From a virus: a stretch of DNA of 33,570 nt. This document shows positions 1 through 33,570 of this stretch, in pieces (the stretch's first letter is position 1; every line of letters starts with the position of its first letter). The DNA is taken from the IMG/VR virus record IMGVR_UViG_3300045993_000458, positions 1 through 33,570 of that record; one strand, 5' to 3'. The notes under the pieces were generated by a model, which did not search any database, was not told the DNA's origin, and saw nothing but the letters and a program-made list of their open reading frames with translations. The position numbers and the translations under genes were made by a program.

Positions 1-174
1 CTGCCGTTTTTTCAAAATCTCTACATGACGACTGGCATCATCAAGAATTTTATTCAGTTTCAAGTATTCGTTTTGTTGAATACCGTTAAGCCTGCGGTTG
101 TAATAGCACTCCGATTTCATCTTGTTTAGCCAGTCGATAAGGTCTTCCAGTATTTCAATCGTTTTTTTGTACAT
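1..174 (-). CDS. Partial small phage protein (cut by window edge)
   Basis: An open frame starts at an ATG one base after the stop of the preceding gene and runs off the left edge of the window, giving 58 visible codons. The visible peptide starts MYKKTIEILEDLIDWLNKMK and is charged, with heptad-like leucine/isoleucine spacing that suggests a helical or coiled-coil protein. It is the last visible member of the leftward replication operon. I do not recognise a family. The tight spacing supports a real gene, but its length and function cannot be judged. Confidence 0.6.
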   Translation of the reverse strand, partial: MYKKTIEILEDLIDWLNKMKSECYYNRRLNGIQQNEYLKLNKILDDASRHVEILKKRQ

Positions 175-175
175 G

Positions 176-472
176 TTAGCCGTTACCTATGAAATCAGGT
201 TCATTTTTATCCTCTCGGCGATACCTTAAGTTTTCACGTACCGGCTGAAACTCGCCAGACTGCAATACCACTTCGCCGTTTATCTCAACTTCTACCGCAG
301 CTGGCTTGCCGAATATCTTGTTTATGTTTGTCAACAATTCAGCCACTTCCGGGGCTTCATCTTGAATCAGTTTCCATTGCCTTATCCGTTCTGCTGCTGC
401 CTTTGCACGTCTTTCCTCGCTTCGTTGCTTGGCGCGTTCTGATAGCCAAACAACTTTCTCGGTAACGTCCAC
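176..472 (-). CDS. Hypothetical protein of the replication operon
   Basis: A 98-residue protein with a GTG start that directly follows the TGA of the HNH-domain gene, so it is probably translationally coupled. The N-terminal third is very rich in Arg, Lys, Glu and Ala and should be a long charged helix. The middle (EVAELLTNINKIFGKP and the following VEVEINGEV) looks like a small mixed alpha/beta part. No catalytic motif is visible and no family is recognised. Its place after the initiator, loader and HNH genes suggests an accessory early role, which is inference from context only. Confidence 0.6.
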   Translation of the reverse strand: MDVTEKVVWLSERAKQRSEERRAKAAAERIRQWKLIQDEAPEVAELLTNINKIFGKPAAVEVEINGEVVLQSGEFQPVRENLRYRREDKNEPDFIGNG

Positions 473-1540
473 TCAAAATATCGAGTAGTTTCTTTCTTGA
501 TTAGGATAATCACGCACAAAAATAGAAAAAGCCGTTTTTAAAATCTCCAAAGGCCATCTTCTAACCATACCCCCGCCGTCTAATACCTTCGGAGGCAATG
601 TTTCACCAGAATTTAACTCTTTATAAATTTTGGAGCATAAAAGGCCAAAAACCTGTGTATTTGTTATATTTTGATTTGGGTAAATTCCATAGGGTTTAAT
701 GCCATGTTGAACACCGTTTACCTCGATGTAATTGCCTGATGTCATAAACTTTATACTTTGATCCAATAATTCTACGATTTTGGTATTTGTTTCTTCCGTT
801 TTCCTTTCTATCCCCGACATTCGGATATTTGCTACTTCCTTTTCCTGTTTTAGCCCAGCTACTTCCTCATTAATTCCAGATACTTCCTCATTAATTATTT
901 TGTATTCAATCGCTCTTAGGGCATTTTGCTTATATAAATTTCCAAGCATTAAGTGATTTTGCCAAACAATATCGTTATTGAGTTCAGGAACATTCTCATC
1001 AACAACCGTTCCCTTTTTTGTTGCCAGAACTGCCAGTTGCTTGCGCAACCGTTTAGCAGGAGCACCGGCACCCATGCGCATACCCAAAATCAAAACGCCT
1101 TGCTCTGACACATAAGGTTCAAGTTTTTTAGTTTCCAGGCTTTCCATTCGCTTCCAATCTTCATCATATTCCAACTCGGCCTCATGTCTAGCGTTCCATC
1201 CTCTACTTTCCAAGCTTAGTGGTCTTATAATGTCGTTAAATCTGACCCACGGTTTATTATCGATGTAAATGCAACAAAGGCTTGCCCCTTCAAAGTCTAT
1301 ACGTGATAACTCATTCATTTTATCTCCCCTTATTCCGTGTTGCTTGGCGTGGCATGACGCACAGCAAACGATTAGATTTTCCAAACAATCCAGCGCATAG
1401 TTTTTGTTGGCGGGATACTTAACGTGGTGAACATGATCAGGATTGCCCCCGCAAAACTCGCAAGCGTTCCCCGCCCGGTATCTCGCGGCTTGCGCTAATG
1501 ACTTCCAGCTAGCCGATTGCAAATACTGGTGGTAGTCCAT
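473..1540 (-). CDS. HNH-domain protein with possible antirepressor-like middle region
   Basis: A 355-residue protein; the ATG at 1540 is preferred over an upstream in-frame TTG. Residues 20-70 form an HNH-type zinc endonuclease module: CxxC at 27/30, the HVHH core at 36-39, CxxC at 60/63 followed by His64 and His68. From about residue 80 the text changes. A segment (about 82-170) with an acidic aromatic patch and an ILGMRMG-AKRLRK stretch faintly resembles P22_AR_N/Bro-type antirepressor domains. Residues 208-260 are a coiled coil with a 21-nt tandem duplication (NEEVSGI/NEEVAGL), and the C-terminus is unassigned. It lies between the P-like loader and small genes. HNH proteins in phages include homing and packaging nucleases; here replication or regulation is more likely from position. 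The HNH call is strong, the antirepressor call weak. Confidence 0.8.
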   Translation of the reverse strand: MDYHQYLQSASWKSLAQAARYRAGNACEFCGGNPDHVHHVKYPANKNYALDCLENLIVCCASCHAKQHGIRGDKMNELSRIDFEGASLCCIYIDNKPWVRFNDIIRPLSLESRGWNARHEAELEYDEDWKRMESLETKKLEPYVSEQGVLILGMRMGAGAPAKRLRKQLAVLATKKGTVVDENVPELNNDIVWQNHLMLGNLYKQNALRAIEYKIINEEVSGINEEVAGLKQEKEVANIRMSGIERKTEETNTKIVELLDQSIKFMTSGNYIEVNGVQHGIKPYGIYPNQNITNTQVFGLLCSKIYKELNSGETLPPKVLDGGGMVRRWPLEILKTAFSIFVRDYPNQERNYSIF

Positions 1541-1552
1541 AAGCAAAACTCA

Positions 1553-2260
1553 TTATTTCAGCCTTATCTGGTCGCGTAGACTTGCAAAGTTCTTGTTCCA
1601 CTGGTCTTTGTCAGCCTTTTTTTGCTCAATCAGGAGTGGGTTTAGTAAATGCTCCGGTTTCCAGTCGGGCCATCCATCTTGTATGAGCCGGTTATAAACC
1701 TGGGTTATTTCATTTATCGCTATCTTCTTGCTTTCGCCCCTAACCTTTTGCATATCAACGTCGTTATCTTGAGAAATATAAAAAACCAATGGATGCTTGT
1801 AGCGATCCTTAATGCTGCCTTCCTTGTTTTTGTTGTAAGCAAGTATTCCGTAAACCTCCTCAACGCTCGGTACGCCTTCCAGGGTGCTGCTTAAGCACAG
1901 TTTTCTAAACTCGATGACTTTTGGCGGCCATACCTCAAGTTTTTGTACCAGTAAGTTGAAACCTGTTTTTATTTGCTGAGGTGTCAAGCCTCCCAAGCAA
2001 AACTTCCATTCCTTGGCTGTTGCGGATAGTTCGCCATCGACAATGGAAACACCATTAGGCGTTATCCATTTATCGCCGTAAATGGCTGTCATCTTTTTCC
2101 AGATATAAAAAATACCTTCGTCAGATAGTTCTAGCGTTGTCGAAGGCCTCCTGTTGCTTTCCTTTCCAGTATTGTTGTTGCCCGTTGGTTTCCCTTTCGT
2201 AGGCAGTGAATTTGCTACCAGTTGCAGAATGGGTTGCATTGTTGTATCTTTGTTTTTCAT
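1553..2260 (-). CDS. Replication protein P-like helicase loader
   Basis: About 235 residues if started at the ATG at 2260; an in-frame GTG at 2269 is the alternative. The central part resembles lambda P-type proteins: FYIWKKMTAIYGDKW, then LGGLTPQQIKTGFNLL and WPPKVIEFRKLC, a pattern typical of phage P proteins that bind the host replicative helicase and deliver it to the origin bound by the O-type initiator. The C-terminus carries WPDWKPEHLL, a helical tail. It lies directly downstream of the O-like gene and overlaps its 3' end by about 140 nt in another frame, which is unusually long. The N-terminal 45 residues are low complexity (Asn, Thr, Gly, Lys), and the real start could lie at an internal Met. 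Family assignment is by pattern and gene order. Confidence 0.8.
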   Translation of the reverse strand: MKNKDTTMQPILQLVANSLPTKGKPTGNNNTGKESNRRPSTTLELSDEGIFYIWKKMTAIYGDKWITPNGVSIVDGELSATAKEWKFCLGGLTPQQIKTGFNLLVQKLEVWPPKVIEFRKLCLSSTLEGVPSVEEVYGILAYNKNKEGSIKDRYKHPLVFYISQDNDVDMQKVRGESKKIAINEITQVYNRLIQDGWPDWKPEHLLNPLLIEQKKADKDQWNKNFASLRDQIRLK

Positions 2261-3134
2261 AATTATCACCGTGGTTATGAGTGTTTAAGTTTGAATGTGA
2301 GCCAGGCCCGTTAGCTGCGGTGTCCTGGCTTTTTCGTTTTTTGACGATAGATTTAACTATCGGTTTGTAGTACATAATCGTTGCAGGTCTATCTCCTTTC
2401 AACGACTTCGCTATTTGTAACTCGACGAATACCATATCGTCATCAGTAACCCCCATTTTTTCCCATTCCAGAAACATCGGCACTGTATCTACTGTTTGTG
2501 CCTCCCATTGTGCATAGCCTTTTCCGTTCACAAAATATTCGAGCCATTTTTTCAGTGCTATGTTTGTTTCAATCGCATCAGATACCCCTAGTACACCCTG
2601 TGTACTTATCGTAAATTCCGGTATTTTTTCCGCGCGCGCGTCATCAACAACATTCTCTGAAGTAATCTCTGTTGTATTCTCTGTAATAGTATGTGGTTTT
2701 TCCTCATTCCTGTATGTGGTTTTTACCTCATCTTGTTTGCTAGTTTTCCTCATGCTAGTATGTGGTTTTTCCTCATACTGAGATTTACTGGGGTTGCAGC
2801 CTGTTTTTGGGGTATTAGTAGGTGTAATTTGTACTAATTCAAGCAGTTTTTTTACGTTAATTTGATAATATAATTTAGCGGGTATGCCCTCCAATTTTTC
2901 GTTAAGAATACCCAACTTTTTTAAAACCTTTCGAGCGCCTTCTTGTTCCCATCTTGAAAGTCCTGTTTCATCAAACCACTCGTCTTGAGTTTTCCAAAAC
3001 CAGCCATCAGGTAATGTTGCCCTGTTGTTCCAATAAACAGCTTGTGATAGTAAAACAGCCGTTGTTACTGATCCGGTTATCGTTACAAAGCAACGATGAT
3101 AGGCAATCGGCCTATCGAATAGCTCAATGTTCAT
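2121..3134 (-). CDS. Phage replication initiator, O-like, with internal origin
   Basis: A 337-residue protein with an ATG start and an AGGA ribosome site about 8 nt upstream. The N-terminal 95 residues (NIELFDRPIAYHRCF, then LLSQAVYWNNR, DGWFWKTQDEWFDETGLSRW, GIPAKLYYQIN) match a common phage initiator type with a winged-helix DNA-binding domain around residues 45-92. A linker follows. Residues 120-149, with EEKPHT twice, are encoded by four iterons that look like the replication origin, as in lambda O. A second domain (about 185-270, containing LKKWLEYFVNGKGYAQW) probably contacts the loader, and the tail is Asn/His/Gln rich. It should bind the iterons and recruit the P-like protein encoded next. 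Its promoter shares an operator-like palindrome with the divergent RHH gene. Confidence 0.85.
   Translation of the reverse strand: MNIELFDRPIAYHRCFVTITGSVTTAVLLSQAVYWNNRATLPDGWFWKTQDEWFDETGLSRWEQEGARKVLKKLGILNEKLEGIPAKLYYQINVKKLLELVQITPTNTPKTGCNPSKSQYEEKPHTSMRKTSKQDEVKTTYRNEEKPHTITENTTEITSENVVDDARAEKIPEFTISTQGVLGVSDAIETNIALKKWLEYFVNGKGYAQWEAQTVDTVPMFLEWEKMGVTDDDMVFVELQIAKSLKGDRPATIMYYKPIVKSIVKKRKSQDTAANGPGSHSNLNTHNHGDNYEKQRYNNATHSATGSKFTAYERETNGQQQYWKGKQQEAFDNARTI
2652..2683. other. AT-rich 12-nt repeats next to iterons (candidate unwinding element)
   Basis: Three copies of A(T/A)TCTCTG start at 2652, 2664 and 2676, exactly 12 nt apart, in an AT-rich stretch immediately beside the iterons on the downstream side of the initiator gene. 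In lambda the AT-rich duplex-unwinding region also lies directly next to the iterons. The repeats are visible; the unwinding role is inferred from the layout. Confidence 0.6.
2689..2776. repeat. Four origin iterons, 19 nt each, 23-nt period
   Basis: Iterons of the form GTATGTGGTTTTTCCTCAT begin at 2689, 2712, 2735 and 2758, exactly 23 nt apart. The first and fourth are identical, the second has one inserted A, and the third matches at about 14 of 19 positions. They sit inside the initiator gene, just after the segment for its DNA-binding domain. Lambda has the same arrangement: four iterons within O. This should be the binding site of the initiator and hence the phage origin. Number, spacing and position are seen directly; origin function is inferred. 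Confidence 0.85.
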
Positions 3135-3168
3135 GTTAAATGTCCTGTTTAAAAGGTTTTATTATTCT

Positions 3169-3221
3169 GTTTATATATACGATCATTATACTTCATGGTA
3201 TAATATATTGTATATATAAAC
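3169..3221. promoter_or_regulatory. Nested palindrome with divergent -10 boxes (operator of RHH regulator)
   Basis: Outer arms GTTTATATATAC (3169-3180) and GTATATATAAAC (3210-3221) are perfect 12-nt inverted repeats. Nested inside are ATTATAC (3185-3191) and GTATAAT (3198-3204). The inner arms are perfect -10 hexamers in opposite directions, one for the initiator gene leftward and one for the RHH gene rightward. Good -35 boxes are absent, as expected of a regulated promoter. The adjacent RHH protein is the obvious candidate ligand, giving joint control of its own gene and of replication. The sequence symmetry is certain; the ligand is inferred. Confidence 0.75.
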
Positions 3222-3239
3222 AATGATAGGATTATATTA

Positions 3240-3428
3240 ATGGCTGAATCAGATAAAATACTTTTTGTTTGCCCAAAGTGGCTAAAAGCTGAAATACGCA
3301 CCCAGGCTGAATATAAAGGCGTGAATATGTCCGAATATATAAAGGACGTGCTGAAGGCCAATATTGCCGCTAATGTCATCCCACCGAACACAAAAAAGCC
3401 CCGCACAGAGCAATCCGTGCAGGGCTGA
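3240..3428 (+). CDS. Ribbon-helix-helix (Arc/CopG-like) regulator
   Basis: A 62-residue protein with an AGGA ribosome site about 9 nt before its ATG. The order of a short strand (KILFVCPKW), helix (LKAEIRTQAEYKG), turn and second helix (NMSEYIKDVLKANI) fits the ribbon-helix-helix fold of Arc, MetJ and CopG repressors, which bind palindromic DNA as dimers of dimers. It is divergent from the replication initiator, and the space between holds a long nested palindrome. It probably represses both directions. The last 11 codons overlap a leftward intrinsic terminator, so the C-terminal tail is constrained by an RNA signal on the other strand. The fold call is by pattern only. Confidence 0.75.
   Translation: MAESDKILFVCPKWLKAEIRTQAEYKGVNMSEYIKDVLKANIAANVIPPNTKKPRTEQSVQG
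3392..3426 (-). terminator. Leftward intrinsic terminator inside the RHH gene end
   Basis: Read leftward, AGCCCTGCAC pairs with GTGCGGGGCT (one mismatch or bulge) and is followed by six T. It lies within the 3' end of the rightward RHH gene, so it must end a leftward transcript coming from 3430-3900 before it enters the replication promoter region. Confidence 0.75.
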
Positions 3429-3564
3429 TGGTCTAACGACTGATAACTTGAGTCTATGTCTGGGTTCATGGGCCTACCCGTGTCGAAATGTTAGAGAAAG
3501 GGGGGGGGTCTATTATTGCGCGCTTATTTTTTGCTTTTCAATCCGTACAAATACTTATATTGGC

Positions 3565-3598
3565 AAAAAAAACCGGCATAGCAGACGACGCTAGCCGG
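3565..3598 (-). terminator. Second leftward intrinsic terminator
   Basis: Read leftward, CCGGCTAGC pairs with GCTATGCCGG, with a small bulge, and is followed directly by eight T. It is a strong intrinsic terminator for a leftward transcript arising between it and about 3900. No convincing leftward gene precedes it, which suggests a short RNA. Confidence 0.7.
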
Positions 3599-3660
3599 GA
3601 ATCATGGGAGAGCTGGTAAAAAAATGAGGAAATTTTAAGCATTGTGAACCGGCTTAACTG

Positions 3661-3767
3661 TTGACTGTGTGATAAAATCCGGTAAACTTCATTGGCCCGT
3701 TCGGGCAATCCAAGGTGGAAACTCACCGGAACCCCCAAACTGGGTTAGAGCTTTTTGGGGGTTTTTT
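3661..3767 (+). ncRNA. Candidate small RNA with own promoter and terminator
   Basis: A possible promoter TTGACT (3661-3666), 16-nt spacer, TAAACT (3683-3688) would start a transcript near 3695. The transcript would hold a perfect hairpin GCCCGTTCGGGC (3695-3706), a second small hairpin GGTG/CACC around 3714-3727, and a terminator in which ACCCCCAAA (3731-3739) pairs with TTTGGGGGT ahead of T6 (3762-3767). The RNA would be about 73 nt with no open frame. Compact, fully structured form and lack of coding support an sRNA or antisense regulator. The promoter is the weakest part. Confidence 0.5.
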
Positions 3768-3888
3768 ATGTCTTAAAATAAGGTGCAAACTGTTTTGGGA
3801 TTTTATGCCTCACGTCACAAAATTGAAACAATTAATTTCTTTAAGGTTAATTTTTTTAAAATTATCGGTCTGAAGTTTTACCATAAGC

Positions 3889-3894
3889 TATAAT
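3889..3894 (+). promoter_or_regulatory. -10 box six bases before an ATG (possible leaderless start)
   Basis: A perfect TATAAT ends six bases before the ATG at 3901, so transcription would start at or next to the start codon. No ribosome site is possible in that space. Leaderless mRNA is known for the lambda repressor transcript. The -35 region is poor. Confidence 0.4.
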
Positions 3895-3900
3895 AAAAAC

Positions 3901-4095
3901 ATGACTGACACACTTCAAAAAATTAACAACATGGTAACAAGCATCAATCAGTTTAAGGGCGGTAGTTTACTTATTAGCCTGTTCATGTTTTGCTTGGTTT
4001 ATATCAGTTATGCTTTTATCAAGTTGATTTTATTCATGGTGTACTGTTATTTTAAATATTTTGTTGCAGAGACCTCAAACAAAGATGGTTTATGA
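3901..4095 (+). CDS. Small membrane protein
   Basis: A 64-residue protein with an amphipathic N-terminus (about 1-18) followed by one long or two short hydrophobic segments (about 19-52, from SLLISLFMFCLVYISYAF to LILFMVYCYFKYF), then a short polar tail. It probably sits in the inner membrane. Its ATG lies only six bases after a perfect -10 box, suggesting a leaderless message. It is the first gene of the rightward block, before the Cro-like regulator. No family is recognised. Small membrane proteins in this place can serve in superinfection exclusion, but nothing here shows that. Confidence 0.5.
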   Translation: MTDTLQKINNMVTSINQFKGGSLLISLFMFCLVYISYAFIKLILFMVYCYFKYFVAETSNKDGL

Positions 4096-4108
4096 CTGAT
4101 AAACACTC

Positions 4109-4330
4109 ATGAATAAAAAACTGTCCGACATAGGCACTAACGAGCTGGCCCATTTTCTGGGTGTTACGGCGGGTTTTGCTTCACATATCAAACACGGTAA
4201 TCGTAAATTGCCACCAAAGGATTGTATTCGCGTGAGCGAACGCTATTTTATCCCCTTGCATGATCTTCGGCCTGATATATACCCGAAAATAAAAGAGGAA
4301 AAAAATGGCTACAATTACTTTATACGTTAA
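4109..4330 (+). CDS. YdaS/Cro-like helix-turn-helix regulator
   Basis: A 73-residue protein. Residues 8-35 (GTNELAHFLGVTAGFASHIK) form a helix-turn-helix, followed by the signature NRKLPPKDCIRVSERY and LHDLRPDIYP, the end typical of YdaS/Cro-type small phage regulators ('LRPD' motif). It should bind DNA as a dimer and control the early promoters, as Cro does in lambdoid phages. The gene starts the rightward early operon, and a strong promoter follows at 4373-4400. No CI-type repressor with an S24 peptidase domain is in the window, so the other half of the switch, if any, lies elsewhere. There is no clear ribosome site. Confidence 0.75.
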   Translation: MNKKLSDIGTNELAHFLGVTAGFASHIKHGNRKLPPKDCIRVSERYFIPLHDLRPDIYPKIKEEKNGYNYFIR

Positions 4331-4372
4331 GCTTAAATAACGGTAATTTTTAGCTGAATACGCTTATTTTGC

Positions 4373-4400
4373 TTGACTTTATTTTACCATTTGCTATAAT
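4373..4400 (+). promoter_or_regulatory. Strong sigma70-type promoter for the early operon
   Basis: TTGACT (4373-4378), 16-nt spacer and a perfect TATAAT (4395-4400) form the best consensus promoter in the window. Start would be near 4407, leaving a roughly 100-nt leader before the gene at 4508. It probably drives the early recombination operon and is a likely target of the Cro-like protein encoded just upstream. Confidence 0.75.
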
Positions 4401-4486
4401 TTAAACCAGCAAATGAGCACATTAGCTGTTACAACATCTCTCTTGTTTCCTAACAGCACGTCAGTGAGATTCTGGCGCACAACCTA

Positions 4487-4513
4487 ACTCTAACCTACGG
4501 TGCAATCATGAAA
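4487..4513 (+). repeat. 27-nt leader/start repeat, copy 1
   Basis: The segment ACTCTAACCTACGGTGCAAT plus the next seven bases (ending ATGAAA) is exactly repeated at 4791-4817. It covers the ribosome-binding region and first two codons of the gene at 4508. Upstream of both copies the sequence is similar but diverged (CTTGT, CCTA and TGAGATT in the same order), so the original repeat may have been 60-70 nt. Confidence 0.85.
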
Positions 4514-4741
4514 CTAGAATTTGCAACACAAGAAATTTGCGGCCCAACTGGTGCAGTAAAAATTGATCCCAAAAAAGATATAAATTATTTTGAAACGCTT
4601 AGTTTATTTTGCGCGGATAACGACATTGATTTATCTGAAGTATCTGATCTTGAATTTGAAGCGATGGCAACAGAACTATCACACTTCGGTTTAGGGTTTG
4701 ATGGCCCACTTGAACCGTTTTGGTTCTGGGTTGAAGCATGA
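4508..4741 (+). CDS. Hypothetical acidic protein in a repeat-bounded cassette
   Basis: A 77-residue, strongly acidic protein starting MKLEFATQEICGPTGAVKID and ending with an aromatic tail (LEPFWFWVEA). No family is recognised. Acidic small phage proteins are sometimes DNA mimics or inhibitors of host factors, but that is only a possibility. The gene begins inside a 27-nt sequence that recurs exactly at the start of the next gene, so the whole gene lies between direct repeats 304 nt apart. That layout looks like insertion or duplication at a gene start. It is the first gene after the strong promoter at 4373-4400. Confidence 0.6.
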   Translation: MKLEFATQEICGPTGAVKIDPKKDINYFETLSLFCADNDIDLSEVSDLEFEAMATELSHFGLGFDGPLEPFWFWVEA

Positions 4742-4790
4742 AAAAACAAGACTTGTCCTAGCCGGATGAGATTTCCGACATTTTTAACCG

Positions 4791-4817
4791 ACTCTAACCT
4801 ACGGTGCAATCATGAAA
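4791..4817 (+). repeat. 27-nt leader/start repeat, copy 2
   Basis: An exact second copy of the sequence at 4487-4513, here forming the ribosome-binding region and first codons of the Rap1a-like gene. The only ribosome-site-like string is GGTG about 8 nt before the ATG. A weaker relative, GACTCTAAC followed by CTATGGGTAATA, lies before the nuclease gene at 5276, but it is inside another coding frame and may be chance. Confidence 0.85.
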
Positions 4818-5141
4818 AATCTATTAATAGCCGCCATCCTGACAATGATGGCAACAAACGCTTTTGCTGAGATAAGTGGTAATGAATACATGAATTATTC
4901 ATACTCTGAACAAGTTTCATACATTGCAGGCATTACTGATGCACTTATATTTATGAATGTAATATGTGGAACAGATCAACATCAAACCTACGGACAATTA
5001 AAAAATGTTGTTGATAAATTTTTAAGAAATAATCCTGAACAAACTCATTTTAGCATGTCATTTTTATATGGAACTTCGATTATGTCGGCTTTCAATTGCC
5101 GTCAAACAGATAAAAAACAAAAAACCGAAGTGAAGTGGTGA
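4812..5141 (+). CDS. Rap1a/Tai-immunity-like periplasmic protein
   Basis: A 109-residue protein with a clear signal peptide (MKNLLIAAILTMMATNAFA, cleavage after about residue 19). The mature part carries YSEQVSYIAGITDALIF, Cys52, a QLKNVVDKFLRNNPEQTH helix and Cys96 in MSAFNC. This is the layout of the Rap1a/Tai immunity fold, in which two cysteines form a disulfide and the protein blocks amidase effectors of type VI secretion. In a phage such a protein could guard the cell wall of the lysogen or infected cell from peptidoglycan enzymes, perhaps as superinfection exclusion. It sits behind a repeated leader in the early operon. The fold call is by pattern; the target is unknown. Confidence 0.65.
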   Translation: MKNLLIAAILTMMATNAFAEISGNEYMNYSYSEQVSYIAGITDALIFMNVICGTDQHQTYGQLKNVVDKFLRNNPEQTHFSMSFLYGTSIMSAFNCRQTDKKQKTEVKW

Positions 5142-5142
5142 T

Positions 5143-5310
5143 ATGAAATACCAAGACTGGGCCGACCGCTCCTGGCTGCTCGATAAGCCACAAATAGCCG
5201 CTGACTATGGCGTTAAAACCCTAACAGCGGTTATGCTTACACTTATCCTGACTCTAACACTATGGGTAATAAAAAATGGAAAACGGAATCTACAAAAACC
5301 TAGCGGCTGA
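5143..5310 (+). CDS. Small single-pass membrane protein
   Basis: A 55-residue frame starting one base after the stop of the Rap1a-like gene. A polar, Trp-containing N-terminus (MKYQDWADRSWLLDKPQ) is followed by one membrane segment (about residues 27-43, LTAVMLTLILTLTLWVI) and a basic tail. It overlaps the start of the RecE-like nuclease gene by 35 nt in another frame. This tight packing fits the rest of the operon. The small size and lack of a known family keep confidence moderate. Confidence 0.5.
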   Translation: MKYQDWADRSWLLDKPQIAADYGVKTLTAVMLTLILTLTLWVIKNGKRNLQKPSG

Positions 5311-6070
5311 AACTTATTTTGCTGAGAACCGGATTAACAACTCCGGTTTGAAGCTGATAGCCAGGACTCCTGCGCATTTTAAATATAACCTGGAGCATCC
5401 AGAAGATCGCAAGCCAACTCCTCAGATGATGTTGGGAACAGCGGTTCATTGCGCGGTGTTGGAACCTGCAACCTTCAATGATCGGTATGCTGTTGCGCCT
5501 GCCTGTGACAAGCGCACCAAAGAAGGCAAAGCTATCTGGGCCGATCTTGAAGCCAGCAACAAACTGATTCTATCCTCTAGTGACTTTGAAGCGGTTCAAG
5601 GCATGAGCCAGTCAGTCTTAAACCACGAAACAGCCAGCAAGTTGTTAGCGGCGGGTGATCCCGAAGTGTCCGTATTCACCGACATTGAAGGAATACCGGC
5701 AAAGGCACGGCTGGACTGGTACAGAAACGGTATAATCCTCGATCTGAAAACCACGACTGCGGCTGATCCAGAATCTTTCTCGAAGTCGTGCGCCAACTTT
5801 TCTTATGCTATACAAGCAAGTTTTTATATGGATGTTTGTGCCGCTGCTGGAATTGAAGCGCACACTTTTATTTTTGTTTGTGTAGAAAGTACCGCGCCTT
5901 TTTCCGTTGCAATATATGAGCTTGATGACATATCACTTGACTGGGGCCGAGATCACTACCGATCCTCCCTTAACAAATATCGTGAATGTATGGCCTTAAA
6001 TGAATTTCCGGGATTCCCAAACGAGATACAAACAATCTCATTACCTGCATGGACGCTAAAAAACTATTAA
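5276..6070 (+). CDS. RecE-like PD-(D/E)XK exonuclease
   Basis: A 264-residue protein of the RecE/exonuclease VIII-like phage family (DUF3799 type). GTAVHCAVLEP with His58 comes first, then Glu130 in DPEVSVF, Asp147 in ARLDW and the core Asp156-x-Lys158 in IILDLKTTT, then YAIQASFYMD with Gln180 and Tyr184. These form the PD-(D/E)XK metal site that degrades one strand of double-stranded ends 5' to 3', leaving 3' tails for an annealing protein. The next gene fits that partner. The length equals that of stand-alone phage RecE nuclease domains. The start at 5276 lies inside the preceding small membrane gene. Confidence 0.85.
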   Translation: MENGIYKNLAAETYFAENRINNSGLKLIARTPAHFKYNLEHPEDRKPTPQMMLGTAVHCAVLEPATFNDRYAVAPACDKRTKEGKAIWADLEASNKLILSSSDFEAVQGMSQSVLNHETASKLLAAGDPEVSVFTDIEGIPAKARLDWYRNGIILDLKTTTAADPESFSKSCANFSYAIQASFYMDVCAAAGIEAHTFIFVCVESTAPFSVAIYELDDISLDWGRDHYRSSLNKYRECMALNEFPGFPNEIQTISLPAWTLKNY

Positions 6071-6086
6071 ACAAAGGTAACTAAAA

Positions 6087-7262
6087 ATGAACGCTCTAAA
6101 CCCGTTTACACAACAACCAACTAAACAGCTTTCTGCTTTAGCGAATACAGATCAAAGCAGGAGTATCGCAGAGGTTCAAGCGGCAATGATAGTAGCTCGG
6201 TCTAATCCGCGTAACCAAGTTGAAGCTATGGATCGCATATTAAACGCCTGTACTCGCCCTAGTTTGGCTGCTACTGCGGTTTATTCCTATTCCCGTGGCG
6301 GTACTGACATAACCGGCCCGACTATACGCTTGGCTGAAACAATAGCCGGTGCTTGGGGAAACATCCAGTATGGCGTAAGGGAAATATCACAAGATGAAAG
6401 CTCTAGCACAGTGCAGTCCTATTGTTGGGACGTTGAATCAAATGTCAGACGCGAAGTAACTTTCCAAGTTAGCCACTATCGACAAGCAAAAGGTACAAAA
6501 AAGCTGCTTACTGATCCTAGAGACATATATGAGCAAACTGCCAATCAGGGCGCACGTAGATTGAGAGCTTGCATACTCGCCGTTATCCCCGGCGATGTTG
6601 TAGAGGCCGCCATTAGCCAAATTGAGACCACACTTCACGCCACTGCCGATGTCTCGCCCGAAGGCGTTAAAAAACTGGTGGATGCCTTCGCCGCGATAGG
6701 TGTAACAAAGGAACAACTGGAAGCCCGAATACAGCGACGGGTTGATAGCATACAGCCGGCTCAGGTCGTAGCGATCCGCAAGATTTATGTGTCAATAAAA
6801 GATGGTTTATCGACAAAAGACGAATGGTTCGACGAGATTAAACCAAAAACAAAGACGGTTGACGATCTACTGAACCCGCCAAAAGTAGTCGACATTAATA
6901 CCGGAGAGGTTTTTGAACCAAAGGACGCGCTTGCTCCTGAATTTAAAGTAGATCGTTATACACTCGGCAAGATATTGGCATTAATCTCTGAAGCCAAAAC
7001 CCAGGCCGAGCTGGACGAACTGAATCCGGTTATTGAAACGCTGGACAAAAATTCTGCGGATAAAGCTAAAACGGCACATGTAAAACGGGCTTCAGTTCTA
7101 GCGAAAGCAACAACAATTGCTGATGAACGTGATCTAACTTCCAAAATTGAAGCCTGCCCAGATAAACAAAGCTTGGTTGATCTGATAGAATCACTTTCAG
7201 ATTATGAGCAAGCCAAGTATCGTGGTCTACTTGACGAGCGGCTGGACTTCTTGAGGGACTAA
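6087..7262 (+). CDS. Probable phage single-strand annealing/recombination protein
   Basis: A 391-residue protein with an AGGTAAC ribosome site. Residues 30-175 are the recognisable part: NPRNQVEAMDRILNACTRP, YSYSRGGTDITGPTIRLAE, WGNIQYGVREI, then LLTDPRDIYEQTANQGARRLR and IPGDVVEAA. I know this pattern from phage early operons but not a firm family name. Position directly after a RecE-type nuclease suggests the annealing partner (RecT/Erf/Rad52-like role) that coats 3' tails and pairs them. The C-terminal third is charged and helical and may bind partners. Its stop overlaps the next start (TAATG). The role is inferred from context; the gene itself is certain. Confidence 0.7.
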   Translation: MNALNPFTQQPTKQLSALANTDQSRSIAEVQAAMIVARSNPRNQVEAMDRILNACTRPSLAATAVYSYSRGGTDITGPTIRLAETIAGAWGNIQYGVREISQDESSSTVQSYCWDVESNVRREVTFQVSHYRQAKGTKKLLTDPRDIYEQTANQGARRLRACILAVIPGDVVEAAISQIETTLHATADVSPEGVKKLVDAFAAIGVTKEQLEARIQRRVDSIQPAQVVAIRKIYVSIKDGLSTKDEWFDEIKPKTKTVDDLLNPPKVVDINTGEVFEPKDALAPEFKVDRYTLGKILALISEAKTQAELDELNPVIETLDKNSADKAKTAHVKRASVLAKATTIADERDLTSKIEACPDKQSLVDLIESLSDYEQAKYRGLLDERLDFLRD

Positions 7263-7774
7263 TGCAAAAAAGAACATGTGGAACCTGTACGTTGTGCTGC
7301 AAACTGCTCCCGGTTGTTGAATTATCCAAAATAGCCGGGCAAATCTGCAAGCATCAACGCCATTTCAAGGGCTGTGCTATCTATGCCAAGCGCCCACCAT
7401 CATGCCGTACTTGGTCATGTGCGTGGCTTGAAGATACCGACATGGATGATAACTTTAAGCGTCCTGAAATTTCCCATTACGTTATTGATCCCTGCCCTGA
7501 CTATGTGACGGTTTTCGATCACGTCACCCAGGAAACAACAAAAATTCCTTCGCTACAAATCTGGATTGATCCAAAATATCCTGACGCGCATAAAGACAAA
7601 GCCCTTCGTGACTATCTGATGGAAAATAACCTGATAGGCACGGTACGGTTTAATTCCAGTAAGGCATTTAACCTGATACCACCAACAATGATGAAGAATA
7701 GGGAATGGATGGAAGTATCAGGCAAAGTTGAAGCCGAACATACGCCCAAAGAAATAGCTGAATTTTTTAAATAA
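7262..7774 (+). CDS. YkgJ-like cysteine-cluster protein
   Basis: A 170-residue protein whose first 55 residues hold CxxCxxCC (Cys6, 9, 12, 13), then Cys29, Cys38 and the RPPSCRTWSCAW segment (Cys48, Cys53). This is the pattern of the YkgJ/CxxCxxCC family, thought to bind zinc or an iron-sulfur cluster. The rest (PDYVTVFDHVTQETTKIP, IWIDPKYPDAHKDKALRDYL) appears to be a small alpha/beta part. It is translationally coupled to the annealing protein gene, so it may act in the same DNA process, but its reaction is unknown. Confidence 0.7.
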   Translation: MQKRTCGTCTLCCKLLPVVELSKIAGQICKHQRHFKGCAIYAKRPPSCRTWSCAWLEDTDMDDNFKRPEISHYVIDPCPDYVTVFDHVTQETTKIPSLQIWIDPKYPDAHKDKALRDYLMENNLIGTVRFNSSKAFNLIPPTMMKNREWMEVSGKVEAEHTPKEIAEFFK

Positions 7775-7838
7775 ATCCCGGCTGGAAACTATTAAAATCC
7801 GCCGGGAAGTGCCACAAGAGCAGTTGGTTTTTTGTGAC

Positions 7839-7868
7839 AGTGCTATTTTATCCTAAAAATAGACTTTC
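7839..7868 (+). repeat. AGTGCTAT...TAGACTTTC element, copy 1
   Basis: This element (AGTGCTATTTTATCCT, then AAAAATAGACTTTC) recurs in similar form at 8047-8078, 208 nt away. Both are non-coding, and the best conserved parts are at the two ends. The form suggests a protein-binding or promoter element. Confidence 0.6.
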
Positions 7869-7974
7869 TAACAGCAAAAATACGCCAACTTTTCAGGCTT
7901 TCAAGCCTGTGCCAATTCTGGAAATAACCCTCTAAAACCCGCTAAATCATTGATTTTCTAGCGTCTTTTGTGGT

Positions 7975-8020
7975 GCGTTTTCTATCTTGCAATCCGCAAC
8001 GGAAAGCAAGGTAGAAACGC
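7975..8020 (+). other. Large 46-nt imperfect hairpin
   Basis: GCGTTTTCTATCTTGC (7975-7990) pairs with GCAAGGTAGAAACGC (8006-8020) over about 15 pairs with one G-U and one bulge. The loop itself contains CCG-CAA-CGG, extending the stem. No T-run follows on either strand, so it is not a simple terminator. It could be an RNA structure or a DNA site such as an operator or attachment core. Confidence 0.6.
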
Positions 8021-8046
8021 TTATAGCCTATACACTCCCTGATTTT

Positions 8047-8078
8047 AGTGCTATCCTACCTTTCAAATATAGACTTTC
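8047..8078 (+). repeat. AGTGCTAT...TAGACTTTC element, copy 2
   Basis: AGTGCTATCCTACCTTTC followed by AAATATAGACTTTC, the partner of 7839-7868. It ends about 24 nt before the start of the gene at 8102, a place that fits a promoter or operator for the integrase cluster. Confidence 0.6.
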
Positions 8079-8101
8079 ATATAAAAAAACAAGATAGAAA
8101 A

Positions 8102-8344
8102 ATGGACAAAAATATCTCTCAACTCCTGTTTGAGCAACTAAAACATATCCGAAAAACTGTTGATAGAATAGCCGCTGACGTGCAAGATTTAAAAACCCGT
8201 ATGACAATATTGGAATATTCCATGACATCCGTAAAATACGAAGTAGCTGCTTGTAGCGAAACAGATGCACGGCAACAAAGCGCACTGGATAGAATAAATA
8301 ACCGTCTTGATCGCATAGAGCGTCGATTGGAGTTGCAGGAATGA
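8102..8344 (+). CDS. Small coiled-coil phage protein
   Basis: An 80-residue protein; the ATG at 8102 is chosen because the upstream frame to 8048 encodes an unrelated stretch over a repeated non-coding element. The sequence is nearly all helix with heptads (IRKTVDRIAADVQDLKTRM, then SALDRINNRLDRIERRLEL), so it should form a coiled-coil oligomer. Similar small coiled-coil proteins are frequent in phage early regions and have no known function. Its TGA overlaps the next ATG (ATGA). Confidence 0.65.
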   Translation: MDKNISQLLFEQLKHIRKTVDRIAADVQDLKTRMTILEYSMTSVKYEVAACSETDARQQSALDRINNRLDRIERRLELQE

Positions 8345-8559
8345 ATAGACAAGAACATTTAGAGTGGTGCAAAAAAAGAGCGTTGGAATATAGCGATAAT
8401 GGGGATTATACAAATGCTTATGCGTCAATGGTATCTGACTTAAACAAACATGAAGAATTAAAAAATCATGCGGGTATTCAATTGGGGATGATGCTTTTAA
8501 TGTCAAACCATCTATCAACAAAGGTTGAAATTGAAAGATTTATTAATGGATTCAATTAA
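8341..8559 (+). CDS. Conserved small phage protein
   Basis: A 72-residue protein with the pattern NRQEHLEWCKKRALEY, ASMVSDLNKHEEL, GIQLGMMLLMSNHLST and a final FINGFN. I recognise this as a type common in phages of Gram-negative bacteria, annotated only as hypothetical. It is all-helical. It overlaps both neighbours by a few bases (ATGA upstream, TAATG downstream), so it is co-translated with the coiled-coil protein and the recombinase. Confidence 0.7.
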   Translation: MNRQEHLEWCKKRALEYSDNGDYTNAYASMVSDLNKHEELKNHAGIQLGMMLLMSNHLSTKVEIERFINGFN

Positions 8560-9110
8560 TGAGTACCGTCGAAGCCTGCACAAAAACAGAGATAGACATG
8601 GTTTCTAATCTGTTAACAAAATTCTACCCGCCCATATATGCCGATATATGGAAGGTAGGGGTCAATCTATCCCTGCGCATTGGTGACTTGTTGGCAATTA
8701 AGAATCAGGATTTAAACCTTTCCAAGCGGTCACTTAAACTGATTGACCAGAAAACCAATCGGCCAAATGAGGTGCGCTTAAACAAGCCTGCGCTTGAAGT
8801 CATCAAAAAACGGCAAAAACAATACCCTGACGATGTTTGGCTATTTCAATGTCACAGTAACCGGAACAGTATCGACCCTATATCACGCATTACTGTAGGC
8901 GCTGCTTTTAAAGAAATTGGGGGTAAGCTTGGTTTAACCATCAATACCCACTCTATGCGTAAATCACGAGGAAAAGCGATGTACGACGCTGGGATTCCGG
9001 TGCATACAATATCAAAAGTTCTAAATCACACGAGCGCTACACATACGATTGCGTATTTGGGTATTACAAAAGAAGCAGTTTTGAAAACCTATGACGACTT
9101 CGAACTATGA
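8559..9110 (+). CDS. Catalytic-domain-only tyrosine recombinase
   Basis: A 183-residue protein with the complete tyrosine recombinase centre: Arg40 (SLRIGDLL), Lys65 (DQKTNRP), His131-x-x-Arg134 (HSMRKSRG), His157 (LNHTSATHT) and nucleophile Tyr166 (AYLGI). It should cut and rejoin DNA strands through a 3'-phosphotyrosine, for example in phage integration. The arm-binding and most of the core-binding domain are missing, so it is short even beside FimB/FimE (about 200 residues). It is coupled on both sides in an early operon, without an adjacent excisionase or attachment site that I can see. Integration, dimer resolution or DNA inversion are all possible. Confidence 0.85.
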   Translation: MSTVEACTKTEIDMVSNLLTKFYPPIYADIWKVGVNLSLRIGDLLAIKNQDLNLSKRSLKLIDQKTNRPNEVRLNKPALEVIKKRQKQYPDDVWLFQCHSNRNSIDPISRITVGAAFKEIGGKLGLTINTHSMRKSRGKAMYDAGIPVHTISKVLNHTSATHTIAYLGITKEAVLKTYDDFEL

Positions 9111-9541
9111 GTCACTACGCTGACCGCTTTAAAGCCTATGAGAACGTCGAGAACCTGGGCGGCAAAGCCTGGGAACATGCGGTTATCTGCGATTTATTAG
9201 AAGCTAACCCAATAATAAAAGACTGCACGCCTCATTGTACCCACTATCAACAACTGCTAGAAATGCTGATCAAGCACGCGCTGGAAACAAAAAGTGCAAT
9301 AGGCGCTTATAGAAAGACACACCATTTAACACAATTGCTTGCCGACTTGATAACTTATAGTGAATTTAAAACTGATCTGGAAAGGTACTATATAGCCTTA
9401 TCGACCATTACGATGTGCGCCATGGAATATAGGTACGATTTCCAGTTACAGTGTCACGCCTATTGGCAGGCTGTAGCTATATCTGATGGCTTGATTGATG
9501 AATTGCTGGCGTTTGTTAAAGGATGCACGGACTCGCCCTAA
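9107..9541 (+). CDS. Hypothetical protein after the recombinase
   Basis: A 144-residue protein whose ATG overlaps the recombinase stop (ATGA). It is rich in His, Cys, Tyr and helix formers (HCTHYQQLLEMLIKHALETK, AIGAYRKTHHLTQLLADL, LSTITMCAMEYRYDF). I do not recognise a family and see no catalytic pattern. Its coupling to the recombinase suggests a partner or regulator, but this is only position. The last codons form one arm of the operon terminator. Confidence 0.6.
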   Translation: MSHYADRFKAYENVENLGGKAWEHAVICDLLEANPIIKDCTPHCTHYQQLLEMLIKHALETKSAIGAYRKTHHLTQLLADLITYSEFKTDLERYYIALSTITMCAMEYRYDFQLQCHAYWQAVAISDGLIDELLAFVKGCTDSP

Positions 9542-9587
9542 AAGAAGCTAAAATGGTGCAGATCATTTTTGTCCGTGCAAATTTTTT
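9524..9587 (+). terminator. Terminator ending the early operon
   Basis: TGCACGGAC (9524-9532, across the end of the gene) pairs perfectly with GTCCGTGCA (9571-9579), followed by AA and six T. The 38-nt loop is long, so strength is uncertain, but it is correctly placed after the last early gene and before the leftward TnpB unit. Confidence 0.6.
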
Positions 9588-9699
9588 AGCGACTAGGAAT
9601 GGGTTGGTTCTACTATATCTGCGGTCAATCTCCATTAAAATATGGGTTAAATGAGGGTTGTTTTCTTCGTGGTGCATTTTTGTTTTCCTTTATTTTGGC

Positions 9700-9829
9700 A
9701 AACAAATCAGTATAATAACTGAGCCTGATAGCTATTGGAATCCACTTTCAAACTGACCGCCTCGCTCCAGGCGAAAGCTATCAGTTAAATTGGTACGAGT
9801 TTCACAGCTATCCTGATACAAGAAACAGC
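9700..9829 (-). ncRNA. Right end of the TnpB element, likely omega RNA scaffold
   Basis: Directly after the tnpB stop, read leftward, lies a structured non-coding stretch. CTGATAGCT (plus-strand 9776-9784) pairs over nine bases with AGCTATCAG (9725-9733), enclosing a GC hairpin CGCCT/AGGCG (9758-9762 with 9769-9773). A third GATAGCT copy lies just after the stop codon and allows alternative pairing. An imperfect palindrome CAGTTATTATACTG (plus 9709-9722) follows and may mark the element end. Known TnpB proteins use an RNA from the gene's 3' end and right end as guide scaffold, with the guide beginning just past the end. The exact end and guide cannot be fixed here. Confidence 0.6.
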
Positions 9830-10966
9830 TCACGCCGCCACCTTCTCAGGTTGATATATAGCTCCACTCAGTTGCCGTTCCCCGGCAGCCTTAATATTAA
9901 TCGCGGCGTTTAAGTCACGATCAATTACTAAACCACATTCGCACTCGTAAATACGTTGCGACAATTTCATTATGCGGACATTACCGCATGAGCTGCAAGT
10001 CTTGGTACTCGGAAACCAGCGGCTAATCTTAACCACTTCCTTTCCATACCATTGCGCTTTGTATTCAATCTGCCTGTTTAACTCGAATATCCCCACATCA
10101 GATACCGCTTTTGATAACTTGCGGTTCTTTAACATGCCGTAAACATTCAAATCTTCAACACAGATCACATCGTTTTCACGCACAAGCTTGGTTGTCACTT
10201 TGTGCAAAAAATCTTTTCTACTGTTCGCGATCTTCTCGTGAATCCTCGCTACGACAATCCGTTGCTTCTTCCATCCGTTACTACCTTTCTTTTTCTTGCT
10301 TAATATGCGCCCTGCTTTCTTCAATTTACGCTGATATTTGTACGTAAACTTTGGCGCACCCGATCTGTCATCTTCACTGGTTACAATCACTTCCTTTATG
10401 CCGACATCAATACCCACGACTTTTCCGGTTAGCGGCATTAATCCTTGTTCAACCTCGCACATAAATCCGACAAAATACTTGCCACTGGCTGTCTTACTCA
10501 CTGTCACCATCTTCGGTATGCCGCCGGGTACTTGTGACCACTTAACTTTTAGCTCACCAAGTTTTGGCAATTTAATCAGTTCACCTGCCCGGTAATTATT
10601 CAGAACATACCTTTGGTATAACTGATACCTGATACTTTGCGCGTGGCTCTTTTTCTTAAACTTTGGAAACTTTGCCCGGCCTTTGAAAAAGTTATCGAAT
10701 GCCTTATCCTGATCAATAAGTTTTTGGTTCAACACAGTTGATGTCGCATCGCATAACCACGGATAATCTATCTTCTTATACTGGGAAATATTTTTAGCTA
10801 TATCATACTTAGAAGACAGGCTAACACCCCAGTTTTTGTAAGCATAATCACGCTCAAGCAATGCACGATTCCAAACCCAACGCGCACAACCGAACTCAAT
10901 AGCCAGTTGCGCAACTTGTTCTGGTTCTGGATACAGCCTAAATTTATATGCTTTCATGATTTTCAT
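9830..10966 (-). CDS. tnpB: TnpB RNA-guided nuclease (IS605/IS1341 type)
   Basis: A 378-residue protein from ATG 10966 (an ATG at 10957 is the alternative); an upstream extension is hydrophobic and unlike TnpB. It starts MKIMKAYKFRLYPEPEQ, as usual. RuvC motifs are complete: Asp187 in VVGIDVGIKEV, Glu271 in ICVEDLNV, and the final Asp in VIDRDLNAAINI (residues 347-358). The zinc finger has Cys324/327 and Cys342/344. Such proteins cut DNA next to a short motif under guidance of omega RNA and help the transposon persist. No TnpA is nearby, so the element is of the TnpB-only type. With all catalytic acids present it is not a dead repressor-type derivative. Its -10 box lies seven bases before the ATG, suggesting a leaderless message. 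Confidence 0.95.
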   Translation of the reverse strand: MKIMKAYKFRLYPEPEQVAQLAIEFGCARWVWNRALLERDYAYKNWGVSLSSKYDIAKNISQYKKIDYPWLCDATSTVLNQKLIDQDKAFDNFFKGRAKFPKFKKKSHAQSIRYQLYQRYVLNNYRAGELIKLPKLGELKVKWSQVPGGIPKMVTVSKTASGKYFVGFMCEVEQGLMPLTGKVVGIDVGIKEVIVTSEDDRSGAPKFTYKYQRKLKKAGRILSKKKKGSNGWKKQRIVVARIHEKIANSRKDFLHKVTTKLVRENDVICVEDLNVYGMLKNRKLSKAVSDVGIFELNRQIEYKAQWYGKEVVKISRWFPSTKTCSSCGNVRIMKLSQRIYECECGLVIDRDLNAAINIKAAGERQLSGAIYQPEKVAA

Positions 10967-10980
10967 GTATAATATTATAC
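10967..10980. promoter_or_regulatory. Perfect 14-nt palindrome with two opposed -10 boxes
   Basis: GTATAATATTATAC is its own reverse complement and contains TATAAT on both strands. Leftward, TTGCAC lies 15 nt upstream of the -10, giving a fair promoter for tnpB. Rightward, transcription would start near 10980 before the RHH-like gene. The same half-site GTATAAT occurs inverted in the other RHH promoter at 3185-3204. It could be an operator, an element-end hairpin, or both. Confidence 0.6.
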
Positions 10981-11010
10981 ACAATAAATAAATATGTGCA
11001 AGGTTATACA

Positions 11011-11166
11011 ATGTCCACTTCAAATAATAACTACGTGTCAGCCCGAATAAAGAAAGACACCTACAAAAACCTTAAACAATTAGCGCTTGATTTAAATATT
11101 CCACTTACCCAGGTATTTGATTTCCTATACAATCAATATCAAAATACGTTAAAGGTTAATAAATGA
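11011..11166 (+). CDS. Small ribbon-helix-helix-like protein divergent from tnpB
   Basis: A 51-residue protein starting MSTSNNNYVSARIKKDTYKN with an AAGG ribosome site seven bases before its ATG. The sequence reads as a short strand (YVSARI), a helix (KKDTYKNLKQLALDLN), a turn (IPL) and a second helix (TQVFDFLYNQYQN), the ribbon-helix-helix order. It probably binds DNA as a dimer; the palindrome 31 nt before its start is the natural site, which would link it to tnpB expression. Its TGA overlaps the next ATG. It could be a phage gene beside the element or part of the element. Confidence 0.6.
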   Translation: MSTSNNNYVSARIKKDTYKNLKQLALDLNIPLTQVFDFLYNQYQNTLKVNK

Positions 11167-11525
11167 CCCTCTTACTCTTTATCCTACTCGCGCAAGGCTT
11201 CGGCATATTCGGCCATTGGATGACCAGATGGGCGCAAGGACGGACGACCAGCTCTTTTAAAGATTATATGCTGGGAATGAAAGCCCAAACGGCTGAATCC
11301 ATTTTTGCCAGTTTAACGTCAGCCTTTACCATTTACGCATCAATACCGGAAGGATTGACTGGCAAGCCTTTAATTCTGGTACTGGTAGGCGCATATACGG
11401 CTGGTTATGCCTTCGATAGCAAGTTTAATAGGGATATTGGAGACTGGGTGCCAGAAAGCGTTAGGGAGATTAGGGATTACCCGTTAAAAGTACCGGATAA
11501 CGAAGACCTGTTCATTGACCAATGA
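11163..11525 (+). CDS. Membrane protein of unknown function
   Basis: A 120-residue protein with an AAAGG ribosome site. It has an N-terminal membrane segment (TLLLFILLAQGFGIFGHWM), a basic loop, and one or two further hydrophobic segments (ESIFASLTSAFTIYASI and LILVLVGAYTAGYAF), ending in an acidic soluble tail (WVPESVREIRDYPLKVPDNED). It could be a holin-like protein, but a better LydA-type holin lies in the late operon. It overlaps both the RHH-like gene and the following gene by 4 nt (ATGA), so the three are one unit. It may be an early membrane or exclusion protein. Confidence 0.6.
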   Translation: MTLLLFILLAQGFGIFGHWMTRWAQGRTTSSFKDYMLGMKAQTAESIFASLTSAFTIYASIPEGLTGKPLILVLVGAYTAGYAFDSKFNRDIGDWVPESVREIRDYPLKVPDNEDLFIDQ

Positions 11526-11704
11526 GCGCTATCAAGCCTGAAAGTTGGGATAAGCGCAGACAAAGCTATGCTAAGGCCGAGGAAGATGATGTTTATAACA
11601 TTAAGAAAAAAGGCCAAAAGCCGTTTGAGTATGGCGGTCGAATGAAAATGCACGTGCTATTTTGCCAGCCTGCACTTTTAAATAGAGGCTTAAAATATGA
11701 TTAG
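11522..11704 (+). CDS. Hypothetical small protein
   Basis: A 60-residue, mostly charged protein (AIKPESWDKRRQSYAKAEED, then NIKKKGQKPFEYGG) coupled by ATGA overlap to the membrane protein gene. It has a hydrophobic, cysteine-containing tail. No family is recognised. It is the last gene of the rightward RHH-membrane operon and is followed by a terminator. Confidence 0.5.
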   Translation: MSAIKPESWDKRRQSYAKAEEDDVYNIKKKGQKPFEYGGRMKMHVLFCQPALLNRGLKYD

Positions 11705-11760
11705 CCTGAAACTGAGCAATCGACTTCAGCTTTCAAGATTTTAACTTAATAAACACTAAA

Positions 11761-11801
11761 GAAAAGCCCGGTTGAGAGCAATCTTTTCCGGGTTTTTTTT
11801 T
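11761..11801. terminator. Bidirectional terminator between early and late operons
   Basis: CCCGG (11767-11771) pairs with CCGGG (11788-11792), followed rightward by nine T; GAAAAG/CTTTTC (11761-11766 with 11783-11788) is an alternative stem. Read leftward the stem is followed by CTTTTC. It therefore stops the rightward operon ending at 11704 and probably also the leftward late operon whose last gene starts at 12148. Confidence 0.75.
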
Positions 11802-11821
11802 GTGACGAAAAACATGCACGG

Positions 11822-12148
11822 CTAGTCTTTACCGCTTGCATCAATGAGCCGTTTCTCAATAATATGTTCCACCAGAAACAAAAAGCGTGTCGCCATGTGA
11901 CCGCCAATTCCCGCACAGGCCGCACTAACGCCCATTGGTTGCCCCATTGAATCCGTCAGCATGAACAACCCGACACCGACAAATCCGCTGGTGAACAACT
12001 CGCCAAACAGCTCAAAGATTTTAAAATGGCCTTCCTTAACGGTTTTACTTTGCCCTAGCCAATTGATCAAGCCGCCGCTTAACGCCATCGACAACGCTAT
12101 AATCCAAGTGACCATCGGCCAGGTTGTAGGGTCTGAAGTAGGTTGCAT
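11822..12148 (-). CDS. LydA-type phage holin (superfamily III)
   Basis: A 108-residue protein with three membrane segments: MVTWIIALSMALSGGLINWL (about 12-31), FTSGFVGVGLFMLTDSMG (about 52-70) and PMGVSAACAGIGGHMATRFLF (about 71-92), followed by a charged tail. The order GLINWLGQ, FELFGELFTSGFVGV and AGIGGHMATR is that of LydA/phage holin 3_3 proteins. These form inner-membrane holes at the end of infection and release endolysin. It is the last gene of the late operon. No typical endolysin lies next to it; wall digestion may depend on another gene outside the window. Confidence 0.85.
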   Translation of the reverse strand: MQPTSDPTTWPMVTWIIALSMALSGGLINWLGQSKTVKEGHFKIFELFGELFTSGFVGVGLFMLTDSMGQPMGVSAACAGIGGHMATRFLFLVEHIIEKRLIDASGKD

Positions 12149-12187
12149 GATGTTTCCGTCTTTCCAATCTCTCAGGCGTAATAGCGC

Positions 12188-12481
12188 TCATTTATCAAGC
12201 AATTGTCGAGACCTATCAACCCTGTGAATCATTGGCAAAGCCTGAAGCATCGTATCATTCCTGAACGATTCAATAGCGGCGGTTTGGCCCCTGTTAGTCC
12301 TGGCTATTTCAAGAAGTAATATAGGTTGCCACTCGTACACGCTACATTTGCGCTCTCTGGTTTCGGCGCCGGTTTGAGGATCAATCATGGCTATCTCAAC
12401 ATAAGCCCTGCACCGGTGCAGTTGGTTGTCTACGATGTGTTCGCATTTCTTACCTTCTGGGCAGTCCAGGATAATGTCCAT
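12188..12481 (-). CDS. Hypothetical protein before the holin
   Basis: A 97-residue protein. The ATG at 12481 is chosen because it overlaps the stop of the fibre gene (TGATG), the coupling seen across this operon; a longer frame would overlap that gene by 46 nt. The N-terminus carries cysteines and a histidine (DCPEGKKCEHIVDNQLHRC, then KCSVYEW), suggestive of a metal-binding or disulfide-linked domain. The rest is helical and basic. Some phages have small conserved genes of this kind between tail and lysis genes. Not recognised. Confidence 0.6.
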   Translation of the reverse strand: MDIILDCPEGKKCEHIVDNQLHRCRAYVEIAMIDPQTGAETRERKCSVYEWQPILLLEIARTNRGQTAAIESFRNDTMLQALPMIHRVDRSRQLLDK

Positions 12482-13461
12482 CAGTCTTTCCTGGCAATAA
12501 TGAAATCCATATACTTGGGAGCCCAATTGGCCGCGCCATCATTAACAGTTGTTGTCCCTGGGTGAACGTGAGGCACGCTCTCTCCCGTTGTTTGTACGCC
12601 GGTTGTGTTAGCCTGAACAACCGTAAAAGAACCCGCTCCAAAAGTCCCTGATGGCGTGTTAGGGCTAACATAATCATGCGTATGGCCTTGGTTTTCTACG
12701 TCGGTTGTAAAAGTGTGAACGTGAGAGGGTATCTTGTCGTTTAAAATCGGTGAATCCGTGCCGCCATGCCCGCCGCCAGCCGTTGAGACAACCCTCATCA
12801 TGTAATTGGCTAGCGTGGTGACTTGAGTAAATCCCAAAGGCGCTGCGGCTTGATAAAAAGCCATCACCGTACCGGATTGAATCAGCCCTGGCGAACTTTG
12901 CAAGGTATTGAATCCGTATGAAACAATACTTAATCCCCCATCCAGCGGCAACCCATCATTGACTTGGGTAACGGTCGTTATTCCATAGGCATAAGTGGAC
13001 GTTGTTATCGTTCCGTAAGCCGTGCCTGCGGCCACGATACACTTAGTGCGCCGGTATTTTGAAAGCACTTGGGTTTTGTCACCTACCATTGAAAACTGCG
13101 TGGCATTGATGAAAGTAGGCGTAAGTCCTGAAGCCACCCATTCGGATGGCGTTAATATGTCGGCATCAACATCATTAATGCCCTGGATGTTATCGTATTG
13201 ACGCAATAGCAAGGCGTTAGCGCCTAATAAAATTAATGTATAGGCTTTACCAACTGGCAACCATATCGGGCTGTCAGGCTCACCACGGGCGTTTAAAACG
13301 ATAGGATTAGTCTGCTCCACATTACCCGCTGACGTGGTGTAGGTCGTAGCTAGGGTACTCGTGCCGGCCAAATATACGCTGATCGTCCCGCCGATGAGCG
13401 GAAGGCCGTCATTATCCAGTGACTCGTCGTTCAGAACTGGGCTTAGTTTTACTGTAGGCAT
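12481..13461 (-). CDS. Collar-domain tail fibre protein
   Basis: A 326-residue virion protein. Residues 1-95 look like a tail-attachment domain (VKLSPVLNDESLDNDGLPL, GKAYTLILLGANALLL, YDNIQGIND). Residues 196-240 form a phage collar/receptor-binding type segment (SGTVMAFYQAAAPLGFTQV). The tip region is rich in HxH motifs: His247/249, His260/262 and His298/300. In T4 short fibres and lambda side fibres similar His pairs hold iron along the trimer axis. The end (NWAPKYMDFIIARKD) is typical of this class. It should be a trimeric fibre that contacts the host surface, a second adsorption protein besides the beta-helix tailspike. The start is well set off from the next gene. Confidence 0.85.
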   Translation of the reverse strand: MPTVKLSPVLNDESLDNDGLPLIGGTISVYLAGTSTLATTYTTSAGNVEQTNPIVLNARGEPDSPIWLPVGKAYTLILLGANALLLRQYDNIQGINDVDADILTPSEWVASGLTPTFINATQFSMVGDKTQVLSKYRRTKCIVAAGTAYGTITTSTYAYGITTVTQVNDGLPLDGGLSIVSYGFNTLQSSPGLIQSGTVMAFYQAAAPLGFTQVTTLANYMMRVVSTAGGGHGGTDSPILNDKIPSHVHTFTTDVENQGHTHDYVSPNTPSGTFGAGSFTVVQANTTGVQTTGESVPHVHPGTTTVNDGAANWAPKYMDFIIARKD

Positions 13462-13473
13462 GTTAATTCTCTA

Positions 13474-15381
13474 TCACTGAGGACGTGTTAAGTATTGAGA
13501 TAAACTCATAGCTGGTAAAAACTGATACTTGCTCACGTTATTGAGAAGCTTGTTAGTGCCTTTCTTTTTGGCCTGGTCGGATAACATGGCCGCAAATTCA
13601 GGGTCTTTAAAGGCTTTAGCCAATGTATTCCTAACGGCTAATTCTGGCTGGCTAAACAGAAGCTTACTAACGGGTTTCTCTACCAGCGTTTGAAACAACT
13701 TATTTCCGGCCCATGATTCAGGTAAGCCCATCGCGTTAAGGCTACCCGCTACCAAGTCATAGCCTAATAAATTCTGTGCGGTAGGTGAACCGATAGCACT
13801 CGCGTTAATATCGCTGCTAGAGCGGTTTCTTAATGTTCCCTGTAACCTTTCTAGCATATACTTGGCTTCAGGACTAACAGCTTTATCAAAGGTAGTAACG
13901 CCAGTTAAATCACCTGCTTTGTTTAATAGCTGATCTTTGTTTTCTAGCAATGTCTGAAAAGCATTGAGTTTCACATGCTCATTGCCTGTGTTTTTATAAT
14001 TAACATTTTCAGTATCTTTTAAGGCTTGAAATATATCAGATTGATTTAAGAGCTTACTGTGTTCGGCATAGCGAGCATTGGCTTCTTTTAAGTCTGGAAG
14101 TTCATTGTCGATTAGAGTCGACAAATCACTGATAACCCCGCCTCGACTATGCTTTAGCGTAGGCGATACGTTTATATTTTGTTGTGCTGATCGCATCCCT
14201 CTATATAAAGACTGTATATCACGGCCAGCAAATGAGCCAATCTGACTCGTGTCGTTAACGTCTGGTATACCTAAATCCCTGTATTCATTAGAAGCTATTT
14301 TTCTAGCTTCTGGTAATCCTGCCTGAGCGGCTTCTGTACCGAGTATCTTTTGCAATTCCGGGCTGTTCATAACTTCAGGTAAATTGTTATAAAGCCCTTC
14401 AGCGGCATTGCGCCTAACCTGTTCCGCTGCGGCCCTATCGGACGGATTCAGGATATATTTTTCAAGCGCGGCTAAAACGGCTGAATCCTGCGATTGCCTT
14501 AAATCAGTCATTGACGCTTTCATGCCTTGACCGTAAGGATCGCTAGATTGCATGGTACGCTGTAACGTACTAATACCCACATCTGATCCGGTGCTATTCG
14601 TTAATGCTTCGGCTAATGTCGGCTGATAGCCGGGTATTGTGCCAACATTCCCCTGTCTTATTTTATCGGCTAACGTATCGGCTGGATTCGTCGCGAATCG
14701 GTTGATAACGCTTCCTGCTGCACTCTTGGCAAAGTCATCACCCCAAACACGTGCAAGATTATTACCGGCTGTTAATGCAGTCGCGGCTGCTGGCAATGCT
14801 CCGCCCGCTATGCCACCAATAGCCGCATTAGCGAGACGACTTCCATTTGATGTAACGGGTTGTGTTGCGCCCAGAATAGCGCCGCTTCCGATTGAGGGGA
14901 TTAATCCTTGTGGCGCGGTTACTGATCGTCCTAATCCTGTTAACGCTTTACCAACTACCGGTATCGTGCTGGTAAAGTTCTTGAGGTAACTCCCTGGAAT
15001 AGCAACCATGCCGATATTACCGGCAACGTTTCCAGTGATACCACCTGCCGTATTCATCAATGGCGCGTCAAGTTGTGCTGCTTCGTCTATTGAATCTTGA
15101 CTGACAAAACCGGTTAACTGCCCTATGCCGCGCCCGGTATCATAAATTGATTTTCCAAAACCTGCTGCGGCATTTTGCCCGAATGACATACCTTCTGTGG
15201 GGTCGTTAGCGAAAGTCTGTGTTGCGCCCATTTTTGGGATGTCAGTATTTCCAATAATTGAATCTTTAGCTTCCTTTGAAATAGCATCCTTATAAGCCGA
15301 TGCAACCGTGTTAAATTCTTCAGTCCCGCGCTTATCCTTATTCTTAACTATCCAGGCTGCATATTGTTCGGAAGTTGCCAT
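13474..15381 (-). CDS. Ejection (DNA injection) protein, gp16-like
   Basis: A 635-residue virion protein. It begins MATSEQYAAWIVKNKDKRGT, an N-terminus common among internal virion proteins of podoviruses and other phages. Residues 60-215 are rich in Gly and Ala with hydrophobic helices (TAGGITGNVAGNIGMVAIPG, LANAAIGGIAGGALPAAATA), suited for membrane insertion; the rest is helical. P22 gp16 (609 residues) sits last of three ejection genes, as here, and helps DNA cross the inner membrane. Its ATG overlaps the previous stop (TAATG). Identity rests on length, composition and position. Confidence 0.75.
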   Translation of the reverse strand: MATSEQYAAWIVKNKDKRGTEEFNTVASAYKDAISKEAKDSIIGNTDIPKMGATQTFANDPTEGMSFGQNAAAGFGKSIYDTGRGIGQLTGFVSQDSIDEAAQLDAPLMNTAGGITGNVAGNIGMVAIPGSYLKNFTSTIPVVGKALTGLGRSVTAPQGLIPSIGSGAILGATQPVTSNGSRLANAAIGGIAGGALPAAATALTAGNNLARVWGDDFAKSAAGSVINRFATNPADTLADKIRQGNVGTIPGYQPTLAEALTNSTGSDVGISTLQRTMQSSDPYGQGMKASMTDLRQSQDSAVLAALEKYILNPSDRAAAEQVRRNAAEGLYNNLPEVMNSPELQKILGTEAAQAGLPEARKIASNEYRDLGIPDVNDTSQIGSFAGRDIQSLYRGMRSAQQNINVSPTLKHSRGGVISDLSTLIDNELPDLKEANARYAEHSKLLNQSDIFQALKDTENVNYKNTGNEHVKLNAFQTLLENKDQLLNKAGDLTGVTTFDKAVSPEAKYMLERLQGTLRNRSSSDINASAIGSPTAQNLLGYDLVAGSLNAMGLPESWAGNKLFQTLVEKPVSKLLFSQPELAVRNTLAKAFKDPEFAAMLSDQAKKKGTNKLLNNVSKYQFLPAMSLSQYLTRPQ

Positions 15382-16946
15382 TATTCACCCCGCAGAATTG
15401 CTTCAGCTTTAGAATGTAAATCGTTTTTTCCATCATTCTTGGGCTTGCTTGGTTGCTCTCCGGCTCTTACCCTTGCGGAGTCTAAGTTATCTTGTAAAAC
15501 CTGGATATATTCATTAAGCGCTGCTTTAAATTCGTCTTCTGTTTGAGATGTGTCAAGTCTCGCTTTAGCTTGTGTTGCTTTCTCTCCTTCTATTTCAGTT
15601 ATTTGACCACCACCCTTTAATCCCTTGTAAGCGTCCAAAAATGTTGAACCTTTTATTTGATCCATTAATACCTTAAAGTTAGCTTCTGGCGTTCCTCTGC
15701 TTATCTTAAGTGGCAATGCTCCATAAGCACTGGGCCATCCCACGACTCCAGACATTCCTTTATGATCTCTGGCTTGTTCTAATTTATTGATTAAATAATT
15801 CGTTTCTTTTGTTACGCTTGGTAAATCTTCACGGGATTTAAGTTTTGTTTTTTCCTCTTCCTTGCGTGTTGCTTCATTTACAGCAATATCGCTTTTTTGG
15901 GCGGCTTCTTTTATATTAATATCGCTTTCAATCTGCTTTTTCTCTTGTGTTGACTGGCTTTGTAACCGGCCTGTCGTCGGTGTAGTCTGCTGCGTAGCGC
16001 CTTGGCTTCTTAATACCGGGTTTTCCTGTAACAAGATAGCGCCAGAAATGACATGCCTAACATTAGGATTATTCATATCAAGTGGCTGATTAGGGTCAAT
16101 GCTTAGCCTTTTAGCCGCCGTTGCGATTAATGCGTCGGTTTGGTTTTCATTTCGAGGTGCATATCGGCTTATAATCTTTGTCAGCGTGTTATCGCCTTTT
16201 TGTCCATACTCTAAAAGTAGGTTATCGATGGCCTTTAGCCCTGCTTCTGGTGTGTCATACGCTTGAAATCCGGTACTGGCTCCCGGTGGTCTGATATTTC
16301 CAGGATTATTGTCATAGCCGGTTGTCGGTGCCGCATTGGTTTGAGGCTGCTGTCCGGTCAATTCTGCGCCAGTATAATGCCCTGTTCTACCGTTAACCTC
16401 TTGCGAGTAAATATTATTACGCGCCCTTGCGCCAGCAATAGCGCCTTGAAGATTAGGATCATCAGTAGCCTTAACTATCGGCTTTCCATTAGCATCAAAG
16501 GCGGGTGTATAAGTTCCTGATTGCTGATCAAAAGTCTGTATTCCACCACCGACACCTAATGCCTGAAAATGGTTCTTTAAATCCCCCTTTCCTGGATCCC
16601 AAGAAGCAAACATTTTTGCGTGTTCATAACTTGGGGGTGCCGTTGCTATTTCAGGTCTTCCCGTAATTCTTGCAATGTCAGGTTGCATGATCTTAACGGC
16701 TCTTTCAAATGCAGACATAAATTCTGGTGATCCTTCTGGGCCTGCCCTATTTCCTGCGGCTATTGCTTCCCTGGAAGCTTGCGCTATTACATTTTGTATT
16801 TTAATCTCGTCAGAGACATTCGGCGCTTTTGGCTGCTGCGCTTGCTGTAGCTTGTAATCAAGCAAGCTCCGTTTAGAATCAGACTCGGCAATATCAGAGT
16901 GCATTTTAACGCTATCAAGATAACGGGGTGGGGCTAAAAATGGCAT
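15381..16946 (-). CDS. Ejection protein with lysozyme-like (transglycosylase-type) domain
   Basis: A 521-residue virion protein. The N-terminal half is helical, Gln/Ala rich. Residues about 208-305 hold a recognisable phage domain: NNPGNIRPPGASTGFQAY, then EAGLKAIDNLLLEYG, LTKIISRYAPRNENQTDA and ISGAILLQENP, an arrangement known from phage structural proteins with a lysozyme-like fold that can open peptidoglycan during entry. A Gln/Glu/Lys helix and a helical C-terminal domain follow. It corresponds in place to P22 gp20. Neighbouring ejection genes on both sides support a role in passing DNA through the periplasm. Enzymatic activity is probable but not shown. Confidence 0.75.
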   Translation of the reverse strand: MPFLAPPRYLDSVKMHSDIAESDSKRSLLDYKLQQAQQPKAPNVSDEIKIQNVIAQASREAIAAGNRAGPEGSPEFMSAFERAVKIMQPDIARITGRPEIATAPPSYEHAKMFASWDPGKGDLKNHFQALGVGGGIQTFDQQSGTYTPAFDANGKPIVKATDDPNLQGAIAGARARNNIYSQEVNGRTGHYTGAELTGQQPQTNAAPTTGYDNNPGNIRPPGASTGFQAYDTPEAGLKAIDNLLLEYGQKGDNTLTKIISRYAPRNENQTDALIATAAKRLSIDPNQPLDMNNPNVRHVISGAILLQENPVLRSQGATQQTTPTTGRLQSQSTQEKKQIESDINIKEAAQKSDIAVNEATRKEEEKTKLKSREDLPSVTKETNYLINKLEQARDHKGMSGVVGWPSAYGALPLKISRGTPEANFKVLMDQIKGSTFLDAYKGLKGGGQITEIEGEKATQAKARLDTSQTEDEFKAALNEYIQVLQDNLDSARVRAGEQPSKPKNDGKNDLHSKAEAILRGE

Positions 16947-16951
16947 GGTTA

Positions 16952-17797
16952 TTATCCACTTGAATATTTTGGCAAATAAGCATCAAGCGCATTATTTGTC
17001 GTGTTGTTAAGATTAGTATTTCCCCCGCTGTTGGCATTGGGGTTAAACACATTATTTGCATACGATTGAACTTTTGGAGTGCCAACAAAATCATTTACAG
17101 CTCCTCCGATAGCATTATTCATTCCTTGCTGAATAGCAGAATTATCCTGAGTAAGATTCATCTGAGTATTAGCATTTCCTGTCATCGCGCCAGCAATGGC
17201 ATTGTTCGCATTAAAGATATTGGTTCCTTGGTTCTGACCTGCGGTAAATCCACGTCCAGTAATAGCATCTAAATTACTAATACGGGTTTGATGGCGTGAA
17301 AATGCGGATTGATAGGCTTGTTGCGCCCTGTCCCAAGCCGACTGATAACCTTGTGATGCTACGCCTTGTTGGTATGTCGAGGTGGCTTTTAATTGCTTAC
17401 CTGATAACAAGCCGCCACGCGCCGCCGCCTGATTGTCTAAGCCTTGCTGGCCTTGCTGTAGTGCGAATTGATAGCCCGGTGTGGCCTGCAAGTCCTGAAG
17501 CGAATTAACCATAGGCGTATAGCCTGGGTCTTGCTTGTATTGATCCATGCCATAGGGATTAGAAACTAGATCATTAAGCTGAGTATTTGCTGCTATCCCA
17601 GAATCATAATAAGGCTGAAGTAATTGGTTTTCCTGGTTTTGCGCCTTATTCATCCCGCTCGTAATCCGCCACGTATTTTCCATACTGGTTTTACCAGCTT
17701 TGGAATTTGCGCTTTTTCCTGCTTGTGAGCTAGCTACTGCGGTTCCGATAGTTGCAGCTGCGCCGATAGCCGCAGCACTAATGGCCGCAGCGATCAC
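16952..17797 (-). CDS. DNA transfer/ejection protein, gp7-like
   Basis: A 281-residue protein with a GTG start at 17797 directly behind a GGGAGGT ribosome site that lies in the end of a 22-codon frame. The first 25 residues (MIAAAISAAAIGAAATIGTA) are a membrane-like Ala/Ile helix. Then come QNQENQLLQPYYDSGIAAN, a TPGYQFALQQGQQGLDNQAA segment and GLLSGKQLKATSTYQQGVA, the pattern of 'DNA transfer protein p32'/P22 gp7-type proteins. These are released from the virion early in infection to make the DNA channel. The Gln/Asn/Ala-rich C-terminus is flexible. Confidence 0.8.
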   Translation of the reverse strand: MIAAAISAAAIGAAATIGTAVASSQAGKSANSKAGKTSMENTWRITSGMNKAQNQENQLLQPYYDSGIAANTQLNDLVSNPYGMDQYKQDPGYTPMVNSLQDLQATPGYQFALQQGQQGLDNQAAARGGLLSGKQLKATSTYQQGVASQGYQSAWDRAQQAYQSAFSRHQTRISNLDAITGRGFTAGQNQGTNIFNANNAIAGAMTGNANTQMNLTQDNSAIQQGMNNAIGGAVNDFVGTPKVQSYANNVFNPNANSGGNTNLNNTTNNALDAYLPKYSSG

Positions 17798-17862
17798 ACA
17801 CCTCCCACGGATAACGCTTTTTTAAGCGCTTTCGCCGTCATCATTTTTTGTGTTGCTGTCAT
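17794..17862 (-). CDS. 22-residue micro-ORF coupled to the gp7-like gene
   Basis: MTATQKMMTAKALKKALSVG and two more residues are encoded from an ATG with AGGA about 8 nt upstream. Its stop overlaps the GTG start of the gp7-like gene and it contains that gene's ribosome site. The peptide is basic and could form an amphipathic helix. It may be a leader that couples translation to the upstream gene, or a small peptide in its own right. The overlap is direct evidence for coupling; a separate function is unproven. Confidence 0.4.
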   Translation of the reverse strand: MTATQKMMTAKALKKALSVGGV

Positions 17863-17889
17863 GTCTATTTTCCTGCTTTTAGGTACTTA

Positions 17890-18375
17890 CTAGGCGGCTT
17901 CTAAAAGCCCCTGTTCTTGCATGAGCCTATCGACCCACGTTATATTTCCAACACTAAACAACGCCGATTCAAGTTCATCAATAGCGGTTAAATTCGTCGC
18001 GTGTACGGTCGTAAAAGTACAGTTTTTATGAGCATAGCCAATTTTCTTTAAACCGGCCCTTGCGTTAAATATGGCCGGTGCTTGTAACCGTTTTATACCG
18101 TCATCAGTCATCACTGATAAATCGCCCTGCGACAAGATACAAATATGATCTTCAAGGTGTATTTTACCTGTCAATACGACCCCTTCCGGTATAAATAACT
18201 CCCTTGCATACATCCCGCCATGAACTTCGTGGCGTACTGGCAAATCGTCGGCTATGTTGTCCATCGTGTTCAGAATTATCCACTCAATAATCTCTATTTT
18301 TTGCCGGTTTGTATAGAGGCTTAAATCAATGCCGGTTGTATCGGCCAGCATCGGGAAATTAAAAATAACGTCCAT
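17890..18375 (-). CDS. Cupin-like phage protein
   Basis: A 161-residue protein with ATG at 18375 overlapping the preceding stop (TGATG). The middle (ARELFIPEGVVLTGKIHLED, ICILSQGDLSVMTDDGIKRL, GLKKIGYAHKNCTFTTVHAT) follows a cupin pattern of beta strands with GKIH...H and a late histidine. Such proteins are regular members of phage tail regions of Gram-negative hosts, with no known reaction. A metal or small-molecule site is possible through His and Glu residues. It could be a virion part or a lysogenic accessory. The gene lies between fibre-like genes and the ejection set. Confidence 0.65.
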   Translation of the reverse strand: MDVIFNFPMLADTTGIDLSLYTNRQKIEIIEWIILNTMDNIADDLPVRHEVHGGMYARELFIPEGVVLTGKIHLEDHICILSQGDLSVMTDDGIKRLQAPAIFNARAGLKKIGYAHKNCTFTTVHATNLTAIDELESALFSVGNITWVDRLMQEQGLLEAA

Positions 18376-19199
18376 CAATTAAACACCAAGAAATTAACCC
18401 GTGTTTCGGCGGTTGCCGCCGCGTTAGCATGTAACGTGAAACTCCCTGAGCCGGCAACGGCCTGAACAGAAGTTAACGTGGCATCATTGGTGCCGACCGT
18501 GCAAATAATGATAGAGGTAGCCGCTACCAGCGAGTTAGTCACCACCAGCGAGGTAGCTGAAGCTGCAAAATTAACGGTTCCAGTGGTTTTGTTGATCGTT
18601 TGTGCGCCAACCGTCCCACCTGCCGTTACTGTTTTGGCAAACTGCATATCCCCGGCAATATAGTTTTGCGCGGTGCCATCCATGTACAAGTTATAACGAC
18701 CCGCTGCGGCGGCTATTGATCCCCTAAAGCCATAATTGCTAGCGGCCCCCGTTAACGTGTTTAATGCCGCAAATCCAGCTTGTGCGGTTACGGTTGAGCC
18801 ACTTCCAATGGTTCCCTGACTCGCCGCGTAATGGACTAAAGACGCACAGGTAAACGAGGTCGCTTGTGTGGCTAGCGTAGTTCTAAAACCATAACCCGTA
18901 GCGGTTACATCAGATTGCACTGTGGCCCCTTGATAAACGCCGTAACTGGTAGTCGCACCAGTAATCTGTCCGCCTATATTCATATTGATGGCGGCTGACG
19001 TTCCGGTATTAAAGCCAAATAAACCAGTAGGGCCAATGGCAAAACGACTGCCTGAGTTAGTCGCAATATTAACGGTGTTGGCTGCGGATAAATACAGCCC
19101 GTTAGTGGGTACTGTCGACGAATTGGGAATAAAACTGTGTGCCGTTACAGCCGTTCCTGCTAAATAGCTTGCATCGATTTCAAATGCGGAATTACTCAT
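18375..19199 (-). CDS. Repetitive phage structural (fibre-like) protein
   Basis: A 274-residue protein very rich in Ala, Thr, Gly and Ser with regular beta-type repeats (TNGLYLSAANTVNIATNSG, YGVYQGATVQSDVTATGYGF), typical of trimeric fibre shafts and phage tail structural proteins. Tandem similar units of about 25-35 residues run through the middle. There is a good GGAG ribosome site 8 nt before the ATG; the region CTCC-TTT-GGAG could form a small hairpin that hides it. It lies between the leucine-rich repeat protein and the cupin. Not assigned to a known family beyond composition. Confidence 0.65.
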   Translation of the reverse strand: MSNSAFEIDASYLAGTAVTAHSFIPNSSTVPTNGLYLSAANTVNIATNSGSRFAIGPTGLFGFNTGTSAAINMNIGGQITGATTSYGVYQGATVQSDVTATGYGFRTTLATQATSFTCASLVHYAASQGTIGSGSTVTAQAGFAALNTLTGAASNYGFRGSIAAAAGRYNLYMDGTAQNYIAGDMQFAKTVTAGGTVGAQTINKTTGTVNFAASATSLVVTNSLVAATSIIICTVGTNDATLTSVQAVAGSGSFTLHANAAATAETRVNFLVFN

Positions 19200-19240
19200 G
19201 ATTTTTTCTCCAAAGGAGGTGTTAATAATTTCATCATCTT

Positions 19241-21046
19241 CTAGCCTGTGACCGTCCAGCCTTTTTGCAAAGCCAAGCCGGTATTTAGTAACCTATAAGC
19301 AAATGTCGCTGTTCCTGAGCCGGTCATTTTTTTATCTAGCACTACGCTGACATTAGTGTTAACGGTAACGACCAAGGCGCGATACAAAATTGTGCCGCTG
19401 CCATCAGTAGTTAAGGCTATGGCTGCGCCCCCTGCGGTTAGCGAGACCTGGAAGGTATCTGTGGCCGCACCGACAACATAATAGGGCGTATAGGTATCAA
19501 TGCCCGTGGTAGTCACTATTGTTTTAAACGAAACTAAATCACCATTGGACAAGCCGTGTGCGGTTGCCGTAACGGTATCGCCTGAGTCCTGTAATGTACA
19601 GGCTAATGCGGTAGTTAAAGGGCTTCCAGTTCCGGTGACTTGCATGCCTGCAACAATGCCAGTTGTTGAGGCCATTGTGATCGTAGCCGATCCAGCCGTT
19701 GAGGTTCCTGATTTACTAATAGGTGAGGCAGCGCCCCAGTTATTAGAAATAGTTAAGGTCTGTGCTCCTGCCGCCGTACCAATATTAGTTATGATGGATT
19801 CAATGGCATTTTGGCTTAGTTTGCAGTTTGTATAACTGATGGTGTATTTACTTCCACTAAGGGCTCCTGCTGATAATGAAAATGTAGAAAATGTCGTACC
19901 ACCGAAAATAGAGCTAAAGATATTCCCTGCTGCTGTATTTAACAAAGGTATTGTTTGCAGACTGTAACATCCATAAAACATGTTGCTAAAATCGGTGCCT
20001 GCTGCGGTATTTAACAAAGGTATCGTTTGCAGGATATAACAGTTATAGAACATGCTGTTAAAATTAGTTCCTGCTGCGGTATTAATAAATGATATAGACT
20101 GCAAGCTATAACAGTTATAGAACATGCTGCTAAAATTAGTGCTAGCGCCGGTATTAATCAACGGTATTGTTTGCAGACTGTAACATCCATAAAACATGTT
20201 GCTAAAATCGGTGCCTGCTGCGGTATTTAATAAAGGTATCGTTTGCAGGCTGTAACATCCATAAAACATAGATGAAAAAGCATTAGCTGTACCGCCTGCC
20301 GTATTTAATAACGGTATCGTTTTTAAGCTGTAACAACTATTAAACATATTTACGAAATTAGTGCCAAATGCTGTGTTTAGCGGCGGTATTGATTGTAATT
20401 TGGAACAAAGACCAAACATCATGTTGAAATTAGTACCTGCTGCCGTGTCAAGCAACGGTATCGACTGCAAGCTATAACAGTTATAGAATATATAGCCAAA
20501 TGAACTTACCAAATTTGAGTATAAACATATTTGCTCCAAAACTGATAAACGAATATTTGTTGATGCTGATCCTGCGGTAGCTACACCAATTAACAGACTT
20601 GATAAACTTGATCCTGCTATAGCAATATCCAAAAATCCGCTAGCATATTTCTGTAACCCCGTTTGGTTATGAATTTTATGCAAATTTAACGTGGTTAGAT
20701 TCTGCCCTGCTTGGGGTGTCACTGTAACAATTGCCTGTTTATAGCCTCGACTGCAATCTGTTCCTGTTAATGCGGAATTGCTGTAATCAAATATATGATT
20801 AGCCGTAACGCCACTTGAGAAATTCTCAGTGAGTCCATCGCCCCAATTTACCGTGTAATTTCCAGCGGCGTTTAATGCTAGAAAATTAGAATCTGGAAAA
20901 ACAGCATGAAGACCGACGAATTTCTGATCGCTGTCTGTTATTGTTGGCAACGCTAACCAATCGGAAGGGCGAACCCATGAAGATGTTGATCTTATCGGAT
21001 AGGTTCTATCCGCTATTTTAGATTGCGCTAGCGTACGGCTGCTCAT
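19241..21046 (-). CDS. Virion protein with DUF285/BspA-type leucine-rich repeats
   Basis: A 601-residue protein. Residues 40-90 hold an immunoglobulin-like or PKD-like piece (NYTVNWGDGLTENFSSG). Residues about 187-385 form eight repeats of 24-26 residues of the type NTAAGTDFSNMFYGCYSLQT-IPLL, the DUF285/BspA leucine-rich repeat known from surface proteins of bacteria and mycoplasmas, with the MF..C.SLQ.IP core. The C-terminal 200 residues are Ala/Thr/Gly rich beta domains with AGMQVTGTG-type strands. The gene lies in the tail region and overlaps the preceding stop, so it is likely a host- or environment-binding decoration. Repeats are nearly identical in DNA, so unit number could change. Confidence 0.8.
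   Translation of the reverse strand: MSSRTLAQSKIADRTYPIRSTSSWVRPSDWLALPTITDSDQKFVGLHAVFPDSNFLALNAAGNYTVNWGDGLTENFSSGVTANHIFDYSNSALTGTDCSRGYKQAIVTVTPQAGQNLTTLNLHKIHNQTGLQKYASGFLDIAIAGSSLSSLLIGVATAGSASTNIRLSVLEQICLYSNLVSSFGYIFYNCYSLQSIPLLDTAAGTNFNMMFGLCSKLQSIPPLNTAFGTNFVNMFNSCYSLKTIPLLNTAGGTANAFSSMFYGCYSLQTIPLLNTAAGTDFSNMFYGCYSLQTIPLINTGASTNFSSMFYNCYSLQSISFINTAAGTNFNSMFYNCYILQTIPLLNTAAGTDFSNMFYGCYSLQTIPLLNTAAGNIFSSIFGGTTFSTFSLSAGALSGSKYTISYTNCKLSQNAIESIITNIGTAAGAQTLTISNNWGAASPISKSGTSTAGSATITMASTTGIVAGMQVTGTGSPLTTALACTLQDSGDTVTATAHGLSNGDLVSFKTIVTTTGIDTYTPYYVVGAATDTFQVSLTAGGAAIALTTDGSGTILYRALVVTVNTNVSVVLDKKMTGSGTATFAYRLLNTGLALQKGWTVTG
19947..20230 (-). repeat. Near-identical 72-nt LRR units; exact 68-nt pair 216 nt apart
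   Basis: Within the leucine-rich repeat gene the DNA segments 19947-20014 and 20163-20230 are identical over 68 bases and lie exactly three 72-nt units apart; the intervening units are similar. Identity beyond what protein selection demands, including silent positions, indicates recent duplication or gene conversion. Confidence 0.85.
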
Positions 21047-21378
21047 CAGCTAAACTCTGAACCGAACAGGTTAAACGATAAATTAGCGGTTCCCGCATAG
21101 ACGGACACCACATCAGTCGTCGCTAGCGTGATCCCAATCGTTAAAAATACGGATTCGGTGACACTAATGGAAGAATCGTAGACAAGGTAATGCTTTGGAT
21201 CTATCGCTGCGCCTGCTGGCCTTACCGCTACCCTGAAAGTCGTGGAAATGCCTTGGTTACATACTACTAGCGTTGAACATACAGCGCTGGTAGCACTTCC
21301 CACGGTATAAAGAGTCGATAAAGTTGTGGCTAATGGATTTAACTGTCCAAGCGTTTTATAAGTTGTTGTTATAGCCAT
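21046..21378 (-). CDS. Small phage structural protein
   Basis: A 110-residue protein from the ATG at 21378, one base after the stop of the collagen-like gene. A longer frame to 21546 exists but its first 56 residues are an out-of-frame reading of the GXY repeats. The protein is beta-rich (TYKTLGQLNPLATTLSTLYT, CSTLVVCNQGISTTFRVAV, YDSSISVTESVFLTIGITL, DVVSVYAGTANLSFNLFG). Small proteins of this kind occur with collagen-like phage fibre genes and probably cap or decorate them. The stop overlaps the next start (TGATG). Function unproven. Confidence 0.7.
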   Translation of the reverse strand: MAITTTYKTLGQLNPLATTLSTLYTVGSATSAVCSTLVVCNQGISTTFRVAVRPAGAAIDPKHYLVYDSSISVTESVFLTIGITLATTDVVSVYAGTANLSFNLFGSEFS

Positions 21379-21379
21379 T

Positions 21380-22072
21380 TCATGCGCCCATAAATAAGAA
21401 ATGTGAACCGCCCGCATCGCCTTGTGGGCCTGTGGCTCCTGTGGCTCCCGTAGCGCCTGTGGCTCCGGTAGCGCCTGCTGATCCCGTAGTTCCAGCAGCA
21501 CCCGCGCTTCCAGTAGCGCCTGTGGCTCCGACCGACCCGTTCGCACCCGCCGCTCCGGTTGCTCCTTTTATGTTAGCAACAATGGCGTAAGTTCCTGATG
21601 TTCTTAAATAAACATCGCCAGTGTCATCATCAAGGTAATAATCACCATCAAGTCCTAAACTATCGGATGGCACGCCAGAAGCATCACGCCAGACTGAGCC
21701 ACCGCCACCGCCACCGCCACCGCCCGTTATATCATCAAGGCCAGCTACAGTTATATCTCTATCAGGAAACGTATAAGTCCGTGCTGCCGTGTTGGCATTG
21801 GTCAAAAAGCTGGTAAATGTGGCTAACGCATTTTTGAAGTTAATTTGAAATAAAGTAAGCCCAACATAGCCCCCAGTTGCATCCTTTTCAGAACTTGCCT
21901 GCTTTAGGTTCAACGCGGTTTGTTGTGCTGTTGAGACCGGTTTTGCGCTATCTGCGGTATTATCGACATTAGCTAAACCAATATCTGTCTTAGCAATACC
22001 GGTAATCGTATCGCCGGGTTGCAATTCCTGGATTGACGTACCATTGATAACTAACGGATAACGTGCCGACAT
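21380..22072 (-). CDS. Collagen-like phage tail protein
   Basis: A 230-residue protein. Residues 1-110 are an attachment domain ([53 protein letters not shown]) typical of phage fibre N-termini. A run of nine glycines follows, then a spacer ([20 protein letters not shown]) and collagen-type Gly-X-Y repeats ([26 protein letters not shown]) up to about residue 222. Bacterial and phage collagen-like repeats form triple helices, so it should be a trimeric stalk. Repeats are encoded by GC-rich triplets prone to slippage. It heads a group of adsorption-type genes next to the gp10-like gene. Confidence 0.8.
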
Positions 22073-22082
22073 TTAATAATCC

Positions 22083-22385
22083 TCACAGAGCCGTAACATT
22101 GATGGATTCTCCACTGCGGGTCAATAACGATATATAACCGGATAAAGCGCTAATATTTACGCTAGTAGTCGTATCACGATTCAGAACGGCTAAATAACCC
22201 TGTAACAAGCTAATAATAACGGGTAATGATGAGCGGTCACTCACTGATAAGGTAGTGGGGACGTTAACTTGTGCGTGCGTACTTAGATAAGACAATAAAG
22301 TTGTTAACTGAGAAAAGTACGCTTTCCAGGCAAAGTCCAGTTGTCCATTGATAGGCGCACTCAGTGGCGGCTGTGGGATGTTCAT
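22083..22385 (-). CDS. Hypothetical protein after the gp10-like gene
   Basis: A 100-residue protein whose ATG overlaps the stop of the gp10-like gene (ATGA). It begins NIPQPPLSAPINGQLDFAWK and continues with hydrophobic helical or beta segments (LTTLLSYLSTHAQVNVPTTL, LPVIISLLQGYLAVLN). In P22 the gene after gp10 encodes the tail needle gp26, a long trimeric coiled coil; this protein is too short and lacks such heptads, so I do not call it a needle. It is probably a small virion part. Confidence 0.55.
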   Translation of the reverse strand: MNIPQPPLSAPINGQLDFAWKAYFSQLTTLLSYLSTHAQVNVPTTLSVSDRSSLPVIISLLQGYLAVLNRDTTTSVNISALSGYISLLTRSGESINVTAL

Positions 22386-23830
22386 TTGTTTAATTCCTGG
22401 CCTTCCATCACCGCGCCCAGGATGACGACTTTAACCGGGTCGGTGATCCTGAGTTTGAAAACCCAATCCCTGGCTTGCCCAAGCTTTCGCCATTCGGCCC
22501 TTTTTCTATATTCGCCTGTCTTGCCAAAGCTTGTAACCAATTCACGGCCCCAGGTATGCCCATGATCGCGGGAAATACTCAGCATGATCTTTGGGTCTGA
22601 GCCTTGTCCTGAAGCCAAGCCAACACCGCCTTCCATATCGACACGCAAGCGCCTTACGGTCGTGTAATTTTGACTGGGGCTTGCGGTATGCGAGCCGATT
22701 AATTCACGTTCAATCATTGCGCCGGCATCGGTATAAACATCGGCATCCAACAGATACAAATTGCCATCTGCATAATTTGATACCACTATCTTGGTGTCAA
22801 ACGCCGTGCATAGGTCGCCTAAGTGCCTGGTTATGTCTGCACTCTTAAGTTGTGACCAGGCTCCGCTAGTAAAATCATAAAGCCAGGTAACGGCTTCAGC
22901 TTGGAAAGTTATTTGATAAAATGCTCTTCCATTCAATGTATAGCTAAAGCCAATGGTATCAGATGGCGTGATGTAGTTGTTAAACAAATAATCCATCTCA
23001 GGATTGCCAATAGGCTCCAATGAGTATCCATTCAGAACACACACCGATAAGGCCCCGCTGCGGTTCCTGAATAGCCCGGTTAACGCCCCCTTGCATTTTG
23101 CCAGTGACCAACGCGCGGCCAGACCCCCATCTGATGGCGCGGCATTAATACGCTGGTAAGGAAATAACACATCGCCGTTATTAGCCCATAACTCTATAGA
23201 ACTTGATCCCAATAGCGCCAAATTTCCCTTATCAGCGATAACTGCGACTAAATTGTCCGGGTTACTTTCAGCGGTCGCATAATCCAATGGATCCCAGACT
23301 AAGCCATCATACAGTTTGGATAGATAAAACTGCCCGGTATCTGGCCGTACCGCAATAAAACGCCCATCCAGGAAGGTTACACTTGAGCCTACCAGTTCAT
23401 CGCCAGGAGTATTTACCCAAGGTAGATTATTGGTAATGTCCGTAAATACGGATGTTTTAGTATTATAGAGGTAGGCATAGTCACCCGCAAAGATAGCCAA
23501 CTCCGTTCCGTTGTCATCCATTGACACCTTGCCGGGAGGAAGGCCTGTTAAGGCATGAATCAGCTTATTTGAGCCATCGTTAAACACTTCATATAAATTC
23601 GGCCCCTGTACCGCAAAAAATCGGTTATTAGAGGTCATCCAGTGCATGCCCAATGTAGGCCATGATGACACGTTTCCAAATAAGGTAAGTCCAGGCGTAC
23701 CAATAGCTGCCACGCCGGTTTTATCCGCGCCTGACTGCGTATCGTAGTAACAATTTAGTCTATGTGCAGCCGTTAGGTTAGGGCTTTTAGCCTGTTGACC
23801 TAACGAAAACAAGTTATAGGAGGTCGTCAT
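22382..23830 (-). CDS. P22 gp10-like packaged DNA stabilization protein
   Basis: A 482-residue protein, close to P22 gp10 (472). It starts NLFSLGQQAKSPNLTAAHRL with CYYDTQSGADKTG, and repeats beta-propeller-like segments: FAVQGPNLYEVFNDG, LAIFAGDYAYLYNTKT, FIAVRPDTGQFYLSKLYDG, NLALLGSSSIELWANNG, AFYQITFQAEAVTWLYDF. gp10 forms the hexameric hub that follows gp4 in closing the head and binds the tailspikes. The gene lies after the tailspike and gp4-like genes in the late operon. The ATG overlaps a 31-codon frame by 17 nt. Family call by similarity of pattern, length and order. Confidence 0.9.
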   Translation of the reverse strand: MTTSYNLFSLGQQAKSPNLTAAHRLNCYYDTQSGADKTGVAAIGTPGLTLFGNVSSWPTLGMHWMTSNNRFFAVQGPNLYEVFNDGSNKLIHALTGLPPGKVSMDDNGTELAIFAGDYAYLYNTKTSVFTDITNNLPWVNTPGDELVGSSVTFLDGRFIAVRPDTGQFYLSKLYDGLVWDPLDYATAESNPDNLVAVIADKGNLALLGSSSIELWANNGDVLFPYQRINAAPSDGGLAARWSLAKCKGALTGLFRNRSGALSVCVLNGYSLEPIGNPEMDYLFNNYITPSDTIGFSYTLNGRAFYQITFQAEAVTWLYDFTSGAWSQLKSADITRHLGDLCTAFDTKIVVSNYADGNLYLLDADVYTDAGAMIERELIGSHTASPSQNYTTVRRLRVDMEGGVGLASGQGSDPKIMLSISRDHGHTWGRELVTSFGKTGEYRKRAEWRKLGQARDWVFKLRITDPVKVVILGAVMEGQELNK

Positions 23831-23909
23831 CGTCTTTCACGTCCTCAACAACCGGATAATTCTCTAGCGTGCAGTCTTCAGGCAATATTCCAAAGCTATC
23901 TAAAATCAT
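23814..23909 (-). CDS. 31-residue acidic micro-ORF between tailspike and gp10-like gene
   Basis: The start ATG at 23909 overlaps the tailspike stop (ATGA) and the frame ends inside the first codons of the gp10-like gene. The peptide begins MILDSFGILPEDCTLENYPV and ends in a run of acidic residues and two leucines. Overlap at both ends fills the 75-nt gap completely, the packing typical of real phage genes. It might be a translational bridge between tailspike and gp10. No family; a chance frame is possible. Confidence 0.4.
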   Translation of the reverse strand: MILDSFGILPEDCTLENYPVVEDVKDDDDLL

Positions 23910-25771
23910 AATTTAATCCTGAGTTCACCGGCTGTTGTTCGATAAATGTCACCCGCGCCTAAACCCCCTGTTCCTGCGGCTCCATCACTATCATAAGCAG
24001 GGGCCCCCGTATAACGCATCTTTATCGGGAATTGTACGCTGGTTGGTGTTGTACCCGTTCGATTGACGTTTAGAAATATGCTGGAAGCTGACGAATTATC
24101 CGCTATTGTCCTAAAATAAAGAACGCCGGCTGACGGCCCCATGCTCCAAAATTTCTGGTCTTCAGGCGCGTCGGTTTCGTATAAGAATACACCTGGGGCT
24201 GTCCCTTTAGCCTCAATGCCACAATCGCCCACGAAAGGCGCTTGCACAAAACCGGAATCACCGAATAGCGTTATCCCGGAATAAGCCAGTCCAGGCGCAT
24301 TATAACTGCCTGACGCGGTTGATTTATTTATGTTTGTTCCCAGGTGATTGTCATAGAGAGTATACGGTGATCCGCTCTTTCCGGTGTAGCCAATAACAAC
24401 GCCATCAAAGAAAATAGCCGGTGCTACGACGGTATAAGAAAGATATATGGCACTGTGTGGCGAAAATGTATTCGGCCCTGAACAAATAACATTTTTAATA
24501 TTAACAAAACTGTTATCTCCAAATTCGCCTATCTCTATAGCATGAGGTTGGGCAGAATGACCGCCACCCGGCCCCGTTGAAAAGCCATACGGGTTGTCAA
24601 CTCGTTCTTCTGCGAATAATCCATCAATTGATACAATGTTGTCTGTGTATCTGTTTTTTAGATAAATAACCGCGCCGCCCTTATTACCATCCCCGGCAAT
24701 ATTGGTAAGCACAACGCCTCGGCTGTAATTTAACCCATCAAAGCGGATTCCATAACCGCCATTGAATATAAAATCAAGGTTATGAAAGTAAGCAGGCGCA
24801 CAGCCCTGACGGCTATAAATGCCATTCTCAGGAAAAGCCCTGACCAGTACACGGTTAATTTCACAAATACCATTAACCAGACAATGGCTGGAATCTAGTG
24901 TTCTATCCTGTCCTTCCTGCCTGAATGAAATGCCATTACCAATGGTATCGGCTGGATTGCAATTCTTTAACAAGCAAAAATCGTGTAAATTGACAAAAAA
25001 CAGCCGGTAGAATGAGCTTTGTAACGGCCCTCTGAAGATAATGGCATCGTCGCTAAAGCCATACTTCTGCATGAGTGTTGACGTGTCATAGGGGTATTCT
25101 GTAGTTACACTGCCATAGCCACCCGACCCCGAACCATAAAACTCAACACCCGTAGGAATCACAATTTGAGTGATAAGGTATTTTCCACGAGGTATAAATA
25201 CCTTTCTGACCGTTGTTTCCGCAACATTACAAGCCGCTTGTATCGAGGCAGTATCGTCGGTATTAATATCGCCTTTAGCGCCAAATTGCCTTACGTTAAG
25301 CAAACCATAAACCATTAATTTCCAGCGACCGTTATCAGTTGCTACGATGATTGACCCACCATCATCTGCGCTGGTCGTGTCGGTTGAATCGTACCAATAA
25401 TCACCCTCCCCACCGTCACCCTTGGCCCAATAGCCTTTCGTAGTGACATAAGACACGAGCTGCTTGTTTAAATCACGGACACCATCAACCGTTTCAACCA
25501 GCGAAAATAGCGCGTCTTTAGGATCAAATATCGTGCAGTCATTAATGTGATAAGGGCTTATTCCAGTTCCGCTAACAGCGATGTTATACGCGCCATTGGC
25601 AACATAGAAACTAAACAGGCCATGATCGTCTGAACTGATCGACGTTAATGGCGTTATGCCCTCGTCGCTGTAGGTTGTGACCGCTGCACCTGATAGCGTA
25701 GTTACTGTGACGGTCGCGCCTTTGATTGCATCACCGGCTAGATTCTGGACTGAATTTGTGTACTTTTGCAT
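23906..25771 (-). CDS. Beta-helix tailspike protein
   Basis: A 621-residue protein. Residues 1-90 form a beta-rich head-binding domain unlike that of P22 (QKYTNSVQNLAGDAIKGATV, an FSFYVANGAYNIAVSGTG fold). Residues 157-182 carry LLNVRQFGAKGDINTDDTAS, the signature of pectate-lyase-type right-handed beta-helix phage spikes, and the helix runs to about residue 520 (NGIYSRQGCAPAYFHNLDFI, GGYGIRFDGLNYSRGVVLTN). The C-terminal 100 residues are a separate beta domain. Spikes bind and often cleave surface polysaccharide, acting as trimers. The gene sits between the gp4-like and gp10-like blocks rather than at the late-operon end. Substrate cannot be told. Confidence 0.85.
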   Translation of the reverse strand: MQKYTNSVQNLAGDAIKGATVTVTTLSGAAVTTYSDEGITPLTSISSDDHGLFSFYVANGAYNIAVSGTGISPYHINDCTIFDPKDALFSLVETVDGVRDLNKQLVSYVTTKGYWAKGDGGEGDYWYDSTDTTSADDGGSIIVATDNGRWKLMVYGLLNVRQFGAKGDINTDDTASIQAACNVAETTVRKVFIPRGKYLITQIVIPTGVEFYGSGSGGYGSVTTEYPYDTSTLMQKYGFSDDAIIFRGPLQSSFYRLFFVNLHDFCLLKNCNPADTIGNGISFRQEGQDRTLDSSHCLVNGICEINRVLVRAFPENGIYSRQGCAPAYFHNLDFIFNGGYGIRFDGLNYSRGVVLTNIAGDGNKGGAVIYLKNRYTDNIVSIDGLFAEERVDNPYGFSTGPGGGHSAQPHAIEIGEFGDNSFVNIKNVICSGPNTFSPHSAIYLSYTVVAPAIFFDGVVIGYTGKSGSPYTLYDNHLGTNINKSTASGSYNAPGLAYSGITLFGDSGFVQAPFVGDCGIEAKGTAPGVFLYETDAPEDQKFWSMGPSAGVLYFRTIADNSSASSIFLNVNRTGTTPTSVQFPIKMRYTGAPAYDSDGAAGTGGLGAGDIYRTTAGELRIKL

Positions 25772-25775
25772 TATG

Positions 25776-26189
25776 CTATCTCGGCGTTAACATTCTTTTT
25801 AACTGACTTAAAAGCCGCTGCTGTTCTCTATCTTTATAAGTGTCATTCCCTATCATCTTTTTACCCATATTTAAGTAGGTTCCTGGCTGTTCGACATTCT
25901 TAAAATAATCAATTAATTTTGTAGCGGGTGTATTTTCAAGATTATATTGAGATGGCGTAAACGAGTATAAATTTTGACCGCCCTGATCCCAATGACCGCC
26001 TTGCGTAGTCGGGTTTGAATACATGGACTCGTCAGAAAATGTCATGTGATTAGGCATTTTAAATTCGTCTGTTAAGTGCTGGCCCTTAGACTGGTCTGGT
26101 ACGCCATACTTTGCTATATAACCAGCCAGATCATAATCTTCCGCTTGTTTAGGCGGTAGGTTATATAACCACTCCATTAATCCGCGCAC
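25776..26189 (-). CDS. Conserved small virion-region protein
   Basis: A 137-residue protein; GTG at 26189 is chosen because AAGGG lies about 7 nt before it and it directly follows the stop of the gp4-like gene. It contains DYDLAGYIAKYGVPDQSKGQ, HLTDEFKMPNHMTFSDESMY and YSFTPSQYNLENTPATKLIDY, a pattern widespread among phages as a small protein or as part of internal virion proteins. Its function is unknown. Position between head-closure and tailspike genes suggests a virion or assembly role. Confidence 0.7.
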   Translation of the reverse strand: MRGLMEWLYNLPPKQAEDYDLAGYIAKYGVPDQSKGQHLTDEFKMPNHMTFSDESMYSNPTTQGGHWDQGGQNLYSFTPSQYNLENTPATKLIDYFKNVEQPGTYLNMGKKMIGNDTYKDREQQRLLSQLKRMLTPR

Positions 26190-26924
26190 TTAATTACCCT
26201 TGTAAATATTAAATCTGTTTCCGCCCTGCGGCCCCAAGAGTGCAGGGTCAACCTGAGCAGTTAACGGGCGCTTATTTGTGCGCTTGATAGCAGCTTTAGC
26301 CTGCATAGCAATCTTGGAAACATCATCGCCCGATTTTGTCTGGTACTCTGCCGCAATCTCGCAAGCGAGGTTGTACTTGAGCATTCTTTCATAGCCTGGG
26401 GGCAATATAATTTGAGATTGCAATGAACTAAAACCGGTTAATGGTTTTTTAGAGTAAAGAGTAATTAAATTAGCAGTTGGGGCTATCGGATAAAGATGCA
26501 CTTTCCCAAGAGGGTACTCCTCCTCATAGTAAAGGTATTGGGTATAGTTCGAGTTAAGCGTTTTGAGACGGATCGCCGACCAATCATCAAACTGAAATAG
26601 CCTGATAGGCCAGTCAGTACCGCTAACGGAAATTGTTGCCGCCTCGATGGATAGCGGCCTTTCGGTGTTAAAATCTCCGCCAAATCCGATACGATGGACA
26701 GGGAGATTTGGGGTTAGAGCAAAAGTTTCTTGGGTAATGTGGTGCAGGATCAAGGATTCATTGCTGAAGCTATCTACCATCTGATTTAACGCGCTTAACG
26801 CATCATTTGCCTCGTCATCTCCAATAGTCACATCAGGGGAGGCGACCTGAAGCAGCCGCAACGCGCCCATAACTATGTCATAGACAGTGGTTTGTTTGAA
26901 GCCGGTATTGACGATAAAACTCAT
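26190..26924 (-). CDS. P22 gp4-like head-closure (tail accessory) factor
   Basis: A 244-residue protein: TVYDIVMGALRLLQVASPD, DANDALSALNQMVDSFSNES-type helix (EANDALSALNQMVDSF), then FGGDFNTERPLSIEAA, PIRLFQFDDWSAIRLK and PPGYERMLKYNLACEIAAEY. These are hallmarks of the gp4 family that binds under the portal and begins closing the filled head. It is longer than P22 gp4 (166 residues), as in many relatives that carry an extra beta domain. A strong hairpin lies about 20 nt before its ATG. It is placed after the coat and decoration-like genes. Confidence 0.85.
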   Translation of the reverse strand: MSFIVNTGFKQTTVYDIVMGALRLLQVASPDVTIGDDEANDALSALNQMVDSFSNESLILHHITQETFALTPNLPVHRIGFGGDFNTERPLSIEAATISVSGTDWPIRLFQFDDWSAIRLKTLNSNYTQYLYYEEEYPLGKVHLYPIAPTANLITLYSKKPLTGFSSLQSQIILPPGYERMLKYNLACEIAAEYQTKSGDDVSKIAMQAKAAIKRTNKRPLTAQVDPALLGPQGGNRFNIYKGN

Positions 26925-26943
26925 AGTTCACCTGTCGAAATGT

Positions 26944-26973
26944 CAGGGGATAAATTAATCGTCTTATCCCCTG
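26944..26973 (-). promoter_or_regulatory. Perfect 10-bp hairpin before the gp4-like gene
   Basis: CAGGGGATAA (26944-26953) and TTATCCCCTG (26964-26973) are a perfect inverted repeat with a 10-nt AT-rich loop, 20 nt upstream of the gp4-like start. No T-run follows leftward, so it is not a complete intrinsic terminator. It could be an RNA processing or stability site, or a partial terminator lowering expression after the highly expressed coat gene. Confidence 0.65.
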
Positions 26974-27004
26974 TTTAACCTAATTAATTAATTAACCGAA
27001 TTAA

Positions 27005-27244
27005 TTAAACAATCGGAGGTGTAGGTGTTACATCAGGAGTCAAATCATCTAACGCTTTAGCAGAAGCTTGTAAGTCAGTAATAGACTGCACAACATCCTC
27101 CGGCAAGTCTGCATTAGCAGCATTAGCAACCAGTTTATCAATCTTGGCTTGCAAATCATCAACCTTGGTGACAATTTCCTTTTCTGCTTTGTTTAACTGA
27201 TCTTTAATCGAGACGTTTATTTTTAAAAGCTCTTCAATTTTCAT
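27005..27244 (-). CDS. Small coiled-coil protein downstream of the coat gene
   Basis: A 79-residue protein from the ATG at 27244, which has GAGGAA upstream; a longer frame to 27304 adds a His/Gln-rich stretch without a good ribosome site. Residues 1-60 form heptads (KIEELLKINVSIKDQLNKAE, KVDDLQAKIDKLVANAA) and the end is Pro/Thr rich (LTPDVTPTPPIV). It may be a head-assembly or decoration protein. It stands between the beta-rich 112-residue protein and the gp4-like factor. Not recognised. Confidence 0.6.
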   Translation of the reverse strand: MKIEELLKINVSIKDQLNKAEKEIVTKVDDLQAKIDKLVANAANADLPEDVVQSITDLQASAKALDDLTPDVTPTPPIV

Positions 27245-27312
27245 AAGTATATGTTCCTCAAATTGGGTGTTTGGTTGATGATCTGGTTGGTGTCGATTGT
27301 GCATGGAACTTA

Positions 27313-27366
27313 ACAGCCTTTTTTACCCGGTTTAGTGGGTGGTTTTTTAGTTTTTGTCTTATCCAT
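27313..27366 (-). CDS. 17-residue basic micro-ORF
   Basis: MDKTKTKKPPTKPGKKGC is encoded between the beta-rich protein and the coiled-coil gene, with AGGAAT repeated just before the ATG. It is strongly Lys/Pro/Thr rich. It could be a real micro-protein or a chance frame; the good ribosome site is the only support. Confidence 0.25.
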
Positions 27367-27374
27367 TCCTATTC

Positions 27375-27713
27375 CTAATTTCTCAAGTAATTGCCCAAAA
27401 TAGCCAGCGACCAAACGCCCGCCGCCGGTGGTGTGATAATAGCGTTTGAGGCGTTGTACCATGTGATGACAACCGCATCATTCGCCGCACAGACCAGACT
27501 TAACAACTGCAACCCATTAGGAAGCACAACGGCATCCCGTGGGGCTATCGCCAAATGTAAGTCAGTGGTCTTAACGCCGGTAGCGGTCACGGTATCAGAG
27601 ATAGTCCCCTCGTCCGCTATCGCCGTACCACCGTTAATTTGATAAGAAGCAGAAGCCAGTATCGTGATAGGAAGCTGGTCGGTAATGTTATTAAAATGAG
27701 ATATTGATGGCAT
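27375..27713 (-). CDS. Small beta-rich protein after the coat gene (possible decoration protein)
   Basis: A 112-residue protein that begins two bases after the coat gene stop. The sequence is strand-rich (QLPITILASASYQINGGTAI, TVTATGVKTTDLHLAIAPRD, GLQLLSLVCAANDAVVITWY). Its place and small beta form fit a capsid decoration or stabilising protein; the family is not known to me. A similar role for the coiled-coil protein next to it is possible. Confidence 0.6.
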   Translation of the reverse strand: MPSISHFNNITDQLPITILASASYQINGGTAIADEGTISDTVTATGVKTTDLHLAIAPRDAVVLPNGLQLLSLVCAANDAVVITWYNASNAIITPPAAGVWSLAILGNYLRN

Positions 27714-27714
27714 G

Positions 27715-28986
27715 TTAACCTCCCAGCCTAACAGCTAATTCTGGATAAATTGTCTTGCAACCCCATAGGCACTCAATTCTACAAGGGATCTGATTTGAAT
27801 TGATGTCATATTGTCTGACAATTCGGATTGAAAACCCTTCGTAATTTTCACGAGCTGCAAAATGTACGCCGCCAGGTAGCTCTTGATCCACTGTAGCCAA
27901 TGCAAACGCGCCTTTTTGGAAAGCGAGGTTTTGACTTTGACCCGATGCTCCAACTGCTCCTGTATACATGGTAATGACCGCTGTTGAGGTCGGTATTCCT
28001 GTGCAAGTTGCGTTTTGCGCCGTGGTTCCCGTGGCATTAGTGGGAATGTAAGGCGGGTAGAAAGGAATCACGTTTCCTGATGTAGCCGCTAACGTTGTAT
28101 CTGAGGTAACTACAAATTGCATCAATCGACCAGTCGACAAGCGGCTTTGCGGATTGATCGCATATACGCCCGCAATTGAAAACACCGTGCCTTTTGGAAG
28201 GTTTGACGTTCCTGTGGCGGTCGTTGTCAATGTTGCATCACCGGACACAGGAACCGCTGCTAAAGCTGTCCAAGTACCCGCTGCTAATGGCGTAAAGCTC
28301 TTTATGTTCTGATCCATCGCAAAATCAAAGCCCAAGACACCATTGCCCATTACACCAGACTCAAACAATCCGCCAACTTTTGAAGCTGGATTAAATAAAG
28401 CGGTCATAGGCGTTAACACAGACACTTGAGACATAGGATCAAGGACAATAGCCCGTCTATCAAGTGGAGCGCCATTTTCAGAGAGGATCGCGCCAGCGGT
28501 TAGAATCTGGCTTTGTACGGCGGCAATCGTATTATGCGTGCCATCATTCAAATAACCGGATGTACCATAACTTGAAGCACTTGCACCGGCATTGACAAAG
28601 CGATTAATATCTTTGTAGAGGTCGGTTAAGCCTGAATCGACTTTGTTGGCTAATGACACCATCGCGGGCCGTAAAAACTGCTCGCGAAAATCATTAACAT
28701 TCAAGGTTAAATCAGTGGTTGAAAAGGTTATGTCAACCCCGGACAAGCGGTTAATGGTCAACGGTACAAAGCTTTCGTTTGCCCCTTCAACCTGTAACGC
28801 TTCGCCTTCCCTGCCTAAATAGCGTGGGGGTTTTCGTAAGTTTGCTGTAGCGCCAATTTTAGCGCCTGACACAGCGAATCTGCTGTCATATTCTCGCGTG
28901 ACGTTTTTAGCCATCACTAACGAGTTTTTAAGTATGACCAGCGCCTCTTTCGTTATGATCGAGGGGGTGAGCGTGGTATTACTCAT
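27715..28986 (-). CDS. Major capsid protein, P22 gp5-like
   Basis: A 423-residue protein, nearly the length of the P22 coat (430). The N-terminal arm (LTPSIITKEALVILKNSLVM, NVTREYDSRFAVSGAKIGAT, LRKPPRYLGREGEALQVEG) and the following LSGVDITFSTTDLTLNVNDF, LRPAMVSLANKVDSGLTDLY follow the P22 coat family, a HK97 fold with an inserted domain (about residues 220-345, beta-rich here). It forms the procapsid shell around the scaffold encoded just upstream. A CCCGC/GCGGG hairpin precedes it in the message, placed for mRNA stability or processing. Confidence 0.9.
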   Translation of the reverse strand: MSNTTLTPSIITKEALVILKNSLVMAKNVTREYDSRFAVSGAKIGATANLRKPPRYLGREGEALQVEGANESFVPLTINRLSGVDITFSTTDLTLNVNDFREQFLRPAMVSLANKVDSGLTDLYKDINRFVNAGASASSYGTSGYLNDGTHNTIAAVQSQILTAGAILSENGAPLDRRAIVLDPMSQVSVLTPMTALFNPASKVGGLFESGVMGNGVLGFDFAMDQNIKSFTPLAAGTWTALAAVPVSGDATLTTTATGTSNLPKGTVFSIAGVYAINPQSRLSTGRLMQFVVTSDTTLAATSGNVIPFYPPYIPTNATGTTAQNATCTGIPTSTAVITMYTGAVGASGQSQNLAFQKGAFALATVDQELPGGVHFAARENYEGFSIRIVRQYDINSNQIPCRIECLWGCKTIYPELAVRLGG

Positions 28987-29009
28987 AATTACACCTTATC
29001 TTAGGTAAG

Positions 29010-29023
29010 CCCGCGTCTGCGGG
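29010..29023 (-). promoter_or_regulatory. GC hairpin in the leader of the coat gene
   Basis: CCCGC (29010-29014) and GCGGG (29019-29023) with a 4-nt loop stand 24 nt before the coat start and 46 nt after the scaffold stop. No strong T-run follows leftward. It may shield the coat message from decay or separate scaffold from coat expression. Confidence 0.5.
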
Positions 29024-29068
29024 TACTTTTAGTTAAATCCAGGCTTAGTTAAAGGAATATAACCTGAC

Positions 29069-29875
29069 TTAACTAGCCATTTGTTTTTTACTCCATGCCT
29101 CATATTCTTTCATTGGCATAGTTTCAGGGTCATTGGGTTTTGTTACAGAGGCGACCTTAATAGGCGTAAGTGGAGCGGGTGCGCTGGATACCGTCTTTTT
29201 TGGCGGTTCTGACGTGGGCTTAGGGTGTTCAATTTGCGCTTCAAGCTTTCCAAGGTAGCGGGTCGCTTGTGCGAGTGTCATTTCTGCCAGATTATCAAGT
29301 TCTTGGGTATTTTTGCCCAGATAATAAGCTAGCTCTACCGGGTTATCGGATTCCATGATTAGGCCGGTAAATTCGGTCACTTGTGCGAGGGGGTGCGCGG
29401 TAAAATCTTGGGTGACTTCCTCGTAGTCAGGATGAGCGGCTATTGATTCTGTAATCAACTTTTGCACCACCTTTTCTCTTTCCGCTACATTACTACTTTT
29501 TCTTTGATTGTCAAGGGCTTGTTGCACTTTGAAGTCGGTTAGGGCTTCCAGGTAATCAGGATCATAACGGCCGGCTGCAAATTGTTCCGGGTCAGGTGCG
29601 CCGTTAGGAAGTGTTTTAATCTGTTTGGGCGCGGTTAGCTGCGCTTCAAGGGCTTCAATCCTGCGCTTAAGCTCATTCTTTTCATAGACTTCTTTGTCTA
29701 TACGCTTTTGTACACGCTTAGAGTATTTTTCCTGTTCTGTTTCCTCTTTTGGCTCCGGTGCTTCCGGTTCATTGGTTTCGTCCTCTGGTGGGGCTGTGGC
29801 TTCTGGTTCTTCGGCTACAGGTTGTTCGGGTTCGGGTTGCGGTTGGCTTAAGAAAGCCTCGTCTTGTGCGCTCAT
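29069..29875 (-). CDS. Scaffolding protein, P22 gp8-like position
   Basis: A 268-residue protein. Residues 8-45 are Pro/Glu rich (QPQPEPEQPVAEEPEATAPP), residues 45-85 a strongly charged helix (SKRVQKRIDKEVYEKNELKR, RIEALEAQL). A helical middle with YDPDYLEALTDFKVQQALDN and HPDYEEVTQDFTAHPLAQ follows, and the end is basic. This order is normal for phage scaffolds, which direct coat assembly and leave before packaging. It lies between portal and coat as in P22 (303 residues there). Its first 11 codons and upstream 35 nt recur 262 nt upstream, where they start a different small gene. Confidence 0.85.
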   Translation of the reverse strand: MSAQDEAFLSQPQPEPEQPVAEEPEATAPPEDETNEPEAPEPKEETEQEKYSKRVQKRIDKEVYEKNELKRRIEALEAQLTAPKQIKTLPNGAPDPEQFAAGRYDPDYLEALTDFKVQQALDNQRKSSNVAEREKVVQKLITESIAAHPDYEEVTQDFTAHPLAQVTEFTGLIMESDNPVELAYYLGKNTQELDNLAEMTLAQATRYLGKLEAQIEHPKPTSEPPKKTVSSAPAPLTPIKVASVTKPNDPETMPMKEYEAWSKKQMAS

Positions 29876-29907
29876 GGTTTACTCCATAGGTATACTGGGT
29901 TACGCGG
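29840..29907. repeat. Portal-end/scaffold-start repeat, copy 2
   Basis: A 68-nt segment that includes the scaffold start (MSAQDEAFLSQP) and, upstream of it, a remnant of the portal end (ATGGAGTAA, as in the portal's final Met-Glu-stop). It matches 30102-30169 at 61 of 68 positions. Confidence 0.85.
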
Positions 29908-29921
29908 GTTGCATTTATAGG

Positions 29922-30137
29922 TTAATGCCCTATAGAGGTTGATGTTACTTCGTCTGATATTACAATATCAGCTAGTTTGTGCGTATTATAATAATTGCCA
30001 TGTCTTTTGAATTTAATCTGTAAGTTAAAAAACTCTCTATCAGCAAGGACTTCCTTAGAGTATTGATATAACGCTTCTTGCAAATATTTTGGTAATTCCA
30101 TCGGTTGGCTTGAGAAAGCCTCGTCTTGTGCGTTCAT
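29922..30137 (-). CDS. Small protein with captured scaffold start
   Basis: A 71-residue protein. Its first 12 residues (MNAQDEAFSSQP) are nearly identical to the scaffold N-terminus, but the remainder (MELPKYLQEALYQYSKEVLA, FFNLQIKFKRHGNYYN, LADIVISDEVTSTSIGH) is unrelated to scaffold and AT-rich. The start codon, ribosome site and portal-end sequence are copies of those that serve the real scaffold gene 262 nt downstream. It appears to be a foreign small gene inserted at the scaffold start, which has taken over its translation signals. It begins three bases after the portal stop. Function unknown. Confidence 0.6.
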   Translation of the reverse strand: MNAQDEAFSSQPMELPKYLQEALYQYSKEVLADREFFNLQIKFKRHGNYYNTHKLADIVISDEVTSTSIGH

Positions 30138-30169
30138 TGTTTACTCCATCGGTTCACTGGGTTGCGCGG
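30102..30169. repeat. Portal-end/scaffold-start repeat, copy 1
   Basis: The end of the portal gene and the start of the small gene at 30137. It repeats at 29840-29907 with seven mismatches. Together the copies bound an AT-rich 194-nt insert. Confidence 0.85.
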
Positions 30170-32243
30170 CTTGTGGCTGCGGTTGTTGCGGTTGTTGTTG
30201 CGCGGGTTTCTCGCTGGCTTCGCTGCCCTTATCCGGGTCTTCAGCTTCCCCGTCGTTTGGCTCTGATAGCGTTTGTGCTACCTGATCCATGGCGATTTTA
30301 TGAAATAGCCCGGTGCTTTCCATGGCAATCTTATGATCAACTTCCAGGCGCTTCGTTTGAGCGTTAAAACGGTCGATCTCAAGCTTTTCTTCCTCGCTGT
30401 TGATCTGGTCATGGGCCGCTTGAAGTTCCTGGCTTAAGTGCTGCATCTGGTCTGCCATTGTGTTCATTTGCTGCTCTATCTGCGGGTCAATCTTGGGCTT
30501 GCCTTCCTCATCATCGGCTTGAATAATCTGCTGTATCTGCGGAGGGAGCATGGCTTTTTTGCGCTTGGCTATCTCTTGCGCCCCTGGCCAGTCCATATTG
30601 CCCACGATAATATCCCCGGCAATCTGCATCAATGTGGGATCGGTTTGGCACATTTGCAGTTGGGCCTCGACTGCTTCCGTCCGCTTGGTGGCGAATGACG
30701 GCCCAATATCAGCAACCACGTCATATTTTCCCTTGGTCAAATTATAAACAACGGTCGTTGAGCCATCCTGATTCTGAATCTCGTTGTAAGCTTCAGGCGC
30801 TTGCGGATCAATCTTGACCGTCTTGGCCTCGCCATCCTCTCCCAATATGCGAATAACGCGGGCGGTGTCCAGTATGGACGGAATGAGTGATATTATAATG
30901 CGGCCTGCGTGCTTAACTGAACGCGCTAGATTAGCCTGGAAGTGAAAATTGCTTGTGCTGGCTTGCTTCATTTGTGAGTTTATGGCACGGCCCGACTGGT
31001 CGCCCTCTCGGTTTCCCAGGGAAGCATCATAAATGCCCATAACGGCCTTAATGTTTTCAGCGGTTCTATTGGCCGTTGACTCAAAGCCGGTATTGACTTG
31101 TGGCGGCGGTTCCCGGCGCGGCTGCGGTGCCATCGTGCCATCAATCGAAACCGGGTTATAAGTCAGAACTGACACATTGATCTTGTTCGCTACTTGCCAT
31201 TCCAGTTCATAGCCGTCAAGCTGGCCTTCGGCAGCGATATAAGGGGATTTTGGGGCCAGTGCCAGGGTTTCCGCATTAGCCGACTCCATGTAGTTATATA
31301 GCCGTTGTGAGTCTTTAGCGGGCCTTGTTAAGCCTTGAAGGTGCCTTTTACCTTCGACCCATGTTTCCAAGCCCAATACAGGAATAATTGGGATCCATTC
31401 AGTTTTAAGCTCTGACTTTTCTAAAACCTGATCTCCACCTAGCTTTATACACTTGCAGATTTTCTCAGTTGACTCTCGATCTTTGACAATATACTGATGA
31501 CCTTCCTCGCTTATTTCATCCTTCCAGCCGGTTGATCCGTCCTGTAACTGGCAAAACGTACGCGGCTTTGATTCAAGATAATAATAATCAGCTACCCTAA
31601 CAGCGTCCTGTTTGTGCCATCCCGCTTCATCCGGTTCACTCCATCCTGTTACATCAACATTGGGCCAGCGTTCCTTAAAGTCATCGACCAGCACATCTTC
31701 AAAGACAAAGCCCCATTCTGCATCGCTTCCATCCGGTTCGGTGCTGCTTGGGTCTATGGCTACTGACGCGCTATCTACAACCCGCTGGAATTTTATATCC
31801 TGATCGAATGAATCTGGCGCGGCATAGTCGGTTATAAGCCGAAAATAGCCTAGCCCCGTATCTATCTGGTTATCTGCGGCAGTCTCAAAGCATTGATCTG
31901 CGTTAGAGGCTTCCTGGACGTGCCTTAGATAGCCGTTAAAGATGTCTGCGGTCTTAATGTCGGAATCGTCATCCGCTGGCCTTACCTTGACCGTGGGCGT
32001 ATTCTCCCTTATCTCGTTAGCTATCTGGTTCCTGAACTGAAGCAGACGGTTAATCGTGAGCATTGGCCGCTCGGATCCTGGGTGGTTTCTATCCCGTTTG
32101 ACTTCTTCAGGCCATTGCTCGCCCAGGCGCACGAATTTCTTATCCTCAACCCGCAAGATGTTTTCGTCGTTTTCAACGTCTGTAGCCTGTTTGAAACGCT
32201 TGTGGGCTATCTCAATCAGCTTTTTGTCGGTTTCGTTTTTCAT
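30141..32243 (-). CDS. P22-type portal protein
   Basis: About 700 residues from the ATG at 32243 (an in-frame GTG at 32267 would add eight). It begins MKNETDKKLIEIAHKRFKQA and carries LGEQWPEEVKRDRNHPGSER, MLTINRLLQFRNQIANEIRE, SVAIDPSSTEPDGSDAEWGF and LGNREGDQSGRAINSQMKQA, matching the large portal family of P22-like podoviruses (gp1, 725 residues). It forms the 12-subunit ring at one vertex through which terminase pumps DNA and to which gp4-like and gp10-like factors bind. The last 150 residues are a helical, charged barrel-like region ending in Gln/Pro repeats. It follows terminase and two small inserted genes. Confidence 0.9.
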   Translation of the reverse strand: MKNETDKKLIEIAHKRFKQATDVENDENILRVEDKKFVRLGEQWPEEVKRDRNHPGSERPMLTINRLLQFRNQIANEIRENTPTVKVRPADDDSDIKTADIFNGYLRHVQEASNADQCFETAADNQIDTGLGYFRLITDYAAPDSFDQDIKFQRVVDSASVAIDPSSTEPDGSDAEWGFVFEDVLVDDFKERWPNVDVTGWSEPDEAGWHKQDAVRVADYYYLESKPRTFCQLQDGSTGWKDEISEEGHQYIVKDRESTEKICKCIKLGGDQVLEKSELKTEWIPIIPVLGLETWVEGKRHLQGLTRPAKDSQRLYNYMESANAETLALAPKSPYIAAEGQLDGYELEWQVANKINVSVLTYNPVSIDGTMAPQPRREPPPQVNTGFESTANRTAENIKAVMGIYDASLGNREGDQSGRAINSQMKQASTSNFHFQANLARSVKHAGRIIISLIPSILDTARVIRILGEDGEAKTVKIDPQAPEAYNEIQNQDGSTTVVYNLTKGKYDVVADIGPSFATKRTEAVEAQLQMCQTDPTLMQIAGDIIVGNMDWPGAQEIAKRKKAMLPPQIQQIIQADDEEGKPKIDPQIEQQMNTMADQMQHLSQELQAAHDQINSEEEKLEIDRFNAQTKRLEVDHKIAMESTGLFHKIAMDQVAQTLSEPNDGEAEDPDKGSEASEKPAQQQPQQPQPQAAQPSEPME

Positions 32244-32308
32244 TGGGTTCTCGCTGCTGCGTGACACTGTAATTTTTCCGCATGTTCGGACACTTTACTG
32301 AAAGTTAA

Positions 32309-32503
32309 TTATTTGAATAGCGGCATCATTTCTGCTCCATTTTTTAGGACTATTCCTTCGCTTTCTTCTATTTTCACAATTTCATTATTTCTGTTGTATG
32401 TTGTTTTTTTGCAAATGCTTTTAATATCATCACCATAAACAAAATACCGAATTTTAAAATCAACATGACCAAATATAATATTTAGTTTTATTAACTCATC
32501 CAC
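32309..32503 (-). CDS. Small AT-rich gene before portal
   Basis: A 64-residue protein (start GTG, then DELIKLNIIFGHVDFKIRYF and VYGDDIKSICKKTTYNRNNE) with AAGGGG about 8 nt upstream. The GTG lies inside a decayed copy of the terminase gene's 3' end. It is AT-rich compared with terminase and portal. No family is recognised. It might be an older insert between the terminase tail and portal. Confidence 0.5.
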   Translation of the reverse strand: MDELIKLNIIFGHVDFKIRYFVYGDDIKSICKKTTYNRNNEIVKIEESEGIVLKNGAEMMPLFK

Positions 32504-32545
32504 GCGCGGCCCCTTGTGTGATGTGAATTTGTGTTTTAGGCTTGT
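32490..32545. repeat. Decayed copy of the terminase gene end
   Basis: This stretch matches the real terminase end at 32765-32820 at about 48 of 55 positions with one base gap. Read leftward it still encodes KPKTQIHI before a frameshift destroys the tail. It lies 275 nt downstream of the true terminase end and so bounds the small gene at 32547-32747. Confidence 0.85.
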
Positions 32546-32546
32546 T

Positions 32547-32747
32547 TTATTCTTTTAGCCTTTCAATAATATCTATAAAAGCCTTATTTAATTCATCAAA
32601 AGTAATCTTATCTTCATAAAAATCATATATAACAACTTTTAAATTATGCTGTACCTGTAAGCGCGTAACTTCTAAGCCATTTTCAATGTTAAATTGTTTA
32701 AATAAATCTACTTTTATTGTCATGTCGCTTTCAATCTCTATACCCAT
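32547..32747 (-). CDS. Small AT-rich gene inserted after terminase
   Basis: A 66-residue protein (MGIEIESDMTIKVDLFKQFN, then LEVTRLQVQHNLKVVIYDFY and FDELNKAFIDIIERLKE), apparently a strand-rich front and helical tail. The ATG lies 18 nt after the terminase stop. The gene is AT-rich and lies between the true terminase end and a decayed copy of it. No family is recognised. The direct repeats on either side point to insertion as a cassette of about 275 nt. Confidence 0.55.
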   Translation of the reverse strand: MGIEIESDMTIKVDLFKQFNIENGLEVTRLQVQHNLKVVIYDFYEDKITFDELNKAFIDIIERLKE

Positions 32748-32765
32748 TTAAAAATACACACAATA

Positions 32766-33570
32766 TTAACTCATCCACGCGCCCACGCCTTGTGGGATGT
32801 GAATTTGTGTCTTGGGCTTACCTTCGGATTTTGGCTTGACTATGCCAGGAAATAGCGCGGAAACGGCCCATATCATAGCGTCGGCTCTATTTGGGCTGTT
32901 TTCCCCTAAGTATCCCAATGTACTGAATGAGGTTAACTCCTCCTCCAAGTCTGGGAAGTTGCCAACATGCCTAATTTTTCCCTGTTCGTAGAGTGCGCTT
33001 ATCGGTTCGGCTCTGACAGCTTTTCCACGGGTTGCTGTGACGGTTGAATAGGGCGTGCGTGGCCGTGCTGTCTGTATGACATGCTTGACCATCGCGCCGC
33101 CATAGTTGATCTCGCCAACAATCATATTAGCCTCATGTCGGTCGTAAGCATCGGTGGCTACTTTGCCCCAGGTAGCAGGGCCACACTTAACCGTGCAATC
33201 TTCCAACACGTAACAGTTGCCATCAATCCCAAGCCCGGCAACCACAATACCAATAGCATCATTATCCGCGTTATCGACATCGCCTGATCCGCTTGGATCG
33301 ACCGCCACTACCACTCTAATTAACTGAGGCACATCGCCATCAAGAACGCGCCAGGTGTCGATAATCTCATCCGTGAATAGGGCATTAGGTGTCTCGTCTG
33401 CAAATTCACCTTCTAAAAACCGTTTTCTGAGCCGTGCACTTAATCCCTTGAGCGTTTCAAGATAACCCTCTGATAGATTCTGGACATTATCAATCGGATT
33501 GATACGGTAAAATGCATAATCATCCGGATTTTTTAACTGTTGTTTGGTTTCTATATCTATTTTTTTGATA
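32766..33570 (-). CDS. Terminase large subunit, C-terminal part
   Basis: The frame runs from the right edge to a TAA at 32766, giving 268 visible codons; an internal GTG near 33332 is not the start. The visible part begins at the end of the ATPase (GLSARLRKRFLEGEFADETP-type segment) and contains the RuvC/RNase H-like nuclease: VVVAVDPSGSGDVDNADNDA with the first Asp, VGEINYGGAMVKHVI with the Glu, and NRADAMIWAVSALF with the last Asp. It cuts concatemers and powers DNA into the procapsid through the portal. The end KPKTQIHIPQGVGAWMS recurs in decayed form further downstream. Confidence 0.9.
   Translation of the reverse strand, partial: IKKIDIETKQQLKNPDDYAFYRINPIDNVQNLSEGYLETLKGLSARLRKRFLEGEFADETPNALFTDEIIDTWRVLDGDVPQLIRVVVAVDPSGSGDVDNADNDAIGIVVAGLGIDGNCYVLEDCTVKCGPATWGKVATDAYDRHEANMIVGEINYGGAMVKHVIQTARPRTPYSTVTATRGKAVRAEPISALYEQGKIRHVGNFPDLEEELTSFSTLGYLGENSPNRADAMIWAVSALFPGIVKPKSEGKPKTQIHIPQGVGAWMS

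Follow-up and report, generated by a model that had tools for sequence, protein, structure and literature searches.

Small AT-rich accessory genes lying between late genes are familiar from the morons of lambdoid phages, and the small genes considered here are of the same composition and placement. Recombination at gene boundaries, as it occurs among lambdoid phages, does not by itself leave a boundary in two copies.

Duplicated gene ends are known from fungal mitochondria, where mobile endonuclease ORFs occur together with a carboxy-terminal duplication, as in atp6 of Allomyces macrogynus and in atp6, atp9, cox2 and nad3 of Glomus (PMC3630166). The layout in these genes is that of a foreign end attached to the host gene, followed by the mobile endonuclease ORF and then by the displaced native end (PMC3630166). 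Among phages, the free-standing homing endonucleases of T4-like genomes (mob and seg) insert between genes with co-conversion of the flanks, and a word search of the review on these elements finds duplication unmentioned (PMC2988022). Repeats at translation starts are represented by the Start Associated Sequences of Cluster K mycobacteriophages, a 13-bp motif present in 11-19 copies (PMC3203893).

The DNA analyzed here, referred to as the window, comes from metagenomic data and is a virus record of 33,570 bases, taken over its whole length. Its head genes lie on the minus strand in the order terminase, two small ORFs, portal, a 71-aa ORF, scaffold and coat (the last recognized by PF11651, E 1.3e-36).

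The portal-scaffold boundary

The elements of this junction, in the coding direction, are:

30141..32267, minus strand: P22-like portal gene (PF16510, E 1.3e-165)
30102..30173, minus strand: upstream boundary copy, with the true end of portal and, serving the 71-aa ORF, a ribosome site and start of scaffold type
29922..30137, minus strand: 71-aa ORF; its first 12 residues are scaffold-like and the remaining 59 have no known relative
30097..30106, minus strand: microhomology of 10 nt, AACCGATGGA, at the left-hand insert junction, found also at the portal end (30145-30154)
29912..30101, minus strand: inserted segment of 190 nt holding one gene; ATG at 30101, last base of the stop at 29922, then a further 10 nt
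29840..29911, minus strand: downstream boundary copy, with a non-coding remnant of the portal end and the genuine ribosome site and start of scaffold
29069..29875, minus strand: scaffold gene (phrog_8865, E 1.4e-38)

The two boundary copies form a gap-free direct repeat of 72 nt with 64/72 identical positions (88.9%) and a spacing of 262 nt. An earlier note on this DNA had described the repeat as 68 nt long (29840-29907 and 30102-30169, 61/68); it is real, and its true length is 72 nt. Within positions 27000-33570 the top 60-nt self-match is 54/60, compared with no more than 39 in 60 first-order Markov shuffles. Read on the minus strand, each copy comprises the last ~11 codons of portal and then the first 12 codons of scaffold (36 nt). 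The sequence ATGGAGTAA lies inside the final portal codons of both copies, and the GGAG within it resembles, and to judge from its sequence can serve as, a ribosome site. In the downstream copy, the portal-end half has lost its coding capacity: a TAA interrupts the frame, and the differences between the copies are without synonymous bias.

The first three bases of the segment between the copies are an ATG and its last are the 10 nt past the stop, so that it is a one-gene insert. Its ATG shares the frame of the captured scaffold-like start MNAQDEAFSSQP, and together these make up the predicted 71-aa ORF, whose product would include the stretch MNAQDEAFSSQPMELPK. The view that an AT-rich gene consists here of a copy of the scaffold start fused to unrelated sequence is borne out (12 + 59 residues; GC of 29912-30101, 0.31, and of portal, 0.50), as is the view that neither neighbor was harmed, the reading frames of portal and scaffold both being kept.

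No match to the 71-aa ORF was found in phages (by tblastn), PHROGs, NCBIfam or PADLOC, and the single Pfam match, to DUF234, is below cut-off (E 0.061). IMG/VR returned its own contig and one chance match, a "MELPKYLQ" peptide in a large unrelated protein of L005. Identity with a known phage protein was rejected on these searches. A search for the same cassette at other sites, as suggested in the earlier note, found the insert nowhere else in phages and IMG/VR. A structure prediction from the single sequence was uninformative (pLDDT 55).

The nearest portals by protein, in IMG/VR and bacterial genomes, are at most ~43% identical, apart from that of contig L002 (100%). In the portals of highest identity the gap to scaffold is -4 (L019), +2 (L021) or 70 nt (L020), and the two genes are also close-packed in EBPR podovirus 1, Rhodoferax P26218, PBR31, BA3 and VvAW1. 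Since the most similar portals are nearly adjacent to scaffold, the insert of the window is, from these sequences, most likely derived; relatives without it, which the earlier note had looked to as support for insertion, thus exist at the protein level. Searches at the DNA level yielded no close relative of the boundary, and no empty site or donor for the inserts of the window. Unrelated genes stand at this junction in other genomes (110-aa in PAE2, 165-aa in MW202573 and 658-aa in L003), and by such comparisons the portal-scaffold junction is a recurrent insertion point. In the portal tree the window clusters with L020, which has the 70-nt gap, and with L007, which has an insert (support 0.63).

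Further duplications in the window

Self-comparison of the window brought out a second case, which had escaped the first reading: the 3' end of the terminase gene is present twice, at 87.5% identity. A third, shorter duplication lies among the early genes on the plus strand. The features are:

32764..32819, minus strand: terminase 3' end, attached copy, from self-comparison
32547..32747, minus strand: AT-rich ORF of 66 aa, enclosed by the two copies of the terminase end
32489..32543, minus strand: terminase 3' end, second copy, frameshifted and holding the GTG start of the 64-aa ORF
32309..32503, minus strand: 64-aa AT-rich ORF, beginning within the second terminase-end copy
4487..4513, plus strand: 27-nt start repeat, copy 1, ending ATGAAA, at the start of ORF 4508-4741
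4791..4817, plus strand: 27-nt start repeat, copy 2, identical to copy 1, at the start of ORF 4812-5141

The segment between the terminase-end copies, which holds the 66-aa ORF, is 220 nt long with a GC content of 25%. The probability of an open frame by chance is ~0.006 for the 71-aa ORF, ~0.0004 for the 66-aa ORF and 0.004 for the 64-aa ORF, and domain searches found no nuclease domain in any of the three. The 66-aa ORF has a predicted fold with pLDDT 82, for which a PDB search gave no match with E < 0.1. "Start capture," the term under which the portal-scaffold case had been described, fits the start acquired by the 71-aa ORF and covers half of the pattern, as it is the end of a gene that is duplicated at terminase.

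The third duplication is start-only and precedes two adjacent early ORFs, the second of which (4812-5141) has a sub-threshold match to the Rap1a immunity protein (PF18602, E 1.4e-5). Repeated start regions of small genes, comparable in type to this 27-nt repeat, were also seen in other P22-like phages (L095, 3342-3369 and 3601-3629; L008, 1389-1451 and 1936-2001; L081, 1870-1919 and 2267-2319).

A DNA scan of 168 records (1,574 gene ends) found as clear insert-flanking duplications of gene ends the two of the window and one in another lineage. In a protein-level scan of 2,143 gene ends, only the window and that lineage, in which the duplication surrounds an HNH gene, stand out as terminase-end duplications; the other high scorers were tail-gene repeats, successive HNH genes and short local repeats. 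L284-L286, the best relatives by terminase, were considered as close relatives and set aside, in that terminase identity of 86% (amino acids, over the core) is lost in the last ~20 residues. In these contigs (around 6001-6741) the C-terminal tail and the downstream gene both differ, which marks a mosaic break close to where the window has its duplicated terminase end.

The window has several other features of note. A stand-alone TnpB-like gene (9830-11023, minus strand; OrfB_IS605, with a Cas12f1-like TNB domain) has its relatives, at no more than 48% identity, on plasmids of marine gammaproteobacteria. In a 357-aa gene (473-1546, minus strand) the region near the N-terminus weakly matches HNH (PF01844, E 0.018, below cut-off), and on that match the gene is a possible nuclease in the same genome. 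Two repeat arrays lie in coding regions, one of several diverged copies of a 72-nt unit (19858-20500) and one of 9-nt collagen-like repeats (21417-21566).

An HNH gene between duplicated terminase ends

In the P22-like contig L097, of the phage type of L174, two copies of the terminase end enclose a 164-aa ORF. This ORF matches HNH_3 (E 3.7e-16) and AP2 (E 1.4e-5, under its curated cut-off) and is by these domains a predicted homing-type endonuclease. The layout is common to seven near-identical contigs and the diverged L179. A pattern scan found the empty site in ten close relatives, in which the terminase ends in REFVDRAPRRAYAPGGISNSWMGA followed by the stop, with the next gene immediately after; the terminase end of L269 is one residue pair off from this.

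Comparison of the filled L174 with the empty L272, whose flanks are 98.2% and 100% identical, shows the native terminase end identical over 68 nt and moved downstream of the endonuclease, where it forms the leader of the next gene. The end attached to the L174 terminase is diverged, with 53/75 positions identical to the native one. As it is the attached end that is diverged, and the native end is unchanged but displaced, the HNH element came with a replacement end. Insertion with duplication of the boundary can be regarded, from these alignments, as established for this lineage. A tryptophan is present among the last seven residues in 110/111 homologous terminases, mostly as WMGA or WMGS, and because this tail is kept, an insertion there must re-supply it.

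That HNH mobility always leaves flanking duplications is refuted by ~70 further loci carrying this HNH family, none with such a duplication, and by L318 and L344, in which the HNH gene directly follows terminase and precedes portal, overlapping or abutting both neighbors with no boundary duplicated. Since HNH genes also enter the terminase-portal interval in this way, duplication is one of several solutions.

Origin of the duplicated boundaries, and known systems

The reading that we favor, with moderate confidence, is that AT-rich accessory genes were inserted in a manner that left the junction in two copies. For the window, such insertion is strongly supported by the comparisons above. The insertion with a duplicated boundary that the earlier note had put forward is upheld by empty relatives, foreign composition, recurrence at terminase and the base-by-base comparison in the HNH lineage; these do not tell apart a boundary brought by the cassette from one made in place. 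The upstream copy would close portal and hand the newcomer a ribosome site and start, while the downstream copy would hand the same to scaffold, its portal-end half decaying, and the same process would have operated at the terminase end. The start signal of the next gene lies within the end of the previous one, such that a plain insertion would damage a neighbor and boundary-duplicating insertions would survive; selection on the junction would then explain the duplicated form. The likeliest route for the window, by analogy with the HNH lineage, is recombination with a phage in which the cassette was already joined to that phage's variant of the boundary, the native boundary being displaced. 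The cassettes of the window would thus have arrived with their boundary, and the small predicted proteins would be dispensable accessory products. The two duplications have diverged to a similar degree (11% and 12%), which weakly fits one donor lineage, the sites compared being few.

A tentative alternative, which we think improbable but the strongest of those considered, is that the boundary was duplicated in place, a staggered break or template switching having been filled with foreign DNA to leave target duplications of 72 bp and 56 bp that later diverged. The in-frame TAA and lack of synonymous bias that distinguish the portal-end copies resemble neutral decay of one copy, and the 10-nt microhomology at the left junction of the insert is, as sequence, a hint of microhomology joining. 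Against this, the HNH lineage, the sole one that can be resolved, has an attached end that is diverged and foreign, and not one newly copied from the native end. The window duplications, being almost equally diverged, would moreover require two events of similar age, a weak point given the few sites.

It is very unlikely that the repeats are instead functional start signals placed before several genes, after the fashion of Start Associated Sequences, and unrelated to insertion. Each copy does include a start with its ribosome site, two starts are covered by the 27-nt repeat (4487 and 4791), and the repeats of L095, L008 and L081 also lie at starts; every repeat is, however, two-copy and locus-specific and reaches into coding sequence at the end of the gene before it, and no further gene start in the window carries the boundary repeat.

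An assembly error joining two strains, with and without a variant, is scarcely credible even for a metagenomic record, as the contig L002, which extends past the window, has an identical layout at 100% identity across 3,954 bp (a modest check only, this second contig being possibly from the same sample), and as a second junction of the window is arranged alike, as are seven near-identical contigs and one diverged contig of the HNH lineage.

How an intermediate stays viable when phages gain accessory genes between essential, overlapping genes can rarely be observed. In the present case a scar is left, namely a spare copy of the junction that leaves both neighbors intact, and for the HNH lineage the states before and after insertion are both available. 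A testable idea that follows is that compact operons accept mainly insertions that bring a replacement gene end. More speculatively, and with considerable doubt, orphan small genes may have a general route into overlapping phage operons, one that needs no nuclease of its own or is mobilized in trans. Each cassette would provide a spare end and start, such that a phage could acquire genes within its essential head operon and pass through no non-functional intermediate, and the route would have been used two or three times here. A literature search, with most subscription papers outside its reach, found no phage report of such boundary duplication.

Like the repeats of the window, Start Associated Sequences cover translation starts, but the window repeats are long, locus-specific and two-copy, and extend into coding ends (PMC3203893). 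Points in common with the mob and seg genes of T4-like phages are intergenic insertion beside essential genes, the HNH class in the case of the L097 lineage, and spread by recombination, whereas the small genes of the window are without a nuclease domain (PMC2988022).

The closest parallel is that of the fungal mitochondrial ORFs, in which, as in both the window and the HNH lineage, an insert lies between two diverged copies of the end of a host gene (PMC3630166). The HNH lineage matches the mitochondrial case in the origin of these two ends, a foreign one being joined to the gene and the native one displaced (PMC3630166). It is important to recognize three differences: the inserts of the window are small orphan ORFs with no endonuclease, the portal-scaffold copy spans the start of the next gene as well, and the displaced phage copy still serves as the leader of that gene (PMC3630166). 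As their small ORFs are orphans in which an endonuclease was looked for and is absent, the inserts of the window are not filed as homing elements; on sequence they resemble the mobile-ORF layout in placement, which falls short of showing membership as such. The fungal mitochondrial case and the boundary duplication of these phages are nonetheless the same in kind.
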